From Sulfurovum sp. AR (GTDB lineage Bacteria; Campylobacterota; Campylobacteria; Campylobacterales; Sulfurovaceae): a stretch of DNA of 64,000 nt. A model generated the notes under the pieces. That model was not told the origin of the DNA. It made no database searches and was given only the letters and a program-made list of their open reading frames with translations. The translations under genes were made by a program, and so were the position numbers. The stretch covers positions 186,001 to 250,000 of the forward strand of contig NZ_AJLE01000001.1 in assembly GCF_000296775.1 (NCBI RefSeq). Direction: 5' to 3'. Below, in pieces: positions 1-64,000 of the stretch. How positions within the stretch are numbered: the stretch's first letter is position 1; each line of letters opens with the position of its first letter.

Positions 1-78
1 TATGCCTTATTTTTTATAAAAGGGATTATAGCAAAAGAAATTAAGAGTTTAGGACTTGGTTTCAAGATTGGATAGTTA

Positions 79-153
79 TGGAGCGGGCGAACGGGTTCGA
101 ACCGTCGACCCCAACCTTGGCAAGGTTATGCTCTACCACTGAGCTACGCCCGC
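79..153 (-). tRNA. tRNA-Gly (anticodon GCC)
   Basis: The reverse complement folds as a complete cloverleaf: the acceptor GCGGGCG pairs with CGCCCGC, there is a GGTTCGAA T-loop, and the anticodon loop carries GCC. The CCA end is encoded at 79-81. It is the first of three tRNA genes on this strand and lies 34 bases from the second glycine tRNA. Confidence 0.95.
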
Positions 154-187
154 ATATTGATCATGTGTGTAAAATAATTTGTGAAAG

Positions 188-263
188 TGGAGCGGGCGAA
201 GGGATTCGAACCCTCGACAGCCTGCTTGGAAGGCAGGAACTCTAGCCACTGAGCTACGCCCGC
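188..263 (-). tRNA. tRNA-Gly (anticodon TCC)
   Basis: The reverse complement has the same acceptor stem as the neighbouring glycine tRNA, a five-pair CCTGC/GCAGG anticodon stem and the loop CTTCCAA, giving anticodon TCC. CCA is encoded at 188-190. The two glycine tRNAs share acceptor and T arms but differ in the anticodon arm, so together they read all glycine codons except possibly GGG-only wobble. Confidence 0.95.
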
Positions 264-284
264 ATGTATTTATGTATATTTTGG

Positions 285-369
285 TGGTACCGCAGGTCGG
301 ATTCGAACCGACACGCCCGAAGGCAGAAGATTTTGAGTCTACCAAGTCTACCAGTTCCATCACTGCGGC
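285..369 (-). tRNA. tRNA-Leu (anticodon CAA)
   Basis: This is a class II tRNA of about 85 bases with a long variable arm (CTGCCTTCGGGCGTG region), acceptor GCCGCAG/CTGCGGT and GGTTCGAA in the T-loop. The anticodon loop reads CTCAAAA, which gives CAA and leucine. The anticodon stem has one mismatch as I draw it, so the anticodon is slightly less certain than the gene. CCA is encoded at 285-287. Confidence 0.9.
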
Positions 370-536
370 ATCTGCATTATAAAACGCAGAAGGGATTTTA
401 CTCCTAGGGAGCTTAAAGAAGGGTTATACATTACAAATATTATCAGATAAAATATCTATAAATAGTCCGTTCAAGCCGTTAGATTTATATTAAGAGTGTA
501 AAATGGAGTGTAAAGCAACGCGGGGAGATAGGTATC

Positions 537-1733
537 ATGAAAAGAGTAGTGGTGATCGGTGGAGGATATGGTGGACTGAGAGCTGTCGAAAAACTATCTA
601 AATATCAAGATATAGCTATCACACTGATCGATAAAAATCCCTATCATTATCTACAAACTGAGGCGTATGGCTATATCGCAGGCCAATTTGATATGCATGA
701 CGTTGCGATCGATCTGCAGAATTGGTGTGAAGGATTTAAAGAGAGGGTAACATTCATCCATAAAGAAGCTACTTCTATTGATTTTGAGGAGAAGAGCGTA
801 CACTTGGATGGGAGAGATCTCTTTTATGATTATCTCATCATTGCTACAGGTGCAAAAACAAACTTCTTTTCATTTATTGAGGGATTAAGAGAAAACAGTT
901 ATGGTGTCAAAAATCTGGAGAGAGCACACAATTTTAGAATAAAGTTTGAAAATATTATCTACAAAAAATTGCAGCATGAAGAGGATTCTAGAGAAGGGAA
1001 ACTCAATATTGCTGTTGGAGGCGCGGGACTTAGTGGCGTGGAAGTCGCTGCTGAGATGGCTTATGTGTTGGACAGTTACAGTAAAACGATCGGAGATACA
1101 GCCAAAGAGATACATATTTATCTCATAGATGCAAGTGATACCATACTCCCAGGTATGGGACAATACAGTATTGACAATACCAAAAAGAGATTGGAGGCAC
1201 TGGGTGTCAAGATTCTCACAAGTACTTTTATCAACACGGTTGACGCTACACACGTACACTTTAGAAGTGGTGAAAAACTGCCCTATAGTTTCATGATCTT
1301 CACGGGTGGGATCAAAGCATCATCACTCAATGATACGATCGATAATGAGAAAAATAGTATCAATCAACTGATTACCACTCCAGAGCTTAATGTTCAAGGT
1401 CAAAAAGATGTCTTTGCCATAGGGGACTGTGTGGAGATAAAAGACGCAAAAGGTAACATTTTGCCTCCCACAGCACAGATTGCCGAAAAAAGTGCAGAGT
1501 ATGTGGCAAAAACCATTAGACAACGCATAGACGGTGTGGAATCCAAGCCATTTGATGCTGATGTCTCGGGTGTTTTTATCGCATTGGGTGGAAAGTATGC
1601 AGTAGGTGAAATGTTCAAGTATATCAAAGTGAAAGGGTATGTTGCATATGTACTTAAAAAAGCGATCACACATGCATATTATCTGGGACTACGCTTGCGT
1701 ATCAATACAGGATTTAAAAATCGTAACAGATAG
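537..1733 (+). CDS. NDH-2-like NAD(P)/FAD-dependent oxidoreductase
   Basis: A 398-residue flavoprotein of the two-Rossmann-fold family that includes type II NADH:quinone dehydrogenases and sulfide:quinone reductases. An FAD-binding GGGYGG lies at residues 8-13, an ATGA loop near 107, a second dinucleotide motif (GGAGLSGVE) near 161-170, and the C-terminal FAD-binding GDCVE near 296. The last 40 residues are basic and amphipathic, which suits peripheral attachment to the inner face of the membrane. I do not see the redox cysteine pair expected of sulfide:quinone reductase, so electron transfer from NADH to quinone is the more likely role. It stands alone, with a GGGGAG-like ribosome site upstream and a terminator-like hairpin downstream. 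Confidence 0.85.
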   Translation: MKRVVVIGGGYGGLRAVEKLSKYQDIAITLIDKNPYHYLQTEAYGYIAGQFDMHDVAIDLQNWCEGFKERVTFIHKEATSIDFEEKSVHLDGRDLFYDYLIIATGAKTNFFSFIEGLRENSYGVKNLERAHNFRIKFENIIYKKLQHEEDSREGKLNIAVGGAGLSGVEVAAEMAYVLDSYSKTIGDTAKEIHIYLIDASDTILPGMGQYSIDNTKKRLEALGVKILTSTFINTVDATHVHFRSGEKLPYSFMIFTGGIKASSLNDTIDNEKNSINQLITTPELNVQGQKDVFAIGDCVEIKDAKGNILPPTAQIAEKSAEYVAKTIRQRIDGVESKPFDADVSGVFIALGGKYAVGEMFKYIKVKGYVAYVLKKAITHAYYLGLRLRINTGFKNRNR

Positions 1734-1796
1734 AGGCCATTGTACAGAAGATGACACTGTCTTCAGCGCTTAGATAAGAATAAATATGTCATTTTG

Positions 1797-1813
1797 ACCC
1801 TTTTTTATAGGGT
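1797..1813 (+). terminator. Weak terminator-like hairpin
   Basis: ACCCT (1797-1801) can pair with AGGGT (1809-1813) around a T-rich loop, followed by TTTATTTTAAT. It is short but well placed to end the flavoprotein transcript before the ftsK promoter. Confidence 0.4.
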
Positions 1814-1828
1814 TTTATTTTAATTTGT

Positions 1829-1834
1829 TATAAT
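1829..1834 (+). promoter_or_regulatory. Candidate -10 box for ftsK
   Basis: A perfect TATAAT preceded by TTTGT lies 35 bases before the TTG start of ftsK. Sigma-70 promoters of Campylobacterota usually show only a clear -10 element, which fits. Confidence 0.45.
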
Positions 1835-1868
1835 ATCTTCATTATTTAATATTAATTTAGGAATAAAA

Positions 1869-4100
1869 TTGAAAATCACAATTATTATTACGGCTATACT
1901 TTTTATCTATGCTGCATTTTCTACTATCTTTCATGAAACAGCATTGGTGGGTGATATCGGGAAAACAATAGGAGATACCAATCTCTATCTATTTGGCTAC
2001 CTAGCTTATATCAATTTTTTTGTTTTATTTTATCCTCTCTTTAAACTTTACAGTGATCCTCGTGTAAGAAAAAATATCGATTTTTATTTAGGATGGATAC
2101 TCTTTTTCATCTCCTTGATCCTCTTTAGCGCATTGGTACTGGAAGGTCAGGACAGAGGTTTTATAGGTACACAGATCGTGGAATTCCTGTACCCGCTCAT
2201 CGGTAAAGCAGGGCTCTGGCTCTTTTGGTTGATGATCATGGCCCTCTCTTTGGTATTCATTATTGATGATGAGTTCGATTTCTCCCGATTTAAAATGAAA
2301 AGATCTGAGGTTTCATTCTCTTTTGCATGGATAGGAAGTATGTTCTCTATACTGGGAAGAGTCTTAAAGAAGATATTTAAAAACCCTTTTGCTTCACCGT
2401 CTCTTGAAGATGAAATGATGCCTGTAATGGATGTAGCTGAAGAAAAGCCAAAGAGAACACGTGTAAAAAGACAACCGGATACCAAAAAAGTTGTAACGAA
2501 GACAGAATCAGAGACAGTACATGCATTGGATGAATCGGATGATCCTGTGCTTAATGAAATACTCGAACTTGAACATGAGATGGAAACGAGTCTTTCCACA
2601 GAAAAAACTGCCGCAGGCAAGTCCCATGTAGAGATCATCAATGAACTGGAAGAAAACTCCAAACTTATGGAACAGATAGATAAAGGAAAAGTCGTCAAGC
2701 CTAAAAATTTCAAACTGCCTAAACTGGATTTTTTGCAAAAAGCACCTAAAACGACAAAAAAGGTCAATGAGGCAGAAATTGACAGAAAGATAGAGGAGCT
2801 ACTTGCAAAGCTGCAGCAATTTAACGTAGATGGTGATGTTGTACGTACCTACAGTGGTCCTTTGGTAACAACCTTTGAATTCAAACCGGCTCCCAATGTT
2901 AAAGTTTCTAAGATCTTAAACCTTCAGGATGACCTTGCGATGGCACTTTCAGCTGAAACGATCCGTATACAGGCACCAATACCTGGGCGTGATGTTGTCG
3001 GGATAGAGATACCAAATGAAACAGTAGATACGATCTATCTTCGTGAGATACTTGAGAGTGATCTGTTTAAAAACTCAAGCTCACCTTTAACGGTCGCTTT
3101 GGGTAAAGATATTGTAGGTAAGCCGTTTATCACAGACATTAAAAAACTTCCACACCTGCTTATAGCAGGAACCACGGGATCGGGTAAATCTGTAGGTATC
3201 AATGCGATGATCCTCTCTTTGCTTTATAGGAATGATCCCGATCAGTTGAAGCTGATGCTTATTGACCCTAAGATGCTTGAATTTTCGATCTATAATGATA
3301 TACCGCATTTGATCACACCGGTCATCACTGAACCGAAAAAGGCGATCGCTGCACTGGCAAACATGGTAACAGAGATGGAACGTCGTTATAAACTGATGGC
3401 AGAGAATCGTACAAAAAATATAGACAATTACAATGAAAAAGTAAAAGCTGACGGTTCTGCAGAGCCTTTCCCTTTTATTGTGATTGTCATAGATGAGCTG
3501 GCTGACTTAATGATGAATGGTGGTAAAGAAGTAGAGTATTCTATTGCACGACTTGCTCAGATGGCAAGAGCCAGTGGTATACACCTTATCGTTGCAACGC
3601 AGAGGCCAAGTGTGGATGTTGTGACAGGCCTCATCAAAGCCAATCTTCCATCCAGGCTAAGTTACCGTGTTGGCCAACGTATAGATTCTAAAGTGATCCT
3701 GGATGCTATGGGCGCGGAAAGTCTACTGGGACGCGGTGATGGTCTCTTTACGCCTCCTGGTGCGACAGGACTGGTACGTTTACATGCACCATGGAATAAA
3801 GAAGAAGAGATAGAAGAGATCGTTGAATTCCTTAAAGCCCAACGTGAACCTGAATATGATGAAAGTTACTTAGTGGCCGGTGGTGTCAGTGTAAGTGAAG
3901 GCGAGGAGGGTGATATAGATCTTGATCCTCTCTATGAAGAAGCGAAATCAGTGGTATTGACAGACAAAAAAACATCTATCTCCTACCTACAGCGAAAACT
4001 ACAGATCGGCTATAACCGTTCTGCAAACATTATAGAACAGCTTGAAGCGATGGGTGTATTGAGTGCACCAAACGCAAAAGGTAACAGAGAAATCGTCTAA
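1869..4100 (+). CDS. ftsK: DNA translocase FtsK
   Basis: A 743-residue septal DNA translocase that pumps DNA during chromosome segregation. About four membrane segments fill residues 2-130, followed by a charged linker to about 300. The motor then has Walker A GTTGSGKS near 434-441 and Walker B VIVIDE near 539-544. A winged-helix gamma domain at about 680-743 contains the typical TSISYLQRKLQIGYNRSA region (residues near 700). The start is TTG at 1869, with TTTAGGA eight bases upstream; no ATG is better placed. The linker is short compared with the Escherichia coli protein, as is usual for this phylum. Confidence 0.97.
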   Translation: MKITIIITAILFIYAAFSTIFHETALVGDIGKTIGDTNLYLFGYLAYINFFVLFYPLFKLYSDPRVRKNIDFYLGWILFFISLILFSALVLEGQDRGFIGTQIVEFLYPLIGKAGLWLFWLMIMALSLVFIIDDEFDFSRFKMKRSEVSFSFAWIGSMFSILGRVLKKIFKNPFASPSLEDEMMPVMDVAEEKPKRTRVKRQPDTKKVVTKTESETVHALDESDDPVLNEILELEHEMETSLSTEKTAAGKSHVEIINELEENSKLMEQIDKGKVVKPKNFKLPKLDFLQKAPKTTKKVNEAEIDRKIEELLAKLQQFNVDGDVVRTYSGPLVTTFEFKPAPNVKVSKILNLQDDLAMALSAETIRIQAPIPGRDVVGIEIPNETVDTIYLREILESDLFKNSSSPLTVALGKDIVGKPFITDIKKLPHLLIAGTTGSGKSVGINAMILSLLYRNDPDQLKLMLIDPKMLEFSIYNDIPHLITPVITEPKKAIAALANMVTEMERRYKLMAENRTKNIDNYNEKVKADGSAEPFPFIVIVIDELADLMMNGGKEVEYSIARLAQMARASGIHLIVATQRPSVDVVTGLIKANLPSRLSYRVGQRIDSKVILDAMGAESLLGRGDGLFTPPGATGLVRLHAPWNKEEEIEEIVEFLKAQREPEYDESYLVAGGVSVSEGEEGDIDLDPLYEEAKSVVLTDKKTSISYLQRKLQIGYNRSANIIEQLEAMGVLSAPNAKGNREIV

Positions 4101-4117
4101 TTTCTTCTTTGAACCTA

Positions 4118-4142
4118 AAAAGAGACTTAAATGGTCTCTTTT
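4118..4142 (+). terminator. Rho-independent terminator after ftsK
   Basis: A perfect nine-pair stem, AAAAGAGAC (4118-4126) with GTCTCTTTT (4134-4142), has a seven-base loop and ends in a T run. It lies 17 bases after the ftsK stop. Confidence 0.85.
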
Positions 4143-4255
4143 CATGTAACCATACGATACAAATAAATTATCTCATACATATCTTCATCTTATAGAACAC
4201 TAAATCAACTATTTTTTTGTTAATATACAGCACAAAAATTACACAGGAGACCAGA

Positions 4256-4933
4256 ATGGCCTTATTAGAAGAGTATAAAGCACATACGGCTGAGCGTGCT
4301 GAGTTAGGTGTTCCACCACTCGCACTTACAGCTGATCAAACAGCACAGCTTGTTGAATTATTAAAAGCAAGCCCAATCGCTGATGTCGATTACGCAATGG
4401 ATATGTTCCAAAATAAAGTACCTGCGGGTGTGGATGATGCAGCTTACGTAAAAGCAGCATTCCTCAACGATATCGTACAAGGTAATGTAACTTGTGATGC
4501 TATCGATGCAGTAAAAGCATGTGAGATCCTTGGATCTATGCTAGGTGGATTCAACGTTACTCCACTAGTTGAAGCACTTAAGATCGGTGGTGAAGTTACA
4601 GACGCAGCTGCTGAGCAACTTAAAAACACTATCCTTGTATATGATGCATTTAACGATGTTAAAGCAATGATGGATGCGGGTAATGCAAAAGCAAAAGAGA
4701 TCGTAGAGTCTTGGGCAAATGCAGAGTGGTTCTACAACAAGCCAGAGATGGAAAAAGAGATCACACTTACAGTCTATAAAATCCCTGGTGAAACAAACAC
4801 GGATGACCTTTCTCCAGCATCAGAAGCATTTACTAGAGCAGATATCCCGCTTCACGCGAACTCTTTCCTAGTGAACAGAATGGATAATCCACTTGAGACT
4901 ATGGATGAACTTAGAAAAAAGGTAACCCGTTAG
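4256..4933 (+). CDS. acnB: Aconitate hydratase B, N-terminal part (frame 1)
   Basis: This is the first part of aconitase B, which interconverts citrate and isocitrate. It holds the HEAT-like N-terminal domain and the start of the swivel domain ([13 protein letters not shown]). The start is ATG 4256, eight bases after ACAGGAG. The frame runs into a stop at 4931-4933 after the codons AGA AAA AAG GTA. Aconitase B sequence continues without loss in the -1 frame from base 4921 ([20 protein letters not shown]). The two frames joined give about 855 residues, the normal family length. The cause is either one A missing from a six-A run (sequencing error or true mutation) or programmed -1 frameshifting. 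Confidence 0.9.
4915..4921 (+). other. Slippery heptamer A_AAA_AAG in acnB
   Basis: In the upstream reading frame the codons are AGA AAA AAG, so bases 4915-4921 form A_AAA_AAG, the classic -1 slippery sequence (as in E. coli dnaX). A -1 slip here gives exactly the frame that restores aconitase B. I see no strong upstream Shine-Dalgarno stimulator and no convincing downstream hairpin, so a one-base deletion in the A run remains the simpler explanation. Confidence 0.6.
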
Positions 4934-6822
4934 CATACGTTGGTGATGTTGTAGGTACTGGTTCATCAAGAAAATCAGGTATCAACTCAGTACAGTGGCA
5001 CATGGGTAGAGATATTCCAGGTATTCCAGGAAAAAGAACTGGTGGTGTTGTTATCGGTGGTATCATTGCTCCGATCTTCTTCAACACTGCAGAAGATTCA
5101 GGATGTATACCGATTCAAGCTCCAGTAGGTGAATTAGAAACTGGTGATGTGATCACATTGAAGCCTTTTGACGGTGTGATCGAGAAAAACGGTTCAGTAG
5201 TATCTGAATTCAAACTTGAGCCAAACACGATTCCTGATGAGATGAGAGCAGGTGGACGTGTACCACTTATCATTGGTAAAGGTCTTACGGCTAAAGCTAG
5301 AGAAGCACTTGGTCTTGGTGCATCAGATGCATTCATGGCACCTGAGCAACCAGCTGACAACGGTAAAGGGTATACTTTAGCACAAAAAATGGTTGGTAAA
5401 GCATGTGGACTTGAAGGTGTTAAACCAGGTGTATATTGTGAGCCGGTTTGTACAACTGTAGGTTCTCAAGATACAACTGGAGCGATGACAAGAGATGAAG
5501 TAAAAGACCTTGCAGCACTTAGCTTTGGTGCAGACTTCGTACTTCAGTCATTCTGTCACACATCTGCATACCCAAAACCAGCAGATATCAAACTTCACCA
5601 CACACTTCCACAGTTTATGACTGAGAGAAAAGGTTTCACACTTAGACCAGGTGATGGTGTTATCCACTCATGGTTGAACAGAATGTGTCTTCCAGATACA
5701 GTAGGTACTGGTGCGGATTCACACACTAGATTCCCTATCGGTATCTCATTCCCAGCGGGTTCTGGTCTTGTTGCGTTTGCAGCAGTTACAGGTATGATGC
5801 CACTTACTATGCCTGAGTCTGTACTTGTAAGATTTACAGGTGAAATGCAACCAGGTATCACACTAAGAGATATGGTTAATGCTATCCCTTACCAAGCGAT
5901 CAAAGATGGTCTTTTGACTGTTGAAAAAGCTGGTAAGAAAAACATCTTCTCAGGACGTGTTCTTGAGATCGAAGGTCTTGAAGATCTTAAAGCTGAGCAG
6001 GCGTTCGAACTTTCAGATGCATCTGCAGAGCGTTCAGCTGCAGCTTGTACTGTAAAGCTTAACAAAGAGCCTATCATTGAGTACCTAGAGTCTAACATCG
6101 CATTGATCGAAGAGTTGATCGCTCAAGGTTACGAAGATAAAGCAACACTTGAGAGACGTGCACAGAAAATGAGAGACTGGATCGCTAATCCAGAGTTAAT
6201 GGAAGCTGATAAAGATGCAGAGTATGCAGCAGTGATCGAAATTAACATGTCTGAGATCAAAGAGCCGATCGTAGCATGTCCAAATGACCCGGATGACGTT
6301 AAAACACTTTCTGAAGTACATGCAGCTGGTCTAAGAACAGATATCGATGAAGTATTCGTTGGTTCTTGTATGACAAACATCGGTCTATTCAGAGCGAATG
6401 CAGAAGTACTTAGAGGTGAAGGTCAAGTAAATACAAGACTTTGGATCTGTCCTCCGACTAAAATGGATGAGAAAACATTGACAGAAGAGGGGTACTACTC
6501 AGTATTCGGAATGGCCGGAGCACGTATCGAGCCTCCTGGATGTTCTCTATGTATGGGTAACCAGGCAGCTGTGAAGCAAAATGCATGGGTATTCTCTACA
6601 TCAACAAGAAACTTCGACAACAGACTTGGTAAAGGATCTCAAGTATACCTTGGTTCTGCTGAGCTTGCTGCGGTGGTTGCACTTAACGGTAAGATCCCAA
6701 CAGCTGAAGAGTACTTAGAAGTAGTTTCAAATAAGATCAAGCCAGAAATGACTGACAGTATCTATAAATACCTAAACTTCAACAAGGTTTCTAAAGAAGA
6801 TCTTGAAGCGATGGTTGAGTAG
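4921..6822 (+). CDS. acnB: Aconitate hydratase B, catalytic part (frame 2)
   Basis: The remainder of aconitase B, read in the -1 frame. An in-frame ATG exists at 5002, but homology begins upstream at 4921, so an independent start there would cut the swivel domain. The iron-sulfur ligand cysteines are present in FVGSCMTN and in PGCSLCMGN, and substrate-domain blocks such as [12 protein letters not shown] are intact. The whole coding region is therefore functional apart from the single frame change. In reductive-TCA organisms this enzyme works in the citrate-forming and citrate-cleaving cycle, which agrees with the ferredoxin oxidoreductases in this window. Confidence 0.93.
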
Positions 6823-6844
6823 TCAACGTCACGATTCTCTCCAA

Positions 6845-6869
6845 TTTCCTACCTCTTGAAGGTAGGAAA
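6845..6869 (+). terminator. Hairpin after acnB
   Basis: A perfect ten-pair stem, TTTCCTACCT (6845-6854) with AGGTAGGAAA (6860-6869), has a five-base loop. It lies 22 bases after the acnB stop. Only a short T tract follows, but the stem is strong. Confidence 0.75.
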
Positions 6870-6973
6870 CTTTACACACCAATTTAAATTCCCCTTTATC
6901 ATTTTTATCAAACACCCTGTTTTTAGAATATGTACAATATTTTATTAACTCATAATATAATTAAAATTTATGT

Positions 6974-6979
6974 TATAAT
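6974..6979 (+). promoter_or_regulatory. Candidate -10 box
   Basis: A perfect TATAAT preceded by TATGT lies 42 bases before the ATG of the small membrane protein at 7022. Confidence 0.45.
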
Positions 6980-7021
6980 ATTTTGTTACAATAAATTGAA
7001 TCATAAATTAAAGGAGTGAAA

Positions 7022-7447
7022 ATGGGTATGTTAATGATTGCGATTGCTATAGGTTATTTTGGCAGTATTGCTGCTTTTCTTATTATGGAAGAGATGTCGT
7101 TAAAAGACTCTGATTTTTCTGATATTAAGGATGCTTTTACAAAAGAGCTTAGTTTGGATGAGAGTCTATCAAAATACGGTACCATTAAATATATGGCTAT
7201 GTATGTTGCTATTGTAGCTATTATTGGATTAGTAGTTTCAACACAAATTCTTATACCAAATAGTTTTGGCTTAGGATTTGACATGGCCTATGTATTTTTA
7301 CCGGCACTGATCGGGTCACTGATCATTTTATTGGTCAAATGGAGATTTCAACCTCTGCTAAAACTCATTTCTTCATTTATGTTCGGCGCAGGATATATAG
7401 GCGCCTCTGCATTTGCAGTGGCTGCTTCACATCTTTTCCTCACTTAA
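7022..7447 (+). CDS. Small four-helix membrane protein, unknown function
   Basis: A 141-residue protein with four likely membrane helices, at about residues 2-22, 54-76, 85-106 and 115-138. A charged, acidic segment (about 23-50) lies between the first two. I do not recognise the family. The start is taken at ATG 7022 because AAGGAG at 7011-7016 has ideal spacing; a GTG at 7016 overlaps that ribosome site and is unlikely. It has its own promoter-like TATAAT and converges with the thioesterase gene, overlapping it by four bases at the 3' ends. Confidence 0.8.
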   Translation: MGMLMIAIAIGYFGSIAAFLIMEEMSLKDSDFSDIKDAFTKELSLDESLSKYGTIKYMAMYVAIVAIIGLVVSTQILIPNSFGLGFDMAYVFLPALIGSLIILLVKWRFQPLLKLISSFMFGAGYIGASAFAVAASHLFLT

Positions 7448-7815
7448 AATGTTTTAAAGATATCCTCGAACTCTTCGGGGATACGACAGGGTTTCCCACC
7501 AGCTACATAGACTAGAACCACTTCCATACTAAAGAGTTTCACCTTTTCTTTCCATACTTCTTGTAGGAGTACCACAGATGAGCGTTTCATCGTCAAGATC
7601 TTTGTTTTCACCTCAAGCATATCGCCCAGTGCAGCAGTGGCTAAAAAACCGGCTTTAATGTCACGTACCACAAACCCACTCTGATCACCCAATGTAGGTT
7701 TCACCCCTTTTTGAAAAAATATCTCAGAACGGGCACGTTCACAATATTTGATGTAATTCGTATGGTAGACAATGCCACCTGCATCTGTATCTTCGTAGTA
7801 GACTCTTATCTTCAT
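7444..7815 (-). CDS. ybgC: YbgC/FadM-family acyl-CoA thioesterase
   Basis: A 123-residue single hotdog-fold thioesterase that hydrolyses acyl-CoA or acyl-ACP thioesters in the cytoplasm. The N-terminal signature YYEDTDAGGIVYHTNY carries the catalytic aspartate, and CERARSEIF follows directly, as in YbgC. In many proteobacteria ybgC sits with tol-pal; here it stands alone. Length and motifs are normal. The start ATG at 7815 is preceded by an AAGGGAG-like site on the minus strand. Confidence 0.9.
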   Translation of the reverse strand: MKIRVYYEDTDAGGIVYHTNYIKYCERARSEIFFQKGVKPTLGDQSGFVVRDIKAGFLATAALGDMLEVKTKILTMKRSSVVLLQEVWKEKVKLFSMEVVLVYVAGGKPCRIPEEFEDIFKTF

Positions 7816-8194
7816 ACTAAACTCCCTTATTTACGGTATTTCTAGCTCTTAAAATTAAAACGGTCACTAAAATGGACACTAAATGTTTTAAAACTTAAAG
7901 CCATTTTAATTATATTTCTTGGTATTGTACAGAAATATATTAGATAACCAAATCAAAAGTCTATTTTAACCAGTGGTTCATAATAAACTTTTTGATCTTT
8001 TTTCTCAAATAATGATCAACCATATCTTCAATCATATTTACATTAAAATAAGGACCGATGAAGTCCCAGATAAGAGACTTTGTGCTTATCAAGCTTCATT
8101 TGTCTATAATAATTTAATATTATCTTTAATAATTAATTAATATTTACAGGAGTAGAATAGAAATGTAACATATAAAAACCAGAAGGAGTTCTAC
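7816..8194. other. Gene-free AT-rich stretch with a nested hairpin
   Basis: This separates the thioesterase from the lipoprotein gene, which are divergently transcribed. I see no reading frame with a ribosome site. The one notable structure is the nested inverted repeat at 8058-8099. The rest is AT-rich sequence that probably contains promoters in both directions. Confidence 0.5.
8058..8099 (+). other. Nested inverted repeat, possible structured leader
   Basis: ATGAAG (8058-8063) pairs with CTTCAT (8094-8099), and inside it GATAAG (8069-8074) pairs with CTTATC (8085-8090). It lies about 100 bases before the lipoprotein start. It could be a leader structure or a terminator for an unseen transcript; no riboswitch class is recognised. 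Confidence 0.35.
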
Positions 8195-9460
8195 ATGAAG
8201 ATGATTCAATCAAGAAGTAAAAAATTTGTCTCAATAATGGCTGTGTTCTTTACGGTTCTATTTGGTATTATGGCTAATGGCTGTGGCGGTGGGGGCGGTG
8301 GCGGTGTCGCGGCTCCTGGAGTACCTGAGAATTTTCAAGTTTCAGGGGCAAAGGGCCAAGGGATGTTGACCTTGACGCTTACCTGGGAGAAACCACTAAC
8401 AGGTGGTGCGGTGGCTTCTTACGAGATCTATCGTAGCGATTCAAATGTTGGTGTTTTTGATCCGGAGAATCACTATGTCTCTCTATCGGCGGATACTTTT
8501 ACGTTCACAGAGAATGCCGGGATGGAAGACAACACCAGCTACTGGGTTGTAGCTGCTAAGAATGCCGGTGGTGAAACACCGACAGACCCAGAAGCATATA
8601 TACAGGGCTCTGCTGGTGGAGGTGAGGTCGAAGGGTTTGGAAACAACTTTTCAGGTGCGATGATCTTTGCCGACGGTTACGGTATTACAGGACAGCTGAT
8701 TACCGGGACGTGGACAAATGAGCCGATAGATCTCCTTTCCGACATCTGTGTTAACACTGGGTTTCGCCCATCTACAACAGAGTTGACGACACTGCCGGAA
8801 TTTCCGTATTATGATGAGAACACGACATTTGTGATAGGTGATACGACCTACTACAAGCAGCAGACTGTCAGTACGTGGCAGGGTGAATGGGTAGTGGGGA
8901 CTGGCACGCAGAATGTTGATGCAAAATGGGGTGACAACCTGGTAAGCCAGACTAATTTGACCACTAATTCCGTCGTCAGAGTCGAAATGGTGCTTACCAA
9001 AGAGCTGGAAACCAACATGACCTCTTACAATATGGAGTACCTCTATGGTAGTGGACCGACTGAGTTATGGGGGACAAATGGCGCGGAGGTAAATACTACG
9101 ACAGCCTTTGTCTTTGCCACTAATGCCCGACTGACTATTGAGAAATTGGATGGAGTAGGTGCAGGCCAGATGGTGGTCGACCACCAGCCGCTTTGGACCT
9201 GCGACGGCCCGGGCTGCTTTGGGGCTGAAGTCACTGTGTCCGGTAATTTTACGTACGGATTCGTGTGGGACCTCGACCAAGATAATATCAGTGCGGAAGA
9301 GTCAGTGGGAACATGGCGGATCACGTTCACGTTGGGCGAGTCACCAATATCAGCAGTGACAACGAACAACACTTCTATCAACGAGACGGTCGCAAACGGC
9401 GTGTGGGTTTCCCCAACTGAAGTCTACATCGATATAAACATCGGAGCATTTGGAGGATGA
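8195..9460 (+). CDS. Lipoprotein with a fibronectin type III domain
   Basis: A 421-residue secreted lipoprotein. The signal peptide ends in a lipobox-like IMANGC (cysteine about residue 30), followed by a glycine stretch. A fibronectin type III domain runs from about residue 40 to 135 (VPENFQVSG, SYEIYRS, TSYWVVAAKN). The rest (about 145-421) is rich in beta-forming and Thr/Asn residues and contains a possible disulfide pair in WTCDGPGCFG; I do not recognise it. It is probably anchored in the outer membrane. GC content and codon use (for example around 9150-9330) are clearly higher than in the neighbours, which suggests acquisition by transfer. An AGAAGGAG ribosome site precedes the ATG. Confidence 0.85.
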   Translation: MKMIQSRSKKFVSIMAVFFTVLFGIMANGCGGGGGGGVAAPGVPENFQVSGAKGQGMLTLTLTWEKPLTGGAVASYEIYRSDSNVGVFDPENHYVSLSADTFTFTENAGMEDNTSYWVVAAKNAGGETPTDPEAYIQGSAGGGEVEGFGNNFSGAMIFADGYGITGQLITGTWTNEPIDLLSDICVNTGFRPSTTELTTLPEFPYYDENTTFVIGDTTYYKQQTVSTWQGEWVVGTGTQNVDAKWGDNLVSQTNLTTNSVVRVEMVLTKELETNMTSYNMEYLYGSGPTELWGTNGAEVNTTTAFVFATNARLTIEKLDGVGAGQMVVDHQPLWTCDGPGCFGAEVTVSGNFTYGFVWDLDQDNISAEESVGTWRITFTLGESPISAVTTNNTSINETVANGVWVSPTEVYIDINIGAFGG

Positions 9461-9710
9461 CAGTATCTCTATGGGGAATAATCAGTAGGAGTAGAGAGCA
9501 GTCATGCTCTCGCTTGCTGATCAGACTAGACAAAACAGCGTAACTCCTCCCTTTTTCATCTATGACATTCAGCCATCCCAAAATGGTCACATAATTTCGA
9601 TTAATTTCCTAGATATATAGGAAAATCATTAAGAAATAAGCCTTTATTTCCTTTAGTTTACTGAAATGATAGAAAAAGAAGCGTACACGTAGTAGACCCG
9701 TATCTTCACC

Positions 9711-10166
9711 TTAAAACTCAATATCTACTTCTTTTGATTTTTGAACATGGAGTAAGACATTTGCAAAAGCATATTGATCCACTTCATCTATACCTTCATG
9801 TTTATATTCTAATAAATAGTTATATCCATCTAATTCAATGTTTTTAATTTTTTTCAAGTGAATCACATAGACCAATAGATCAGCTAGATCACTCACCGGG
9901 ATTATTTCTCTAAAATTTTTATCGAATTCATCTATATACTCCTCACAGATATCTTCATTGGACATCAAAAGTATCCAAAGTATGATATTGTCTATCTTTT
10001 GGGGAGCATTCACTTTGTTTAAAAAGCTATCATATATCTCTTTGTTTTGAGATATTTCATCAAGTTGTTCATTCGCTTGTGTGATTAAAAAATTGATTCT
10101 TTCTTCAGTGAGTTTATTATTTCTATAGTCATCTAGTACTGACTCTGCGATTTGAAGTGTATGCAT
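9711..10166 (-). CDS. Hypothetical protein, helical and acidic
   Basis: A 151-residue cytoplasmic protein without signal or membrane segment. It is predicted mostly helical and is rich in Asp, Glu, Asn and Ile, with no cysteine. AAAGAGAGAG precedes the ATG at 10166. No family is recognised. It is followed on the same strand by about 250 bases without a gene, and it lies downstream of the pgeF-like gene, which it may share a transcript with across an 85-base gap. Confidence 0.7.
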   Translation of the reverse strand: MHTLQIAESVLDDYRNNKLTEERINFLITQANEQLDEISQNKEIYDSFLNKVNAPQKIDNIILWILLMSNEDICEEYIDEFDKNFREIIPVSDLADLLVYVIHLKKIKNIELDGYNYLLEYKHEGIDEVDQYAFANVLLHVQKSKEVDIEF

Positions 10167-10251
10167 TCTCTCTCTTTTTATTTGATATGTAATTATTGCA
10201 GGATATTCTGAAAATTCTTCAAAGATAAGAAAACAATTAGTTTAATGGCTT

Positions 10252-11025
10252 TTATTTATCATTGTTTTTCATGCCTATCATACTCATGAACCTACCGGAG
10301 CATCCTTGCTCCTTCCTGTAAGAGAAGAACCGCTCTACATGACATGCAGTACAGACATGGCTCATCTCAATGTTCTCTTTTTGAAGACCTGCATCCAAAA
10401 GCTGTTGTTTGTTGATCAAAGGCAGGTCTAACATATATTTATTACCAATAGGGGTAAAACCTTCAGGCATGTTTGAAAAATGTGCTGCAACCTCTTCTCC
10501 TACTTCATAGCAGCAACGCCCTATAGAGGGTGCGATACCTGCGATGATATCTTTTGGATCAGAGCCATACGTTTCTATCATCTTCTGCACCGTTTTAGAT
10601 ACGATCTGTGCTTTGGTCCCTTTCCATCCTGCGTGCACAGCCGCGACAACCTCTTTTTTCTCGTCATAGAGTAGTATGGGAACACAGTCTGCAGTCAGTA
10701 TGTTGAGCATTACACCTTTCAGATCTGTGATCAGTGCATCACAATCTTCTATGGCATCTGAGAGACTCTTCCATCCCTTGGTCTCTTGTTGGGTAATGAT
10801 CTTGATGTTGTCACTATGGGTTTGATCGGCAACAATATAATGTAGGGGTTCATTGCTTTGGAGAAGGCTTGAGAGTCTTTTTCTGTTAGCTATGATGTTG
10901 TCAGCATCTTCACCCGTATGTAAAGCGAGACTGAATGCATAAGGAAGATCATTGGACTTTTTGGTCACTGCATGCAGCAGGGAAGGAGATTTTTTAAAGT
11001 GTGTAAATGTGAAAAAATCTAGCAT
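10252..11025 (-). CDS. pgeF: PgeF/YfiH-family laccase-domain protein
   Basis: A 257-residue member of the multi-copper-oxidase-like YfiH family. Members have been described as purine nucleoside phosphorylases and as peptidoglycan editing factors that remove misincorporated amino acids. The hallmark blocks are present: VADQTHSD, TADCVPILL, AAVHAGWKGT and GIAPSIGRCCYEVG, which supply the His/Cys zinc ligands. Its placement beside rodA, read divergently from a shared 52-base intergenic space, fits a cell-wall role. Length is normal. Confidence 0.92.
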   Translation of the reverse strand: MLDFFTFTHFKKSPSLLHAVTKKSNDLPYAFSLALHTGEDADNIIANRKRLSSLLQSNEPLHYIVADQTHSDNIKIITQQETKGWKSLSDAIEDCDALITDLKGVMLNILTADCVPILLYDEKKEVVAAVHAGWKGTKAQIVSKTVQKMIETYGSDPKDIIAGIAPSIGRCCYEVGEEVAAHFSNMPEGFTPIGNKYMLDLPLINKQQLLDAGLQKENIEMSHVCTACHVERFFSYRKEQGCSGRFMSMIGMKNNDK

Positions 11026-11049
11026 GATGCTACCTTATATCCTTTTTGA

Positions 11050-11055
11050 TATAAT
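11050..11055 (+). promoter_or_regulatory. Candidate -10 box for rodA
   Basis: A perfect TATAAT (in GATATAATACCC) lies 22 bases before the rodA ATG, inside the short divergent gap with pgeF. Transcription from here would give a leader of about 15 bases. Confidence 0.45.
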
Positions 11056-11077
11056 ACCCTAAAAAATAGGATCTTGC

Positions 11078-12214
11078 ATGGAATCATGGTTGGACTTTGA
11101 CAAACGTATCTTTAAACATTTTTCCTACCTCCTTGTGTTACAGATCATACCACTTCTTGTGATCTCATCCTATCTGGTGAATGAGATCAACCCGTATCTG
11201 TTTACAAAGCAGATGGTTTACTACTTCATTGCAGGCATTGCCTTTCTTGTTGCTGCTTTTATTCCCTGGAGACAGATCATTTGGTGGTTTGTCCCTATTT
11301 TTTATCTGGGTAATCTAGGATTGCTTATTGCTGTGGAGTTTGTAGGAAAAAAAATCCTAGGTGCACAAAGATGGATAGAGATCCCTGGCATAGGCATTAC
11401 CATCCAGCCTTCTGAGTTCATTAAGGTCAGTGTTATCATGATGCTTGGGTACCTTATAAGCAGGAACCCTCCAGGTGAAAAAGGGTATGGGATTTTAAAT
11501 TTTATTAAACTTTCTATTGTGATCATTATCCCTTTTTTACTCATAGCTAAAGAACCGGATCTGGGTACGGCACTTGTATTGCTCATCACTGGCTATGGTG
11601 TATTGTTTGTAGTAGGCATTAACTGGAAAATATGGGTTTCGATAGTTATCATTCTTGGGCTTAGTGCACCACTGCTTTACAGTCAACTCAAACCCTATCA
11701 AAAAAAGCGTGTGACGGACTTTATCGGGAAACCAAGCTACCATGTAAGACAAGCACTGATTGCCATCGGTTCAGGTGGAGTCGAAGGGAAAAGCAAAGAA
11801 GAGGCGACACAAACGCAACTGAAGTTTCTTCCGGTCTCTTCTACAGATTTCATTTTTGCTTATTTGGGGGAAAGATTTGGTTTCAAAGGAATGATCACTG
11901 TGATTGTACTTTATATGTTTCTAATATTTAACTTACTCTATATTTCAGCCAAGTATGCCACCGATTATCTGATCAAAGCTTTCGCCTCAGGATTGGCATT
12001 TTTATTCTTTGTCTATATGGGTGTCAATATCTATATGGTTATCGGTCTAGCCCCTGTAGTAGGGCTCCCTCTGCCTATGTTCAGCCATGGAGGGACCTCA
12101 TTTATTATATTTGCTGTAATTTTTGGAATTTTACAAAATTTAATTGCATTTAAAGACTACAGTAGATATAATTCTGACGCGAAAATCACTATGATTTCCA
12201 AAGACCAACTATAG
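11078..12214 (+). CDS. rodA: Rod shape-determining protein RodA
   Basis: A 378-residue SEDS-family peptidoglycan glycosyltransferase of the elongasome. There are about ten membrane helices. The family motifs include GAQRWIEI near residue 94-101, IQPSEFIK near 109-116, KEPDLGTALVL near 155 and the C-terminal GLPLPMFSHGGTS block near 325-340. It has the RodA rather than FtsW length and termini. It is followed after nine bases by tRNA-Met on the same strand and may be cotranscribed with it. Confidence 0.95.
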   Translation: MESWLDFDKRIFKHFSYLLVLQIIPLLVISSYLVNEINPYLFTKQMVYYFIAGIAFLVAAFIPWRQIIWWFVPIFYLGNLGLLIAVEFVGKKILGAQRWIEIPGIGITIQPSEFIKVSVIMMLGYLISRNPPGEKGYGILNFIKLSIVIIIPFLLIAKEPDLGTALVLLITGYGVLFVVGINWKIWVSIVIILGLSAPLLYSQLKPYQKKRVTDFIGKPSYHVRQALIAIGSGGVEGKSKEEATQTQLKFLPVSSTDFIFAYLGERFGFKGMITVIVLYMFLIFNLLYISAKYATDYLIKAFASGLAFLFFVYMGVNIYMVIGLAPVVGLPLPMFSHGGTSFIIFAVIFGILQNLIAFKDYSRYNSDAKITMISKDQL

Positions 12215-12223
12215 CGCTCTTAC

Positions 12224-12300
12224 GGGTCGGTAGCTCAGTTGGTTAGAGCACTCGGCTCATAACCGAGTGGTCGGGAGTTCGAGTCTCCCCCGACCCACCA
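12224..12300 (+). tRNA. tRNA-Met (anticodon CAT)
   Basis: A complete cloverleaf with acceptor GGGTCGG/CCGACCC, a CTCAGTTGGTTAGAGC D-arm, anticodon loop CTCATAA and GTTCGAGTC in the T-arm, with encoded CCA at 12298-12300. The CAT anticodon with a fully paired first base pair points to elongator methionine. A lysidine-modified tRNA-Ile cannot be excluded by eye. Confidence 0.93.
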
Positions 12301-12416
12301 CTCAATCCCCCTAAAATCCTTATTTTGTTTGCATTTTTAGCATGTCACTTTTTATATTACGTCTTTAATGTTTAATTTATATACAATTTTTTGATACTAA
12401 GCATAAAATTTCTGAT

Positions 12417-12422
12417 TATAAT
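12417..12422 (+). promoter_or_regulatory. Candidate -10 box abutting an antiporter start
   Basis: TATAAT at 12417-12422 is preceded by TGAT. Transcription would begin near 12429, at or beside the ATG at 12428, so the mRNA may be leaderless. No ribosome site is visible upstream of the start. Confidence 0.4.
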
Positions 12423-12427
12423 TGCTC

Positions 12428-14044
12428 ATGGAAACTTTATTATTAGCAATTTTTGCAACGATTTTCATTGCAACACTACTCAACATCATATTCAAAAGAC
12501 AAAATATTTCGCATATACTTGGCTATATTTTTACGGGTACGATCATTAGTTATCTTTTTGATTTTAATACCCTGAAAATAGACTCTCTTGAATTGGTAGG
12601 GGAGTTTGGTATCGTCTTTTTAATGTTTACCATCGGCTTGGAACTCAGTTTTGAGAAGATCAAAAAAATGAAAGAGACACTGCTTATTAACGGGGCCTTA
12701 CAGCTTTTTTTAAGTGTACTCTTCTTTTTCCCTTTGGCTTTTTATGCGTTTAACTTAAATGTTACGAGCTCTATTATTATTGCGCTGGCATTCTCATTAT
12801 CCTCAACGGCAATTGTGCTTCCGTATCTGAAAGAGTCTAAAGATATCTACACGCCGTATGGGAAAAAATCGGTCGGTATTTTGATCTTTCAAGATATATC
12901 AGTCATTCCTATTTTGCTGCTGATCACCTTTCTATCTTATGGCGCATCAGGAACAGATATGTCTATTATGGATGTGATATTGAAAACGGTGTTGGCACTT
13001 GTGTTCATAGTCCTGTTTATTCGCTATGTGGGTGATAAGATCGTTGATATGATACTGAAGTTCGCAGCAAGAACACAACTGGAAGAGATCTTTCTTGGGG
13101 CTATTTTTACCATTGTACTGGGTATGGCAGTATTGATGCACTCTATAGGCTTTACATACTCTCTTGGAGCCTTTATAGCCGGTGTTCTGATCGCTGATAC
13201 GAAATATGCCATTAAGGTAGAATCAGATATCTTAAGTTACAAGGATCTGCTTTTAAGTGTCTTCTTTTTTAGTGTGGGGACAAAGATCGATATCGTTTAT
13301 CTCTTTTCAAACCTTCATATGGTTTTCTTTATTTTCGCATTGGTCTCTTTGGTAAAAATGGGGGTCATCTATCTCATTATCAGAAGAAAATCAGATACCA
13401 ATACCTCTATGAAAACAGCACTTGCTTTAGCACAGATAGGAGGTTTCTCTTTTGTCGTATTTGATCTGGCTGCAATGAAGCAACTGATCACACACGATAT
13501 GGCAAACTTTTTATTTTTAGTCACCTTTGTATCTATGATCGTCACCCCGTTTGTACTCAACAATATCTATAAACTCTCGTCCTATTTTGAAAAAGAGTTT
13601 TATGAATCTGATGTGATTACCCCGATCGATAAGAAAAATCACATTATTATCGTGGGGTTCGGTACGCTGGGAAGAGCTGTTGCCAAAGAGCTTTATGCCA
13701 AAAACATCGATTTTATTATTATCTCAGACAATTTACAACATGTTTTGTTGGCAAGAAGAATCAATTTCCTTGCGTATTTTGGACACTTGAACAAACGTCC
13801 CGTTATGGAGTCACTGAAGGTGGAAGAGAGTTCCGGTATTATTATTACGATGCAGGATGAACATACGAAAGACCTTATCAGTCAAGCAGTCATAGACTAC
13901 TACAGCGAGGCTAATATCATCATAAAAGTCGATACCGATGAGGAGAGACAGCATTTCCAAGTGATGCGTAATATTGATTTTGTCGATTCAAACCACGAGT
14001 TATCCTCACGTCTTGTGGAGCTTTCGTTAAAGCATCAGAAATAG
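12428..14044 (+). CDS. CPA2 cation:proton antiporter with RCK (TrkA-N) domain, KefB-like
   Basis: A 538-residue monovalent cation:proton antiporter of the CPA2 (Kef) family in the inner membrane. About twelve helices fill residues 1-385, including the conserved GLELSFEKIKK and ALAFSLSSTAIVLPYL blocks. An RCK/TrkA-N nucleotide-binding domain follows, starting with HIIIVGFGTLGRAVA near residue 405. It probably exports K+ or Na+ in exchange for protons under regulation by nucleotides or thiols. The start is set at ATG 12428; a TTG six bases earlier is also in frame. A -10-like TATAAT lies directly upstream. Confidence 0.9.
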   Translation: METLLLAIFATIFIATLLNIIFKRQNISHILGYIFTGTIISYLFDFNTLKIDSLELVGEFGIVFLMFTIGLELSFEKIKKMKETLLINGALQLFLSVLFFFPLAFYAFNLNVTSSIIIALAFSLSSTAIVLPYLKESKDIYTPYGKKSVGILIFQDISVIPILLLITFLSYGASGTDMSIMDVILKTVLALVFIVLFIRYVGDKIVDMILKFAARTQLEEIFLGAIFTIVLGMAVLMHSIGFTYSLGAFIAGVLIADTKYAIKVESDILSYKDLLLSVFFFSVGTKIDIVYLFSNLHMVFFIFALVSLVKMGVIYLIIRRKSDTNTSMKTALALAQIGGFSFVVFDLAAMKQLITHDMANFLFLVTFVSMIVTPFVLNNIYKLSSYFEKEFYESDVITPIDKKNHIIIVGFGTLGRAVAKELYAKNIDFIIISDNLQHVLLARRINFLAYFGHLNKRPVMESLKVEESSGIIITMQDEHTKDLISQAVIDYYSEANIIIKVDTDEERQHFQVMRNIDFVDSNHELSSRLVELSLKHQK

Positions 14045-14197
14045 ATGAGAACGTAAGAACAGACAAGTATCTTTTTAGGTCTCCAAATCACCAAGTAGCT
14101 TAGTGTTTTATTGGTCTTATTTATAAAAGTAATGAGATTACAGATAAATTATGCTAGTATCACACAAAATTTGTATGATTATAAAAAAGGATAACAG

Positions 14198-14647
14198 ATG
14201 ACAAGTGGAAAAGTATTATCGTTATATATGACGATGCCCGATATGATGCGATCTGGTCACCGTATGAGGGTTGACGACATGGAGTGTGATGAAAATGGTA
14301 TCATGGGAAGTAGGGACTATGAAAATGGAACTGAACGTCCGATGGTTCTTGTCTCAAAAAAGAGTTATGACATTATAGAAGAAGCAGAACTTGTTTTTGA
14401 ACGAGGCCTTTTGATGGAAGATATTTATGTAGATGTTGACCTCTATCATCTGAAAAAAGGATCGATCATTGAGATAGGAGAAATCATGTTTGAAGTGCAA
14501 GGACCGTGTGAAGATTATCGATATCTTTACGCCTTTGCCCCTGAGCTTCCAGAACTCATTCAAGGAAACCGTGGTCTTTTCATCACTCCAATAGATTATG
14601 GAAGAATCGAAGTTGGAGATGAAGTCAGCGTGATAAAAGAGGCCTAA
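14198..14647 (+). CDS. MOSC-domain-like protein
   Basis: A 149-residue protein that matches the small stand-alone MOSC fold. A block PMVLVSKKSYDII near residue 47 is followed by GLLMEDIYVDVD, LKKGSIIEIGE and FEVQGPCEDY, the last holding the conserved cysteine near residue 107. MOSC domains carry or transfer sulfur, often towards molybdenum cofactor enzymes. No molybdenum genes lie nearby. It is followed after two bases by a hypothetical gene, so the two are very likely translated together. Confidence 0.75.
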   Translation: MTSGKVLSLYMTMPDMMRSGHRMRVDDMECDENGIMGSRDYENGTERPMVLVSKKSYDIIEEAELVFERGLLMEDIYVDVDLYHLKKGSIIEIGEIMFEVQGPCEDYRYLYAFAPELPELIQGNRGLFITPIDYGRIEVGDEVSVIKEA

Positions 14648-14649
14648 AT

Positions 14650-15117
14650 ATGAAAAAAATAGGTATCGGCATAGACTATAGCAATATCTGTAAAGATTAT
14701 AATACTTCCTATTTGGATAGAGACAATAAAGATCCTGCAACCACCAAATGTATGAAACAAGTACTTACTTGGACTCAGGGTTTTTTATCTGAACTTTTAG
14801 AGCACTTTGGATATACCATACATCATTTACACTCTGCTACACCAGTAAAGATAGAGGATGTTGCTTCAAAAAGATTTCTTTTTTACTCTTTGGAGAAAGA
14901 GATCACACTGCAAAGCTATGTGATACAAAAATCGTATGTAGAATATGGATCTTTGAGTGCCTGGGAGTTGGAAAGCGAAGAGAGCATACTGATACAAAAT
15001 GAAGAAGATGGGGGAGGGATATTTCTCTATTTCAATGAAAACTCCAGTGAACATCAATGGATCATCGATAGGTTGAAAGCGTTTTCTTTAGATGAAGTTC
15101 CCTTTCAGGCAAAATAA
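14650..15117 (+). CDS. Hypothetical protein coupled to the MOSC gene
   Basis: A 155-residue soluble protein with no signal or membrane segment, starting two bases after the MOSC-like gene ends. AAAGAGG lies at the end of the upstream gene as ribosome site. It has two cysteines, near residues 14 and 34, and an acidic C-terminal half. I do not recognise the family. Tight coupling suggests a joint function with the MOSC-like protein. Confidence 0.75.
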   Translation: MKKIGIGIDYSNICKDYNTSYLDRDNKDPATTKCMKQVLTWTQGFLSELLEHFGYTIHHLHSATPVKIEDVASKRFLFYSLEKEITLQSYVIQKSYVEYGSLSAWELESEESILIQNEEDGGGIFLYFNENSSEHQWIIDRLKAFSLDEVPFQAK

Positions 15118-15369
15118 AAAAAATGAAATGATGAGATAACATATTTCTTTATTCGTCATCATCATTTATCTTGATCCCCTCATGAAACGTTTTACTGATA
15201 ATTTCCCTTTTTTAGAGGACTTTTTGTCATTTTTTGTACATACTTCCGTTTTATTATGATACAATTGAAGTATGGGATTTGATAGAGTTTTCTAAGAAAA
15301 AAATACTATCATATCTTCATGCTTTTCATTGATAATGATCAGCTATATAATTTTAGGAGAAGAATTGTA

Positions 15370-15810
15370 ATGAGAAATGAAATCAAAGCTAAATTGGAAG
15401 AAATTGTAGCACTTATGAATGATCCGGAAGAAACAGTATTGGATAAAGAAATTAAAGAGAAACTGGAAAAAATTTCCGCACTTTTGAATAATCCAGAAGA
15501 CATTGCAACGGAACAAGAAACTAAAGAGAAATTGGAAGCAGTTGTATCACTTGTGAATAATGTGATGGTAGACCCAGATATCGATATTGAATATTGTATA
15601 CCTGATGTAGCGACAACATCAGACAGTTGTGATATTTCTGGAGATCCTTATATTTTAGTGACATATGTTGTGAGTGAATACACAAAACCAACACGTAAAA
15701 TCCGTTTAACACCTACATATCTAAACAATACAGCAAAAGCGATAGCTAATCTGGTTACTTTCTCTATTGAACAATTTAAAACAGAGATAGATTCTGTAGA
15801 GATGGGCTAA
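15370..15810 (+). CDS. Small protein with three 24-residue helical repeats
   Basis: A 146-residue protein. Residues 2-25, 26-49 and 50-70 are three copies of a module with the pattern xEIKxKLExIxALxNxPE; the copies are also recognisable in the DNA with a 72-base period. The C-terminal half (about 75-146) is different and contains a cysteine pair near residues 76 and 86. The start is ATG 15370, nine bases after AGGAGA; an upstream in-frame ATG at 15319 has no ribosome site. Function is unknown. It ends in a strong terminator. Confidence 0.8.
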   Translation: MRNEIKAKLEEIVALMNDPEETVLDKEIKEKLEKISALLNNPEDIATEQETKEKLEAVVSLVNNVMVDPDIDIEYCIPDVATTSDSCDISGDPYILVTYVVSEYTKPTRKIRLTPTYLNNTAKAIANLVTFSIEQFKTEIDSVEMG

Positions 15811-15838
15811 AAGAGAATCTCGTTAAGAGATTCTCTTT
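15810..15838. terminator. Strong terminator between convergent genes
   Basis: A perfect twelve-pair stem, AAAGAGAATCTC (15810-15821) with GAGATTCTCTTT (15827-15838), has a five-base loop. It overlaps the stop codon of the repeat protein gene. Confidence 0.85.
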
Positions 15839-15839
15839 A

Positions 15840-15861
15840 GGCTAAAATTTTATTTTTAGCC
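15840..15861. terminator. Second hairpin between convergent genes
   Basis: GGCTAAAA (15840-15847) pairs with TTTTAGCC (15854-15861). Read on the minus strand it ends the convergent hypothetical gene at 15873; on the plus strand it backs up the first terminator. Confidence 0.7.
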
Positions 15862-15872
15862 TGCCATGCTTA

Positions 15873-16460
15873 CTAAGCAATTCCATGAAATTGCTCATAC
15901 ACCCTTTTTACATATTTTGGTTTAAGACCTGTCGTTTTGATCTCTGCGAGCTCTTGTTTGATATGCTCTTGTGTAATTGCGATGAGATTTTCCCATCTTT
16001 TTACCAAAAAGTTTCTCACATCCGCTTCAAAATCACCGCTATACTCTGGATACGCACCATTTAATTTTTCCACAACATCACCAAACTCTGTTTCTTTGAT
16101 CAACTCTAATTGCTCTTTCGGATGTGTTTTTTCGACCTCTACAAGATGTGTCCAACCCGTTTCCAATATGCTTTTTAACTCTTGCGCATAATCTCTCTCT
16201 TCGTTTGGAAACTTTTGGATCAATGCTGCAGCGATATCTTTAAGCGCATTGGCATTGACGATTTCCAACTCCTCTTCAAAACCTTTTAAGTTTGCTTCAT
16301 ATTCTGCTGCATCTTCATACATTTTTGCGATCTCAGCATTTTTACTGTTCACTTTATCGTTGTTTTTGGGAGCAGAATTCTCTTCAACTGCATCTGCATG
16401 TGCAGCTTTAAGCTCTTCCATTTGTAATTCTAAATAACGCTTTGTATTTTTATCATCCAT
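15873..16460 (-). CDS. Hypothetical coiled-coil protein
   Basis: A 195-residue soluble, strongly charged protein, almost entirely helical by composition. The N-terminal 90 residues are rich in Glu, Lys, Asn and Ala and look like coiled coil. The C-terminal half contains three similar segments around GWTHLVEVEKTHPKEQLELIK and RWENLIAITQEHIKQELAEIK, so it may contain a duplicated helical unit. There is no cysteine, signal or membrane segment. Family is not recognised. Confidence 0.75.
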   Translation of the reverse strand: MDDKNTKRYLELQMEELKAAHADAVEENSAPKNNDKVNSKNAEIAKMYEDAAEYEANLKGFEEELEIVNANALKDIAAALIQKFPNEERDYAQELKSILETGWTHLVEVEKTHPKEQLELIKETEFGDVVEKLNGAYPEYSGDFEADVRNFLVKRWENLIAITQEHIKQELAEIKTTGLKPKYVKRVYEQFHGIA

Positions 16461-16721
16461 ATGATCAATACCCCATCATGATTTTTGTGTATTCTAGCAT
16501 TAGTTTTTTAATTGCAAATTAAAGAATGAATTTCAGGAATGAAATCAACTTCACTGGAAGATAATGGTACCAAATATACAAAGGGATAAAAGAGTTTCAG
16601 AGGGATCATTCAATAGATAATTGACAGGTCTGAAAATAGGCTAAAAATCTACAAATAGAGCTATTTAATAAATTGCAGAGAAAAAAATGATAAAATACGC
16701 AAAAAATAAAAGGAAGATATC

Positions 16722-16997
16722 ATGTCCAATACACTAATTCACAATGAAGATGAATGTAAATATGAATACCATATAGATGACCATATCGCATATATTACGT
16801 ATGATGATCAAAATGGAAATATGCATTTGACAGAGACTCAAGTACCAGAAGCATTAGCAGGTCAAGGTCTTGCTAAGACGCTTTTAGAAGATGTACTAGA
16901 AGAGATCAGAAAAGCCAATAAAAAAGCTGTAGCTAAATGTTCATATATCGTTAAGTATCAGGAAAAAAACCCAGAAAAAAGTGATCTATTTGCATAG
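16722..16997 (+). CDS. Small GNAT-family N-acetyltransferase (YidJ-like type)
   Basis: A 91-residue minimal acetyltransferase of the GCN5-related fold. It has HIAYITYDD in the core strand, the acceptor-loop ETQVPEALAGQGLAKTLLED with the acetyl-CoA pyrophosphate-binding pattern AGQGLAK, and the C-terminal AKCSYIVKYQEKNPE typical of this compact family. The substrate is unknown; relatives are often annotated only by fold. AGGAAGATATC precedes the ATG. It stands alone. Confidence 0.9.
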   Translation: MSNTLIHNEDECKYEYHIDDHIAYITYDDQNGNMHLTETQVPEALAGQGLAKTLLEDVLEEIRKANKKAVAKCSYIVKYQEKNPEKSDLFA

Positions 16998-17267
16998 ACA
17001 GATACTATGAATAGGTCTACAGAGATTTAGACTTATTCACAACTATATCCTTCTCATGTTCTTACTAAGATAGGATCAATAACTAAAACTGCCACCAGAA
17101 GTGGCAACATCCATATACAACTCTTTATTATTCTATTTTTATCGCTTCATGGTAATAGATATTGTTACTAACTATATATGTATGAGAAGAGTCTAACCAT
17201 TAACGCTACAGATATCTCTTTTTACTTTATTTTATGAATGACTTTTATCACTTCTACCTATGACTTA

Positions 17268-17289
17268 TGCATCATATGGTAACTATTTG
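17268..17289 (+). repeat. 22-base direct repeat, copy 1
   Basis: An exact copy of the sequence at 17299-17320, with starts 31 bases apart, close to three helical turns. The repeat contains the partly palindromic core CATCATATGGTAAC. The spacing suits two regulator dimers on one face of the DNA. Confidence 0.8.
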
Positions 17290-17298
17290 ACTAATATC

Positions 17299-17320
17299 TG
17301 CATCATATGGTAACTATTTG
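17299..17320 (+). repeat. 22-base direct repeat, copy 2
   Basis: The second exact copy of the 17268-17289 sequence, about 230 bases upstream of the first gene of oxidoreductase operon 1. Confidence 0.8.
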
Positions 17321-17500
17321 TGATAAGTATACCGTTTATTCGTGGTCTTATCTTCTTTATTTAAATTATATTGGATACTATAAGACACAAATTCATGTTT
17401 TTCTTTGAATGTACCTATAGTGTATGTTCTTTTTGAAAAACTTTATATCTATTGATAATGAATTTTAAATGTTTAATACACTGGAACCTAAAAATGTTTT

Positions 17501-17519
17501 AATACACTTTTGGTGTATT
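17501..17519 (+). terminator. Terminator-like hairpin in the leader of operon 1
   Basis: AATACAC (17501-17507) pairs with GTGTATT (17513-17519) around a five-base loop, and T residues follow directly. It lies 32 bases before the ATG at 17552. It could attenuate the operon, end a small upstream transcript, or simply be an operator. Confidence 0.5.
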
Positions 17520-17551
17520 TTTCGAAACTTCATACATATAAGGAGTCAACT

Positions 17552-18265
17552 ATGACGAAAATCGTAACAGAAGGTCCTGCTGGGTATATGCCACAGTCAG
17601 CACCGGCAATGGGGGTAGAGCTTCCAAAAGAGGGTGAAGCTTTACTTTATGGTAATGTTGTCACGCCTGAAGAGGCAATGAGAGATGCTGCTAGAGCATT
17701 ACTCACAAGAGACAACCCAACAATCTTCCCTGGACCACAAGTTTTATGGGACTGGAAAGATGATGTTGCGGAAAAAGCTGCAGCTATTTTAGATCTTGCA
17801 TCTGAGATTCCAAACTGTAAAATTATTCCAATGCCAGATTACAGACCAAAATATCCAAAAATTGATGTTAAGGCTGAAATCAATCCAAATCACCCAAATC
17901 TAACAATCTTAGATAACAGAATCAAAGCTTGTATTTTTGTTGGTGTGCATTGTCACTACGCAAACCTTTCACTTAGAATGATCCGTGCTGGTACTGATTG
18001 TTATACTACAGCATTATGTGCTTATATGGGACATGAAGAAGCAATGGCATCTATTAGAGATCTCCATGCATCAGACATTCAAAAGTTCAAAGAGATCGTA
18101 ATTGAAGAAAGAAACAAATTAGGCATTGAGTGGGAAACTACTCTACCACCTGAAAATCCATCTTTAGAAAAAGAAGATTATGCAACATTATCACCGGCTG
18201 ATTATGGCGAGTATAGAAGTCTCATCATGACCAAAAAAGGTGAGCATGTTACTGACGTTGAATAA
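17552..18265 (+). CDS. 2-oxoacid:ferredoxin oxidoreductase operon 1, CdhB-like epsilon subunit
   Basis: A 237-residue accessory subunit that resembles the CO dehydrogenase/acetyl-CoA synthase epsilon (CdhB) family. Such subunits accompany the five-subunit pyruvate and 2-oxoglutarate:ferredoxin oxidoreductases of Aquificae and some Campylobacterota. Conserved blocks shared with its paralogue at 38143 are NPTIFPGPQVLW, PMPDYRPKYPKID, NPNHPNLTI and the Cys/His-rich FVGVHCHYANLSL and TDCYT. A 35-residue C-terminal tail is absent from the paralogue. The start is ATG 17552, six bases after AAGGAG. It is the first gene of a five-gene operon. Confidence 0.85.
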   Translation: MTKIVTEGPAGYMPQSAPAMGVELPKEGEALLYGNVVTPEEAMRDAARALLTRDNPTIFPGPQVLWDWKDDVAEKAAAILDLASEIPNCKIIPMPDYRPKYPKIDVKAEINPNHPNLTILDNRIKACIFVGVHCHYANLSLRMIRAGTDCYTTALCAYMGHEEAMASIRDLHASDIQKFKEIVIEERNKLGIEWETTLPPENPSLEKEDYATLSPADYGEYRSLIMTKKGEHVTDVE

Positions 18266-18277
18266 AGGAGAAAATCA

Positions 18278-19462
18278 ATGGATGCAAGTCAAAGACCACA
18301 ATTAGAAAAACAAAAAGCAGATATAAATTATATATTAAAAGAGGCTCCAAGAGAGCAGCACTTTATTACAGGTGCACAGGCGATGGCGGAAGCTGTTAAA
18401 AGAGCAAACGTTGATATGGCGATTGCTTATCCTATTACACCACAATCAGAAGTAATGCACCTTGTTGGTGATATTTATGCACAAGGTCACATTAAAGAGT
18501 ACTACAGAGCTGAAGAAGAGCTTGGTACTATGTCAGCGATCGCTGGTGCGGCAAGAGCAGGTGTTCGTCTATTTACAGCGACATCAGGACCAGGACTTCT
18601 TAGAGGTCTAGAGGCGATTGTATCATGGTCTGGACACAGAGTTCCAGCTGTACTTGGTATCTTGACTCGTGTTGTAAATGCACCGTTGTCAATTCAGCCA
18701 GATAACATCGAAATGGCATACATGATGCACTGTGGTGCGGTAATGCTTCATGCTGAAAACCAGCAAGATACATTCGACTATACATTGGCAGCATTTGCTA
18801 TCACTGAAAAAGTTGATGTTTATATTCCAGTAGCTGTTGCAACAGAAGGTTTCTTCGTAACGCACGCTAAGGGTTATGTTGATATGACAGCGGATGATCT
18901 TTGTCTAAATGACTTTGATCCAGTTGCAGCACCGGTTCCAGCTATGGATAATGAAACTCCACCAGCTAGAATCCAGCGTGATGCTCCAGTTCAAAAGTCA
19001 AACTTCATGTCTTACTTGATTCACTCAGTATGGCAGCAAGAGATCTGGGATTCAAACCAACGTGCGATGAAATATATCTATGAGTACCTTGGTGGACCTA
19101 TCGAAGTTCAAAACCCTGAAGCAGATGTATTTGTACTTGGTTCTGGTTGTGCTGCAGCACAATGTAGAGAAGCACACAGATATGCTCAAGAAGATGGACT
19201 AAGTGTTGGTTTCGTTAAAGTAAAAGCAATCAGACCATTCCCAACTCAAGAGATCAGAGATGCATTGAAAAATGCTAAAGCGGTAATCGTTCCTGAGCAC
19301 AACATCATTGGTTGGTTATGTAAAGAAGTTAAAGCAGCTATTCCAAATGGTGGAATTGTTGTAGAAGGTCCAAGAGTATATGGTGGTATGACACTTCCAG
19401 TGGAATTGATCATGAAAGAAATTCACACTGCTCTTGGTCTAGAGTACGATCTAAAACTATAA
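18278..19462 (+). CDS. 2-oxoacid:ferredoxin oxidoreductase operon 1, alpha subunit
   Basis: A 394-residue alpha subunit of a 2-oxoacid:ferredoxin oxidoreductase, carrying the pyrimidine-binding domain for thiamine diphosphate and the C-terminal transketolase-like domain. AIAYPITPQSE lies near residue 47-57, ATSGPG near 107 and IRPFPTQEIRDAL near 328. The enzyme reversibly couples acyl-CoA, CO2 and reduced ferredoxin to a 2-oxoacid, and in the reductive TCA cycle it works in the carboxylating direction. Whether this copy uses acetyl-CoA (POR) or succinyl-CoA (OGOR) cannot be settled by eye. It is 12 bases after the epsilon-like gene. Confidence 0.93.
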   Translation: MDASQRPQLEKQKADINYILKEAPREQHFITGAQAMAEAVKRANVDMAIAYPITPQSEVMHLVGDIYAQGHIKEYYRAEEELGTMSAIAGAARAGVRLFTATSGPGLLRGLEAIVSWSGHRVPAVLGILTRVVNAPLSIQPDNIEMAYMMHCGAVMLHAENQQDTFDYTLAAFAITEKVDVYIPVAVATEGFFVTHAKGYVDMTADDLCLNDFDPVAAPVPAMDNETPPARIQRDAPVQKSNFMSYLIHSVWQQEIWDSNQRAMKYIYEYLGGPIEVQNPEADVFVLGSGCAAAQCREAHRYAQEDGLSVGFVKVKAIRPFPTQEIRDALKNAKAVIVPEHNIIGWLCKEVKAAIPNGGIVVEGPRVYGGMTLPVELIMKEIHTALGLEYDLKL

Positions 19463-19474
19463 AAAGGGGATAAA

Positions 19475-20371
19475 ATGAGCTTAAAATATATAACTCCAGC
19501 AGAGAGATTTAAAAAATATTTACCAAAAGATTATGTTGAGTTAGTTGACTACGGTCCGTTTGGAAAGACTCAAGATGAAGCTGGTCCAGGAAATATGGGT
19601 CAGTTTAAAGAGTTGATGGAAGAACACCCAATGTGTTCTGGTTGTTGGATGGCGTATTTCATTAGATTGATCTTCGCTTCATTGCCACAACCTGAAGAGA
19701 CTGTTACATTAGGTACAGCAGGATGTGGTCGTTTGGCTATTTCTCAAGCAGCTGTTCCATTCATCTATGGTAACTACGGTGACCAAAATGCCATGGCTTC
19801 TGGTCTTACACGTGCATTCAGATTACGTTTCCCTGAGAAACACAAAGATGTTATCACTATCGCTGGTGACGGTGGTACTATGGATATCGGTTTCTCTATG
19901 ACTATGCACTCATGGATCCGTGGTGAAAAATTCACAACGATCATGCTTGATAACGAAGTTTACGGAAACACTGGTGGACAAGAGTCTGGTATGTCTCCTA
20001 AAGGTGCAATCCTTAAGATGGCTCCACTTGGTAAAAAAGGTGAGAAAATGCCTGCAACAGCATTGGCGCAAGCTGCTGGTTGTGTGTATACAGTAAGACT
20101 TTCTCCAACAAACATCAAGAAAGCTGCAAAAGTGATCAGAAGAGCGATCTTTGTTGCTAGAGAAGTTGGTCCTACATTTGTTCATGCATATACTTCATGT
20201 AACATTGAGTACTCTATCCCTACAGAAGATGTATTTGCGGATGCAAAAGAGAAAGAGAAAACAAGATTCCAATTCGAAGAGTACATGACTGATGAAGCTA
20301 AAGCTGTAATTGATCGTGTAGAAGCTGAAGAAAAAGCAGCAAAAAGAGCAAAAAAAGCAGAGGTGGTTTAA
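19475..20371 (+). CDS. 2-oxoacid:ferredoxin oxidoreductase operon 1, beta subunit
   Basis: A 298-residue beta subunit that binds thiamine diphosphate and one [4Fe-4S] cluster. Cluster cysteines are visible in MCSGCWMA (near residues 49-52), in GTAGCGR (near 81) and in YTSCNIEYS (near 233). The thiamine diphosphate motif runs from IAGDGGTMDIG to LDNEVYGNTG (near 130-165). The lysine/alanine-rich C-terminus is short. The stop is followed after one base by the gamma subunit start, which indicates coupled translation. Confidence 0.95.
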   Translation: MSLKYITPAERFKKYLPKDYVELVDYGPFGKTQDEAGPGNMGQFKELMEEHPMCSGCWMAYFIRLIFASLPQPEETVTLGTAGCGRLAISQAAVPFIYGNYGDQNAMASGLTRAFRLRFPEKHKDVITIAGDGGTMDIGFSMTMHSWIRGEKFTTIMLDNEVYGNTGGQESGMSPKGAILKMAPLGKKGEKMPATALAQAAGCVYTVRLSPTNIKKAAKVIRRAIFVAREVGPTFVHAYTSCNIEYSIPTEDVFADAKEKEKTRFQFEEYMTDEAKAVIDRVEAEEKAAKRAKKAEVV

Positions 20372-20372
20372 T

Positions 20373-21083
20373 ATGGCTGAGCAAAAGAAAAAAGAACGAT
20401 ATAATATTAGGATTTCAGGACTAGGTGGGCAGGGTGTTGTAACAACTGCTCACATCCTTGGTTCTACTATGGATAACGCAGGTAAATACGCATCTTTGGT
20501 ACCATTCTTTGGATCTGAAAAAAGAATGGCACCTGTTGAAGCGTACGTAAGAGCTTCTTCAGAGCCTATTTATGAAGTGGGTGAAGTTGTTTACCCTGAT
20601 ATTATTATGATCTACCATTCACAAGTTGTTACTCATGGTAAATCATATACAATGCCTTTCTATACAGGTCTAAAACCAAACAGTTTGATCATTATCAATA
20701 CTGACTTTGATGTTCTTAACGAAGACGATATTAAAGTTCTTGAAGATCTTAATGCAACTGTTGTACAATTTGATGCAACAAAATTGGCACTTGACATTGC
20801 TGGTACTGAACTTGCTACGAACATGGCAATGATGGGTATGCTTCTTGGTCTTACAAAACTTGTAACAACAGAAAACATCGAAGCAGCGGTAAAAGAAAGA
20901 TTCTTAGGAACTTCATTCGTTTCTTCTGGTGGTACAGCAATGCTGGATTCTGCTATTGAGAAAAAGTTTAAGAAAAAAGAAGAATTACTTGCTAAAAACA
21001 TGGAAGTTATCAATAAAACTTTCGAGATGGCTGATCAAGTAGATATCTCTGGTTCAGAACTAATTGTCAGATTTGACGTATAA
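20373..21083 (+). CDS. 2-oxoacid:ferredoxin oxidoreductase operon 1, gamma subunit
   Basis: A 236-residue gamma subunit that binds coenzyme A. It opens with the typical YNIRISGLGGQGVVTTAHIL and continues with FFGSEKRMAPVEAYVR near residue 49. Near residue 152, GTELATNMAMMGMLLGL is nearly identical to the paralogue at 40795. It is complete and of normal length, and is followed after 13 bases by the ferredoxin subunit. Confidence 0.95.
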   Translation: MAEQKKKERYNIRISGLGGQGVVTTAHILGSTMDNAGKYASLVPFFGSEKRMAPVEAYVRASSEPIYEVGEVVYPDIIMIYHSQVVTHGKSYTMPFYTGLKPNSLIIINTDFDVLNEDDIKVLEDLNATVVQFDATKLALDIAGTELATNMAMMGMLLGLTKLVTTENIEAAVKERFLGTSFVSSGGTAMLDSAIEKKFKKKEELLAKNMEVINKTFEMADQVDISGSELIVRFDV

Positions 21084-21096
21084 GGAAGGGAAATAA

Positions 21097-21321
21097 ATGT
21101 ATTATGTAGCAAAAGTAGACGCAGACAAATGTGCTGAATATAAATGTAACACGTGTACACTATATTGTCCAGAAGCGAATACGCTTATGTTCGATAAAGA
21201 GAGAAACACATCATGGGTAGATGAAAACAGATGTAAAGGGTGTGCACTTTGTGTATACGTTTGTTCTGACATGCTTGACCGTAATTGTATTACAATGGAA
21301 ATGGCTGGTCACGAAGAGTAG
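21097..21321 (+). CDS. 2-oxoacid:ferredoxin oxidoreductase operon 1, 2[4Fe-4S] ferredoxin subunit
   Basis: A 74-residue delta (ferredoxin) subunit passing electrons between the beta subunit and external ferredoxin. Eight cysteines bind two [4Fe-4S] clusters: C12, C17, C20, C24 and C46, C49, C52, C56. The first set is spaced Cx4Cx2Cx3CP instead of the usual Cx2Cx2Cx3CP. The protein differs from the ferredoxin of operon 2 at one residue only (Glu35 here, Asp35 there), and the genes differ at about ten bases of 225. It is the last gene of the operon and is followed by two hairpins. Confidence 0.95.
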   Translation: MYYVAKVDADKCAEYKCNTCTLYCPEANTLMFDKERNTSWVDENRCKGCALCVYVCSDMLDRNCITMEMAGHEE

Positions 21322-21338
21322 TCTCTTCAACCCCATTG

Positions 21339-21356
21339 GTCACCCTCTCGGGTGAC
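21339..21356 (+). terminator. Terminator hairpin after operon 1
   Basis: A seven-pair stem, GTCACCC (21339-21345) with GGGTGAC (21350-21356), has a four-base loop. It lies 17 bases after the ferredoxin stop. Confidence 0.75.
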
Positions 21357-21359
21357 TAA

Positions 21360-21384
21360 GCTAAATGCTCTCTGATCATTTAGC
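21360..21384 (+). terminator. Second hairpin after operon 1
   Basis: A perfect eight-pair stem, GCTAAATG (21360-21367) with CATTTAGC (21377-21384), lies directly after the first hairpin. The pair may protect the 3' end as well as stop transcription. Confidence 0.65.
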
Positions 21385-21519
21385 AATAAAATCAATTAAA
21401 TCTCCAACTTATAAAGCTCAAATCGTAAAATTAAAATAGTTTCATAGCTTAAAACTATGAGTTTGTTAATTTTAGACAATAATGCTAAAATTACGCAATT
21501 TAAAACCGAAAGGATTGTA

Positions 21520-22779
21520 GTGAAAGTTACAGTAGAAAAAGTAGATGATATAAACTACATTATAAGTGGTTCAGTTCAAAATAGCGTAATCGAAGAGAAA
21601 GTCGCTAAACTTAAAGAAGAATCAGAAAAAGCACCAAAGGACGAAAAGTCCACAGATGAGAATATTGAACAAAATGCCGCAGGTCAAGTATTTCAAGACT
21701 TCATTAATGCTGGAATTAAAGAAGGTAATTTAGATGTTGAAAACATTTTGGGTCAACCTGGACTTAAAAAGTATGAGCAACAAGAAGATAGTATTTACTT
21801 TGAAGTAGAAGTTGCTGTAAGCCCTGAGATCAATGTTGATGACATTGATTTCGATGAGATCGCGCCATCTTACACAAAACCTACTGCAAGTCCCGAAGCG
21901 GTAGAAGCAAAACTTGCAGAGTTCGCTCAACAACAAGCGCCATTTACCAAACTTGAAACACCAAAGCCGATCGAAGTTGGTGATGTCGCTGTGATCGATT
22001 TTACAGGGTATATAGATGATAAACCTTTTGAAGGCGGTAGTGCTGAGAAGTTCAATATTAAAGTAGGTTCCAACAAGTTTATTCCAGGATTTGAAGAACA
22101 GCTTGTAGGCATGGAGTATGGGGAAGAAAAAGATGTTATCGTGACTTTCCCAAAAGATTATTCTGCTGATGATCTAGCGGGGAAAGAAGCCAAATTTGTT
22201 GTTAAATTGCATGAAATTCAAGAACAAAAGCCGGTGACCATCGATGACGCTTTTGCACAAAAGGTATTGAACAATAATACAGCAACGGTTGAGACACTGA
22301 AGAAACAGTTCGGAGAACAAGTCACAGCTGAAGAGCTTTCACAGATCTATATGCGTGATCTTAAGCCGAAAATTGTAGAAGCGTTACTCGCAAAATTTGA
22401 CTTTACCTTGCCAAACAATGTTGTAGAGACAGAGATCGATGCGAAGGTCCGTGAAAAGTCAAGAGGATTCAGTGAAGAGCAACATAAAGAATATGTAGAA
22501 GATAAGGAAAAATTCAAAGAGCTTAGAGAATCTGTACGTGAAGAGGCAAGACAAAGTATCAAGTTAGCGCTTATTGTTGAAGCCTTGGCGAAAAGAGAGG
22601 GTATTGATGTACATGAGCAAGAGGTTATTGCTGCACTGGGGTACCAGGCTACAATGACAGGTCAAGATCCACAGGCATTGTTAAAATATTACCAAGATAA
22701 TAACTTGATGACAGCAGCTAAAATGGGACTCACAGAAGATAAACTTTTTGGGCATATACTTGGATTCCATAAAGCATAA
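21520..22779 (+). CDS. tig: Trigger factor with altered ribosome-docking region
   Basis: A 419-residue ribosome-associated chaperone and prolyl isomerase. The FKBP-type domain (about residues 150-245: VIDFTGYIDDKPFEGG, FIPGFEEQLVGM) and the helical C-terminal chaperone domain are normal. The N-terminal domain is odd: between KLKEESEKAP and EQNAAGQVF I find an acidic segment where the GFRxGxxP ribosome-docking signature should be. The start is GTG 21520, which follows AAAGGA and matches the family N-terminus VKVTVEKV; an upstream ATG at 21457 has no support. In Campylobacter clpP follows tig; here an LRR gene does. Confidence 0.92.
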   Translation: MKVTVEKVDDINYIISGSVQNSVIEEKVAKLKEESEKAPKDEKSTDENIEQNAAGQVFQDFINAGIKEGNLDVENILGQPGLKKYEQQEDSIYFEVEVAVSPEINVDDIDFDEIAPSYTKPTASPEAVEAKLAEFAQQQAPFTKLETPKPIEVGDVAVIDFTGYIDDKPFEGGSAEKFNIKVGSNKFIPGFEEQLVGMEYGEEKDVIVTFPKDYSADDLAGKEAKFVVKLHEIQEQKPVTIDDAFAQKVLNNNTATVETLKKQFGEQVTAEELSQIYMRDLKPKIVEALLAKFDFTLPNNVVETEIDAKVREKSRGFSEEQHKEYVEDKEKFKELRESVREEARQSIKLALIVEALAKREGIDVHEQEVIAALGYQATMTGQDPQALLKYYQDNNLMTAAKMGLTEDKLFGHILGFHKA

Positions 22780-22794
22780 GTCCCTTCCTTAGCC

Positions 22795-23460
22795 ATGAAT
22801 AACACAGAGGAACTCTGGATTCAGACACTTTGGGAATGGGCAGATGAAAATGCTGTTCCTGATCTAAAGTGGGTAGAACATGATTCATATCTAAAAGGCG
22901 GTTACTTCAAAGGATTGCCAAGAAGCAAAGAGGCTTTACTGAACTTAACAGAGCTGAACCTTCTTGGTGCCCAGCTGACTGAACTGCCAGTAGAGATAGG
23001 TAATCTGATACATTTAAAAAAGCTCTATCTTTTAGGCAACCAGCTTACGCATTTGCCCTCTGAGATAGGTCAACTTGTAAGTTTGGAAGAACTTTATCTC
23101 CCCGGTAACCAATTAAGCAGCTTACCAAAGGAAATAGGGGCATTACATAATTTAAAACTGCTTCTTTTACAAGAGAATCGACTCACAACTCTGCCAAAGC
23201 AGATTGGAGAACTTCAAAATCTGATAACCTTGGAACTTGGCGGGAACCAGTTGACATCTCTACCTGAAGAGATCGGAAAACTTACCAACTTAAGTAAATT
23301 AACCGTTTGGAAAAATAAACTAACATCTCTACCCAAAGAGATTGTACACCTTGTAAACCTGACAGAGTTGGATTGTATTTACAATAAACTGGAATTGACA
23401 AAAGAGCATATTGAGTGGCTAGAGACTTTACTCGCCAAAGAGTGTTCAGTCAGTGTGTAA
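22795..23460 (+). CDS. Cytoplasmic leucine-rich repeat protein
   Basis: A 221-residue protein with about seven tandem 23-residue leucine-rich repeats (residues 48-205) of the pattern LxxLxLxxNxLxxLPxEIGxL. They are preceded by a Trp-rich cap (WIQTLWEWADEN). There is no signal peptide, so it probably acts as a cytoplasmic protein-binding scaffold. The ATG lies 16 bases after the trigger factor stop without a clear ribosome site, so translation may depend on the upstream gene. The partner is unknown. Confidence 0.85.
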   Translation: MNNTEELWIQTLWEWADENAVPDLKWVEHDSYLKGGYFKGLPRSKEALLNLTELNLLGAQLTELPVEIGNLIHLKKLYLLGNQLTHLPSEIGQLVSLEELYLPGNQLSSLPKEIGALHNLKLLLLQENRLTTLPKQIGELQNLITLELGGNQLTSLPEEIGKLTNLSKLTVWKNKLTSLPKEIVHLVNLTELDCIYNKLELTKEHIEWLETLLAKECSVSV

Positions 23461-23538
23461 TGTTGTAAAGTACAACACGTGTAAATACATTTGTAGTATA
23501 GTTTAGCTATACTCACAGCATTAATATTAGGAGAGATA

Positions 23539-23946
23539 ATGCCTTATGATTCAGTTGACAGACCTTCCATAGAGAGAATGGTACGTGAGTTCTATACGGA
23601 CGTACTTCAAGATGATATCCTAGGTCCTATTTTTGTTAAAGCTTTGGGAAATGATCTGAAAAACGGTAAATGGTATGAACACTTGAATACACTCTATAAT
23701 TTTTGGATGCAGATGATGACAGGTGAGTCACCGTATCAGGGCCACCCTTTTCCTCCGCATGCATTTCTAGGGCCGCTTCACCGTGAAACCTTTGAACGAT
23801 GGTTAGAACTTTTTCATGCAACGGTCTATCGGCTCTTTGTTCCTGAGATCGCTGATAAGTTTTATAGAAAAGCCGACATCCTTGCAGAACAGTTTATGGA
23901 TAACCTTGGCATCAATGACGACGACGATGAAGATGATGACTACTAA
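23539..23946 (+). CDS. Group III truncated haemoglobin
   Basis: A 135-residue truncated haemoglobin that aligns over its whole length with Campylobacter Ctb. The proximal histidine is H74 in PPHAFLGPL, the distal region has ILGPIF and NFWMQMM, and the helix ERWLELF follows. Group III globins bind O2 and NO and are linked to nitrosative stress or microaerobic oxygen handling. The tail DDDDEDDDY is unusually acidic. AGGAGAG precedes the ATG. A small acidic protein follows after 11 bases, probably in the same operon. Confidence 0.93.
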   Translation: MPYDSVDRPSIERMVREFYTDVLQDDILGPIFVKALGNDLKNGKWYEHLNTLYNFWMQMMTGESPYQGHPFPPHAFLGPLHRETFERWLELFHATVYRLFVPEIADKFYRKADILAEQFMDNLGINDDDDEDDDY

Positions 23947-23957
23947 AAGGAGATGAA

Positions 23958-24323
23958 ATGAGTGAACAGGCAAAAATATTAGCAGAGCTTCAGGAGATCA
24001 TTATGACCATTCTAAAAAATGGAGCTGCCTCAGAAGCGGAAGGTCATAGGATCGATGAACTTGAAGCCTTACTGCATGAACAAAAGTGTTATCAAGAGAT
24101 CGATCATGAAGCGTATGAGTATCGAGGAGAAGAGATAGCAGGACTCTTCGCTACTGACCATTATATGGAAGCTATAGACAAAATGTGTGAGTGTGAGATC
24201 ACACCTGAGGATTTTTTTGGGTTTATAGCTTATCATGATGAAGATGAGGAGTACATAGACCTCTTTACCGATGCATTTATCGCAGAGGTAAAAAAGGACT
24301 ATGCATCAAAGTGTAAATCTTAG
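23958..24323 (+). CDS. Acidic hypothetical protein next to the globin
   Basis: A 121-residue soluble acidic protein with good ribosome site AAGGAG six bases before the ATG, 11 bases after the truncated haemoglobin. It has four cysteines, including a CEC pair near residue 77-79, and many acidic residues (HDEDEEYIDLF near 93-103). I do not recognise it. Its position suggests a role linked to the globin. Confidence 0.8.
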   Translation: MSEQAKILAELQEIIMTILKNGAASEAEGHRIDELEALLHEQKCYQEIDHEAYEYRGEEIAGLFATDHYMEAIDKMCECEITPEDFFGFIAYHDEDEEYIDLFTDAFIAEVKKDYASKCKS

Positions 24324-24416
24324 TGGCAATAGGGCAAAGATGAAGGATCTTCATCTTTACACATTTGATGGCATGGTTTTTACGTTCTCTCTATCTAAGT
24401 GATGAAGAGAGAAAAG

Positions 24417-24863
24417 CTATTTCCCGGTCTTGGCCTGTATCACTGGATTTTTCATAACAGCGGCACGGACATCTTCATTCTCATCTATCATTAATTGATC
24501 CAATATTTCACCTGGTATACTTGGATTGACAGCAAGAGAGGATCGCACATTTTCATCTTCATGTTTACTAAGTTCAGTGAGTATCTCCAAAGGTGTATTC
24601 GGGTTTCCTGCGATCCAATAGGAAAAGTCACTGTCCTGGCTGAGTTCAACTAAAGTATCTACAGGTGTATTTAAATGTTCTGCAACAAACTGTTTGACCA
24701 GAGGAATCTCATCTTGACTCAGTTTCACCAGTGTTTCTGCTGATGTATTCATATGTGCAGCGACACGTACGCGTACAAACGGATTCTCATCTGTACTTAA
24801 TTGATCTAAGATATCTGCGGATGTATTGTCATCTTGTAATAGTACTAATGCATCTGTATTCAT
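24417..24863 (-). CDS. LRV (leucine-rich repeat variant) protein
   Basis: A 148-residue protein made of five 24-26-residue LRV-type helical repeats, each with the pattern NTPxxxLxxLSxDExxxVRxxVAxxx (starts near residues 14, 40, 66, 90 and 116). LRV repeats form a right-handed solenoid; in Azotobacter a related protein has an Fe-S cluster domain near nif genes. The N-terminal Fe-S cysteines of that protein are absent here, since there is no cysteine at all. It is probably a protein-binding scaffold. It is transcribed against its neighbours. Confidence 0.85.
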   Translation of the reverse strand: MNTDALVLLQDDNTSADILDQLSTDENPFVRVRVAAHMNTSAETLVKLSQDEIPLVKQFVAEHLNTPVDTLVELSQDSDFSYWIAGNPNTPLEILTELSKHEDENVRSSLAVNPSIPGEILDQLMIDENEDVRAAVMKNPVIQAKTGK

Positions 24864-25036
24864 TATCGTTACCTTTATCGTTTTTCATCTTTTTTAGCAA
24901 TGAATTATTTGGATGCATTGTAGCTTTTCTATCTTAAATATTAAAGCATCACATCATGTCTTTTAGGTTTGAAATAGGGATTTAAGTGAATTTACAATAT
25001 GATGGCCTACAAAAGTCCTAAAGGAAAAAAAGATTC

Positions 25037-25411
25037 ATGGATACAACGATTGATATACACTTTCATGTAACACAAGAACAAAAAAAGACAATAGATCTAA
25101 GAGCGTTAGAAAATGGGTTTGATAACACCTCTGCCTATCTAAAAGTCGTTGCACTCAAAACGCAGGCATTCACACTTACACCTGCAGGTTCATCCACTGG
25201 CGAAGCATCGGTAGAACTTGGATTTAAAGTCACAGAGGCACAAAAAACAAAAATAGAAGAGAATATGAAAGAGAGCGGTTGTGAAGAGCTTACAGAATAT
25301 CTAAAATATGTTGCATTGCATGCCGTAGTCACAGCAGTAGTAGAGGTACGTTCTACTGGAAGCCTGGATGATATGTTAGCGCGTATTGCTAAAGCAAAGA
25401 GTAACGGCTAG
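25037..25411 (+). CDS. Small protein with two tandem ribbon-helix-helix-like modules
   Basis: A 124-residue protein built by internal duplication. Residues about 5-42 (IDIHFHVTQEQKKTIDLRA, then SAYLKVVAL) and about 59-97 (VELGFKVTEAQKTKIEENM, then TEYLKYVAL) share a beta strand followed by two helices, the pattern of ribbon-helix-helix or MobC-like proteins. If so, one chain could form the dimer-like DNA-binding unit by itself. AAAGGA lies upstream. It precedes the AAA chimera by 100 bases on the same strand; a TATAAT near 25432 suggests that gene has its own promoter. Confidence 0.7.
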   Translation: MDTTIDIHFHVTQEQKKTIDLRALENGFDNTSAYLKVVALKTQAFTLTPAGSSTGEASVELGFKVTEAQKTKIEENMKESGCEELTEYLKYVALHAVVTAVVEVRSTGSLDDMLARIAKAKSNG

Positions 25412-25511
25412 TTATTCATTACTCACCTGATACTATAATTAAGATAGAAAAGCTACAATTCACTTCATTAATGATAGAGATAGAATAGATCTAAACAATA
25501 AGAGTAAAAAG

Positions 25512-28136
25512 ATGACAGAAACAGAAGCATTAGTCAAAGCCAATATTGAAAAATACAAGAAATTAGATAAAGGCGAATGGGACGATGAAGCCCTCCAAGA
25601 GGCGCAAAACAATATAGAATTTGTTAAGCAGTTTAAAGAAGTACTTTCTAAAGAACTCTTTGGACAAGAACAAGCGATCAATGTTGTTGCCAACAGTATG
25701 AAAACCACTGTCAAAGATCAAAAAGGACCTAAGGCAACCTATCTTTTTTTAGGACCTCCGGCTACCGGTAAGACCTTCCTTGCAGAACTGATGGCAGAAC
25801 ATATACCTAAGTATAAGATCATGAAGTTCGATATGACACAGTACCATCAGCAAAACGGTGGAGAGTTGTATGGTTATCCTGCCGGGTGGAAAGGGTATGG
25901 CGTCGGTCAACTCACAGGCTTCGTACATAGAAATCCTAAGGCTGTCATCGTACTTGATTCTTTTGAAAAGTGTGACAATGTCATCCAGAATAACCTTTTT
26001 TCCATCTTTGAAGGTGGTAAGATGCGTGATGCATGTGGTTGGGATAAGATCACAGATGAGCCGTGTAATGAAGATCCTGATATCATCTACAACGATGAAA
26101 ATGCAAACTATATGGTGGATTTTACAGAGGCCATTTTTATCATTACGACGAGTGTCGGTAAAGAGCTTTATCAAGATTACAGATTTCAAGATCTAGTTGA
26201 AAAAGACTATGTACAAGCTGAATCAATGATCCTTGAGGCTATAAAGAGAGAAAAGAAGAGAGAAAGCAGAAGCGGTGGTGTCCAAGAAGCCATTGTCCCT
26301 GAGCTCGTTTCGAGATTCTCTAAGGCACACATTGTTCTGTTTAACAAGCTTGAGTATGATGCCTTTGAGAAAATATCCAAAAGAGTCTTCCTGGGCTATA
26401 AAGATGAGTTCAATGATCAATATAAGATCGAGTTTGTTGTAGGTAAGAATTTTGATAACTTTTTGAAAATACAGATGCTTAATTTTGCTCCAGAACTGGA
26501 TGCAAGACGTCTTAAAGAGAAGGTAAGTACTTACTTTTTTAATAGAATCACCCAATTCATGCAAGATTCAGACAAACCTATCATGTATTTCAAGCAGATC
26601 AAGGTATCTCTCTCTAAAGAGTCTGTAGCATATTTAAAAGAACGGGTAACACCGCTTATAGAAAATGAGACCCTTGTAAGAGAACTCTTTAGAAAAAACA
26701 CTACCCTTGATATCAATGATACGATCACTGAGAAGAATGGCATCATTACCTATAAAGTCAATTCATGTAAGTTTTCACAGGTAGTGAGGATCAAGGATTT
26801 TAGCGAAGATGGTTTGGTCTTTGACATTCCTAATGTCTCTTTTAATGATATTGCAGGCCACCATAAGGCAAAGCAGAGACTAGGTGAGGTCATTAACTTT
26901 TTTAAAGAGCCAAAACTTTTGGAAAGTTTTAATATTGCACCGCCAAAAGGTATGCTTTTGTATGGACCTCCGGGTACAGGAAAGACGATGCTGGCAAAGG
27001 CTTTTGCCAAAGAGGCGGAACTCCCTTTTATCTCGACTACGGGATTGGAGCTGCTCCAGCCTGAAAAGACAAAGTCGATCTTTACCAGGGCAAAAGCGTA
27101 TGCACCGGCTATCATCTTTATTGACGAGATAGATACTATCGGAAGACGTGATGCAGAAAACGGTAGGGAAGTACCTATCAATAAACTCTTGTCAGAGATG
27201 GATGGTTTTTCAGGGAGAAAAGGTGAAGATATCTTTGTGATTGCTGCAACCAACTACAAAGAAAATATCGATCCAGCTATTATACGGCCGGGAAGGGTAG
27301 AGATCCATATAGAGATCAACAATCTTGATAAAGATGCAAGGCAGTACTTTTTGGATAAAGTGATCAATGAAAAGCCTACAAGCGGTACATTTGATATGAA
27401 AAAACTGCTGATGTATACCACAGGATTTACAGGTTCCCAACTTGAAATGCTAGGAAAAGAAGCCTCATACTACTGTTTGCGTCATGGATTGCCTGCGATC
27501 ACCCAGGATATCCTCATTGAGCAGATCAATACGATCAAATATGGAGAGAGACAGTCTTATCTCTCTCTTGAACAGATGTTTGAAGAGACAGCGGTCTATG
27601 AAGCAGGACGTGCAGTCATCTCTAAGGTCTTAATGCCTCATATTCATATAGAACATGTCAGTCTTACACCTAAAGACAATAATGAACATTTCATTTCACA
27701 TAACTACAGTGATGTGCAAGAGAATATGACGGTTAAAGATTTTAAAAACAAAATATGTGTCTCATTGGCAGGAAGAGCAGCTCAGATCAAACAGTTCGGT
27801 GATATAGAAGGAATGGACTCTGGTGCTTCAAATGACCTACAGCAGGCCACACGTGATGCTTACGTGGCTATCGCACATTATGGAATGGATAAAGAGGTTG
27901 GGTATATCAATATCAATGGTGTGATGGATGCACAACAAAAATCTATTGCAAATAAAGATACAGAACACTATCATGAGCAAATAGACTCTGCTCTTGAACG
28001 CTGGATGACTGAAGGTCAACAGACAGTGGTTCATCTAGTCAATGAACATTGGAGTACTATAGAAAAACTCTCTAAAATACTTCTTAAAAAAGAGATCATC
28101 TATGCAGATGAATTGGATGAGATCGTAGCGAGTTAA
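25512..28136 (+). CDS. Chimeric AAA protein: Clp-type AAA plus FtsH-type AAA with inactive M41 domain
   Basis: An 874-residue soluble protein with two different AAA motors. Module 1 (about 45-290) is Clp/Hsp100-like, with Walker A GPPATGKT (81-88) and PELVSRF (263-269), but its Walker B reads IVLDSFEK (146-153), with Ser150 where the catalytic Glu is expected. Module 2 (about 440-660) is FtsH-like, with GPPGTGKT (485-492), an intact FIDEID (536-541) and IRPGR (591-595). The C-terminal M41 peptidase-like domain has YEAGR (696-700) in place of zinc-binding HEAGH. The N-terminal membrane helices of FtsH are missing. It is probably an ATP-driven unfoldase or remodeller without its own protease activity. 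A divergent ClpS gene lies 0.6 kb away. Confidence 0.88.
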   Translation: MTETEALVKANIEKYKKLDKGEWDDEALQEAQNNIEFVKQFKEVLSKELFGQEQAINVVANSMKTTVKDQKGPKATYLFLGPPATGKTFLAELMAEHIPKYKIMKFDMTQYHQQNGGELYGYPAGWKGYGVGQLTGFVHRNPKAVIVLDSFEKCDNVIQNNLFSIFEGGKMRDACGWDKITDEPCNEDPDIIYNDENANYMVDFTEAIFIITTSVGKELYQDYRFQDLVEKDYVQAESMILEAIKREKKRESRSGGVQEAIVPELVSRFSKAHIVLFNKLEYDAFEKISKRVFLGYKDEFNDQYKIEFVVGKNFDNFLKIQMLNFAPELDARRLKEKVSTYFFNRITQFMQDSDKPIMYFKQIKVSLSKESVAYLKERVTPLIENETLVRELFRKNTTLDINDTITEKNGIITYKVNSCKFSQVVRIKDFSEDGLVFDIPNVSFNDIAGHHKAKQRLGEVINFFKEPKLLESFNIAPPKGMLLYGPPGTGKTMLAKAFAKEAELPFISTTGLELLQPEKTKSIFTRAKAYAPAIIFIDEIDTIGRRDAENGREVPINKLLSEMDGFSGRKGEDIFVIAATNYKENIDPAIIRPGRVEIHIEINNLDKDARQYFLDKVINEKPTSGTFDMKKLLMYTTGFTGSQLEMLGKEASYYCLRHGLPAITQDILIEQINTIKYGERQSYLSLEQMFEETAVYEAGRAVISKVLMPHIHIEHVSLTPKDNNEHFISHNYSDVQENMTVKDFKNKICVSLAGRAAQIKQFGDIEGMDSGASNDLQQATRDAYVAIAHYGMDKEVGYININGVMDAQQKSIANKDTEHYHEQIDSALERWMTEGQQTVVHLVNEHWSTIEKLSKILLKKEIIYADELDEIVAS

Positions 28137-28183
28137 TATCCTATGGAAGTAGAGACTTTAAAAGTCTTACTCTATCAAGCACA

Positions 28184-28203
28184 GATCCATCCTAGTATGG
28201 ATC
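28184..28203. terminator. Hairpin between the AAA chimera and haemerythrin genes
   Basis: GATCCAT (28184-28190) pairs with ATGGATC (28197-28203). It lies between two convergent genes and could serve both. Confidence 0.5.
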
Positions 28204-28223
28204 CATACTTTTAATAGGCCTTA

Positions 28224-28616
28224 TTAGCCGATGTTCGGAGCAGTCTGTGCATCCCACTTCGTAATATGTTGTGTATACCACTTTTTAAAATCTTTTTCCA
28301 AAAAACCTTGCAGCTCTTTTGGACCTTTCAGGACTTCCCATCTTTTATGAAACTTTTCTAATTTTTTTCGTATGAGATCATGGTCACTTTTGTGCATCTG
28401 CATATCGGAGTAGGCACTCTGTTCCATCATATCCTCTTCTGTTTTAAAGTGAGTCTCGATTTCAGCCAAGAATTCCGGGAAGAGTTCGTCAACTTTATCA
28501 ACATCTTTGGCTTTCACAGCATCATAAAAGTTGTTGATCACTTCCATCTCATCTTCATGCAGCATATTCATCATAGCATTTGCCACTTGTTGTACATCTT
28601 GTTGTTGAATTAGCAT
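28224..28616 (-). CDS. Haemerythrin-domain protein
   Basis: A 130-residue four-helix di-iron protein. Counted from the ATG at 28616, the full ligand set is present: His20, His56, Glu60 (HFKTE), His75, His79 (HKSDH), His117 and Asp122 (HxxxxD). Bacterial haemerythrins bind O2 reversibly for storage, sensing or delivery to oxygenases. No membrane or signalling domain is attached. The start is ATG 28616, after a GGAG site; a TTG 15 bases upstream overlaps that site and is less likely. It is the third O2-binding protein in this 6-kb block. Confidence 0.92.
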   Translation of the reverse strand: MLIQQQDVQQVANAMMNMLHEDEMEVINNFYDAVKAKDVDKVDELFPEFLAEIETHFKTEEDMMEQSAYSDMQMHKSDHDLIRKKLEKFHKRWEVLKGPKELQGFLEKDFKKWYTQHITKWDAQTAPNIG

Positions 28617-28738
28617 TTTATCTCCATACAATTAGGTTTTCAAAAAAGATTATAGCTATAAAAGTTTATAGTTACTGACAGATATCAATATATTGCAGTA
28701 GTTAAAGTGTAAAATAAGAGAAGAAGAGAGATGAGGCG

Positions 28739-29050
28739 TTATACTTCCTCGATCAGGCATACAAGAGAAAAACCCTCTTTTTTCGCTTTTTCTTCGATCA
28801 TCTCTGCTTTGGTCTGGGCTATTTCAAACATATACCCGCCACAAAAACCCTCACCATTGGTTACGATCTCATGGGCAATGGCTTCTGCCTCTTCCTGATC
28901 TTTATGAAACACTTCTTTGAGCATTCTCATACAGAATTCCCATGAAACATGCTTATCATTGATGATTGAAACAAGGCAGATCTTAGGTGTATCGAACTCT
29001 GTTTTCAAGTAAGCTTTGAGTGTTTTGGGTTTTTTAATCGTTACTGGCAT
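28739..29050 (-). CDS. clpS: ClpS-like adaptor with altered degron pocket
   Basis: A 103-residue ClpS-family adaptor, which normally delivers N-degron substrates to ClpA/ClpC. The fold blocks ICLVSIINDK, WEFCMRMLKEVF, GEGFCGGYMFEIAQTKAEM and the C-terminal LVCLIEE are clear. Aligned to E. coli ClpS, pocket residues Asn34-Asp35 are kept, Asp36 is Lys, and His66 is replaced (Val in my alignment). Substrate choice may therefore differ from the classic N-end rule. The start is ATG 29050 with AGGAAC upstream; the frame is open to 29134 but nothing supports a longer protein. Confidence 0.85.
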   Translation of the reverse strand: MPVTIKKPKTLKAYLKTEFDTPKICLVSIINDKHVSWEFCMRMLKEVFHKDQEEAEAIAHEIVTNGEGFCGGYMFEIAQTKAEMIEEKAKKEGFSLVCLIEEV

Positions 29051-29302
29051 ACTGTTCCTATCTACTCTAGATAATTTATCGTTTACTATTATACCCAAAA
29101 AACCTATAGGAGTGCTATGGTGCCTATTGGACACAGCAGATAGAGATGAAAGGAGTGTTCCAGTTTTTGATAAATCCTGCTATAATTCCATTTCAAAAAA
29201 AGCATCTTTTACCTTGATAATACTTGTGTTTAGAGATGGTTTGTAGAGAAAGGATCAAGAATAGAACTTCAAAACAGTATTACTAGAGCGAACCTTAGAA
29301 TC

Positions 29303-29644
29303 TTGATGACCCTGTTTTATAAAAAAGCGATAGAGGATGAAATACTAGCGCCTTTTTTCATCGATGAGATTGGCGATGATCTAAGCAGTGAAGATTGGTT
29401 TGAACATATAGATCTTTTAGCAGATTTCTGGTTGGCTAAAATGCTGGGGGAAAATACCTATTATGGAAACTTTGTAGGTGCCCATGTAAAGATGCCCCAT
29501 TTAAAAAGAGAAACGTTTACCAGGTGGCTAGAACTTTTTGGAACAACGGCTGATGAAGTCTATGTAGCTGAGATCGCTGATGTTTTCAAGAAAAAAGGGG
29601 AGCAGTTCTCCAAACAGTTTCTCAACACCAAGAAAAAGATCTAA
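29303..29644 (+). CDS. Second group III truncated haemoglobin, start uncertain
   Basis: A truncated haemoglobin similar to that at 23539 and to Campylobacter Ctb, with the proximal histidine in GAHVKMPHL (residue 61) and ETFTRWLELF after it. The first usable starts, TTG 29303 and ATG 29306, fall inside helix A. In the same frame upstream, bases 29261-29302 encode an N-terminus like that of other family members (NSITRANLRI). The only codon there with a good ribosome site (AAAGGA at 29249) is ATA at 29261. So the gene either uses a rare start, has lost its ATG, or makes a shortened protein. Confidence 0.82.
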   Translation: MMTLFYKKAIEDEILAPFFIDEIGDDLSSEDWFEHIDLLADFWLAKMLGENTYYGNFVGAHVKMPHLKRETFTRWLELFGTTADEVYVAEIADVFKKKGEQFSKQFLNTKKKI

Positions 29645-29687
29645 ATACGTTTTTCATAGTTGATATGTTTTGAATGAAAGGAAAAGA

Positions 29688-30068
29688 ATGAATAGAGATA
29701 AAAAACGGAATTTACTTTTCATACAGGATGAGAGGTCGGAGTTTGATGCAGAGACCAAAATGTTCAATGCATTGTTCAATAGGGTCGATAAAGTTTCAGG
29801 AAAAGAAGAGGCCTTAAAACTTTTTGATGCGAACGACTATGATATTGTCCTTTGCGATCTGAGCGTTGAACCTGAGGGTGCCGGTCTTCTAAAACAGATG
29901 AAAGACATGAAAACTGAACAGACAATATTTGCCTTGGTTTCACCCAAAGATACAGATAAACTGTACGGTATAGCTGACTTAGGGATCAATGCCTTTGAGT
30001 TGACACCAGAGTACTTTGATCAAGCTTTGGAACAAATTGCAATATTCGACCCCCAACGAAACTCATAA
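29688..30068 (+). CDS. Stand-alone receiver-domain (CheY-like) protein
   Basis: A 126-residue single receiver domain. An acidic patch near the N-terminus (IQDERSEFD) and the phospho-acceptor aspartate in IVLCDLSVEPEG near residue 58 are visible. The conserved lysine is probably in VSPKD near residue 95. There is no output domain, so it acts by protein-protein contact or as a phosphate relay. No histidine kinase lies in the window. The start is ATG 29688 after AAAGGA; a TTG 18 bases earlier is weaker. It lies 43 bases after the second globin gene, so they may be cotranscribed. Confidence 0.8.
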   Translation: MNRDKKRNLLFIQDERSEFDAETKMFNALFNRVDKVSGKEEALKLFDANDYDIVLCDLSVEPEGAGLLKQMKDMKTEQTIFALVSPKDTDKLYGIADLGINAFELTPEYFDQALEQIAIFDPQRNS

Positions 30069-30136
30069 GATAGAGTAATAACACTTATTTGATTGTGAAG
30101 ATGAGGCTCAAGTTTTAATTTGAGCCTATTAACTAT

Positions 30137-30331
30137 TTATCTGCACCCGCATCTACAACCGTGTATTTTTACTTGGTCTTCTTTAAAGATTTCACGCCAG
30201 ATCTCTAGATCAGACTCCATTAGTTTAGAGCTATCACCATGTGATCTTTTCTTAACATCTATCAAATCATTATTGATCTTATTGAGCCCAGGCAGTACGT
30301 TTTCTGTCAGTCTTAAATCTAATTTACTCAT
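30137..30331 (-). CDS. 64-residue protein with a CRCGC tail
   Basis: A small soluble protein with charged helical body (residues 1-55) and the C-terminal tail KIHGCRCGCR, three cysteines with one residue-pair spacing. The ribosome site AAAGGA is eight bases before the ATG at 30331, which makes it convincing despite its size. The tail could bind a metal or an Fe-S cluster. An overlapping plus-strand frame is a shadow. The family is not recognised; similar Cys tails occur in the nearby gene at 30968. Confidence 0.75.
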   Translation of the reverse strand: MSKLDLRLTENVLPGLNKINNDLIDVKKRSHGDSSKLMESDLEIWREIFKEDQVKIHGCRCGCR

Positions 30332-30541
30332 GTGTAATCCTTTCTTGATAGTTCTAAATGTAGCATAGCATATTATTCTTTATTAAATATTATATGATTT
30401 GTTTATAGATCAATATATCCCTCCCATTCTACTTGTATATCTTATCTGTCATAATAAATCTTAAAATCCAACGAGCGTCTTGCAAAGGGTATAAGTAAGT
30501 CTTCTTTCGCTAAGATGTCATATCTTACAAAAAGGCCAAAA

Positions 30542-30883
30542 ATGGAACAAATAAATAGCTTACTAGAGAAGTATCATCACTTTAAAGATGCTCAGATACG
30601 TTCAGTGCAATCACTATCAGATACTTCAAAAGTGGTGACGCTTGTGGTACAGGATGATGAAGGAGAAGATCTTCATACGATCAATATAACGTTTAAAGAT
30701 ATTAAAGAGTCAAGAATACTGCAAAACAGTGTACTCGCTTTTCTTGATATGATGAGCGGTATCAGCATCATCAAAGAGCATGATCTCTATGGTTTTGCGG
30801 TAGGTCGTGGTAGTGCTATGTTACATGTGCATAATGCACCGATGTATATTATAGCTTCAGATATTACTATTGAAGAAAAATAA
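30542..30883 (+). CDS. Hypothetical protein, 113 residues
   Basis: A small soluble protein starting at ATG 30542 (MEQINSLLEKYH), seven bases after AAAAAGG; an ATG at 30515 is in frame but has no ribosome site. It has an alternating strand pattern (KVVTLVVQDDEGEDLHTINITF) and no cysteine. It may adopt a small alpha/beta fold. Function is unknown. A hairpin follows the stop. Confidence 0.75.
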   Translation: MEQINSLLEKYHHFKDAQIRSVQSLSDTSKVVTLVVQDDEGEDLHTINITFKDIKESRILQNSVLAFLDMMSGISIIKEHDLYGFAVGRGSAMLHVHNAPMYIIASDITIEEK

Positions 30884-30887
30884 AAGA

Positions 30888-30912
30888 GGGTGGAGAGGAG
30901 AGATCTCTACCC
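30888..30912. terminator. Hairpin between convergent small genes
   Basis: GGGTGGAGA (30888-30896) pairs with TCTCTACCC (30904-30912), nine pairs with one G-T. It follows the hypothetical gene by five bases and faces the convergent Cys-rich gene. Confidence 0.7.
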
Positions 30913-30967
30913 AGTGATGAAGCGTACTGCTTCTGAATAGACCTGCCTCTTCAAATAAGTGCAGAGG

Positions 30968-31252
30968 CTATGAACATCCGCATGAACCTCCACTCTCAGT
31001 ACTACAGCTACCTGCACTGCTTGTTCCGCATGAACCGCCTGTATTAGGGTTCTCAGCTACCCTGATCAAAAATGTATTATCAGAGGTTTTTTGAGCAAAA
31101 AAGAGATGTTTTGAACAAAAATCCTCATTCATAAATTCTGCGGCTATTTTTGAATAATTGTACGCATCTTGTTGATTATCAAATGTTTTTTCACTTGCAT
31201 ATTCACTTCTTTTAAAACATCCACATTCGTGTTCCATTTGTACTGTATACAT
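30968..31252 (-). CDS. Cys-rich small protein, paralogue A
   Basis: A 94-residue protein. The N-terminal 70 residues form a domain with HECGC (Cys10, Cys12) and EDFCSKHLFF (Cys46, His49), which could bind a metal. The C-terminal tail is Gly/Ser/Cys-rich, with repeated GSCG and a final CGCS. The domain is shared with the protein at 31547, with conserved MYT, EC-C and FC--H-F positions, but the tail is not. AAGGAAAA precedes the ATG. I do not recognise the family. Confidence 0.8.
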   Translation of the reverse strand: MYTVQMEHECGCFKRSEYASEKTFDNQQDAYNYSKIAAEFMNEDFCSKHLFFAQKTSDNTFLIRVAENPNTGGSCGTSSAGSCSTESGGSCGCS

Positions 31253-31481
31253 AAACTTTTTTCCTTTTGGTCATTTATTTACGGGAGTATAGTTAGTAAA
31301 ACTTTAAATAAGATAAAATTACTCCGAAAAGTATACATTCTTTATAAAAGTCTAAAAGAAGTACAAAGGTTTATAGAGGAGGGGTTCAAGCATTGAATTA
31401 TATTACATATTTCAAGATGGGATTCGAAGATTGCTATGCATCTTGGTGATTCGTATTAGCAGTTGAGTCACTTTTTAGATT

Positions 31482-31513
31482 AGTCAAGGAGTGGTTTTTG
31501 CTCTACCTTGACT
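31482..31513. terminator. Hairpin downstream of paralogue B
   Basis: AGTCAAGG (31482-31489) pairs with CCTTGACT (31506-31513) around a 16-base loop. It lies 33 bases after the stop of the minus-strand gene at 31547. Confidence 0.45.
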
Positions 31514-31546
31514 TAGAATAATAATTATTGATTACGCAGGTCTTTA

Positions 31547-31864
31547 TTAGTTTGAGCCACTCTCTTTTGGAGGTACTTGGCTGCCGTCAAATCCAATTGT
31601 AACATCACTTTTCTTTACCAGTGTATTCGCATCTTCAATGTCATCATCGTCCTCATCATCAGGTCTTACACTGCTATGTATGACAATTTTGTCACCATAA
31701 TCTACGGCTTCAAAAAAGTGTGTCATACAAAACTGTTGATTCATCAGACACTCTAGAACGCGTGCTTTGTTATACATATCTTCTCTTGATTCGAATGTCA
31801 TACTTTTTTCAAATCCGCTTTTTTTAACGCAGCTACACTCTTTTTCAATCTCTAGGGTATACAT
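31547..31864 (-). CDS. Cys-rich small protein, paralogue B
   Basis: A 105-residue paralogue of the protein at 30968. It keeps the ECSC pair (Cys10, Cys12) and QQFCMTHFF (Cys46, His49), but carries an acidic tail (PDDEDDDD) instead of the Cys-rich one. The two genes are 295 bases apart on the same strand, which indicates a local duplication followed by tail replacement. AAGGAAA precedes the ATG. It lies just upstream of nothing on its strand and 73 bases from the dabA stop. Confidence 0.8.
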   Translation of the reverse strand: MYTLEIEKECSCVKKSGFEKSMTFESREDMYNKARVLECLMNQQFCMTHFFEAVDYGDKIVIHSSVRPDDEDDDDIEDANTLVKKSDVTIGFDGSQVPPKESGSN

Positions 31865-31937
31865 ACTATTTCCTTTTTTTATACTATTTATAAGAGGTTT
31901 ATATCATTTAAAACTTAAGATGTCATAAAAAGAGCGA

Positions 31938-34817
31938 TTAGAGCTCTTTAATGACTTTAAAATCACCTGACTCGTAGGTGTAGACTTTTTTAGCCTCTTT
32001 ATCAATGATCACTGGACGAATCCACTCATTTAAAATAAACTCTTTTGCTATAGAGTTCTCTACGGCTTTTCCTACTTTTTCCAAAGGAGCCTCCATAAAT
32101 GTCAGTAGTCTAACTGGTTCATGATACGCTTCACCTTCTAAAAGAACGGATTGTGTAGGAAGGCCTATCTTTAGATCACTATAATTCCCATTATAGACAC
32201 CCACTTTTGCAACCACATTATGATAGACTTTAGAACCAGCACCATAAACGGCGTTATCTACGGTAGAAAAATAGTGCTCCATATTGATCCATTCACCTAC
32301 GATAAGTGGCCCGTTGAAGATACGTGTGAGGATATCAGCATTGTCATTATCTACCTTCCAGTCATATGAATGCATAAAGAACCTATTGTGTAAATTGACA
32401 TGTTTTGTTGAACTTCTAGGTCCTGCAAAGGCTCCCATATTACCCGCCAGTCCCCATTCAGGCCTAGGCTCAGACCAGTCCATTGACTTGATCATGACAT
32501 CTTCTTGCGTATGGGTATATGGAAGCACTTCTATTCTTTCTTCTCTAGACATTTGAGAGGCTTTGTTAAAGTCACGCATGATCTGGAAAAATCTAGGCAT
32601 CTCTTCAGCTGTGAGGATATCTGTATCATAGTATTTGATCTCATCGGTAGTGGTGATGTGTAACCCCGGTATGAATTTAGTACTATCAGGAATATCAATG
32701 CCTTTTTCTTTTAGGGCTTCACGTACCTCTTTTGTATTGGCTATCATACAAAGTGCTCTTGTATTTGGAAGAGAGATATTTCCTCCACATGCACCACAAT
32801 CAAGTGCTGACTCAAATGGGTTGTTGTCAGAGATACTTCCGTGACCGATGATGGTCACAAACTCAGGAAAGTGATCCACTTGACCTATCATTGTCAGGTA
32901 GTTATGAAGATAGTTTACCTTCTCTTCAAGTGTGAAACCAACCATAGAAAGTTTATGTTTTTGGAACGTATAGTCCTCTTCGGTGATCTTGTACTCATTT
33001 TTGAGTTTTTCTATCAGTTCACTGGACAATTCCACAGTGAGTTCCTTACCTAGAACAAGATGATCCCTTATCGCCTGGATCTCATCTGTTGTACATTCTT
33101 TAGGGCAGCGGTTTGACAAGACTTCACTAATGATATGTGTATGAAGTTTATTGACATACATCTCGATCTCTTCAGATGAGAGTTTATCTAAAGTATAGGT
33201 TGTCTTTGGTTTTTGAGGCTTTAGTTTTGAAAAAAGCTTCTGTGTTCTTCTTGGAGAAAACGTTTTTCCAAAAAGGTTGATACCGAAGATCCAGCCGATC
33301 GCTTCAACCATAATATAAGGTGTATATGGGTTGTTTTTGAGATCGCTCAATACTTTTTTGGTCGTTTTATTCATTCCTTTTTTGGAACTGTAATCTTCAT
33401 AACGCTCTTTTGGTATTTCAAATACGATATTTCCCGCTTTTACGATCGCTGGAGACAAGAAGAGTTCATGTGATTTATCAAATTCCACAAATGCGATCGG
33501 AAGACCCAAGAATCCACCTGCACCATAGGTTTGGTATGGACCAGAGCTTTCGATCTGTCTTCTGATCACTTCAGACCTTACATCCAAACAGAATGTGGCA
33601 GAAGCTACCGCTTTTTCAGTTTCCTCTTGTGGTACATTGGTGAACTCATCGACATATGAACGGATATAACTGTCTTCAAGTGATTTAAGCCAGATGTATC
33701 CTTCCTCTGCTCTTAGCGTCTCCATGATCTTGGCAAGTTCAGGCAGTGGTATCTCTGTGTTACCCAGATGATCACTTGCAAGGTGTACTTGCTTCGCATC
33801 TAGCTGAAGCACATACTGTGTATAGCTCTCTAAGATATCATCATAGTTTTGCCGCTCTTCCATCGCATCGATGAATTTTCCAGGCAAGCTACCTTTATGT
33901 TTAAGTATTTTGAGTAGTACATACGCACTATTGTCTTGAATGTAATTTGCCAGTTCTTTGTAGCTGCTGATCTTTCTATGTTTTAAATACTTGAGTTCAT
34001 AGTAAAATCTGATTGCCAGATAATCCATTAAAGATGAAGGATTCTGTTGTTGTGAATAATAGTTCGGGTCTTCGGAGCGATACTTGATAAATCCTGCCCA
34101 ACCATGAAGTTTCAGAATGTGTTTAAGAAGGTTTCTCTCTATATCTTCATCGGCAACTTCCAGCTTTTCTAGAGCCTCTCTTACAAAAGTTTCAGAATCA
34201 TGTGCATAGTCAAAGTTCTCATAGTGTTTAAAGGTTTCAAACATCCCCAGATCTCTATTTGACATACTGAGTGTCGTCTGCTCTTCATCTAAAAAACGTG
34301 TAATATATTCGATCACTTCTTTTTCGATGATCTCTTTATCATCTCTGTCAAAAAGAATGTCATTGATCTCATACAGTGTCATATGTTTTGTAAGTTTTTT
34401 ACGCCATTTCTCTTTATTATGATAGAAGAACTTTTCATCTAGATAGGCTAAAAGTTCTTCATCGATTTTATGCTCTTTGATCGATGCAGAACTTCTGAAA
34501 CTGTTCCATTTCGGATTGACTTCTAAAAGACATTTTTCAGCCAGATCATAATATTCTGCCAGGCCGTCGATCTCTAGAATTTCTTGCAGGTTGGATTTTA
34601 GAATGGTAGGATCGATCTTCCCTTCTTCATAGAGCTTTAGATAATACGATGGCTCCATATAGACTCTACCGCCAAAGATACTCTGGGCTTTATCAAGCCC
34701 TTCTTTAAAGTTAAGATGTTCAAATCCTTTGAGCGGATTATGATGAATGAATGAACCGATAGGCCAATAGTGTGGAACAGTATTTTTAACGGCATTCAGT
34801 TTTTCTAATATACTCAT
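31938..34817 (-). CDS. dabA: Inorganic carbon pump subunit DabA
   Basis: A 959-residue DabA (DUF2309) protein, the cytoplasmic carbonic-anhydrase-like subunit of the DAB bicarbonate-accumulating complex. The zinc-site residues are in place: Cys410 and Asp412 (ATFCLDVRSE), His659 (IIGHGS) and Cys674 (LDCGACGG). The 15-residue spacing of the His and last Cys matches characterised DabA. It is the last of three overlapping genes: its ATG overlaps the preceding stop by four bases. It should supply CO2/bicarbonate to the carboxylating enzymes in the neighbouring operons. Confidence 0.96.
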   Translation of the reverse strand: MSILEKLNAVKNTVPHYWPIGSFIHHNPLKGFEHLNFKEGLDKAQSIFGGRVYMEPSYYLKLYEEGKIDPTILKSNLQEILEIDGLAEYYDLAEKCLLEVNPKWNSFRSSASIKEHKIDEELLAYLDEKFFYHNKEKWRKKLTKHMTLYEINDILFDRDDKEIIEKEVIEYITRFLDEEQTTLSMSNRDLGMFETFKHYENFDYAHDSETFVREALEKLEVADEDIERNLLKHILKLHGWAGFIKYRSEDPNYYSQQQNPSSLMDYLAIRFYYELKYLKHRKISSYKELANYIQDNSAYVLLKILKHKGSLPGKFIDAMEERQNYDDILESYTQYVLQLDAKQVHLASDHLGNTEIPLPELAKIMETLRAEEGYIWLKSLEDSYIRSYVDEFTNVPQEETEKAVASATFCLDVRSEVIRRQIESSGPYQTYGAGGFLGLPIAFVEFDKSHELFLSPAIVKAGNIVFEIPKERYEDYSSKKGMNKTTKKVLSDLKNNPYTPYIMVEAIGWIFGINLFGKTFSPRRTQKLFSKLKPQKPKTTYTLDKLSSEEIEMYVNKLHTHIISEVLSNRCPKECTTDEIQAIRDHLVLGKELTVELSSELIEKLKNEYKITEEDYTFQKHKLSMVGFTLEEKVNYLHNYLTMIGQVDHFPEFVTIIGHGSISDNNPFESALDCGACGGNISLPNTRALCMIANTKEVREALKEKGIDIPDSTKFIPGLHITTTDEIKYYDTDILTAEEMPRFFQIMRDFNKASQMSREERIEVLPYTHTQEDVMIKSMDWSEPRPEWGLAGNMGAFAGPRSSTKHVNLHNRFFMHSYDWKVDNDNADILTRIFNGPLIVGEWINMEHYFSTVDNAVYGAGSKVYHNVVAKVGVYNGNYSDLKIGLPTQSVLLEGEAYHEPVRLLTFMEAPLEKVGKAVENSIAKEFILNEWIRPVIIDKEAKKVYTYESGDFKVIKEL

Positions 34818-35554
34818 GCGATAGCCCCTTTAAATCCAATGATACTTAGAATAAGTAGTAGGATGATAATAATAAAATGTATGATCTTCTCCTTGGATGT
34901 CAGATCCACATAGTGTAGATTGGTATTGGGTGTTCCAAAGACAGTCCTTGGCATCACTCTCATAGCCACCATGAAGTTCCCCAAAAATACTATCACTACC
35001 ACGATATACCATAGCAGTGTTGGTTCCTCTTTGATCATACTGCTCAGTAAAAAGAGTGCATTAGGAAATGGTGGATAGAGTGCAAGGGTGATCAAATAAA
35101 CGGTTAAAAAAGCACCCACATACGGAGTCGCCAAGGTGGTACCGCTGATACCATGATAATTGGCACTTCCATAGTACTTGTCATAGTGTTTTGCTATAGA
35201 ATAAACACCTCCAAGTGTGATCAATAGAGAGAGTGTGTAAAGTACACCCTGTTCTCTTATAAATAACATAAAAAATGGTGCATTGATAAAGAGCAAATAG
35301 TAACCAAACTTATAAAAATTGGTTGTTTTGGTTGCCTTATAGATAGAAAATATGGCACTTAGTAATGAAATGATCACTAGCAGACTAGAGTATGTACCTG
35401 TGACAAATGAAGAGATCACAATGGCACAAAGCACTAAAAAACTGCTTATTAAAAAGATCTTTTCACTGTTCAGTTTTTTATTTTTCTCTAAAATAAGATA
35501 ATAAGGTACGCCTGCAGCTAATATTAATAAAATGATGCTCATTAACATACTCAA
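34814..35554 (-). CDS. Extra membrane subunit of the DAB operon, antiporter-like
   Basis: A 246-residue membrane protein with about seven helices, encoded between dabB and dabA and overlapping each by four bases. The segment from about residue 140 to 205 (YVGAFLTVYLITLALYPPFP, then FLGNFMVAMRVMPRT) resembles one half of a NuoL/NuoM/Mrp-type antiporter core. Known two-gene DAB systems have only DabA and DabB, so this looks like a third structural subunit completing the proton channel. The strict overlaps imply fixed stoichiometry. I cannot give a family name with certainty. Confidence 0.8.
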   Translation of the reverse strand: MSMLMSIILLILAAGVPYYLILEKNKKLNSEKIFLISSFLVLCAIVISSFVTGTYSSLLVIISLLSAIFSIYKATKTTNFYKFGYYLLFINAPFFMLFIREQGVLYTLSLLITLGGVYSIAKHYDKYYGSANYHGISGTTLATPYVGAFLTVYLITLALYPPFPNALFLLSSMIKEEPTLLWYIVVVIVFLGNFMVAMRVMPRTVFGTPNTNLHYVDLTSKEKIIHFIIIILLLILSIIGFKGAIA

Positions 35555-37164
35555 CCTTTCTTGAAAATTTTAATGTATTTGATAAAGAAGTCTGGGACAA
35601 AGGCTTCTTTTGCCAAGAGTTTATAAAATAGCCATTGTGTTCTCTTTGGCATTTTACTTTTTTGTATATCCACAAAGTGTTGTTTATACATAAACAGCCA
35701 CCCGATGATCATAATCGCAGCCAGTGCAACCATTGACATGATGATGGTTACATTCAGCGTTGCGGCACCATAGAAAAGCAGGGCATGTTCACCATAGATA
35801 AAATGCTCCAATGCCAATCCAACAAACTCATAAGTAAATAATATAATAATAAATGAACTTACAAGCGCTAAGATCACTTTGATCGAGTCAGACCTTGAAA
35901 CCTTAAAGAAGGACAAGAAGAGCTGGGTACCGGTGAGCCAACCAAATGCCAAGATCACGATAGCAGCGTTAAATTCAAAGAACTCTTCGCTAAGCACCAT
36001 TTTCACACCGATGAATATAAGAAGCGGCAGGATGGTAAAGAGTGCAATAAGATTAAACGTCTTGTTACTTTTATGCTCTGTTTTTTCTTCCCAGAACAAC
36101 TTGTAAGAGAGACGTTGTGGAATATTAGGGTCATGTCTCGCATAGCGTATCAGTCCACCTGATTCCAAGAAGAGTGTTGCTTTAAAGACACCGTGTACCA
36201 TAAGGTGATAGATCGCAAGACTGAATGCACCAAGCCCGACTTCCATGATCATATATCCCATTTGACCCGCTGTCGAGTAACCAAGTGAACGTTTGATATC
36301 AGGTACGACCAACATCAGTACCGATGCAAAAATGGCAGTAAAGAGTCCTATGACAAATGCAATATTAAGTACGGCCGGTGTCAGTAGAAGCAAGAAAGCC
36401 AATTTATTGAGCAAGATACCACCTACATTGACTACCCCTGCATGCATTAAAGCCGATACAGGTGTAGGAGCTTCCGATGTATAAGGCAGCCAGATATGAA
36501 ATGGTACGATCGCAGATTTCATCATGGCAGCCACTAAGAAAAGCAACCCGATCACAAAAATAGTAGGATTGTCAATAGGGTTTTTAGACATCTCCAGCCA
36601 TGTTTGACTCAGTTGTCCCAGGTCAACACTGCCAAACGTCTGATAGGTCAATATCACTGCAAGTATAAAGAGTAAATCGGCCCCTTTATGTATAAGCATG
36701 GTCCAACTACCATTTTTTACCGCACTTTTTGATGCGACATTAAATGATACCAATAAGTACAGACTGATACTCATTAACTGCCAAGCAATAGCAAGAATCA
36801 CAAGGTTATTACTCATTACCAGCATGTAGATAGCAGAGAAAATAAAATTTAAAAGGATAAAAAATCTTTTATATCCTGGTTCATCCCACATATATTTTGT
36901 AGCATATTTACGTATCACAAGACCTAAAATAGCCACATAAGGTACAAGTATTGCAGAAAGCTCATTAAAAACAAACAGACCGCCAAGTCCATGTATAGGT
37001 TCATCGGTAGTGATCACATGATAGGTTCCATAGAGTCCTAACAATGCGATCATACTTGACAACATGATACTCACTTTTGGGATATGTTCCTTTTTACTAA
37101 CAAAAATTAGTATAAATGCTATAACAATTGGTATAGCTGGAATGAGCAATATAATCTTTTCCAC
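35551..37164 (-). CDS. dabB: Inorganic carbon pump subunit DabB (NuoL-like)
   Basis: A 537-residue membrane subunit of the proton-conducting (NuoL/Mrp) transporter family, with about fourteen helices. The channel motifs include KSAIVPFHIWLP (near 214), APTPVSALMHAGVVN (near 230-245) and HLMVHGVFKATLFLESG (near 325). It couples the ion gradient to CO2 hydration by DabA. The start is GTG 37164, seven bases after CAGGAG. An eight-base inverted repeat lies 16 bases upstream of the start. It is the first gene of the operon. Confidence 0.93.
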   Translation of the reverse strand: MEKIILLIPAIPIVIAFILIFVSKKEHIPKVSIMLSSMIALLGLYGTYHVITTDEPIHGLGGLFVFNELSAILVPYVAILGLVIRKYATKYMWDEPGYKRFFILLNFIFSAIYMLVMSNNLVILAIAWQLMSISLYLLVSFNVASKSAVKNGSWTMLIHKGADLLFILAVILTYQTFGSVDLGQLSQTWLEMSKNPIDNPTIFVIGLLFLVAAMMKSAIVPFHIWLPYTSEAPTPVSALMHAGVVNVGGILLNKLAFLLLLTPAVLNIAFVIGLFTAIFASVLMLVVPDIKRSLGYSTAGQMGYMIMEVGLGAFSLAIYHLMVHGVFKATLFLESGGLIRYARHDPNIPQRLSYKLFWEEKTEHKSNKTFNLIALFTILPLLIFIGVKMVLSEEFFEFNAAIVILAFGWLTGTQLFLSFFKVSRSDSIKVILALVSSFIIILFTYEFVGLALEHFIYGEHALLFYGAATLNVTIIMSMVALAAIMIIGWLFMYKQHFVDIQKSKMPKRTQWLFYKLLAKEAFVPDFFIKYIKIFKKG

Positions 37165-37179
37165 TAAAAACTCCTGTAA

Positions 37180-37200
37180 TTTACGAAACTAGTTCGTAAA
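37180..37200. promoter_or_regulatory. Inverted repeat before dabB
   Basis: TTTACGAA (37180-37187) and TTCGTAAA (37193-37200) are perfect eight-base arms with a five-base spacer. The repeat lies next to the CAGGAG ribosome site of dabB. It could be an operator or an RNA hairpin limiting translation. Confidence 0.55.
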
Positions 37201-37695
37201 AAATTTTATTGGCTGGTCTAGAATTCGCCATTTTTCATGGTTAGAAGACTAAATCAAAATAAATCTGAACAAAAAAGGTTGACAAAACCACCCTTTAAAA
37301 CCTTAGCCATTATAGATGAATTTTTTAAAATATACTCTTTATTAAAAATAAAGTTGTACTAAAAAGTAAATTTAACAGTCTATTGTTACTATTTCACAAT
37401 TTGACATTGATATGACTTATGAACTAATTGTATAATCTTTATCATTGATCAATGTTTTAACACTAAAGATACAAGAATAATATAGAGGAGTGTATAGATA
37501 AAGATGCAGTATATTTTAACCCTATATAATGTAATAGAGAAAAATCGCTTAAAGCAGTGATATGAAAAAATATCAGGATTATTGTAGTTATAACAATAAA
37601 TAAATGAATATTATATTACTCATATTTTCTATAAATTATAAGATAAGTCAAAGGTTTTTACAGTAAACTCCCATTTGAAAACATATGAATGAAGT

Positions 37696-37712
37696 TGATA
37701 AAAAATTTATCA
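37696..37712. promoter_or_regulatory. 17-base palindrome upstream of operon 2
   Basis: TGATAAA (37696-37702) and TTTATCA (37706-37712) flank AAA. It is about 160 bases before the ferredoxin start. Seven perfect pairs in AT-rich DNA are suggestive rather than conclusive. Confidence 0.4.
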
Positions 37713-37873
37713 TAATTATTACCTATATATGTATATTACTAATATGTAATATTAAGGTTTTTTTGTGTAAAGTTTATTTGAAGTTCCATTTGCAGTCTAT
37801 TGGTTATGATGATTGAATAGATCTTCTAAATTAATAGATATATGTTTAAACATCATGGAGTAAAGGAGTTAAA

Positions 37874-38098
37874 ATGTATTATGTAGCAAAAGTCGATGCA
37901 GACAAATGTGCTGAATATAAATGTAACACGTGTACACTATATTGTCCAGAAGCGAATACGCTTATGTTCGATAAAGACAGAAACACATCTTGGGTAGATG
38001 AAAACAGATGTAAAGGGTGTGCACTTTGTGTGTACGTTTGTTCTGATATGCTTGATCGTAATTGTATTACGATGGAAATGGCTGGTCACGAAGAATAA
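37874..38098 (+). CDS. 2-oxoacid:ferredoxin oxidoreductase operon 2, 2[4Fe-4S] ferredoxin subunit
   Basis: A 74-residue ferredoxin subunit, identical to that of operon 1 except Asp35. All eight cluster cysteines (12, 17, 20, 24, 46, 49, 52, 56) are present, with the same Cx4Cx2Cx3CP first set. Here it is the first gene of the operon, whereas in operon 1 it is the last. TAAAGGAG precedes the ATG. Similarity to the other copy stops at the coding ends, so this is not an assembly repeat. Confidence 0.95.
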   Translation: MYYVAKVDADKCAEYKCNTCTLYCPEANTLMFDKDRNTSWVDENRCKGCALCVYVCSDMLDRNCITMEMAGHEE

Positions 38099-38142
38099 AT
38101 CTAGACTCTAGATTTAATTTAAATTTTTAATTAGGAGAAGTT

Positions 38143-38712
38143 ATGGCAAACCAAGGTCCTGCGTATTATTCACCGTATCCTGCGGCTACGTATGAAGGTG
38201 TAATCACACCACCAGAAGGGAAAGCACTTTTGTTGGAAGATGTGGTTGATGAAGAAACTGCAATGAGAGAAGTTGCAAGAGTGATGTTGACAAGTGAAAA
38301 TGCAACTATTTTCCCTGGTCCTCAAGTATTATATGGTTGGAATGAAGAAGCGAAGAAAAAAGCTACACTTATTAAAGAGATGTCAGAAGTTCTTAACGCT
38401 AAAATGATCCCAATGTATGATTACAGACCAAAGTATCCAAAAATTGATGCTGAAGTTGAGATCAACCCAAATCACCCGAACTTAACAATTTGGCATAATA
38501 ACATTAAAGCTGCAATTTTCATTGGTGTTCACTGTCACTATGCAAACGTTGCATTAAAAATTGTAAGAGCAGAGACTGATTGTTATACAATCGCAATCTG
38601 TGGTTTGTCAGGGCATGAAGATGCAATGGCTACATTAAGAGACCAGCACTCTCACGAACTTGAAAAATTCATCAAGATCGCTAAAGAAGTAAAAGCTGAG
38701 TTGGGAAAGTAG
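38143..38712 (+). CDS. 2-oxoacid:ferredoxin oxidoreductase operon 2, CdhB-like epsilon subunit
   Basis: A 189-residue paralogue of the operon 1 accessory subunit. It conserves ATIFPGPQVLYGW, PMYDYRPKYPKID, NPNHPNLTIW, FIGVHCHYANVAL and ETDCYT, and lacks the 35-residue C-terminal tail. The resemblance to the CO dehydrogenase/acetyl-CoA synthase epsilon family suggests a nucleotide-binding-like fold that may assist ferredoxin docking or complex stability; this is inference. The invariant His-Cys-His of VHCHY may bind a metal. TTAGGAGAAG precedes the ATG. Confidence 0.85.
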   Translation: MANQGPAYYSPYPAATYEGVITPPEGKALLLEDVVDEETAMREVARVMLTSENATIFPGPQVLYGWNEEAKKKATLIKEMSEVLNAKMIPMYDYRPKYPKIDAEVEINPNHPNLTIWHNNIKAAIFIGVHCHYANVALKIVRAETDCYTIAICGLSGHEDAMATLRDQHSHELEKFIKIAKEVKAELGK

Positions 38713-38721
38713 GAGATAAGA

Positions 38722-39924
38722 ATGAGTAAAATTACTGATATGACTAAAACACACAACTGGTCTGGACAAAAACTAGTTTCTATAGACCATATGCTTTTTG
38801 AAGCTCCTAGAACTAAGCACTTTATGACAGGTTCTGAGGTTTTAAAAGAAGCTGTTAAACGTGCAACGGTTGATGCTTCTGTATCATACCCAATTACACC
38901 ACAATCTGAAGCAGCACACCTTATCGGTGAGCTTTGGGCTGAAGGTTATGTTGGTGTTTATTTCCGTGGTGAAAACGAATTTGGTGTAATGTCTGAGGTT
39001 GCAGGTTGTTCAATGGCAGGTGCTAGAACAATTACAACTACTTCAGGTCCTGGTACACTTAGAGCAATGGAAAACTTTGCACAGTGGTCAGGTACAAGAG
39101 CTCCAATGCAACTGGTACTAATGGCACGTGGTATTAACTCCCCACTTACTATTCAGCCAGACAACTTGGAAGTACAATACCTTCTAGAGACTGGATGTAT
39201 GATCTGGTATGCTGAGAACGTACAAGAACTATTTGATATGTCACTAGCAGCGTTCACAGTTGCAGAACAACCAGATGTTCACGTTCCAATTATTACCGCA
39301 GTAGATGGATTCTTTGTATCCCACACTCGTGAAGCTGTTGAACTACCAGATGATGATATCGCACTTCAACCGTATGATCCATATGCGGCTCCACTACCTC
39401 CAATAGACTCTGAGATGCCTCCAGGAAGATTCCTAAGAGATCCATTTGTTATGAAGTCTAACTATATCTCTTATGCTACGCATGCATCTTGGCAGTGGGA
39501 GATTAGATCTGCAGTTGAAAGATCTAAAAGATACGCTAGACACCTACTTAACGGATTGGTACATATTACTGGTAACGAAGATGCTGAAATCGCATTTGTT
39601 ACTTGTGGTACTGCTTCTAACCAAGCAAAAGAGGGTCAAAGAGAGCTAGAGAAACTTGGTATCAAATCTAAAGTTATCAAGCTAAGAACGATCAGACCTT
39701 TCCCAGAAGAAGAGCTTATAGAAGCACTTGAAGGTGTTAAGTATGTATTTGTTCCAGAATTCAACGTTGTTGGTTGGTTAGCAAACGAAGTTAAAGCTAA
39801 GCTTTATGGAAAAGTTGATGTTAACATTCACGCAGGACCAAGAGTTGCGGGTGGTATGAGTTTACCTGCTGAAGCTATTATCCAAGAAGTTATGGAAGTA
39901 GTTAATCCAGGAAAAGGAGCATAA
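38722..39924 (+). CDS. 2-oxoacid:ferredoxin oxidoreductase operon 2, alpha subunit
   Basis: A 400-residue alpha subunit, roughly half identical by eye to the operon 1 alpha. VSYPITPQSE lies near residue 54-63, TTSGPG near 112 and IRPFPEEELIEAL near 331. Differences cluster around the likely substrate region after the ITPQSE block (FRGENEFGVMSEVAG here, YRAEEELGTMSAIAG there), as expected if the two enzymes use different 2-oxoacids. It starts nine bases after the epsilon-like gene and ends one base before beta. Confidence 0.93.
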   Translation: MSKITDMTKTHNWSGQKLVSIDHMLFEAPRTKHFMTGSEVLKEAVKRATVDASVSYPITPQSEAAHLIGELWAEGYVGVYFRGENEFGVMSEVAGCSMAGARTITTTSGPGTLRAMENFAQWSGTRAPMQLVLMARGINSPLTIQPDNLEVQYLLETGCMIWYAENVQELFDMSLAAFTVAEQPDVHVPIITAVDGFFVSHTREAVELPDDDIALQPYDPYAAPLPPIDSEMPPGRFLRDPFVMKSNYISYATHASWQWEIRSAVERSKRYARHLLNGLVHITGNEDAEIAFVTCGTASNQAKEGQRELEKLGIKSKVIKLRTIRPFPEEELIEALEGVKYVFVPEFNVVGWLANEVKAKLYGKVDVNIHAGPRVAGGMSLPAEAIIQEVMEVVNPGKGA

Positions 39925-39925
39925 T

Positions 39926-40795
39926 ATGGCATTAGATATTTATAAAATTAATCCTGAATTTAGAGACATTATGCCAAAAGAGATCATTGAGCTTGAAGAA
40001 AACGCTACATGGGCGCAAAATCAAGAAAGACCTCGTGGTATTAAAGAACTCCCAGAAACAAAAGAGTTACTTGAAGAACACTCACTATGTGCTGGATGTC
40101 CAGAAGCGGCTACATTAAGATATGTACTTTCTGCATTGCCTAAGCCTGAGGATACAGTGATTGTAAACTCAACTGGTTGTACATCTTTGATGTTCCCACA
40201 CATTGCACTTCATACAGTACACTCACTCTTTGGTAACCAAAATGCAGTTGCATCTGGTATCAAAAGAGTATTGGAGTGGAGATTCCCGGACACGCAAAAA
40301 GACGTTGTGGTTCTAGCGGGTGACGGTGCGACTGTTGATATCGGTCTTGACTATACTCTTCAATCATTCTTTAGACAAGAAAAGATCACAACTATCTGTT
40401 TTGATAACGAAGTTTATGCAAACACAGGTGGTCAAGAGTCTGGTATGACGGCTAAAGGTCAAGTATTTAAAATGGCACCAACTGGTAAAAAGTTTGATAA
40501 AGTACCAATGTGGGAACTTGCTAAAACTTCTGGTTGTCACTATTCTGTAAACATGACTGGTTCTGCACCAAAAGCAGTAGCTAAAGCAGTTAGAGAAGCG
40601 ATCTTGGTTGCTAGAGAAATCGGACCGACTTACCTCAATATCTATACACCTTGTATTCTTGAGATCGGACTAAGTGCGAATGAAGGACTTGGTGAAATGA
40701 AAGATCAAGATAAAGATAGATTTGCATCTTACAAACATGTTTCACCAGAAGCAGAAGAATACTTGAAAAAATGTAAAAAAGAGGGACTTTTATAA
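39926..40795 (+). CDS. 2-oxoacid:ferredoxin oxidoreductase operon 2, beta subunit
   Basis: A 289-residue thiamine diphosphate and [4Fe-4S] subunit. Cluster cysteines lie in LCAGCPEA (near residues 53-56), NSTGCTS (near 85) and YTPCILEIG (near 238). The cofactor motif spans LAGDGATVDIG to FDNEVYANTG. The block NTGGQESGMTAKGQ is shared with the operon 1 beta. The stop codon overlaps the gamma start by one base (TAATG), so translation is coupled. Confidence 0.95.
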   Translation: MALDIYKINPEFRDIMPKEIIELEENATWAQNQERPRGIKELPETKELLEEHSLCAGCPEAATLRYVLSALPKPEDTVIVNSTGCTSLMFPHIALHTVHSLFGNQNAVASGIKRVLEWRFPDTQKDVVVLAGDGATVDIGLDYTLQSFFRQEKITTICFDNEVYANTGGQESGMTAKGQVFKMAPTGKKFDKVPMWELAKTSGCHYSVNMTGSAPKAVAKAVREAILVAREIGPTYLNIYTPCILEIGLSANEGLGEMKDQDKDRFASYKHVSPEAEEYLKKCKKEGLL

Positions 40796-41496
40796 TGGCA
40801 AAAGATTCAATTAAAATCAGAATGCCCGCTCTAGGTGGGCAAGGAGCGGTTACTGCGGCACATATCGCAGCAACTGCAGCGGACACAGAAGGTTACTATG
40901 CGGTATCTAACCCATTCTTTGGTGCTGAAAAAAGAATGGCTCCATCTGAGAGTTATACAAGAATCGGTACAGTGCCTATCTATGATAGAGGGGAAGTTAT
41001 CTATCCTGATATCGTCATGATCTATCACCCACAAGTTATTACTATGGGTAAATCATATACTATGCCTTTTTACGCTGGTATTAAAGAGAATGGTCTTGTT
41101 ATCATCAACTCTGATATAGATCTTTTAACTGATGAAGATAAAAAAACGTTAGATGACTTGAATGTAAAAGTTCTTACTAGAGACTTTACTCAATTTGCTA
41201 TCGACCAAGCTGGTACTGAGCTTGCTACAAACATGGCAATGTTGGGTGCATTATTTGGTGCTTTAGGTACTGTTAGTAAACCTGCTATTGAAGAAGGTAT
41301 TAAAGACAGATTCCTTAAAAAATATACAGCTTCAGGTGGTACAGCTACACTTGACTCAGTTATTGAGAAAAAGTTTAAAAAGAAAATGGATCTAATCCAG
41401 AAAAACCTTGATACTGCATCTGCAGCATTCGACTTAACTGCTGAATGGTGTAAAGAAGTAGGTTTCGAACAAATGTTGGAAGCTCCAAAGAAGTAA
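40795..41496 (+). CDS. 2-oxoacid:ferredoxin oxidoreductase operon 2, gamma subunit
   Basis: A 233-residue coenzyme A-binding gamma subunit. It opens with IKIRMPALGGQGAVTAAHIA and has FFGAEKRMAPSESYTR near residue 40. GTELATNMAMLGALFGA near 139 parallels the operon 1 gamma. It is complete, and a very strong terminator follows 10 bases after the stop. Together the five subunits form a second ferredoxin-dependent carboxylating complex. Confidence 0.95.
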   Translation: MAKDSIKIRMPALGGQGAVTAAHIAATAADTEGYYAVSNPFFGAEKRMAPSESYTRIGTVPIYDRGEVIYPDIVMIYHPQVITMGKSYTMPFYAGIKENGLVIINSDIDLLTDEDKKTLDDLNVKVLTRDFTQFAIDQAGTELATNMAMLGALFGALGTVSKPAIEEGIKDRFLKKYTASGGTATLDSVIEKKFKKKMDLIQKNLDTASAAFDLTAEWCKEVGFEQMLEAPKK

Positions 41497-41506
41497 TACA
41501 AATCAT

Positions 41507-41531
41507 ACAACTGTGCTTTAAGCACAGTTGT
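41507..41531 (+). terminator. Strong terminator after operon 2
   Basis: A perfect eleven-pair stem, ACAACTGTGCT (41507-41517) with AGCACAGTTGT (41521-41531), has a three-base loop and is followed by TACTTT. Confidence 0.85.
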
Positions 41532-41608
41532 TACTTTAACACTACATACGATACATTACGTATTAATAAACTCCACTCAATTACAATTTAATTTTAAGGT
41601 ACATACAC

Positions 41609-42580
41609 ATGATACAATCATTTATACTTACGGGATTTTTAGGTGTTGGTAAAACTACCATGCTCACGAATACAGTCAAAGAACATTTTTCCGATAAAAA
41701 AGTGGCTATTATCGTAAACGAATTTGGCGATATTGGTGTAGATGGCAATATACTGAAGAATGTACACAGTGAAGTACTTGAAATTTCAGAAGGGTGTATC
41801 TGTTGTCAATTGGCTCAAGAGTTTGAAAGTGGTGTGATGGAGATCATGAATAAATATAGTCCTGAGATCATATTTGTTGAGACTTCAGGGGCATCTGAGC
41901 CTTTTCCTATCTTTTTATCGCTTCAAAACCTTGGTATCTCTGTTGAGGGTGTCATTTGTGTTGTCGATCCTAAAAACTTTGACTCTTATAAAGAGAATTC
42001 AACGGCTAAATATCAAATAGGTGGTTCCAATATCATCGTACTCAATAAGACCGATCTTGTTAATGATGATGAATTGGAAGCGGTAAAGAAAGATGTGATC
42101 GAGATCAAAGAAAAGTACAATATCAAGAACACACTTACAGGTAAAAAGATATTTAATAACTATGTGATCAATCAAGCCCAACAGGGTCTCGTCCATAAAG
42201 AAGTTTTTGAGGGTGTCTACAAAGTCGATGAGATCATTGGATTGGCAAAAGAGTATGAACGTCTTGACCATACGGCACAAGATTCAATCACCCAAAAAGT
42301 GGTTTATTTAAAAGATGATATTGCATTCACGGATGTAGATGCAGTGTTAAAATCACTTCCAAAAAGTATTTACAGGGTGAAAGGTGTCGTGAAAACAAAA
42401 GATGTTCCAAACCCTATTGTGATTAACTACGCATTCGGTAATGATTCATACGAAGAGCTAGAGAATTATACGGAACGGTCGATTATGATCTTCATCGGTG
42501 AATCTATAGACGATGATGTCAATCTCTTATGTGAAAAGTTTGATTTTTTAAATCTGCCTAGATTTAGAATGACCAAATAG
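41609..42580 (+). CDS. CobW/ZNG-type G3E GTPase metallochaperone
   Basis: A 323-residue P-loop GTPase of the COG0523 (CobW, YjiA, ZigA) group. Walker A GFLGVGKTT is at residues 9-17, the metal-binding GCICCQL near 62-68, VETSGASEP near 91-99, and the guanine motif NKTDL near 146-150. The C-terminal CobW_C domain begins near 235. These proteins deliver zinc or another metal to client enzymes. There is no His-rich tail. It follows the operon 2 terminator and has its own hairpin terminator, so it is probably a single-gene unit. Confidence 0.9.
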   Translation: MIQSFILTGFLGVGKTTMLTNTVKEHFSDKKVAIIVNEFGDIGVDGNILKNVHSEVLEISEGCICCQLAQEFESGVMEIMNKYSPEIIFVETSGASEPFPIFLSLQNLGISVEGVICVVDPKNFDSYKENSTAKYQIGGSNIIVLNKTDLVNDDELEAVKKDVIEIKEKYNIKNTLTGKKIFNNYVINQAQQGLVHKEVFEGVYKVDEIIGLAKEYERLDHTAQDSITQKVVYLKDDIAFTDVDAVLKSLPKSIYRVKGVVKTKDVPNPIVINYAFGNDSYEELENYTERSIMIFIGESIDDDVNLLCEKFDFLNLPRFRMTK

Positions 42581-42603
42581 TTTACTGTAAATTATTTTCA
42601 TAC

Positions 42604-42626
42604 CATTTGGCAGTTTATGCCAAATG
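42604..42626 (+). terminator. Hairpin after the CobW-type gene
   Basis: A perfect nine-pair stem, CATTTGGCA (42604-42612) with TGCCAAATG (42618-42626), has a five-base loop. It lies 23 bases after the stop. Confidence 0.75.
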
Positions 42627-42764
42627 TGCATGTAATTCCCTTCCATACAATATTTTCCGCACGTTTTCAATACAATGGTTTTTGGATGTTCCTATGAAAT
42701 GTCAGTTTGTAATTTGTCTGATAATACGCTAGAATGAGTGATACATTACATATTTGGAGTCACT

Positions 42765-42932
42765 ATGGAACTTTTACCTGTTATATCATTCTCTCTTGTA
42801 GTTTTGTTTGTCGTAGTAGGTGGATATGTCTTTATGTTTCTCCATGTGATGAGATCTGATCCAAGAGAATTGGAGTTTAGAAAAAATGTGGGGCAAGATG
42901 CAAGACTGGTACCACATACTTACAAAGAATAA
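42765..42932 (+). CDS. Small single-helix membrane protein
   Basis: A 55-residue protein with one membrane helix (about residues 5-27, ISFSLVVLFVVVGGYVFMF) and a charged C-terminal tail ending PHTYKE, probably facing the cytoplasm. The start is ATG 42765 with TTTGGAG seven bases upstream; an ATG at 42738 lacks a ribosome site. It may be a small subunit of a membrane complex, but no partner is visible. Function is unknown. Confidence 0.7.
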   Translation: MELLPVISFSLVVLFVVVGGYVFMFLHVMRSDPRELEFRKNVGQDARLVPHTYKE

Positions 42933-42983
42933 ATCATTCCTACTATCACTTATCATCTATAAATCAATGCAAAAGGATACGCA

Positions 42984-43499
42984 ATGAACAAAAAAAGAAG
43001 ACTGCATATACATATGTCAGTAGACAATATAGAAGAGAGTATTGCTTTTTACTCTACTCAGTTTGGAACAGAACCCACCAAAGTCAAAGAGGATTATGCC
43101 CAATGGTTGGTAGATGATCTCTCACTTAATTTTGCTATATCAACAAGAGGGTATGAAAAAGGTGTCAATCATTTAGGTGTACAGTATGAGAGTGATGATG
43201 CACTATCGCATGCACAGCAGAGCTTCGAGGAGAAGGGGATCAAAGGAAAAGTGGAAGAGGGTGCAGTCTGCTGCTATAAATCTTCAAATAAATATTGGGT
43301 CACTGATCCTACAGGTATGATATGGGAAAATTATCACTCTATGGATGATGTGGAAGTGTTTGGTATAGATGGTTCTGATACTGCGGATGGTTGTTGTGTA
43401 CCAACATTTGGTAAATTTAGCGAAACACCATCATGTGCACCGACTAAAAATGATGAGTCATGTTGTAGTTCAGATTCAGATGCGTGTTGTGCCTCATAG
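42984..43499 (+). CDS. arsI: ArsI/CadI-like glyoxalase-fold protein with Cys-rich tail
   Basis: A 171-residue vicinal-oxygen-chelate protein closest in pattern to ArsI, the C-As lyase that removes methyl groups from organoarsenicals, and to cadmium-induced CadI. Metal ligands are visible in LHIHMSV, VNHLGVQ and WENYHS, and the arsenic-binding vicinal cysteines in GAVCCYKSSNKYWVTDP near residue 92-93. The C-terminal tail carries four more Cys pairs or singles (DGCCVP, SCAP, SCCSS, ACCAS), an unusual extension that may bind metal or metalloid. No other ars genes are adjacent. Confidence 0.85.
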   Translation: MNKKRRLHIHMSVDNIEESIAFYSTQFGTEPTKVKEDYAQWLVDDLSLNFAISTRGYEKGVNHLGVQYESDDALSHAQQSFEEKGIKGKVEEGAVCCYKSSNKYWVTDPTGMIWENYHSMDDVEVFGIDGSDTADGCCVPTFGKFSETPSCAPTKNDESCCSSDSDACCAS

Positions 43500-43649
43500 C
43501 ATTTAGATAGCGTATAAAACTCTCATAATGAAACGCCCAAAGCCATAAAATATGAATTGACCTATGAAATTACACATTTATTACATTTACAGTGTATACT
43601 ATGAGAAATAATCCATACATGCATGGATCAATATAGAAAGGAATAGGTC

Positions 43650-44033
43650 ATGAAATATTTTTTAAAACTCTCTCTTTTTTCGATGGCTCTCTTGTTGATG
43701 CAAGGATGTGCAACACATCAAAAATTTGTTAACAAATATAACGCCTGGGTCGGACAGGATATCAATGATTTAATTAAAAAGATAGGATACCCGGACAGTA
43801 CCTATATCTTGCCAAATAAAAATAAAGTCTATGTCTATGAAAGATCTAGAATTTACACTTACCCTTCAATGTCCATAGGATATGGACATTGGCCATATTA
43901 TCATGGTGGCTACGGTATGTACTCTTATGGCTCTGATGTTGTCCAACGAACCTGTAAACTCTATCTTGAGACCAACAAACATGGCATCATTGTAAAATGG
44001 GGTTCACGGGGAAATGCCTGTGTATCCAACTAG
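43650..44033 (+). CDS. Small lipoprotein, Tyr/Gly-rich
   Basis: A 127-residue lipoprotein with a type II signal peptide (lipobox LMQGC, Cys20). The mature part starts with KYNAWVGQDINDLIKKIGYPD, a pattern like the small SmpA/OmlA-type or peptidoglycan-associated lipoproteins, followed by a Tyr/Gly/His-rich segment (GYGHWPYYHGGYGMYSYGS) and a likely disulfide between the two late cysteines. GAAAGGA precedes the ATG. Role unknown; envelope location is likely. Confidence 0.82.
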   Translation: MKYFLKLSLFSMALLLMQGCATHQKFVNKYNAWVGQDINDLIKKIGYPDSTYILPNKNKVYVYERSRIYTYPSMSIGYGHWPYYHGGYGMYSYGSDVVQRTCKLYLETNKHGIIVKWGSRGNACVSN

Positions 44034-44071
44034 TAAAACGATCTTGAAATTGATAGATAAGGCAGCACTGT

Positions 44072-44671
44072 ATGTTTGAGATCGCAGAGTATATCGGTAT
44101 CATCGCTTTTGCCAGTTCGGGTTTTTTTGTGGCTGTACGAAACCAACTTGATTTTCTGGGTACATTGATCTCTGTATTTCTTACGGCACTGGGTGGGGGG
44201 ATCATCAGAGATGTCGCTGTAGATAAAATGCCTTATACCTTTACACACAATGCACCTGCACTTACCATTCTTATCGTTATGATCCTCCTGATCGTATTTA
44301 GATTCAACAAAAGAGACAGTATAGAGAACAAATCATTTTTTATACTGAGCGATTCCATAGGGCTGATCTCATTTAGTATTACGGGTGCACTGATAGCCAT
44401 AGAAGCGGGGTTGAATCTTACAGGTGTTTTGGCCCTATCTTTTGTGACGGCAGTGGGAGGAGGGATCATCAGAGATGTGATTATCAATGAAATTCCTTTT
44501 GTACTCAAGACTGGATTTTATGGGACGATCGCACTTCTGATAGGTTTGACGCTCTATGTGTTAAATCTGTACGAAATGATCTCTTATTATACACTGATCA
44601 CAGTCTTTACAGCGGGGATGGTACTTAGACTGATCGCATATTATAAGAAATGGGCTATTCCGATGCTATAA
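44072..44671 (+). CDS. TRIC-family membrane channel (UPF0126, YicG-like)
   Basis: A 199-residue inner-membrane protein with about seven helices, made of two homologous halves. Each half contains the family signature, ALGGGIIRDV near residue 46 and AVGGGIIRDV near residue 130. Bacterial TRIC proteins form homotrimeric monovalent cation channels. AAGGCAG precedes the ATG. It is 38 bases after the lipoprotein and ends two bases from a convergent gene. Confidence 0.92.
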   Translation: MFEIAEYIGIIAFASSGFFVAVRNQLDFLGTLISVFLTALGGGIIRDVAVDKMPYTFTHNAPALTILIVMILLIVFRFNKRDSIENKSFFILSDSIGLISFSITGALIAIEAGLNLTGVLALSFVTAVGGGIIRDVIINEIPFVLKTGFYGTIALLIGLTLYVLNLYEMISYYTLITVFTAGMVLRLIAYYKKWAIPML

Positions 44672-44672
44672 G

Positions 44673-45164
44673 TTAAGTTTGAGGAATATATTTCTTCAGA
44701 TATGCATCGAGCTCTTTTTTCTGTACTTCACTCATAGCACGGAGAGGAATGACATTGAATTGGCGAGGATTCGTATATAGTAGATAAAACTTCTCATTAT
44801 TTTTCCACTTAGAAAATGTACTCCATGGAATAGAAGCATTTTTACTCTTTTTATCTAACTTGATACCTTTACCTGAGATATGCAGCGTGACCTCATTTGG
44901 CAGAGTAGAACTTTTCTGATAGACACTTTTGGCCTGATAAGCAGAAAGCATACGTACAAAAAGCATATAAAAAGAGATAGAAAAAAATGCAGCGATCATA
45001 TTGGTCAAAATCTCACGGGTATTTGAAAAGTCAGTTCCGACGATCACAATGAGAGTAGCCAATATGACATAGATTGCAAGTGAAAATACTCTTTTGCTTC
45101 TTTTATGATGTAAATTGACTGCCTGTAGGTATTCATCTTGGGTGAGTTGGTAGGTGATATTCAT
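44673..45164 (-). CDS. YcxB-like two-helix membrane protein
   Basis: A 163-residue protein starting at ATG 45164 (MNITYQLTQDEY), seven bases after TAAGG. Two membrane helices (about residues 25-43 and 57-77) precede a cytoplasmic domain with the pattern of YcxB-like C-termini (ASIPWSTFSKWKNNEKFYLLYT). Function is unknown in the family. An in-frame upstream ATG at 45200 lacks a ribosome site. Confidence 0.78.
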   Translation of the reverse strand: MNITYQLTQDEYLQAVNLHHKRSKRVFSLAIYVILATLIVIVGTDFSNTREILTNMIAAFFSISFYMLFVRMLSAYQAKSVYQKSSTLPNEVTLHISGKGIKLDKKSKNASIPWSTFSKWKNNEKFYLLYTNPRQFNVIPLRAMSEVQKKELDAYLKKYIPQT

Positions 45165-45263
45165 GGTCTGCCTTAGGATAATGTGATGGGTATTATACAA
45201 TGATTACATATATAGTACACAGAGTGCTTGATATGATACATAATCAATGTGTAAGGAGCCAAC

Positions 45264-45596
45264 ATGTTATATAAGGTTAAAGCGAAAATAGATAAACTAA
45301 AATTGAAAGATTTTTTTACGGCACTGACTGATGGTAGTATCGATGATCTAGAACCTGAAGGTTCCTATATTGTCAATGCGATGCAAAGAGCGTTAATGAC
45401 AGATCCTGTGACATTGGAATGGTATCAGACATGTCACTGTGAGACACCACTTAAGCATGAAAGAGAAATGGTCTATGATAGATACCTCAATGACATTGAA
45501 ACTACTTTGGTCTATGAAGAGAAAAAAGACATCAAAGGTAGATCATTTTGGGATTTTTTAGAGGAGAGTTTTTTTGACGACTCATATAGCTACTGA
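45264..45596 (+). CDS. Hypothetical protein upstream of pirin
   Basis: A 110-residue soluble protein with the ribosome site AAGGAG and ATG at 45264. It has a CHCE motif near residue 57-60 and an acidic, Phe-rich C-terminus (FWDFLEESFFDDS). I do not recognise it. Its 3' end overlaps the pirin gene by 23 bases, so the two are made from one transcript. Confidence 0.8.
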   Translation: MLYKVKAKIDKLKLKDFFTALTDGSIDDLEPEGSYIVNAMQRALMTDPVTLEWYQTCHCETPLKHEREMVYDRYLNDIETTLVYEEKKDIKGRSFWDFLEESFFDDSYSY

Positions 45597-46272
45597 TAGA
45601 CTTTATACTGCGGATCATGGCTGGCTGAAAAGCAGGTTTCATTTTTCCTTTGCCGAATATTATAATCGGGAGAATATGCATTATGGTGTACTGCGTGTGA
45701 TGAATGATGACATTATACAGCCCCATACAGGTTTTGGTACGCATCCACACGAAGATATGGAGATCATTACGTATGTGATACGTGGAGAACTGACACATCA
45801 AGACAGTATGGGAAATAAAGAGAGTTTAGGACGTGGATCTTTACAGTATCTCAGTGCAGGTACGGGTATCACACACTCTGAAAAGAATGAGGGTGATGAA
45901 GAGGTACATCTCATACAGACATGGATTCTCCCTCACGCTAAAGGTCTTCAACCCCAGTATGGTTCAAAGGTCTTTAATCCTGAAGCACGTCATAATAAAT
46001 GGCTGCATCTCATAGCCCCACAAGGTACGCCTGACATCATCAATATCTATCAGGATGCAAACATGTATGTTTCGGAGTTAGATCAAAACAAAACACTTAC
46101 CTTCGAACTGGGAAAGAATAGACAGCTTTATCTGAAACTCATGGAGGGTGACGCCAAGATCAACGGTATAGACTTTAAAGAGGGTGATGCCGCTGAGGTT
46201 TCAGATGAAGATCTGCATGTTGAAGCTCTGAGCAATGTACATATACTTTTAGTGGAGATGAAAAGAGCATAG
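45574..46272 (+). CDS. Pirin-family protein (YhhW-like, quercetinase type)
   Basis: A 232-residue bicupin of the pirin family. The metal site in the first cupin is visible as THPHEDMEII (two His near 58-60), THSEKN (His near 102, Glu 104), with GELTHQDSMGN between. YhhW has quercetin 2,3-dioxygenase activity; cellular role is unclear. The start is TTG 45574, placed seven bases after GAGGAG and within the upstream gene; the N-terminus then matches YhhW (HGWLKSRFHFSFAEYY). Confidence 0.9.
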   Translation: MTTHIATDRLYTADHGWLKSRFHFSFAEYYNRENMHYGVLRVMNDDIIQPHTGFGTHPHEDMEIITYVIRGELTHQDSMGNKESLGRGSLQYLSAGTGITHSEKNEGDEEVHLIQTWILPHAKGLQPQYGSKVFNPEARHNKWLHLIAPQGTPDIINIYQDANMYVSELDQNKTLTFELGKNRQLYLKLMEGDAKINGIDFKEGDAAEVSDEDLHVEALSNVHILLVEMKRA

Positions 46273-46313
46273 TTGGGTTACACCCCAAAGAGATGTAACA
46301 ACCAAAAAGATAT

Positions 46314-46913
46314 CTATCGACTGGTTATAAAATTTCTTTCCAATGTATCTTTGAAGCGTTTGAGCTCAGCATCTATATCCAAGTTCTCTTTAAACACATC
46401 ATGTATCGCATAGGTTTCCAGCGGTTCCGCACCGCAAAATTGGAAGAGTTTATGTGTGGCAACATTCGCCTCATCTAATGTGAGCCCATCAAAGAAACCC
46501 TCTTTGTTGTCAAATTCGCTCTCAGGACAGTTATAGGTGAGACTTAACATATATTTTTTACCCTGCATCAGTCCGCCGCTCCCATACTTTTTAGACGGAT
46601 CTTCTTTACTTCTGCCGTCGCTGACAAAGGTGACGGTATTTATACCTCCAGAGAAAACTTCATCGATGTATTTTTTAGTGATCCAAGGTACTCCCATCCA
46701 AAAAACAGGATACTGAAATAGAATATAATCCGCCCAGGCAAGTTTATCAAGCTCGTCTTGGATATCATAGGCACCTTCAACTATACTCTCTTTCACATTG
46801 AACCCATGTTGGGTAAAAAAATCGCCGGCAGTGTCTACAAAGAGTTTGGTTAGCCTCCCTTCTGCAATCTTGTCATATCTTTGATGTCCGTTGATAATCA
46901 GTACATTTTGCAT
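46314..46913 (-). CDS. mdaB: MdaB-type NAD(P)H:quinone oxidoreductase
   Basis: A 199-residue flavodoxin-fold FAD enzyme that reduces quinones by two electrons and protects against oxidative stress. The nucleotide-binding start NVLIINGHQRY, the block WADYILFQYPVFWMGVPWITKKYIDEVF and the later LSLTYNCPESEFD match MdaB. The second ATG (46913) has the better distance from AAGGAG; an ATG three bases earlier is possible. It follows the DUF4412-like periplasmic gene by 12 bases on the same strand. Confidence 0.9.
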   Translation of the reverse strand: MQNVLIINGHQRYDKIAEGRLTKLFVDTAGDFFTQHGFNVKESIVEGAYDIQDELDKLAWADYILFQYPVFWMGVPWITKKYIDEVFSGGINTVTFVSDGRSKEDPSKKYGSGGLMQGKKYMLSLTYNCPESEFDNKEGFFDGLTLDEANVATHKLFQFCGAEPLETYAIHDVFKENLDIDAELKRFKDTLERNFITSR

Positions 46914-46925
46914 CATTGTCTCCTT

Positions 46926-47624
46926 TTATTTTTGTGTGAAGTTTTTCATCATCTCTTGCATTTGTTGTATCTGTTCAGGGGTCATTTGAGGCATGGGGGA
47001 CGGATCGTCCTGTTGCATGGTCTTGATGGGGAAATCAGGCAGTTTCAGCGCTTCATCTGAAACAGAAACATCCATCTGAATGTTCGTGGCCTCTGTTGTA
47101 TGTGTGAGCCCCATCATATGGGTTACAGATCTTAGTATGATCCCTTTGTAGAGCCAGAGTTTTATCTGTTGGGTTTCCCATATTTCGCAATCATAGCCAA
47201 ATAAGGTCTCATTCCCGATTTTTTCACCGCCCATGGAGCGTATCATCTCTTTAGCATTTTTGGCAAGATCTTTATACTGAGAACGTATCAACATCTCAGG
47301 ATCATACTGTTGAATGCTCTTTTTCTGATAATCCACGATATAGACTTTGTCATGATCGATCTTTGTAGTCTGACGGCTATATGCCTCTCTACCCATGATC
47401 ACAGATTTGGTGGTCTCATCATGGAGTTCTACATTCCCCCACTCTTTGAAAACTATTTTTCTTTTGCCCTCAGTTTGGGTTTGTATCCCCATGACATTAC
47501 CACTGCTGCTGGTAGCATATTCAATGATAGCAGACTGAATCTCATAACGTTTTGTCTCTGCGTGAAGGGTGTGTGTAGCCAATATAAGTATAAATAGTAG
47601 ACCCCATAGTTTCATCTGCTTCAT
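46926..47624 (-). CDS. Periplasmic protein of unknown function (DUF4412-like)
   Basis: A 232-residue exported protein with a signal peptide cleaved near LHAE (residue 22-23). The mature part is a beta-rich domain resembling the LolA-like DUF4412 group (YEIQSAIIEYATSSSG, GYDCEIWETQQIKLWLYKGI). The C-terminus is Gln/Met/Pro-rich (TPEQIQQMQEMMKNF). AAGGAG precedes the ATG. It is the first of a probable two-gene operon with mdaB. Confidence 0.78.
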   Translation of the reverse strand: MKQMKLWGLLFILILATHTLHAETKRYEIQSAIIEYATSSSGNVMGIQTQTEGKRKIVFKEWGNVELHDETTKSVIMGREAYSRQTTKIDHDKVYIVDYQKKSIQQYDPEMLIRSQYKDLAKNAKEMIRSMGGEKIGNETLFGYDCEIWETQQIKLWLYKGIILRSVTHMMGLTHTTEATNIQMDVSVSDEALKLPDFPIKTMQQDDPSPMPQMTPEQIQQMQEMMKNFTQK

Positions 47625-47784
47625 TTTGTCTCCTTTTTATCATTATAACTTATTCTGTCACACTTTTGAAATAAAAATAGAATCATCTATATATTGATCG
47701 CTCTTGGGAGGTTTACAAAAAGAATACCTTGCATCCAAAAGGTGCTTTTACCTCTCTCTCATGATCATTGGTTACAATGGCGGA

Positions 47785-48783
47785 ATGAAGAAAAAGAAAT
47801 TAGTGATTATCGGAGCAGGGCTGAGTGGATTAGTGAGTGGCGTGCTGCTGCAAGATAGATATGATGTAACGATCATAGAAGCACGTCATCGTACAGGTGG
47901 ACGGATCATGGAGATGGGTGGACATGATATGGGACCCTCTTGGATTTGGCCACATCAAAAAAACATTCTAAAGCTCATAGAGACATTGGATTTATCACTC
48001 TTTTCACAATATACGGAGGGACTTGCTTCGTATGATGCCCCTGATGGTGTACAACACTTTAGACCCTCTCAAACAGCGCCTTCTTTCCGTATCAAAGGCG
48101 GTATCACTCAAATGGTCATGGCTTTGCAAAAGAGACTTGAAACCCCTGTCCATCTTAATGAAAAGGTTCTCTCTTTAACGCAATCAGGTGAAATGATAGT
48201 GGTTGAGACGACAGAGAGAACGTATGAGGCAGATAGGGTGATCTTGACACTGCCTCCACGTTTGGCTGTAGAAAACATGGTATATGCTCCTGCCTTACCT
48301 GAGACACTTCATACACAACTGCAGAACATACCTACATGGATGGGATATGCTGCCAAGTGCGTGATTGAATATGCTGATGCCTTTTGGAGAGATGAGGGTT
48401 TGAGTGGTTTTGCCATTTCTCATCTGGGACCATTGGGTGAGATACATGATGCCTGTACTCATGAGAAAGCAGCACTCTTTGGTTTTGTACACAGTACTGC
48501 GAAGTATGAAAACTTTGAAGAAGATGTCATTCAACAACTTACTCGACTTTATGGAAGAAAAGCTTCCAATCCTATTAATTTCCATCTTGTAGATTGGAAA
48601 AAAGAGCCCTATACGTCAACACCTTTGGATGCTATGCCTTTGCGTGAGCATCCTTCCTATGGATTCAATGCAACACATTTTGACGGCCAGCTGATCTTTT
48701 CAGGTACAGAGAGTAGCTTTGTAGAAGGTGGGTATTTGGAGGGGGCAGTCACTTCAGCACTTGGATTATTGAAACGTCTATAG
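47785..48783 (+). CDS. FAD-dependent amine oxidase-family protein
   Basis: A 332-residue flavoprotein of the flavin-containing amine oxidase superfamily. The N-terminal FAD motif LVIIGAGLSGLVSG is at about residues 6-19, followed by the RTGGRI block near 40-45. The C-terminal FAD-contacting segment is FSGTESSFVEGGYLEGAVTSA near 305-325. It is short for a monoamine oxidase (usually over 430), so the substrate domain is reduced. The start is ATG 47785 directly before the Rossmann strand; an upstream frame is open without support. The substrate is unknown. Confidence 0.83.
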   Translation: MKKKKLVIIGAGLSGLVSGVLLQDRYDVTIIEARHRTGGRIMEMGGHDMGPSWIWPHQKNILKLIETLDLSLFSQYTEGLASYDAPDGVQHFRPSQTAPSFRIKGGITQMVMALQKRLETPVHLNEKVLSLTQSGEMIVVETTERTYEADRVILTLPPRLAVENMVYAPALPETLHTQLQNIPTWMGYAAKCVIEYADAFWRDEGLSGFAISHLGPLGEIHDACTHEKAALFGFVHSTAKYENFEEDVIQQLTRLYGRKASNPINFHLVDWKKEPYTSTPLDAMPLREHPSYGFNATHFDGQLIFSGTESSFVEGGYLEGAVTSALGLLKRL

Positions 48784-48801
48784 TTTTGGGTAGATATGAA
48801 A

Positions 48802-49269
48802 TTATATTTTTATCACAAGCAGGTTACTAAAAGTATTAAGTATATTTACATCTTGAATAGGATTATCTTTTAGATCCAGATAGACAAGGTTTTGTTGTGA
48901 TGTCAGACTTGTAACATCTTGGATGTGATTGTTATGTGCAACCACTTTTTTGAGTGCTGTAAGGTGATGCAGAGGTGTAATATTTGTGATGTGATTTTCC
49001 TGAATAAAAAGAAATTTCATTTTTGCATGTGAACTCAAAGGGCTCAGGTCAGAGATCCTATTGTGGGAAAGCGACAGTTTATGCAGTTTTTTCAGTGATG
49101 AAAGTGGTGTAATATCGGAGATATGGTTATCAGAGAGGGAAAGCGTTTCAAGCCAAATGAGTGCAGCTAGCTCTGAAGGCACCTCTGTGAGTCCAAGACC
49201 ACTGAGATCCAGGTATGTGAGTTTCTTTTTTTTACATAAAGCTATTTTTTCTAAAGCCTGCTTGTGCAT
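48802..49269 (-). CDS. SDS22-like leucine-rich repeat protein
   Basis: A 155-residue cytoplasmic protein with about five 22-residue leucine-rich repeats of the pattern LxxLxLSxNxISDITPLSSLKxL (from about residue 40 to 150). This is the SDS22 or internalin-like type, unlike the LPxEIG type in the protein at 22795. There is no signal peptide. Protein-binding role is likely; partner unknown. Confidence 0.82.
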   Translation of the reverse strand: MHKQALEKIALCKKKKLTYLDLSGLGLTEVPSELAALIWLETLSLSDNHISDITPLSSLKKLHKLSLSHNRISDLSPLSSHAKMKFLFIQENHITNITPLHHLTALKKVVAHNNHIQDVTSLTSQQNLVYLDLKDNPIQDVNILNTFSNLLVIKI

Positions 49270-49474
49270 AGTGTGATCCTGTTTTATTTACTGCAGAGAT
49301 AATAGCATATTTTTTAAGAGGAGTGATAGTAAAACATAAGGAAATGATGTCGATACCTTTTAGCCAAACTAAAGCGATCCCAAAGTAGTATGAAAACCAA
49401 TACAACCGTACTTCTTTGATGGTGGTATGGAGAAAAGAAATTAAAACATTTATCGCAGCACTTAGAAGGAAATA

Positions 49475-49681
49475 ATGATGATAGATATAAACAAACCATG
49501 CATAAAAAAATGTTGTCTCAATGAAGATGATGTCTGTCTAGGGTGTTTTCGTACTTTTGACGATATGTGTCAATGGAACAAAGCAAATATAGAAGAAAAA
49601 ACGCAGATGCTCAAAGTAGCACATAGAAGAAAAAAAGAACATATACTTAAGCATACATCCTTACAAAAACCTCGTCCTTAA
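49475..49681 (+). CDS. DUF1289-family small zinc-ribbon-like protein
   Basis: A 68-residue protein with the DUF1289 pattern: PCIKKCCLNEDDVCLGCFRTFDDM, with four to five cysteines in the first 25 residues, then a conserved Trp. A metal-binding fold is likely. AGAAGGAA precedes two adjacent ATG codons (49475 and 49478). It ends convergently with the esterase gene, overlapping it by four bases. Confidence 0.87.
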   Translation: MMIDINKPCIKKCCLNEDDVCLGCFRTFDDMCQWNKANIEEKTQMLKVAHRRKKEHILKHTSLQKPRP

Positions 49682-50310
49682 AGTTTGTTTTTTATCCACT
49701 CTTTTATCATCATCAATTCATCTTCGGCAATAGTATGGTCTTTATCATAACTTTTAAATGTGATGTCAAACCCGCCATTTTGTAATATTCCAATTTGTGT
49801 TTTTGAGGTATTAAATGGGAGTATACCATCATAAGTCCCATGCGTACATAACCAGTTTGAAGTATTTACATTTGGGTTCATCTCTTGTAAAAGTGTGTCG
49901 ACATCGTAGATATACCCGCTTACCGCGATGTACCCTGCAAGCACTTTTTCATATCTGGCCCCAAATTCAAAGGTGAGCAGGGCACCTTGAGAGAATCCGA
50001 ACAAAAAGCTTTCCTCGGCATTGAACTCCTCTTCAAAAAGGGCATCAAAGATCTCTGTTAGGAGTGCACGTGAATGTGTAATACCTTCTAACTGGTTGGG
50101 GGGCAGATCATACCACGAGTATCCTCCATAGTAACTATAGGGGGCATTGAGTAAAAGGTAGTTCATGTCATCAAGACTGAGGTAGGGTGGTAAGAAGGTA
50201 AAGCCACGGGCTGAATCCCCGCGGCCGTGCAAAATGATCATAAGCTTTTTAGAAGGAACCTTGGAGGGGATAAAGATATTGTTTAGAGGTAAATGTTTAT
50301 TTCTTGGCAT
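49678..50310 (-). CDS. Carboxylesterase/phospholipase-type alpha/beta hydrolase
   Basis: A 210-residue hydrolase of the small carboxylesterase (YpfH/phospholipase) type. Oxyanion region ILHGRGDSARGF near residue 27, nucleophile in LFGFSQGALL (Ser near 104), Asp in CTHGTYDGILPF and His in YDKDHTI complete the triad. The start at 50310 has GGAGG upstream; an ATG at 50343 has none. The cytoplasmic substrate is unknown. Confidence 0.87.
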   Translation of the reverse strand: MPRNKHLPLNNIFIPSKVPSKKLMIILHGRGDSARGFTFLPPYLSLDDMNYLLLNAPYSYYGGYSWYDLPPNQLEGITHSRALLTEIFDALFEEEFNAEESFLFGFSQGALLTFEFGARYEKVLAGYIAVSGYIYDVDTLLQEMNPNVNTSNWLCTHGTYDGILPFNTSKTQIGILQNGGFDITFKSYDKDHTIAEDELMMIKEWIKNKL

Positions 50311-50460
50311 TTTAGGGCTTCCTCCACTGAATTGATGCTTCATGTCAGAGTGTAGTATACTAAGTTTATATTATAAAATGCGTTTTATGGTATGATGCTG
50401 TCCCATATGGGTCACTCTCAGCAGTGGTCAAGAGATACTAGAGGATTTAAGGTTAAGAGG

Positions 50461-50919
50461 ATGAAGTGTTATTGTAAAAGCGGATTAGATTTTTCAGAAT
50501 GTTGTGAACCTATTTTAAGAGTGCAGAAGCCGGCAACGACGGCTCTGAGTCTTATGCGCTCACGCTATAGTGCCTACTGTTTGGGGGATGTAAACTATCT
50601 TCAGGCGACAACACATGATCATACATGGAGTGATGAAGAACTCAAATTTATACAAGACTGGGCAGATAACAGTCTGTGGCAGCACTTGGAGATCATTGAG
50701 TCTAGTGATGATATCGTGGAGTTTAAAGCCTATTATATTTTCGATCATGTGCAACATCTACATCATGAAAGATCCACTTTTATCAAAATAAACGATATGT
50801 ACAAATATGTCGATGGTGAGATCTATGAGGATAAAGTAAAATTTACAAACAACCAAAAATGTATATGTGGAAGCGGAGTGAAATATAAACGTTGTTGTTT
50901 GCCGAAATTGAAAAAATAG
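50461..50919 (+). CDS. YchJ-family protein with two SEC-C motifs
   Basis: A 152-residue protein with zinc-binding SEC-C motifs at both ends: MKCYCKSGLDFSECCEP at the N-terminus and CICGSGVKYKRCCLP at the C-terminus. An NTF2-like YchJ domain (LMRSRYSAYCLGDVNYL, then TFIKINDMYKYVDGE) lies between. It is probably a cytoplasmic zinc protein; function is unknown. The start is ATG 50461 after AAGAGG. The double motif is normal for YchJ. Confidence 0.92.
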   Translation: MKCYCKSGLDFSECCEPILRVQKPATTALSLMRSRYSAYCLGDVNYLQATTHDHTWSDEELKFIQDWADNSLWQHLEIIESSDDIVEFKAYYIFDHVQHLHHERSTFIKINDMYKYVDGEIYEDKVKFTNNQKCICGSGVKYKRCCLPKLKK

Positions 50920-51044
50920 ACATAATTCGATAGTTATTATTTATAATCTACTAGAAACGCTTGAATCTTATAAACAAAGAATATCAATATACTGTAGAAG
51001 TCTGCTAAAAGTAGTAGACTCCTGTATGTAAATCAGATCACAAC

Positions 51045-52193
51045 CTACAATGCTTTTTCAAGAATCTCTTTTAACACATCTTTCGTATACATTTCAGCCA
51101 ACCCGAAAGCTTCTGCATGCTCACAAGCATTCTCCACAATCAGATCAATATCACTTTTCTTTATCGAGAGTTGGGAAAGCCTGGTTGGGGTACCGACTTT
51201 GTTGAACCATGACTCCAATGCTTCTATTCCTTCCATCGCACCGGAAAGTCCAAACAGTTTTTGCGCGAAACGTTCGAACTGCGCTTCGTTCTGTGAAAGG
51301 TACCATTTCATCCATGCCGGCATGACGACCGAAAGACCTGCACCGTGTGGTACATTGAAGAGTGCAGAAAGGGTATGCTCGATCATATGGTTTGGAAAAC
51401 TGTACCCTTCTACTCCCAGATAGGTTGTACCGTTTAACGCCTGGGTCGCTGCCCACGCGAACTCCCCGCGTGCGTCATAGTTATCTGGGTCCGCCAGCAG
51501 TGTTTCAGTGGTTTTCATGACCGTGGCAATGTTCGCTTCGATATAAGCAGCAATGATATCTGGATGTGAGGATGCAGTAAAATACCCTTCGATAGAGTGG
51601 GCGATAATGTCTGAAGCAGAATAGACCAGGTACTCCTTCGAGACCGACTTTTGAAGTTCAGGATTGACGACGGATACCTTTGGATAGAGGTGCGGTGAAG
51701 CGATAGAGAATTTCTGCTTCGTTTCTTCATTCGTCACCACGGCAAAAGTGTTCATTTCACTCCCCGTGGCTGCAAGGGTGATAATGTCAAATACCGGCAG
51801 TGCCTTTTGAATAACACTTTTTCCGATAAAGAAATCCCACACATCACCGTCATACAGACTGCCGGCCGCTATGGCTTTTGCACTGTCCAATACAGAACCC
51901 CCACCGACACTGAGTATGGCATCAACACTGTGCTTTTTTGCCAGTTCTGTTGCTTCATAGACTTTTGATAGGATCGGGTTACTAACGATTCCTCCTAACT
52001 CAACAAATTCGATACCATTTGCTTCTAGGCTGGATATAACTATGTCGAACAGACCGTCTTTTTTGATACGATCACTTCCGTATGTCAATAAGACTTTTTT
52101 GATATTCTCTGCAGCGAGATACTCACCGATATTTTTTTCTTTGTCTCTTCCAAACTCTATTCTTGTTGGATTTTGATAAGTGAAATTGACCAT
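51045..52193 (-). CDS. Iron-containing alcohol dehydrogenase (BDH/YqhD type)
   Basis: A 382-residue group III alcohol dehydrogenase that reduces aldehydes with NAD(P)H. The nucleotide-binding block SVGGGSVLDSAKAIA lies near residue 94-108. Metal ligands are in SASDIIAHSIEG (Asp, His near 193-197) and in HMIEHTLSALFNVPHGAGL (two His near 260-275). Full length. AAGGAG precedes the ATG. In a chemolithotroph it may detoxify aldehydes; the aldehyde dehydrogenase at 55299 could act on related compounds. Confidence 0.92.
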   Translation of the reverse strand: MVNFTYQNPTRIEFGRDKEKNIGEYLAAENIKKVLLTYGSDRIKKDGLFDIVISSLEANGIEFVELGGIVSNPILSKVYEATELAKKHSVDAILSVGGGSVLDSAKAIAAGSLYDGDVWDFFIGKSVIQKALPVFDIITLAATGSEMNTFAVVTNEETKQKFSIASPHLYPKVSVVNPELQKSVSKEYLVYSASDIIAHSIEGYFTASSHPDIIAAYIEANIATVMKTTETLLADPDNYDARGEFAWAATQALNGTTYLGVEGYSFPNHMIEHTLSALFNVPHGAGLSVVMPAWMKWYLSQNEAQFERFAQKLFGLSGAMEGIEALESWFNKVGTPTRLSQLSIKKSDIDLIVENACEHAEAFGLAEMYTKDVLKEILEKAL

Positions 52194-52249
52194 TTCTACT
52201 CTCCTTGTTATGCTATGAGTTATTATAGCCCATCATCCTCAAAATTTTG

Positions 52250-53287
52250 TTATCCCACTAAAGATAGGCTTACAAGTCCTCCTAAATATAGAATGAGTAA
52301 CACTACACTTTCAAAACCAATATTTCCTGGCCCGTGACGTTCGCGATATATGAGTCCCATAAGAAGTACACTGGTCATCAACATCGAGTTGGCAAGCCAG
52401 AATTGCTCTGCACTTGAAACATCGGCATAAATTGGGCCTTCACGGTAGGCAATATCTGATGCGGCAATAAAAAGTGTGTCAAATGCATTGCCTCCGATAA
52501 TGTCTCCTACAGCTAAATTCAGTGCACCCATGCGCACAGCGGTAATAGCGACCACAAGTTCGGGAATAGATGTCGACACAGCTGTAAATATACCACCGAC
52601 GATTCCATCAGATAAACCAGATTTCTCTCCAAGAGGTATGGCTAGCTGCGCAAGTGACCAACCTGCCAAAGCAACGACTGTTCCGTAGAGGGTAAAGCGT
52701 ATCCAAAGTTTCCAAATATGATTACCATGGCGACGACTTTTGTCTTCGGCTTCAGATGAAGTGTCTCTTGTTTTTTTGGGAAGCCACATCGGGGTTTCGT
52801 GCGTACGAGCCAGAAGATGTACACCAAATATATATATAATGATCAAAACAAATGTAGCAGGATGCACGCCGAAGATACTGATCGCAGGGACTGACAGTGC
52901 TAATGCATGTATGGCCAATAATGTAAGAAGGAAGGAGGACATAAAAAGATTTTCAGCGGATGCAGCTGCATGTTCAAGATTAGCACGTTTATAAGTGATA
53001 TCGGCCAAAGCAAGAAATGCAGTTTGAGCCGCAATACCTCCTAATCCATTACTCACTGCCAGCTCTGCATATCCTGAAGCCGCAGCGGAGACGGAGGTAG
53101 TAATACCTGACAAAGATGTAGATGCACCAATAAACACTGCGCCCATAAGTGCTTCGCCTAATCCGGTACTTTGAGCGAGATCTCGGGCAGTTTTGGTCAT
53201 CTTGATACCGAACCATCCGATAATTAAAGTAACGATAGTGAAGGCTGAAACTATGAATGGCAACGGCCAACTACCAAAATCTGTCAA
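52250..53287 (-). CDS. Ca2+/cation antiporter-family protein with asymmetric alpha repeats
   Basis: A 345-residue inner-membrane exchanger of the CaCA/YrbG type with about ten helices. The second alpha repeat is canonical (STSIPELVVAITAVRMG, GDIIGGNAFDTL near residues 225-260). The first (GASTSLSGITTSVSAA, NGLGGIAAQTA near 54-90) lacks the Pro-Glu and the GSN asparagine that bind cations. A cytoplasmic loop separates the halves (about 163-195). Selectivity may therefore differ from Na+/Ca2+ exchange. Confidence 0.85.
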   Translation of the reverse strand: MTDFGSWPLPFIVSAFTIVTLIIGWFGIKMTKTARDLAQSTGLGEALMGAVFIGASTSLSGITTSVSAAASGYAELAVSNGLGGIAAQTAFLALADITYKRANLEHAAASAENLFMSSFLLTLLAIHALALSVPAISIFGVHPATFVLIIIYIFGVHLLARTHETPMWLPKKTRDTSSEAEDKSRRHGNHIWKLWIRFTLYGTVVALAGWSLAQLAIPLGEKSGLSDGIVGGIFTAVSTSIPELVVAITAVRMGALNLAVGDIIGGNAFDTLFIAASDIAYREGPIYADVSSAEQFWLANSMLMTSVLLMGLIYRERHGPGNIGFESVVLLILYLGGLVSLSLVG

Positions 53288-53470
53288 CTTATCCTCCTAG
53301 GATAATGAGCGATGCTTTCTCAAGCTTTTCCGGGATTTATGATCTGCATCATAGATATAAGTATCTGCTATCACTTACATTCGGCTTTCTATAATCATGT
53401 TTATTCATTGCATTATTTTTAGTATACAATATTTTAGACCAAATGCAAAAAAGAGTTTTGAACTTTATGA

Positions 53471-54646
53471 TCAAAATTTAAGCGTTGTTTGCCAGGCTGA
53501 ATTTGAACGCCCTTTTTCATAGCCTACTTGATAGAGTGCTTTCATATATTTTTTGTCAAAAAAATCTTCTAAAGGTACATCAAAACTCTTTGGAACATTG
53601 GTTATATGTATATGAAATCCATCACGTTTTGCCAGTGAGGTGATATTGACCAGGTCCCCAAGTCCATGGTATTTTGTCAAAGTATAAAATGAGCGCTCTG
53701 CAATATCAGCAAGTGAAAGAGAAATAGGTTTATACTCAGGGTCAATTTTGGTATTTCGTATCAGCCACATGTTTTTTTGAGGATACATATGTAACATACG
53801 CTGCAGCTTTCGTATATCGAGATCACGAGGATAGACAAAGATCTGTCTGGTTACACCACCGTCTACATGTACCTCCTGGTATTTTTTTCCATTGATCACA
53901 ACATCTATGAGTACGGGTGGAAAGGCTCCTGGAATAGAAGCTGAGGCCAACATGATATCTCTGATAAGTTTTGGTGCATCTGAACGACCACTTAAAGCGA
54001 TTTCAGTGATCTCCCAAACCACTGGACGCTGTGCATCAAGATTGGTAGTACCGATCTGCAGTAAACGTCCCTTTTTTGCCTCTTTTGCCAACTCTGCTAC
54101 AAAATCGTCATTGATCTCTTCCGAGAGGATCTTTTTAAGTGGAGCTGTATCTCCTAGTGAAGCACCAAAGAGCGCTTCCATCGGCGATAATAAGACGATG
54201 TTCTTTTGTGAAGATTCTGTATAGAGTTTTTGTAGCACCTTATCATACTTTGGTCCCAAGAAAGCAAAAGGGGCGATCAGTGCACCGGTTGAAATACCTG
54301 TTACCACAGTAAACTCGGGTCTGTTACCACGTTCACTCCAGCCTTTCAAAAAACCTGCACCATACGCACCGTCCTCGGCACCACCTGAAAGGGCAAGTAT
54401 ATCTATTCTTTTACGAAAATTTTTATTGGCTCCGAGTCTTTTGATATTGTCTCTTGTATAGGTATATTGTGCTGTTTTATCACCCCAGTATCGTATATGT
54501 TTATACCCTGCAACCTTAGCATTTTGATACGCTGTAACACTTGGTGCTTCATAGGTACGTGACTTGAATGAACAGGCAGTCAATAGCAGTGTCAATGTGA
54601 CCATACCAATAAGCCTGATATAGAGATGAGGGAACAGACGAAACAA
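53471..54646 (-). CDS. Patatin-like phospholipase lipoprotein
   Basis: A 391-residue lipoprotein with patatin domain. The signal peptide ends in LLTAC (Cys about residue 25). The oxyanion motif SGGAEDGAYGAGFL is near 88, the nucleophile in TGISTGAL (Ser near 118) and the dyad Asp in HVDGG near 250. It is predicted to hydrolyse acyl esters of phospholipids at the outer membrane or periplasm. Family members are often fully cytoplasmic; a lipid-anchored form with intact catalytic residues points to envelope lipid turnover. An internal ATG (residue 15) is an alternative start. Confidence 0.9.
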   Translation of the reverse strand: MFRLFPHLYIRLIGMVTLTLLLTACSFKSRTYEAPSVTAYQNAKVAGYKHIRYWGDKTAQYTYTRDNIKRLGANKNFRKRIDILALSGGAEDGAYGAGFLKGWSERGNRPEFTVVTGISTGALIAPFAFLGPKYDKVLQKLYTESSQKNIVLLSPMEALFGASLGDTAPLKKILSEEINDDFVAELAKEAKKGRLLQIGTTNLDAQRPVVWEITEIALSGRSDAPKLIRDIMLASASIPGAFPPVLIDVVINGKKYQEVHVDGGVTRQIFVYPRDLDIRKLQRMLHMYPQKNMWLIRNTKIDPEYKPISLSLADIAERSFYTLTKYHGLGDLVNITSLAKRDGFHIHITNVPKSFDVPLEDFFDKKYMKALYQVGYEKGRSNSAWQTTLKF

Positions 54647-54767
54647 TACAACTCCTTTTCATTGCACTATACTACAACATTTTTGTTTTAGTATAACTAG
54701 GGATAGAAGCGCTTTTGTAAAGTTTTGTACCATCTCTGGAAGTATTCATAGCTATACTTCCCAAGAT

Positions 54768-55223
54768 CTACTCTCTCGTCTCTTTGATCACTTCAAAAGC
54801 ATCGATAGGCTCTTCAAATGCGATGAAGAGTACACACGGCTCCTCACCTTTTTCACAATAGGCTGTATGTGGATGCTTGGATGGGCCGTAGGCATACATA
54901 CCTTTTGTGAGCAGTTCACTCTCCTGGTTGTCATAGGTAACGGTCATCTTCCCTGATACCAGTACCATCCGTTCTGCTGAAGTATGCCAGTGATGCGGAA
55001 TAGCATAATCAGCCGGAACTTTAAAGAAAATATCCAGGTTCTCTTTGGCAGGATCCCCATGGAGTATGGCTATCTTGCACGCTTCACCGAGAAATGCAGG
55101 GCAAGGTCCCCATGCTAGGGATTTATCATGATGTGAAAAGCTCAGTGCCGGACTATTTGCAACTGTGTCACATATAGACAGTGACGTAAATACAAACAAA
55201 CTTAATAGTATTTTTCGTAGCAT
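54768..55223 (-). CDS. Exported cupin-domain protein
   Basis: A 151-residue protein with signal peptide (LRKILLSLFVFTSLSICDTVA) and one cupin domain; metal ligands appear in PHHWHTSAERMVL (two or three His, Glu) and in KHPHTAYC. Periplasmic location is likely. The start is ATG 55223; the frame is open further to a TTG at 55262 but the resulting N-terminus would spoil the signal. Function is unknown. It follows the ALDH gene on the same strand by 76 bases. Confidence 0.8.
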   Translation of the reverse strand: MLRKILLSLFVFTSLSICDTVANSPALSFSHHDKSLAWGPCPAFLGEACKIAILHGDPAKENLDIFFKVPADYAIPHHWHTSAERMVLVSGKMTVTYDNQESELLTKGMYAYGPSKHPHTAYCEKGEEPCVLFIAFEEPIDAFEVIKETRE

Positions 55224-55298
55224 TTTCTTTCTCTTTTTTTTGGTATTATTTACAGTACTCAAGCTATGTGTAATGCATGTGTAAAAGTAAAATTGAAT

Positions 55299-56690
55299 TT
55301 ATAAAACTGAAGATTTTATCACCATCAATTTCTCTTTACTCATCTCTTCCATTGAATAAGAGATGCCACCCAGTCCCAAACCTGATGCTTTAGCCCCACC
55401 AAACGGCATCCAATCAACCCTGAATGCTGTATGGTCATTGACCATCACAGTAGTGCCGTTGAGACGCTTAACTGCCAGCAAGGCTGTGTCAATATTTTTA
55501 GTAAATACGGCTGCTTGAAAAGAGTATTCCAGACGGTTGGCTTCTTTAAACGCATCTTCAATATCACTATAGGGGTAAATACAGACAACCGGACCAAAAA
55601 TCTCTGAGGTACTTACTTTGGCATCATGTGGTGGATCTAAAAGTACTGTGGGTTCAAAACAGCTTTTAGAAATACGTTGACCTCCACAAAGAACTTTTGC
55701 ACCTCCGGAGATCGCCTCATTGACCCATGACTCTACTCGATTGACTTCTTGGTGTGAAATGAGCGGTCCCACCTCTGTTTTGGGATCCAGAGGATCACCA
55801 ACGATCAGCTTTTGCGCCGCCTGAGCTAATTTCAAACCCACTTCATCACAAATATCTTCATGGACATAGATACGTTGCACGGAGACACAGACTTGGCCTG
55901 CATGATAAAATCCACCTTTGGCCAAAGCAGGGATCAATGTTTCCATATCGGCATCAGCTTCAACGATCACAGGTGCGACACCTCCATGTTCGAGGCCCAC
56001 ACGGGTACCTGGAGAGACTTTTGAGTTAAGGTACCATCCGACAGCACCTGAACCAATAAAGGTCAAATAGTCTATCTTGGGGCTTGTAGCGAGATACTGC
56101 GCTGCTTCCCTGTGACATACTACTACTTGACACCACGCTTTAGGCAATCCTGCTTCATATAAAATGTTGACAAAATTAATCGCGGACATAGGGGTAGACT
56201 CAGATGGTTTAATAATAACAGGCGATCCAACGGCTATAGCCGGAACGGTTTGATGTACAGCAAGATTTAGGGGATGGTTAAAGGCTGAAATTGCGGCAAC
56301 CACACCAATAGGCTCTTTCATAGTATAGGCCATACGATTCACTGAACTTTTCGTATGACCCATGGCTATCTCTTTCCCCTCAAAAACACCCATATGTTCA
56401 ATAGCAAGTTTTACACCATTGATGGCACGTTCCACTTCAACCTTTGAATCCATGTAAGGTTTACCGCCTTCACTGGCTGCTATAAGTGTGATTTCTTCTA
56501 TGCGGCTGCTCATGATCTCAACCGTTTTCTCTAAAATAGAAATACGTTCATATTTGGGCAACCACATCTCCTGCTTTTCATACACTTTACGGGCACGATC
56601 TAAAGCCAGATCAATATCTTCTTCATTTGAAAGGGGTATCTCATCCAATACCTTTCCGTCAAATGGTGACTTTACTTTAATACTATTCAT
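55299..56690 (-). CDS. NAD(P)-dependent aldehyde dehydrogenase
   Basis: A 463-residue aldehyde dehydrogenase. Catalytic Cys is in HAGQVCVSVQR (near residue 284) and the general-base Glu in GLEHGGVAP (near 250; most relatives have LELGGK). NAD-binding SAFNHPLNL (near 140) and the C-terminal FGGAKASGLG are present. The sequence is nearer to lactaldehyde/glyceraldehyde-3-phosphate type enzymes than to betaine aldehyde ones. The start is ATG 56690 after AGGAG. It follows the acetolactate synthase-like gene by 44 bases, so they are probably cotranscribed. Confidence 0.9.
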   Translation of the reverse strand: MNSIKVKSPFDGKVLDEIPLSNEEDIDLALDRARKVYEKQEMWLPKYERISILEKTVEIMSSRIEEITLIAASEGGKPYMDSKVEVERAINGVKLAIEHMGVFEGKEIAMGHTKSSVNRMAYTMKEPIGVVAAISAFNHPLNLAVHQTVPAIAVGSPVIIKPSESTPMSAINFVNILYEAGLPKAWCQVVVCHREAAQYLATSPKIDYLTFIGSGAVGWYLNSKVSPGTRVGLEHGGVAPVIVEADADMETLIPALAKGGFYHAGQVCVSVQRIYVHEDICDEVGLKLAQAAQKLIVGDPLDPKTEVGPLISHQEVNRVESWVNEAISGGAKVLCGGQRISKSCFEPTVLLDPPHDAKVSTSEIFGPVVCIYPYSDIEDAFKEANRLEYSFQAAVFTKNIDTALLAVKRLNGTTVMVNDHTAFRVDWMPFGGAKASGLGLGGISYSMEEMSKEKLMVIKSSVL

Positions 56691-56734
56691 ACTACCCACT
56701 CCTAAAATGATTGATTTATTCTATGGTTTACGCC

Positions 56735-58375
56735 TTATGCCAAACACGTTTTATTTTTGAGTAACTCATTTAAAATGGCATGGTTTAAACTATAGTCTAC
56801 CGCCAGATCGATCAGATGTACACCTTTACGGTCGATCACATTATTTAAAATGGAACCGAATTCATCGCAGGAGGCCGGTCTATACCCCATGGCACCATAC
56901 GCTTTGGCATACTGGACAAAGTCCGGATTTTTGAAATCCAATCCAAAATGATCAAATCCCATGCCTTCCTGTTTCCATTTGATCATACCGTAGGCACTGT
57001 CATTTAAAATGATGACCACAAGATCCAACTTCAGTCTGACAGCAGTTTCCAACTCTTGTGCGTTCATCATAAAACCACCGTCCCCACATACCGCTATCAC
57101 TTTTTTATCGGGATGTACGATCTTGGCAGCCATCGCAGAAGCCAGACCGGCACCCATAGTGGCCAATGCATTATCAAGCAACAGTGTATTGGGTAAAAAA
57201 CATTTGTAATTACGTGCGAACCAAATCTTATAGATACCATTGTCTAAAGCCAAAATGCCATCTTTTGGAAGAACATCTCTAATGTCCTTGAGTGCTCTTT
57301 GCGGTAAGATCGGAAATCTTTCATCTTTAAAATATTTCACGATATGTCTTTGTGATTCATCTTTAATACGCATAAAGTATGTAAAATCCCAGTGTGCTTG
57401 TTTTTGGGCCAGTTCGGTCAAAGAGACCAAATTTTGGGCAACATCACCGGTCACATCAAGCTGAGGGAAATAGGTGTCATCTACACTGGAAGGTGAAAAA
57501 TTGATATGTATGACTTTTGTTCCTCCCTGTTTCATTATAAATGGCGGTTTTTCGATGATGTCATGCCCTACATTGATGATCAGGTCAGCCCTGTCTATTG
57601 CACAATGGAGATAATCGTTCTCAGAGAGTGCGGCTGTTCCAAGGTATAAAGGATGGAACTCGCTCACAACGCCTTTCCCCATTTGGGTCATAAAAAAGGG
57701 TATTCCGAGTTTATCTATAAACTCTTTCATAGCAGAGCCAATGCACCTGCGATTGGCTCCGGCTCCAATGAGGACCAACGGCATTTTTGCTTCGTATAAC
57801 ATCTTTAAGGCATTTTGTAAACTTTCATTTCTGGCAATCGGGTAATAGGTTTTACGCACAGGAAAGAGTTGTTCCTCCACTTCTTCTCTTGCAATATCTT
57901 CAGGCAGTTCAATATGTACTGCACCGGGTCTCTCCTGTGAAGCCAATTTAAAACTCTGACGTACCATCCCAGCGATGTTGTTGCCATTGACCACTTGTTT
58001 GGAACATTTTGTAATGGGTTTCATCATGTGCACAACATCTATGATCTGAAAACGTCCTTGCTTGCTTTTCTTGATCGGTTTCTGACCGGTGATCATCAAC
58101 ATGGGGATACCTCCCAGGTTGGCATACGCTGCAGGTGTCACAAGGTTAGTTGCACCCGGTCCCAAAGTAGCCATACATACACCGACTTTTCCCGTGAGTC
58201 GTCCATAGGTCGCAGCCATAAAACCTGCACCCTGTTCATGACGGGTCAAAATAAATTGAATACTGGAGTCTCGCAAGGAATTTAAAAGGTCCAGATTCTC
58301 CTCTCCGGGAATACCAAAGATATATTCAACCCCCTCATTCTCTAATGCTTTGATAAATAGATCTGATGCTTTCAT
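56735..58375 (-). CDS. Acetolactate synthase-like thiamine diphosphate enzyme (catabolic type)
   Basis: A 546-residue thiamine diphosphate enzyme of the acetolactate synthase (AlsS/IlvB) family. The catalytic Glu is in LTRHEQGAGFMA near residue 47. The cofactor motif is CGDGGFMMNAQEL to LNDSAYGM near 431-465. Length fits the catabolic form; no IlvN-like regulatory subunit is adjacent. Coupling to an aldehyde dehydrogenase suggests it may make or use an aldehyde, as in benzoylformate or oxalyl-CoA decarboxylase relatives, so the product call is not fixed. Confidence 0.82.
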   Translation of the reverse strand: MKASDLFIKALENEGVEYIFGIPGEENLDLLNSLRDSSIQFILTRHEQGAGFMAATYGRLTGKVGVCMATLGPGATNLVTPAAYANLGGIPMLMITGQKPIKKSKQGRFQIIDVVHMMKPITKCSKQVVNGNNIAGMVRQSFKLASQERPGAVHIELPEDIAREEVEEQLFPVRKTYYPIARNESLQNALKMLYEAKMPLVLIGAGANRRCIGSAMKEFIDKLGIPFFMTQMGKGVVSEFHPLYLGTAALSENDYLHCAIDRADLIINVGHDIIEKPPFIMKQGGTKVIHINFSPSSVDDTYFPQLDVTGDVAQNLVSLTELAQKQAHWDFTYFMRIKDESQRHIVKYFKDERFPILPQRALKDIRDVLPKDGILALDNGIYKIWFARNYKCFLPNTLLLDNALATMGAGLASAMAAKIVHPDKKVIAVCGDGGFMMNAQELETAVRLKLDLVVIILNDSAYGMIKWKQEGMGFDHFGLDFKNPDFVQYAKAYGAMGYRPASCDEFGSILNNVIDRKGVHLIDLAVDYSLNHAILNELLKNKTCLA

Positions 58376-58613
58376 TACGTATCGTCCTTGTCTCTTTGAT
58401 TATAAAAAATTTTATTTTTCATTTTTCTCATACTTAAAGATCCTATTTGGAATAGTATAAAATGAATGTGTGTATTCAGTGTGGACTATATTATCTACCT
58501 ACTATGATAAAGTAGATTTCATGCAAAAATATAGATTTAGCCTGTTATAGGTGCTTTTAGAAGCTTATGTATGCAATAATTAGTTTTAATTTCATGAAAG
58601 AAAGCAGGGTATT

Positions 58614-59717
58614 GTGTTTAAGAGGATCTTTTTAAAACATATGCAAGAGACTGGCGGGGAACCCGAAGAGATAGGCCGTTTTCTTGATATACTGAAACAG
58701 CTTATACGAACACCTTCTGTTGTAGGGGCTGAACACTCTTTTTTCCTTTACTTGAAAAGAGAACTGGAAGAGAGAGGGATCAGTGCAACGCTGTATGAAG
58801 GCTTACTTGTAGCAGAAGGATCTGAACCTGATAACGGTATGATCTCTGCGCATATTGACCGTCATGGTCTTATCTGTACCGGTCCCAATGAATTCCAGTA
58901 TGCAGCCTTTATTGCACAGAACAGAGGAGATCTGACAGGAGATTCTGTGGCTGAAAAAACCTATAAGGATATTATAGGACGTTTTATGAATCAGCGTGTT
59001 CAAGCCTATGATCCATGGTCAGGTGCGTACCTGGGGTTAGGGGAGATAGACAGTGCCTATATGTGTGAACGCAGATTGAACCTTCTTTTTAAAGTAAAAG
59101 GACTGGAACATTTGTATGCGGGTACACCTGTAGCCTATGTGGATACACTTACTTATGAGGATGGGTATCTTTCTGCACAACTCGATAACGTACTGAGTGC
59201 AGCGATCATTCTTTTTTTATATGAGAGAGGATACCAGGGGCGCGCTTTTTTCACTGCACAAGAAGAGGTAGGGAAGAGTTGGCGGTATTTACTTGAATGG
59301 TTCAGAGGACATGATCTCTCAACCGATTCCTTATTGGTGCTTGATACCAGTCCATATCCCGGAAGGATTGCTGCAGAGGCACAGCATATCGTGTTGAGGA
59401 ATAAAGATGCAAATGCCACTTTTGTTTCACCATTGACGAAACAGATCGAAACCATTTGTGATGAGTTCTCGATAAAATACGGATACAAAGATGCATTTAT
59501 AGAGGATCTCAACAGAGAGTTCTTGGCGCAAGGAAAACCCCTTTATTCTCTAGGAAGTACGGAGATGGGACGCTTGGCAAAAGCGAGTGACGGCTCCATA
59601 CAGGGAACAACATTTCAGCTTCCTACGACAGGGTATCACACGACGGCAGAAACAGTCTCTCTGGAATCCATTGAGAAAGCACTGAAAATATTGGAAACAA
59701 TTTATTTGAAAGTATAG
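58614..59717 (+). CDS. M42/M28-type zinc aminopeptidase-like protein
   Basis: A 367-residue co-catalytic metallopeptidase of clan MH (M42, glutamyl aminopeptidase-like). Metal and catalytic residues are visible: SAHIDRHG (near 78-85), AQLDNVLSAA (Asp near 190), TAQEEVGKS (Glu pair near 216-217), LDTSPYP (Asp near 243) and TTGYHTTAE (His near 344). The start is GTG 58614 with AGCAGGG upstream. It is the first gene of a six-gene same-strand cluster with protein-modifying and amino-acid-amide enzymes. Confidence 0.85.
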   Translation: MFKRIFLKHMQETGGEPEEIGRFLDILKQLIRTPSVVGAEHSFFLYLKRELEERGISATLYEGLLVAEGSEPDNGMISAHIDRHGLICTGPNEFQYAAFIAQNRGDLTGDSVAEKTYKDIIGRFMNQRVQAYDPWSGAYLGLGEIDSAYMCERRLNLLFKVKGLEHLYAGTPVAYVDTLTYEDGYLSAQLDNVLSAAIILFLYERGYQGRAFFTAQEEVGKSWRYLLEWFRGHDLSTDSLLVLDTSPYPGRIAAEAQHIVLRNKDANATFVSPLTKQIETICDEFSIKYGYKDAFIEDLNREFLAQGKPLYSLGSTEMGRLAKASDGSIQGTTFQLPTTGYHTTAETVSLESIEKALKILETIYLKV

Positions 59718-59730
59718 AAAAGGAAAGAAG

Positions 59731-60141
59731 ATGGAAGTAATAGGATATATAGAAAGAGTGGATCTTCCAGGACTGGAACTTTTTGCTTTGGATGCCAAGA
59801 TCGATACAGGCGCGGACTCTTGTTCTATGCACTGTGATGACATTGAAGTAGAGGGTGAGAATGTTATTTTCACCCTGCATGATGAAGTGCATCCTGCCTA
59901 TCATGGTAAAAGGCTTACTTTGCCCATATACAAGGTCAAAAATGTAAAAAGTTCCAATGGCAGTATTGAAGAGAGAATATTCGTGAAATCAATGGTGAAA
60001 TTGGGCTGTAAAACCTATGAGGCTGAGATCTCACTGACCAATAGAGAAAATATGAAGTATCCTATGCTGATAGGAAGACGTTTCCTATCACATCACTATT
60101 TGATAGATGTTTCTCATAAATATATTACAAAGGATAAATAA
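59731..60141 (+). CDS. rimB: RimB-like retropepsin-fold protease (ATP-dependent zinc protease family)
   Basis: A 136-residue retropepsin-like protein of the family (PF05618) that includes RimB, the protease removing glutamates added by RimK. The active-site motif [13 protein letters not shown] is near residue 21-33, and [10 protein letters not shown] near 108 is the second conserved block. AAAGGAAAG precedes the ATG. It overlaps rimK by one base (TAATG), strong evidence for a functional pair. Confidence 0.9.
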
Positions 60142-61067
60142 TGACCGTTTACATACTTTCTAGAAATATAAATCTCTATTCAACACAAAGGTTGATAGAG
60201 GCAGCTGAAGCAAAAGGATGGAATGTACGTGTCATAGATTATTTGATGTGTACGATCGAGATCGTGAAGGGAGAGCTGTTAGTGATTTATGATGGTGAAT
60301 TGTTACCGGTACCAGACGCTATCATCCCTCGTATTGGCGCAAGTCGAACGTTTTACGGCACAGCGATGGTGCGTCACTTTGAAATGATGGGAGCTTTCAG
60401 TGTGGCGGGTAATCTTGCGATCGCAAGATCCAGGGATAAGCTCAGAAGCCTTCAGGTGTTATCTATCAATGATGTTGATATGCCAAAAACAGTGTTTGCA
60501 TCCAATAAAGCCAATGCGAAAGATGTGATCAAACTCATCGGAGGGACCCCTTTGGTACTTAAGATCCTTGAAGGAACTCAGGGGGTCGGAGTGGTACTTG
60601 CAGAGACACAAAAAGCAGCACAATCAGTATTGGATGCTTTTTATGGCATGGATGTGAGTCTTTTGGTGCAGGAGTTCATCAAAGAGGCTGGGGGAGCAGA
60701 TATCCGTGCATTTGTCATCAATGGCCAGGTGGTCGGGGCGATGAAACGCCAAGGTGCAGAAGGTGATTTCAGATCCAACCTTCATCAGGGAGGAAGTGCA
60801 ACTGCACATAAACTCAGCCGTAAGGAAAAATCTACGGCGATCGCTGCTGCAAAGGCAATGGGACTGGGTGTATGCGGTGTAGATATGATCCCTTCTGATC
60901 GTGGTCCATTGGTGATGGAGGTGAACTCATCTCCTGGACTTGAAGGTATTGAAAAAGCGACCAATGCAAATATCGCAGGGAAGATCATGGATTATATTGA
61001 AGCCAACATTAAACCTACGGATAATAAAAAACCACCGCGTCGCAGAAAAGATAATATTGGGGCATAA
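60141..61067 (+). CDS. rimK: RimK-family ATP-grasp ligase
   Basis: A 308-residue ATP-grasp ligase that adds glutamate residues to a protein or small molecule. The N-terminal domain (1-95) has [14 protein letters not shown]. The ATP-grasp domain includes [16 protein letters not shown] near 134-149, [18 protein letters not shown] near 175-192 and the Mg-binding [14 protein letters not shown] near 258-271. The C-terminus is Lys/Arg-rich. It sits exactly between RimB-like protease and aspartoacylase-like genes and starts and ends tightly with both, a conserved-looking module. Confidence 0.93.
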
Positions 61068-62108
61068 ATGAGACATAATCCTTTTATCTTAGGTGGTGAA
61101 GAGATACCTAGAGGTACACAAAGACGTGTAGAGATAGAGTTGCCAAGTTTTTACGGTACACCTACGTCTCTTACAGCCTATGTGATCCGCGGTAAAAAAG
61201 CGGGTCCAACGGTTTTCATTAGTGCAGCCATTCATGGAGATGAACTCAATGGTATAGAGATCATCCGTCGTCTTCGTCAGCTGCATTTGCTTACCAAACT
61301 TAAAGGTACATTGATACTTGTTCCTATAGTGAACATTTACGGAGCCATAAACCTTTCGAGGTATCTACCTGACAGACGTGACCTGAACAGAAGTTTCCCG
61401 GGTCATTCCAAAGGAGCGCTTGCCTCACGTCTGGCAAAGACCTTTTTTGATGAGATCGTATCCCAATGTGATCTGGGGATCGACCTGCATACGGCCAGTA
61501 TTCATAAGGACAATCTCCCCCAAGTGCGTACCAATATCGACAATGAATATACTTTGAGACTTGCCTATGCATTTGAAGCACCTGTGATACTACATTCGGA
61601 ATTAAGGGATGGATCTTTACGTGCTGTAGCACAAGATAAAGGGATACCGATCTTACTGTATGAAGCGGGAGAAGCTTTGAGACTGGATGAAAAATCCATT
61701 AAGATCGGGGTAAAAGGCATTATCAATGTACTCAGGGCTAACGAGATGCTGCCGGTGCGTGTCAAAAAAAGCAGTCGCATTAAGCCTGTGTTGACAAAAA
61801 ACAGCAAATGGATACGTGCGCACGAAAGTGGTATGATACAAACCATTAAACAATTAGGTGATGTAGTGGAAGAGGGGGATATCATTGCACGTATTCATTC
61901 ATTGTTTGATGATCAAAGCTATGAAGTGGCTGCACCTTTTGATGGTATTATCATAGGAAAAACACAAATTCCTCTTATCCATGAGGGGGATGCAGCGTTT
62001 CATATCGCAGCACTGAAAGATATTCAAATCGCTGAAGAGCGCATGGAACCTTTCCATCAGGATGAGACCCTGATGGAGATTCCAATGGTAGATGAGAGGA
62101 TCGTATAA
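61068..62108 (+). CDS. Succinylglutamate desuccinylase/aspartoacylase-family amidohydrolase
   Basis: A 346-residue zinc carboxypeptidase-fold enzyme of the AstE/ASPA family. Zinc ligands are in SAAIHGDELNGIE (His, Glu near 54-57) and GIDLHTAS (His near 146). The C-terminal 80 residues form a biotinyl/lipoyl-like barrel (VVEEGDIIARIHSL, APFDGIIIG). It begins directly after the rimK stop. AstE-type enzymes remove N-acyl groups from amino acids; with RimK and RimB it may process the added glutamates. That link is inference. Confidence 0.9.
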   Translation: MRHNPFILGGEEIPRGTQRRVEIELPSFYGTPTSLTAYVIRGKKAGPTVFISAAIHGDELNGIEIIRRLRQLHLLTKLKGTLILVPIVNIYGAINLSRYLPDRRDLNRSFPGHSKGALASRLAKTFFDEIVSQCDLGIDLHTASIHKDNLPQVRTNIDNEYTLRLAYAFEAPVILHSELRDGSLRAVAQDKGIPILLYEAGEALRLDEKSIKIGVKGIINVLRANEMLPVRVKKSSRIKPVLTKNSKWIRAHESGMIQTIKQLGDVVEEGDIIARIHSLFDDQSYEVAAPFDGIIIGKTQIPLIHEGDAAFHIAALKDIQIAEERMEPFHQDETLMEIPMVDERIV

Positions 62109-62139
62109 AAATGACTGTATTGGTATTTAGGAATGTCAG

Positions 62140-62952
62140 ATGCATGAAGAGATCATAGAAAAACTGCGTAAAGAGAATGAGCTCTTACGGCAAACTCATA
62201 CGGAAGCTGATCTCTATTATGCCAAGATGAAAGAGTTGGAAATATATCAGGCCCAGTTGGTGAAACTCTTGACTGAAATAGAGGAAAAATCCCAAAAAGT
62301 GATCGTACTCTTTGAGGGAAGAGATGCGGCAGGAAAAGGAAGTCTTATCGGGAGCATATCCCAATATCTGAACCCTAAGCACTGTCGTTCTGTTGCGCTT
62401 GGTAAACCTACGGATGAAGAGAGATCACAATGGTATTTTCAAAAATATATTAAGCATTTCCCACGCGGGGGAGAATTGGTACTTTTTGATCGAAGTTGGT
62501 ATAACCGTGCCATGGTTGAGCCGGTATTTGGATTTTGTACCCAGAATGAGTATGAACTTTTTTTAGACACGGTGACCAACTTTGAAGATTCCTTCACGAA
62601 GCATGGTACACGTCTGATAAAGATCTATCTGAGCGTTTCCAAAGAGATACAAAATGAACGTTTTGAAAAACGTCGTACCGATCCTTTGAGACAGTGGAAG
62701 CTCAGTGAAATAGATATGCAGGCCCAGGCAATGTGGAATGAGTTCACACAAAAAAAGAGAATCATGCTTGAACGTACCCATACCCCTGAGTCCCCATGGC
62801 ATATTATTCGGTCAAATGATAAGCATAAAGCACGTATAGAGGCGATGAAGTTGATATTGAGAGAACTTGATTTCAAAGTAGAGGATTCCACAGTTGATCT
62901 GAAGGCTGATGAGAATATCTTAGTCTCTGTCGAGGCTGAAATATTAGGTTGA
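62140..62952 (+). CDS. ppk2: Polyphosphate kinase 2
   Basis: A 270-residue PPK2 that transfers phosphate between polyphosphate and nucleotides. Walker A FEGRDAAGKGSLIG lies near residue 58-71, the lid-type PTDEERSQWYFQKYIKHFP near 91, and Walker B VLFDRSWYNRAMVEP near 113. It has a short N-terminal helix. The length and motifs fit class I PPK2, which regenerates NDPs/NTPs from polyphosphate. It could supply ATP for RimK under stress. It is 31 bases after the aspartoacylase-like gene. Confidence 0.93.
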   Translation: MHEEIIEKLRKENELLRQTHTEADLYYAKMKELEIYQAQLVKLLTEIEEKSQKVIVLFEGRDAAGKGSLIGSISQYLNPKHCRSVALGKPTDEERSQWYFQKYIKHFPRGGELVLFDRSWYNRAMVEPVFGFCTQNEYELFLDTVTNFEDSFTKHGTRLIKIYLSVSKEIQNERFEKRRTDPLRQWKLSEIDMQAQAMWNEFTQKKRIMLERTHTPESPWHIIRSNDKHKARIEAMKLILRELDFKVEDSTVDLKADENILVSVEAEILG

Positions 62953-62988
62953 CACTATGGTTTGTAATGACATCTAAAAGGTAAAATT

Positions 62989-63786
62989 ATGACACACGTA
63001 GAACATTTGGTCGATACACTGCATCTAGAAGATTTAGACAACCCTCTACACCCCTCTATTTTTGATGACAATGATGAATATGATATGCTTATCATACGTC
63101 TTCCTGTCATTACTGAGAAGCTTGAAGCGATCTCCTTAGGGTTTATCATTACAAAAGATGCCAGTTATCTGTTCAATGCTGAAAAGAGTAGACTAGAGGA
63201 GCTAGGGAATCGATTTGAAGGGCCGCATCAAAAGATAGATACACTTTTGGACTATCTCCTTAAATCCTTTCACTCCTATCAGGATCAGATTTCCGACATG
63301 GAAGAGACACTGTATGAAGATACAGTAAAATCGAACTTTATGACACAGTGGCTTACGTTAAAAAGAGATATTTTACGGGTAGAACGCATCATGCACCGTA
63401 CTTCAGCTGTCATGCAGGATATGATCCAGTATTATGAGACGGATGGGAGTTTTCCTTTGAACCATTATATAGATATTCATGAGCATTGCGAACGTATTTT
63501 ACGTTCTGCAACACTGCAGCTTTCAAAACTCGATTATCTCTATAATTTTTATAATACGCGTACCAATGAAAAAATGAATCGTCTTATTTTTCTTCTTACG
63601 ATTATTTCAGCGGTTTTTCTTCCGCTTAATCTGATCGTTGGTTTTTTTGGTATGAATACAAGCGGTCTGCCATTTACAGAGGGATCGAATGGTACTTTCA
63701 GTGTGGTAGTGGGGTTGGTTTTCCTGGTTGTCATCACATCATTAGGTGTGCTTGTCTGGAGGCGTAAAATCGAGTATTCGGAATAA
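62989..63786 (+). CDS. CorA-family divalent metal transporter
   Basis: A 265-residue CorA-type channel. It has a cytoplasmic domain (1-200), then two membrane helices (about 203-222 and 239-259), with the selectivity motif GMN in FFGMNTSGLP between them. The N-terminal domain is short compared with E. coli CorA, as in ZntB-like and minimal members. Mg2+ uptake would support PPK2 and the ATP-grasp enzyme next door. It is the last gene of the cluster, 36 bases after PPK2. Confidence 0.92.
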   Translation: MTHVEHLVDTLHLEDLDNPLHPSIFDDNDEYDMLIIRLPVITEKLEAISLGFIITKDASYLFNAEKSRLEELGNRFEGPHQKIDTLLDYLLKSFHSYQDQISDMEETLYEDTVKSNFMTQWLTLKRDILRVERIMHRTSAVMQDMIQYYETDGSFPLNHYIDIHEHCERILRSATLQLSKLDYLYNFYNTRTNEKMNRLIFLLTIISAVFLPLNLIVGFFGMNTSGLPFTEGSNGTFSVVVGLVFLVVITSLGVLVWRRKIEYSE

Positions 63787-63817
63787 GTGACGGGTTGTCA
63801 TTGGTTGAGGTACTCTA

Positions 63818-63832
63818 CAGCCTTGAGGGCTG
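63818..63832. terminator. Weak hairpin between convergent corA and proA
   Basis: CAGCC (63818-63822) pairs with GGCTG (63828-63832). Only five pairs; it may help end one of the two convergent transcripts. Confidence 0.35.
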
Positions 63833-63860
63833 CAGTGAACTGTAGACAAGAAGCAGCAGG

Positions 63861-64000
63861 TTATTTACGTACCTGTCCGCTACCGTAAATTTTAAACTTA
63901 TAGGTTGTAAGCCCCTCTATGCCCATCGGTCCTCTGGCATGGAGTTTGTTGGTACTGATCCCCACTTCTGCACCGAATCCAAAGGCACCTCCATCTGTAA
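63861..64000 (-). CDS. proA: Gamma-glutamyl phosphate reductase, C-terminal end (partial)
   Basis: On the minus strand, the last 46 codons of proA run from the window edge to the stop at 63861-63863. The translation contains [29 protein letters not shown] and the final [14 protein letters not shown] (joined with small gaps), the well-conserved C-terminus of the proline-biosynthesis reductase. The N-terminal part lies beyond the window. Confidence 0.92.

Follow-up and report, generated by a model that had tools for sequence, protein, structure and literature searches.

The gene at positions 25512..28136 (+ strand) of the window, the whole 64,000-nucleotide stretch of Sulfurovum sp. AR DNA analyzed here, encodes a type-A Clp/FtsH hybrid of 874 aa, recognized by its Pfam domains and orthologues. 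This protein is probably a soluble two-ring AAA+ motor, a former protease that now serves as a non-proteolytic remodeller or chaperone with a dedicated set of partners. It lies outside FtsH and Hsp100 as these families are defined, since their defining features fail in it. A limited literature search found no description of its architecture.

The hybrid ORF comprises 874 codons, begins with ATG and is uninterrupted. Pfam domains AAA_2 (residues 73-270), AAA (481-603) and Peptidase_M41 (691-871) were all matched far above their cut-offs. The chain starts with a Clp/ClpB NBD2-type AAA module and its small domain (ring 1; 25602..26741, +; residues 31-410), which is specifically of the Clp NBD2 type, as the HMMs of ClpA, ClpB and TssH match it via their second AAA domain. 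There follow an FtsH-type AAA module (ring 2; 26829..27551, +; residues ~440-680), with intact arginines and Walker motifs (GPPGTGKT and FIDEID), and a pseudo-M41 domain (27552..28130, +; residues 681-873; PF01434, 6.2e-25). The ring-1 Walker B of the window copy reads VIVLD149-S150-FEK (D149-S150 at 25956..25961, +), and the former HEXXH zinc motif is now Y696-E-A-G-R700 (27597..27611, +). No transmembrane helix was found in the hybrid, whose highest 19-residue Kyte-Doolittle mean is 0.94, compared to 2.6-2.9 in the three membrane FtsHs of the same genome. The original prediction, made from the DNA alone, had described a Clp-like AAA module, an intact FtsH-like AAA module and an M41 domain in one soluble chain without the FtsH membrane helices, with Ser150 in place of the Walker B Glu of module 1 and YEAGR in place of HExxH; all of this was confirmed.

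An AlphaFold2 model of the monomer, built from 45 own-locus sequences, had a mean pLDDT of 78.5 and a pTM of 0.58, and the domain folds are therefore more reliable than the domain arrangement. Residues 31-410 of the model resemble the ClpB C-terminal domain (4fd2/4fcv; VIA Z 23.7, rmsd 3.4-3.6), and residues 442-864 resemble FtsH (7zbh; VIA Z 22.7, rmsd 3.4); ring 2 gave a VIA Z of about 23 with FtsH/PAN structures. Structure prediction and the separate AAA_2, AAA and Peptidase_M41 profiles, which had been suggested earlier as a check, agree with the layout of two rings plus M41.

The hybrid has ring 2 and the M41 fold in common with the FtsH/M41 proteases (bacterial FtsH, m-AAA, i-AAA), with 31-37% identity to solved FtsH over residues 434-874, and it shares with them the third zinc-ligand Asp, Walker A/B and the second region of homology. 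However, it lacks the membrane helices, HEXXH and the FVG loop, carries an extra Clp-type ring in front, and scores 303.9 bits with NCBIfam FtsH_fam, below the cut-off of 600. Ring 1 resembles NBD2 of the Hsp100/Clp proteins (ClpA, ClpB, ClpC), down to the small domain and an aromatic loop in the pore. The hybrid, however, has only one Clp ring, without N-domain, NBD1 or ClpP loop; this NBD2-type ring is placed first, unlike in the Hsp100 order, and its Walker B Glu is lost. The anti-phage ATPase IetA of PADLOC (IteA in NCBIfam) shows generic classic-AAA similarity to residues 442-681, but the hybrid scores 98.9 against the NCBIfam cut-off of 510 and differs in domain architecture. An anti-phage system was rejected for the window copy, as PADLOC gave AAA-domain matches only.

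Catalytic residues were compared in 42 distinct type-A sequences, 26 from the window clade (Y) and 16 from the sister clade (R). The ring-1 Walker B Glu position is occupied by Ser (12) or Ala (30) and the sensor-1 position by Ser (38, including 26/26 of clade Y) or Asn (4), while the ring-1 Walker A Lys, Arg268 and Arg332 are present in all 42. The Walker A Lys, Walker B D-E and both arginines of ring 2 are likewise invariant (42/42). At the zinc site, the first His is replaced by Tyr (26), Arg (13) or Lys (3) and is found in none of the sequences; the second is Arg in 25/26 sequences of Y and still His in 14/16 of R. The HEXXH Glu is retained in 40/42 and the third-ligand Asp in 42/42. The His replacements in both Y and R mean that the zinc site was lost in both clades, by different substitutions. 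It had been asked earlier whether Ser150 and YEAGR are conserved: the Glu and the first His are indeed always lost, but the residues that replace them vary (Ser/Ala; Tyr/Arg/Lys).

Selection was assessed by pairwise Nei-Gojobori dN/dS, calculated as ratios of sums. The values in the close set were 0.024 for ring 1, 0.035 for ring 2 and 0.080 for pseudo-M41, which makes ring 1 the most conserved part despite its missing Walker B Glu; in the wider sets pseudo-M41 gave 0.11 (Y) and 0.20 (R). Purifying selection on pseudo-M41 and the other folded domains (dN/dS ~0.02-0.2) is well supported by these comparisons, and since the loss of the zinc site is also fixed in both sub-clades, the losses represent lineage traits, not decay. 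The earlier description of the protein as a pseudo-protease is upheld by the same fixed loss and by the pseudo-M41 range of 0.08-0.20.

The distribution of the hybrid was determined in 175 genomes of the family, in a phylum search of Campylobacterota and in one close-relative scan of public assemblies, the single step to reach beyond this phylum. The type-A form is present in 24 of the 175 genomes (8 of clade Y and 16 of the sister clade; G149 has a mirror form instead) and at 24 loci of independent public assemblies. This recurrence shows that it is neither a lone decayed copy nor a product of assembly, and the suspicion raised earlier that two genes were fused by an assembly error is thus refuted. 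The phylum search and alignment identified further hybrids with the same architecture elsewhere in Campylobacterota, including five (L088-L092) in which HEXXH and the Walker B motifs of both rings are intact and a mirror lineage (L032, L093-L108; short forms L057-L086) that keeps HEXXH and has degenerate Walker or arginine motifs. In a tree built on ring 2 and M41, type A and the mirror lineage each formed one clade (100/100 in both cases), and the intact forms fell outside both, with an unsettled branch order among themselves. Given this position, the intact state is most simply regarded as ancestral, the starting point being an intact hybrid protease from which two lineages would later have lost complementary activities, each on its own. 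The original prediction had held that orthologues with intact HEXXH and DE would mark the window copy as merely decayed. Such relatives do exist (L088-L092). They are not members of the type-A clade, however, and seem to preserve the ancestral condition, as opposed to being orthologues of a gene broken by accident. The intact ancestor type, the mirror lineage and the partner genes described below had all been missed there. An origin from a mobile element or phage was rejected, as no hybrid was found on plasmids; among plasmid and phage records none covered 80% of the intact hybrid, and the best matches span the FtsH half alone.

The FtsH pore-1 loop FVGVGA is missing from ring 2 of every hybrid, the intact ones included, leaving a six-residue gap; FVGVGA or a close form is present in the genome's three membrane FtsHs. 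In ring 1 of each type-A sequence shown, GW[KS]G replaces the Clp GYVG loop, and in the window copy it reads PAGWKG (W126; 25878..25895, +). The ring-1 pore loop is deleted or unalignable in type B, and none is recognizable in the long forms of the mirror lineage. Judging by these motifs, hydrolysis and aromatic grip seem to be placed on separate rings of one chain.

Genome-wide co-occurrence of the hybrid with a set of partner genes (TF2, P5, a hemerythrin subfamily and a clade-specific ClpS2) is a new observation. TF2 (21457..22779, +) is a second trigger factor that lacks the GFRxGK ribosome-docking signature. It scores above the TIGR00115 cut-off and shares FKBP_C (PF00254) and Trigger_C (PF05698) with trigger factor; no Trigger_N match was found. 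GFRxGK is absent from the 16 aligned TF2 sequences and from further ones compared, which have variable sequence at this place, whereas the canonical TF, whose gene adjoins clpP and def, carries GFRKGKVP. By its sequence, TF2 should act post-translationally. The gene is present in 20/24 hybrid genomes and 0/151 others (Fisher p 1e-22, with genomes treated as independent and shared ancestry ignored). Four hybrid genomes, including G097 (97% complete), lack TF2, so it is not strictly required; in G097 and G107 the single TF is the canonical one. The distances of TF2 and the hybrid correlate (r 0.89, 0/2000 Mantel permutations), as expected from shared descent. TF2 is tandemly duplicated in several sister-clade genomes (L109, L122, L147, L149). 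A literature search on a trigger-factor paralogue in Sulfurimonas found no paper.

P5 (15319..15810, +), a small protein of no known family that is usually encoded in two copies per genome, was found in 21/24 hybrid genomes and 0/151 others (p 3e-24, shared ancestry ignored), and among the genomes searched it is confined to those with type A. In its predicted model, which is of medium confidence, the N-terminus is helical and an alpha-beta3-alpha domain is present; no PDB match was obtained at E below 0.4, and comparison with PHROGs and NCBIfam gave weak matches only. A single-domain hemerythrin is encoded beside the hybrid (28224..28631, -), and its subfamily occurs in 16/24 hybrid genomes and 2/151 others (shared ancestry ignored).

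ClpS2 (28739..29134, -; start codon uncertain; PF02617, 1.4e-15) is a second ClpS-like adaptor, told apart from the canonical one by its score (126 bits or more, compared to 68 or less). It is present in 8/8 genomes of the window clade and 0/167 others, and is thus absent from sister sub-clade R. ClpS2 shares with ClpS the ClpS domain and the docking helix, which retains an EIAETK-like face. The N-degron pocket of ClpS includes Asp36, Met40 and His66 (E. coli numbering). At these places ClpS2, whose pocket mostly reads D-K/R-x-V/I-S-W-E-F, has mostly K/R, always W and no equivalent of His66, and its pocket is thus altered in sequence.

In a genome of another family (G423) the hybrid, TF2 and P5 each have a contig of their own, and in G135 TF2 and P5 are on contigs other than that of the hybrid. 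As the partners persist unlinked, simple hitch-hiking is disfavoured, and we infer a functional or physical link between the hybrid and TF2/P5. Neither TF2 nor P5 was found in the tested genomes with intact- or mirror-type hybrids.

Several other genes recur around the hybrid. Directly upstream is a small NikA/ribbon-helix-helix-like gene (25037..25411, +; PF21983, 2e-10), present at 12 window-clade loci, whose product is a possible regulator. Leucine-rich-repeat-variant (LRV) and LRR proteins are encoded at 24420-24863 and 22795-23460, the LRV protein recurring in 10 window-clade loci, and there are two recurrent truncated globins (23539-23946 and 29303-29644) and an orphan receiver-domain-like protein (29670-30068) that recurs near 15 window-clade hybrids. 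Genes assigned by eye, from their sequences, as 2-oxoacid oxidoreductases are also located near the hybrid locus. In Campylobacter jejuni, hemerythrins shield Por and Oor from oxygen (PMC4257069). With the hemerythrin, globin and oxidoreductase neighbours, this makes an oxygen-related client a reasonable guess, and we would speculate that proteins sensitive to oxygen or damaged by it, for example the neighbouring 2-oxoacid oxidoreductases, are the clients; the presence of hemerythrin and oxidoreductase genes here may simply be a matter of lifestyle. A promoter scan found 35 candidates, with 29 expected.

These data can be combined into a working model, in which the ancestor was an intact Clp-FtsH hybrid protease, protein cutting was lost during descent, and the present hybrid probably assembles into a hexamer. 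Ring 1 would bind ATP and hold clients without hydrolysis, as it keeps Walker A, the arginine finger, sensor 2 and the aromatic loop and has lost the Walker B Glu and usually the sensor-1 Asn. Hydrolysis would be supplied by ring 2, in which all ATPase residues are present; having no pore loop of its own, this ring may move ring 1 and the base instead of pulling by itself. Pseudo-M41 would act as a hexamerizing base and perhaps as a client surface, and the partner set would consist of TF2, P5 and often the hemerythrin, with ClpS2 as an addition in the window's clade. A remodelling role is supported indirectly, by co-occurrence with the second trigger factor and the other genes. Of the original proposal of an unfoldase or remodeller, the latter thus gains indirect support and the former is less certain, since the competent ring lacks its pore loop, which also argues against ordinary threading. 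The fullest version of the model, a new multi-component chaperone with a Clp ring before an FtsH ring, one hydrolysing and one gripping, on a dead-protease base, fed by a ribosome-independent TF and an adaptor, P5, and with an intact hybrid protease as the ancestor, its two activities having disappeared independently in two lineages, is plausible but more tentative than the general one.

The missing ring-2 pore loop and hydrolysis-dead ring 1 would also suit an ATPase-driven scaffold or regulatory switch, whose nucleotide-dependent assembly would gather the hemerythrin, ClpS2 and small partners into a platform for redox signalling, with no client being remodelled. The numerous small neighbours that resemble sensors (hemerythrin, globins, orphan receiver domain) fit this reading, but the most specific partner of known function, TF2, is a chaperone and the ring-1 pore Trp is retained in all type-A sequences shown, and we regard it as unlikely. 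Somewhat less likely still is a mixed protease, rebuilt from the hybrid with its live ATPase and an ATPase-dead, HEXXH-intact soluble paralogue from the window's own genome (C9:6373-7716, L002/L057). The two have complementary lesions within this genome and descend from the same hybrid family, and the paralogue is present in 7/8 window-clade genomes. However, it occurs in just 2/16 sister-clade hybrid genomes and, without the hybrid, in 27 genomes; the genes are unlinked and, overall, only weakly associated (p 0.053). A complementary two-subunit protease was rejected on account of this weak co-occurrence.

The IG[LF] loop that docks onto ClpP is found in ClpA, ClpC and ClpX and is absent from ClpB. 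In the hybrid no IG[LFYI]-like loop was found past sensor 1, the sole pattern matches being LGY294 and VGY796, and delivery of clients to ClpP was rejected for this reason. An adaptor-fed unfoldase passing clients to ClpP or another protease, suggested by the Clp-type ring and the docking face of the clade-specific ClpS2, is very improbable also in view of the lower face, which is occupied by pseudo-M41, and of the sister clade, which has no ClpS2. Moreover, ClpS normally binds the ClpA N-domain, and the hybrid has no such domain, which speaks against the ClpS2 link itself. As to a decaying ex-protease without a function of its own, key residues have been lost from two catalytic centres and the zinc motif differs between the sub-clades, but the low dN/dS of each folded domain already contradicts it, as do the open frames, the invariant ring-2 motifs and the specific partner genes, and we give it hardly any credence.

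For the preferred reading of a non-proteolytic motor, the nearest known logic is that of the plant FtsHi (Ycf2-FtsHi/FtsH12) motor, where, as in the FtsH-type half of the hybrid, the AAA domain is intact, the zinc histidines are replaced, the Glu is kept and the ATP motor is retained (PMC8197885). HEXXH has been lost there, and FtsH12 proteolysis is dispensable for import (PMC8197885). Structures of this motor (8xku/8xqw) were among the structural matches of the hybrid model. FtsHi, in contrast, is membrane-bound, plastidic and hetero-oligomeric and has no Clp-type ring, whereas the hybrid is soluble; the two probably arose separately within M41. A presumed natural series of intact hybrid protease, derived motor without protease and derived protease without motor makes the passage from AAA protease to pure remodeller directly testable in soluble proteins. 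The tie between a pseudo-protease and a TF without a ribosome-docking signature suggests an undescribed proteostasis pathway in Campylobacterota. In dozens of sulfur-metabolizing bacteria the hybrid is strongly preserved despite the loss of its cutting site and is accompanied by TF2 and P5, which hints at a machine for protein remodelling that has not been described before.

Four of the five intact hybrids (L124 7971-13908; L125 7665-18151; L127 3713-15436; L128) directly adjoin genes for large DUF4062 + STAND/NACHT-like proteins. At L124 the two genes overlap by a few bases, and at L127 a TIR/ThsB-like gene is also nearby. DUF4062 proteins have been reported as anti-phage NADases (PMC13174449), and the intact hybrid is possibly a STAND-linked defence protease. 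The fifth is followed by an ankyrin-repeat protein (L126 10441-11949) matching the PADLOC candidate PDC-M72A (2e-78). The soluble short M41 protein named above as the paralogue (L002 1465-2808 and L057-L086) is common in the genus; with an intact HEXXH and ATPase motifs that have degenerated (ILEDID, arginine finger absent), it is apparently an FtsH relative that no longer uses ATP hydrolysis. The genome of the window also encodes a second pseudo-FtsH outside the hybrid family, a membrane FtsH paralogue (L005; C10:206306-207178) with intact Walker motifs and VYQAAK in place of HEXXH.
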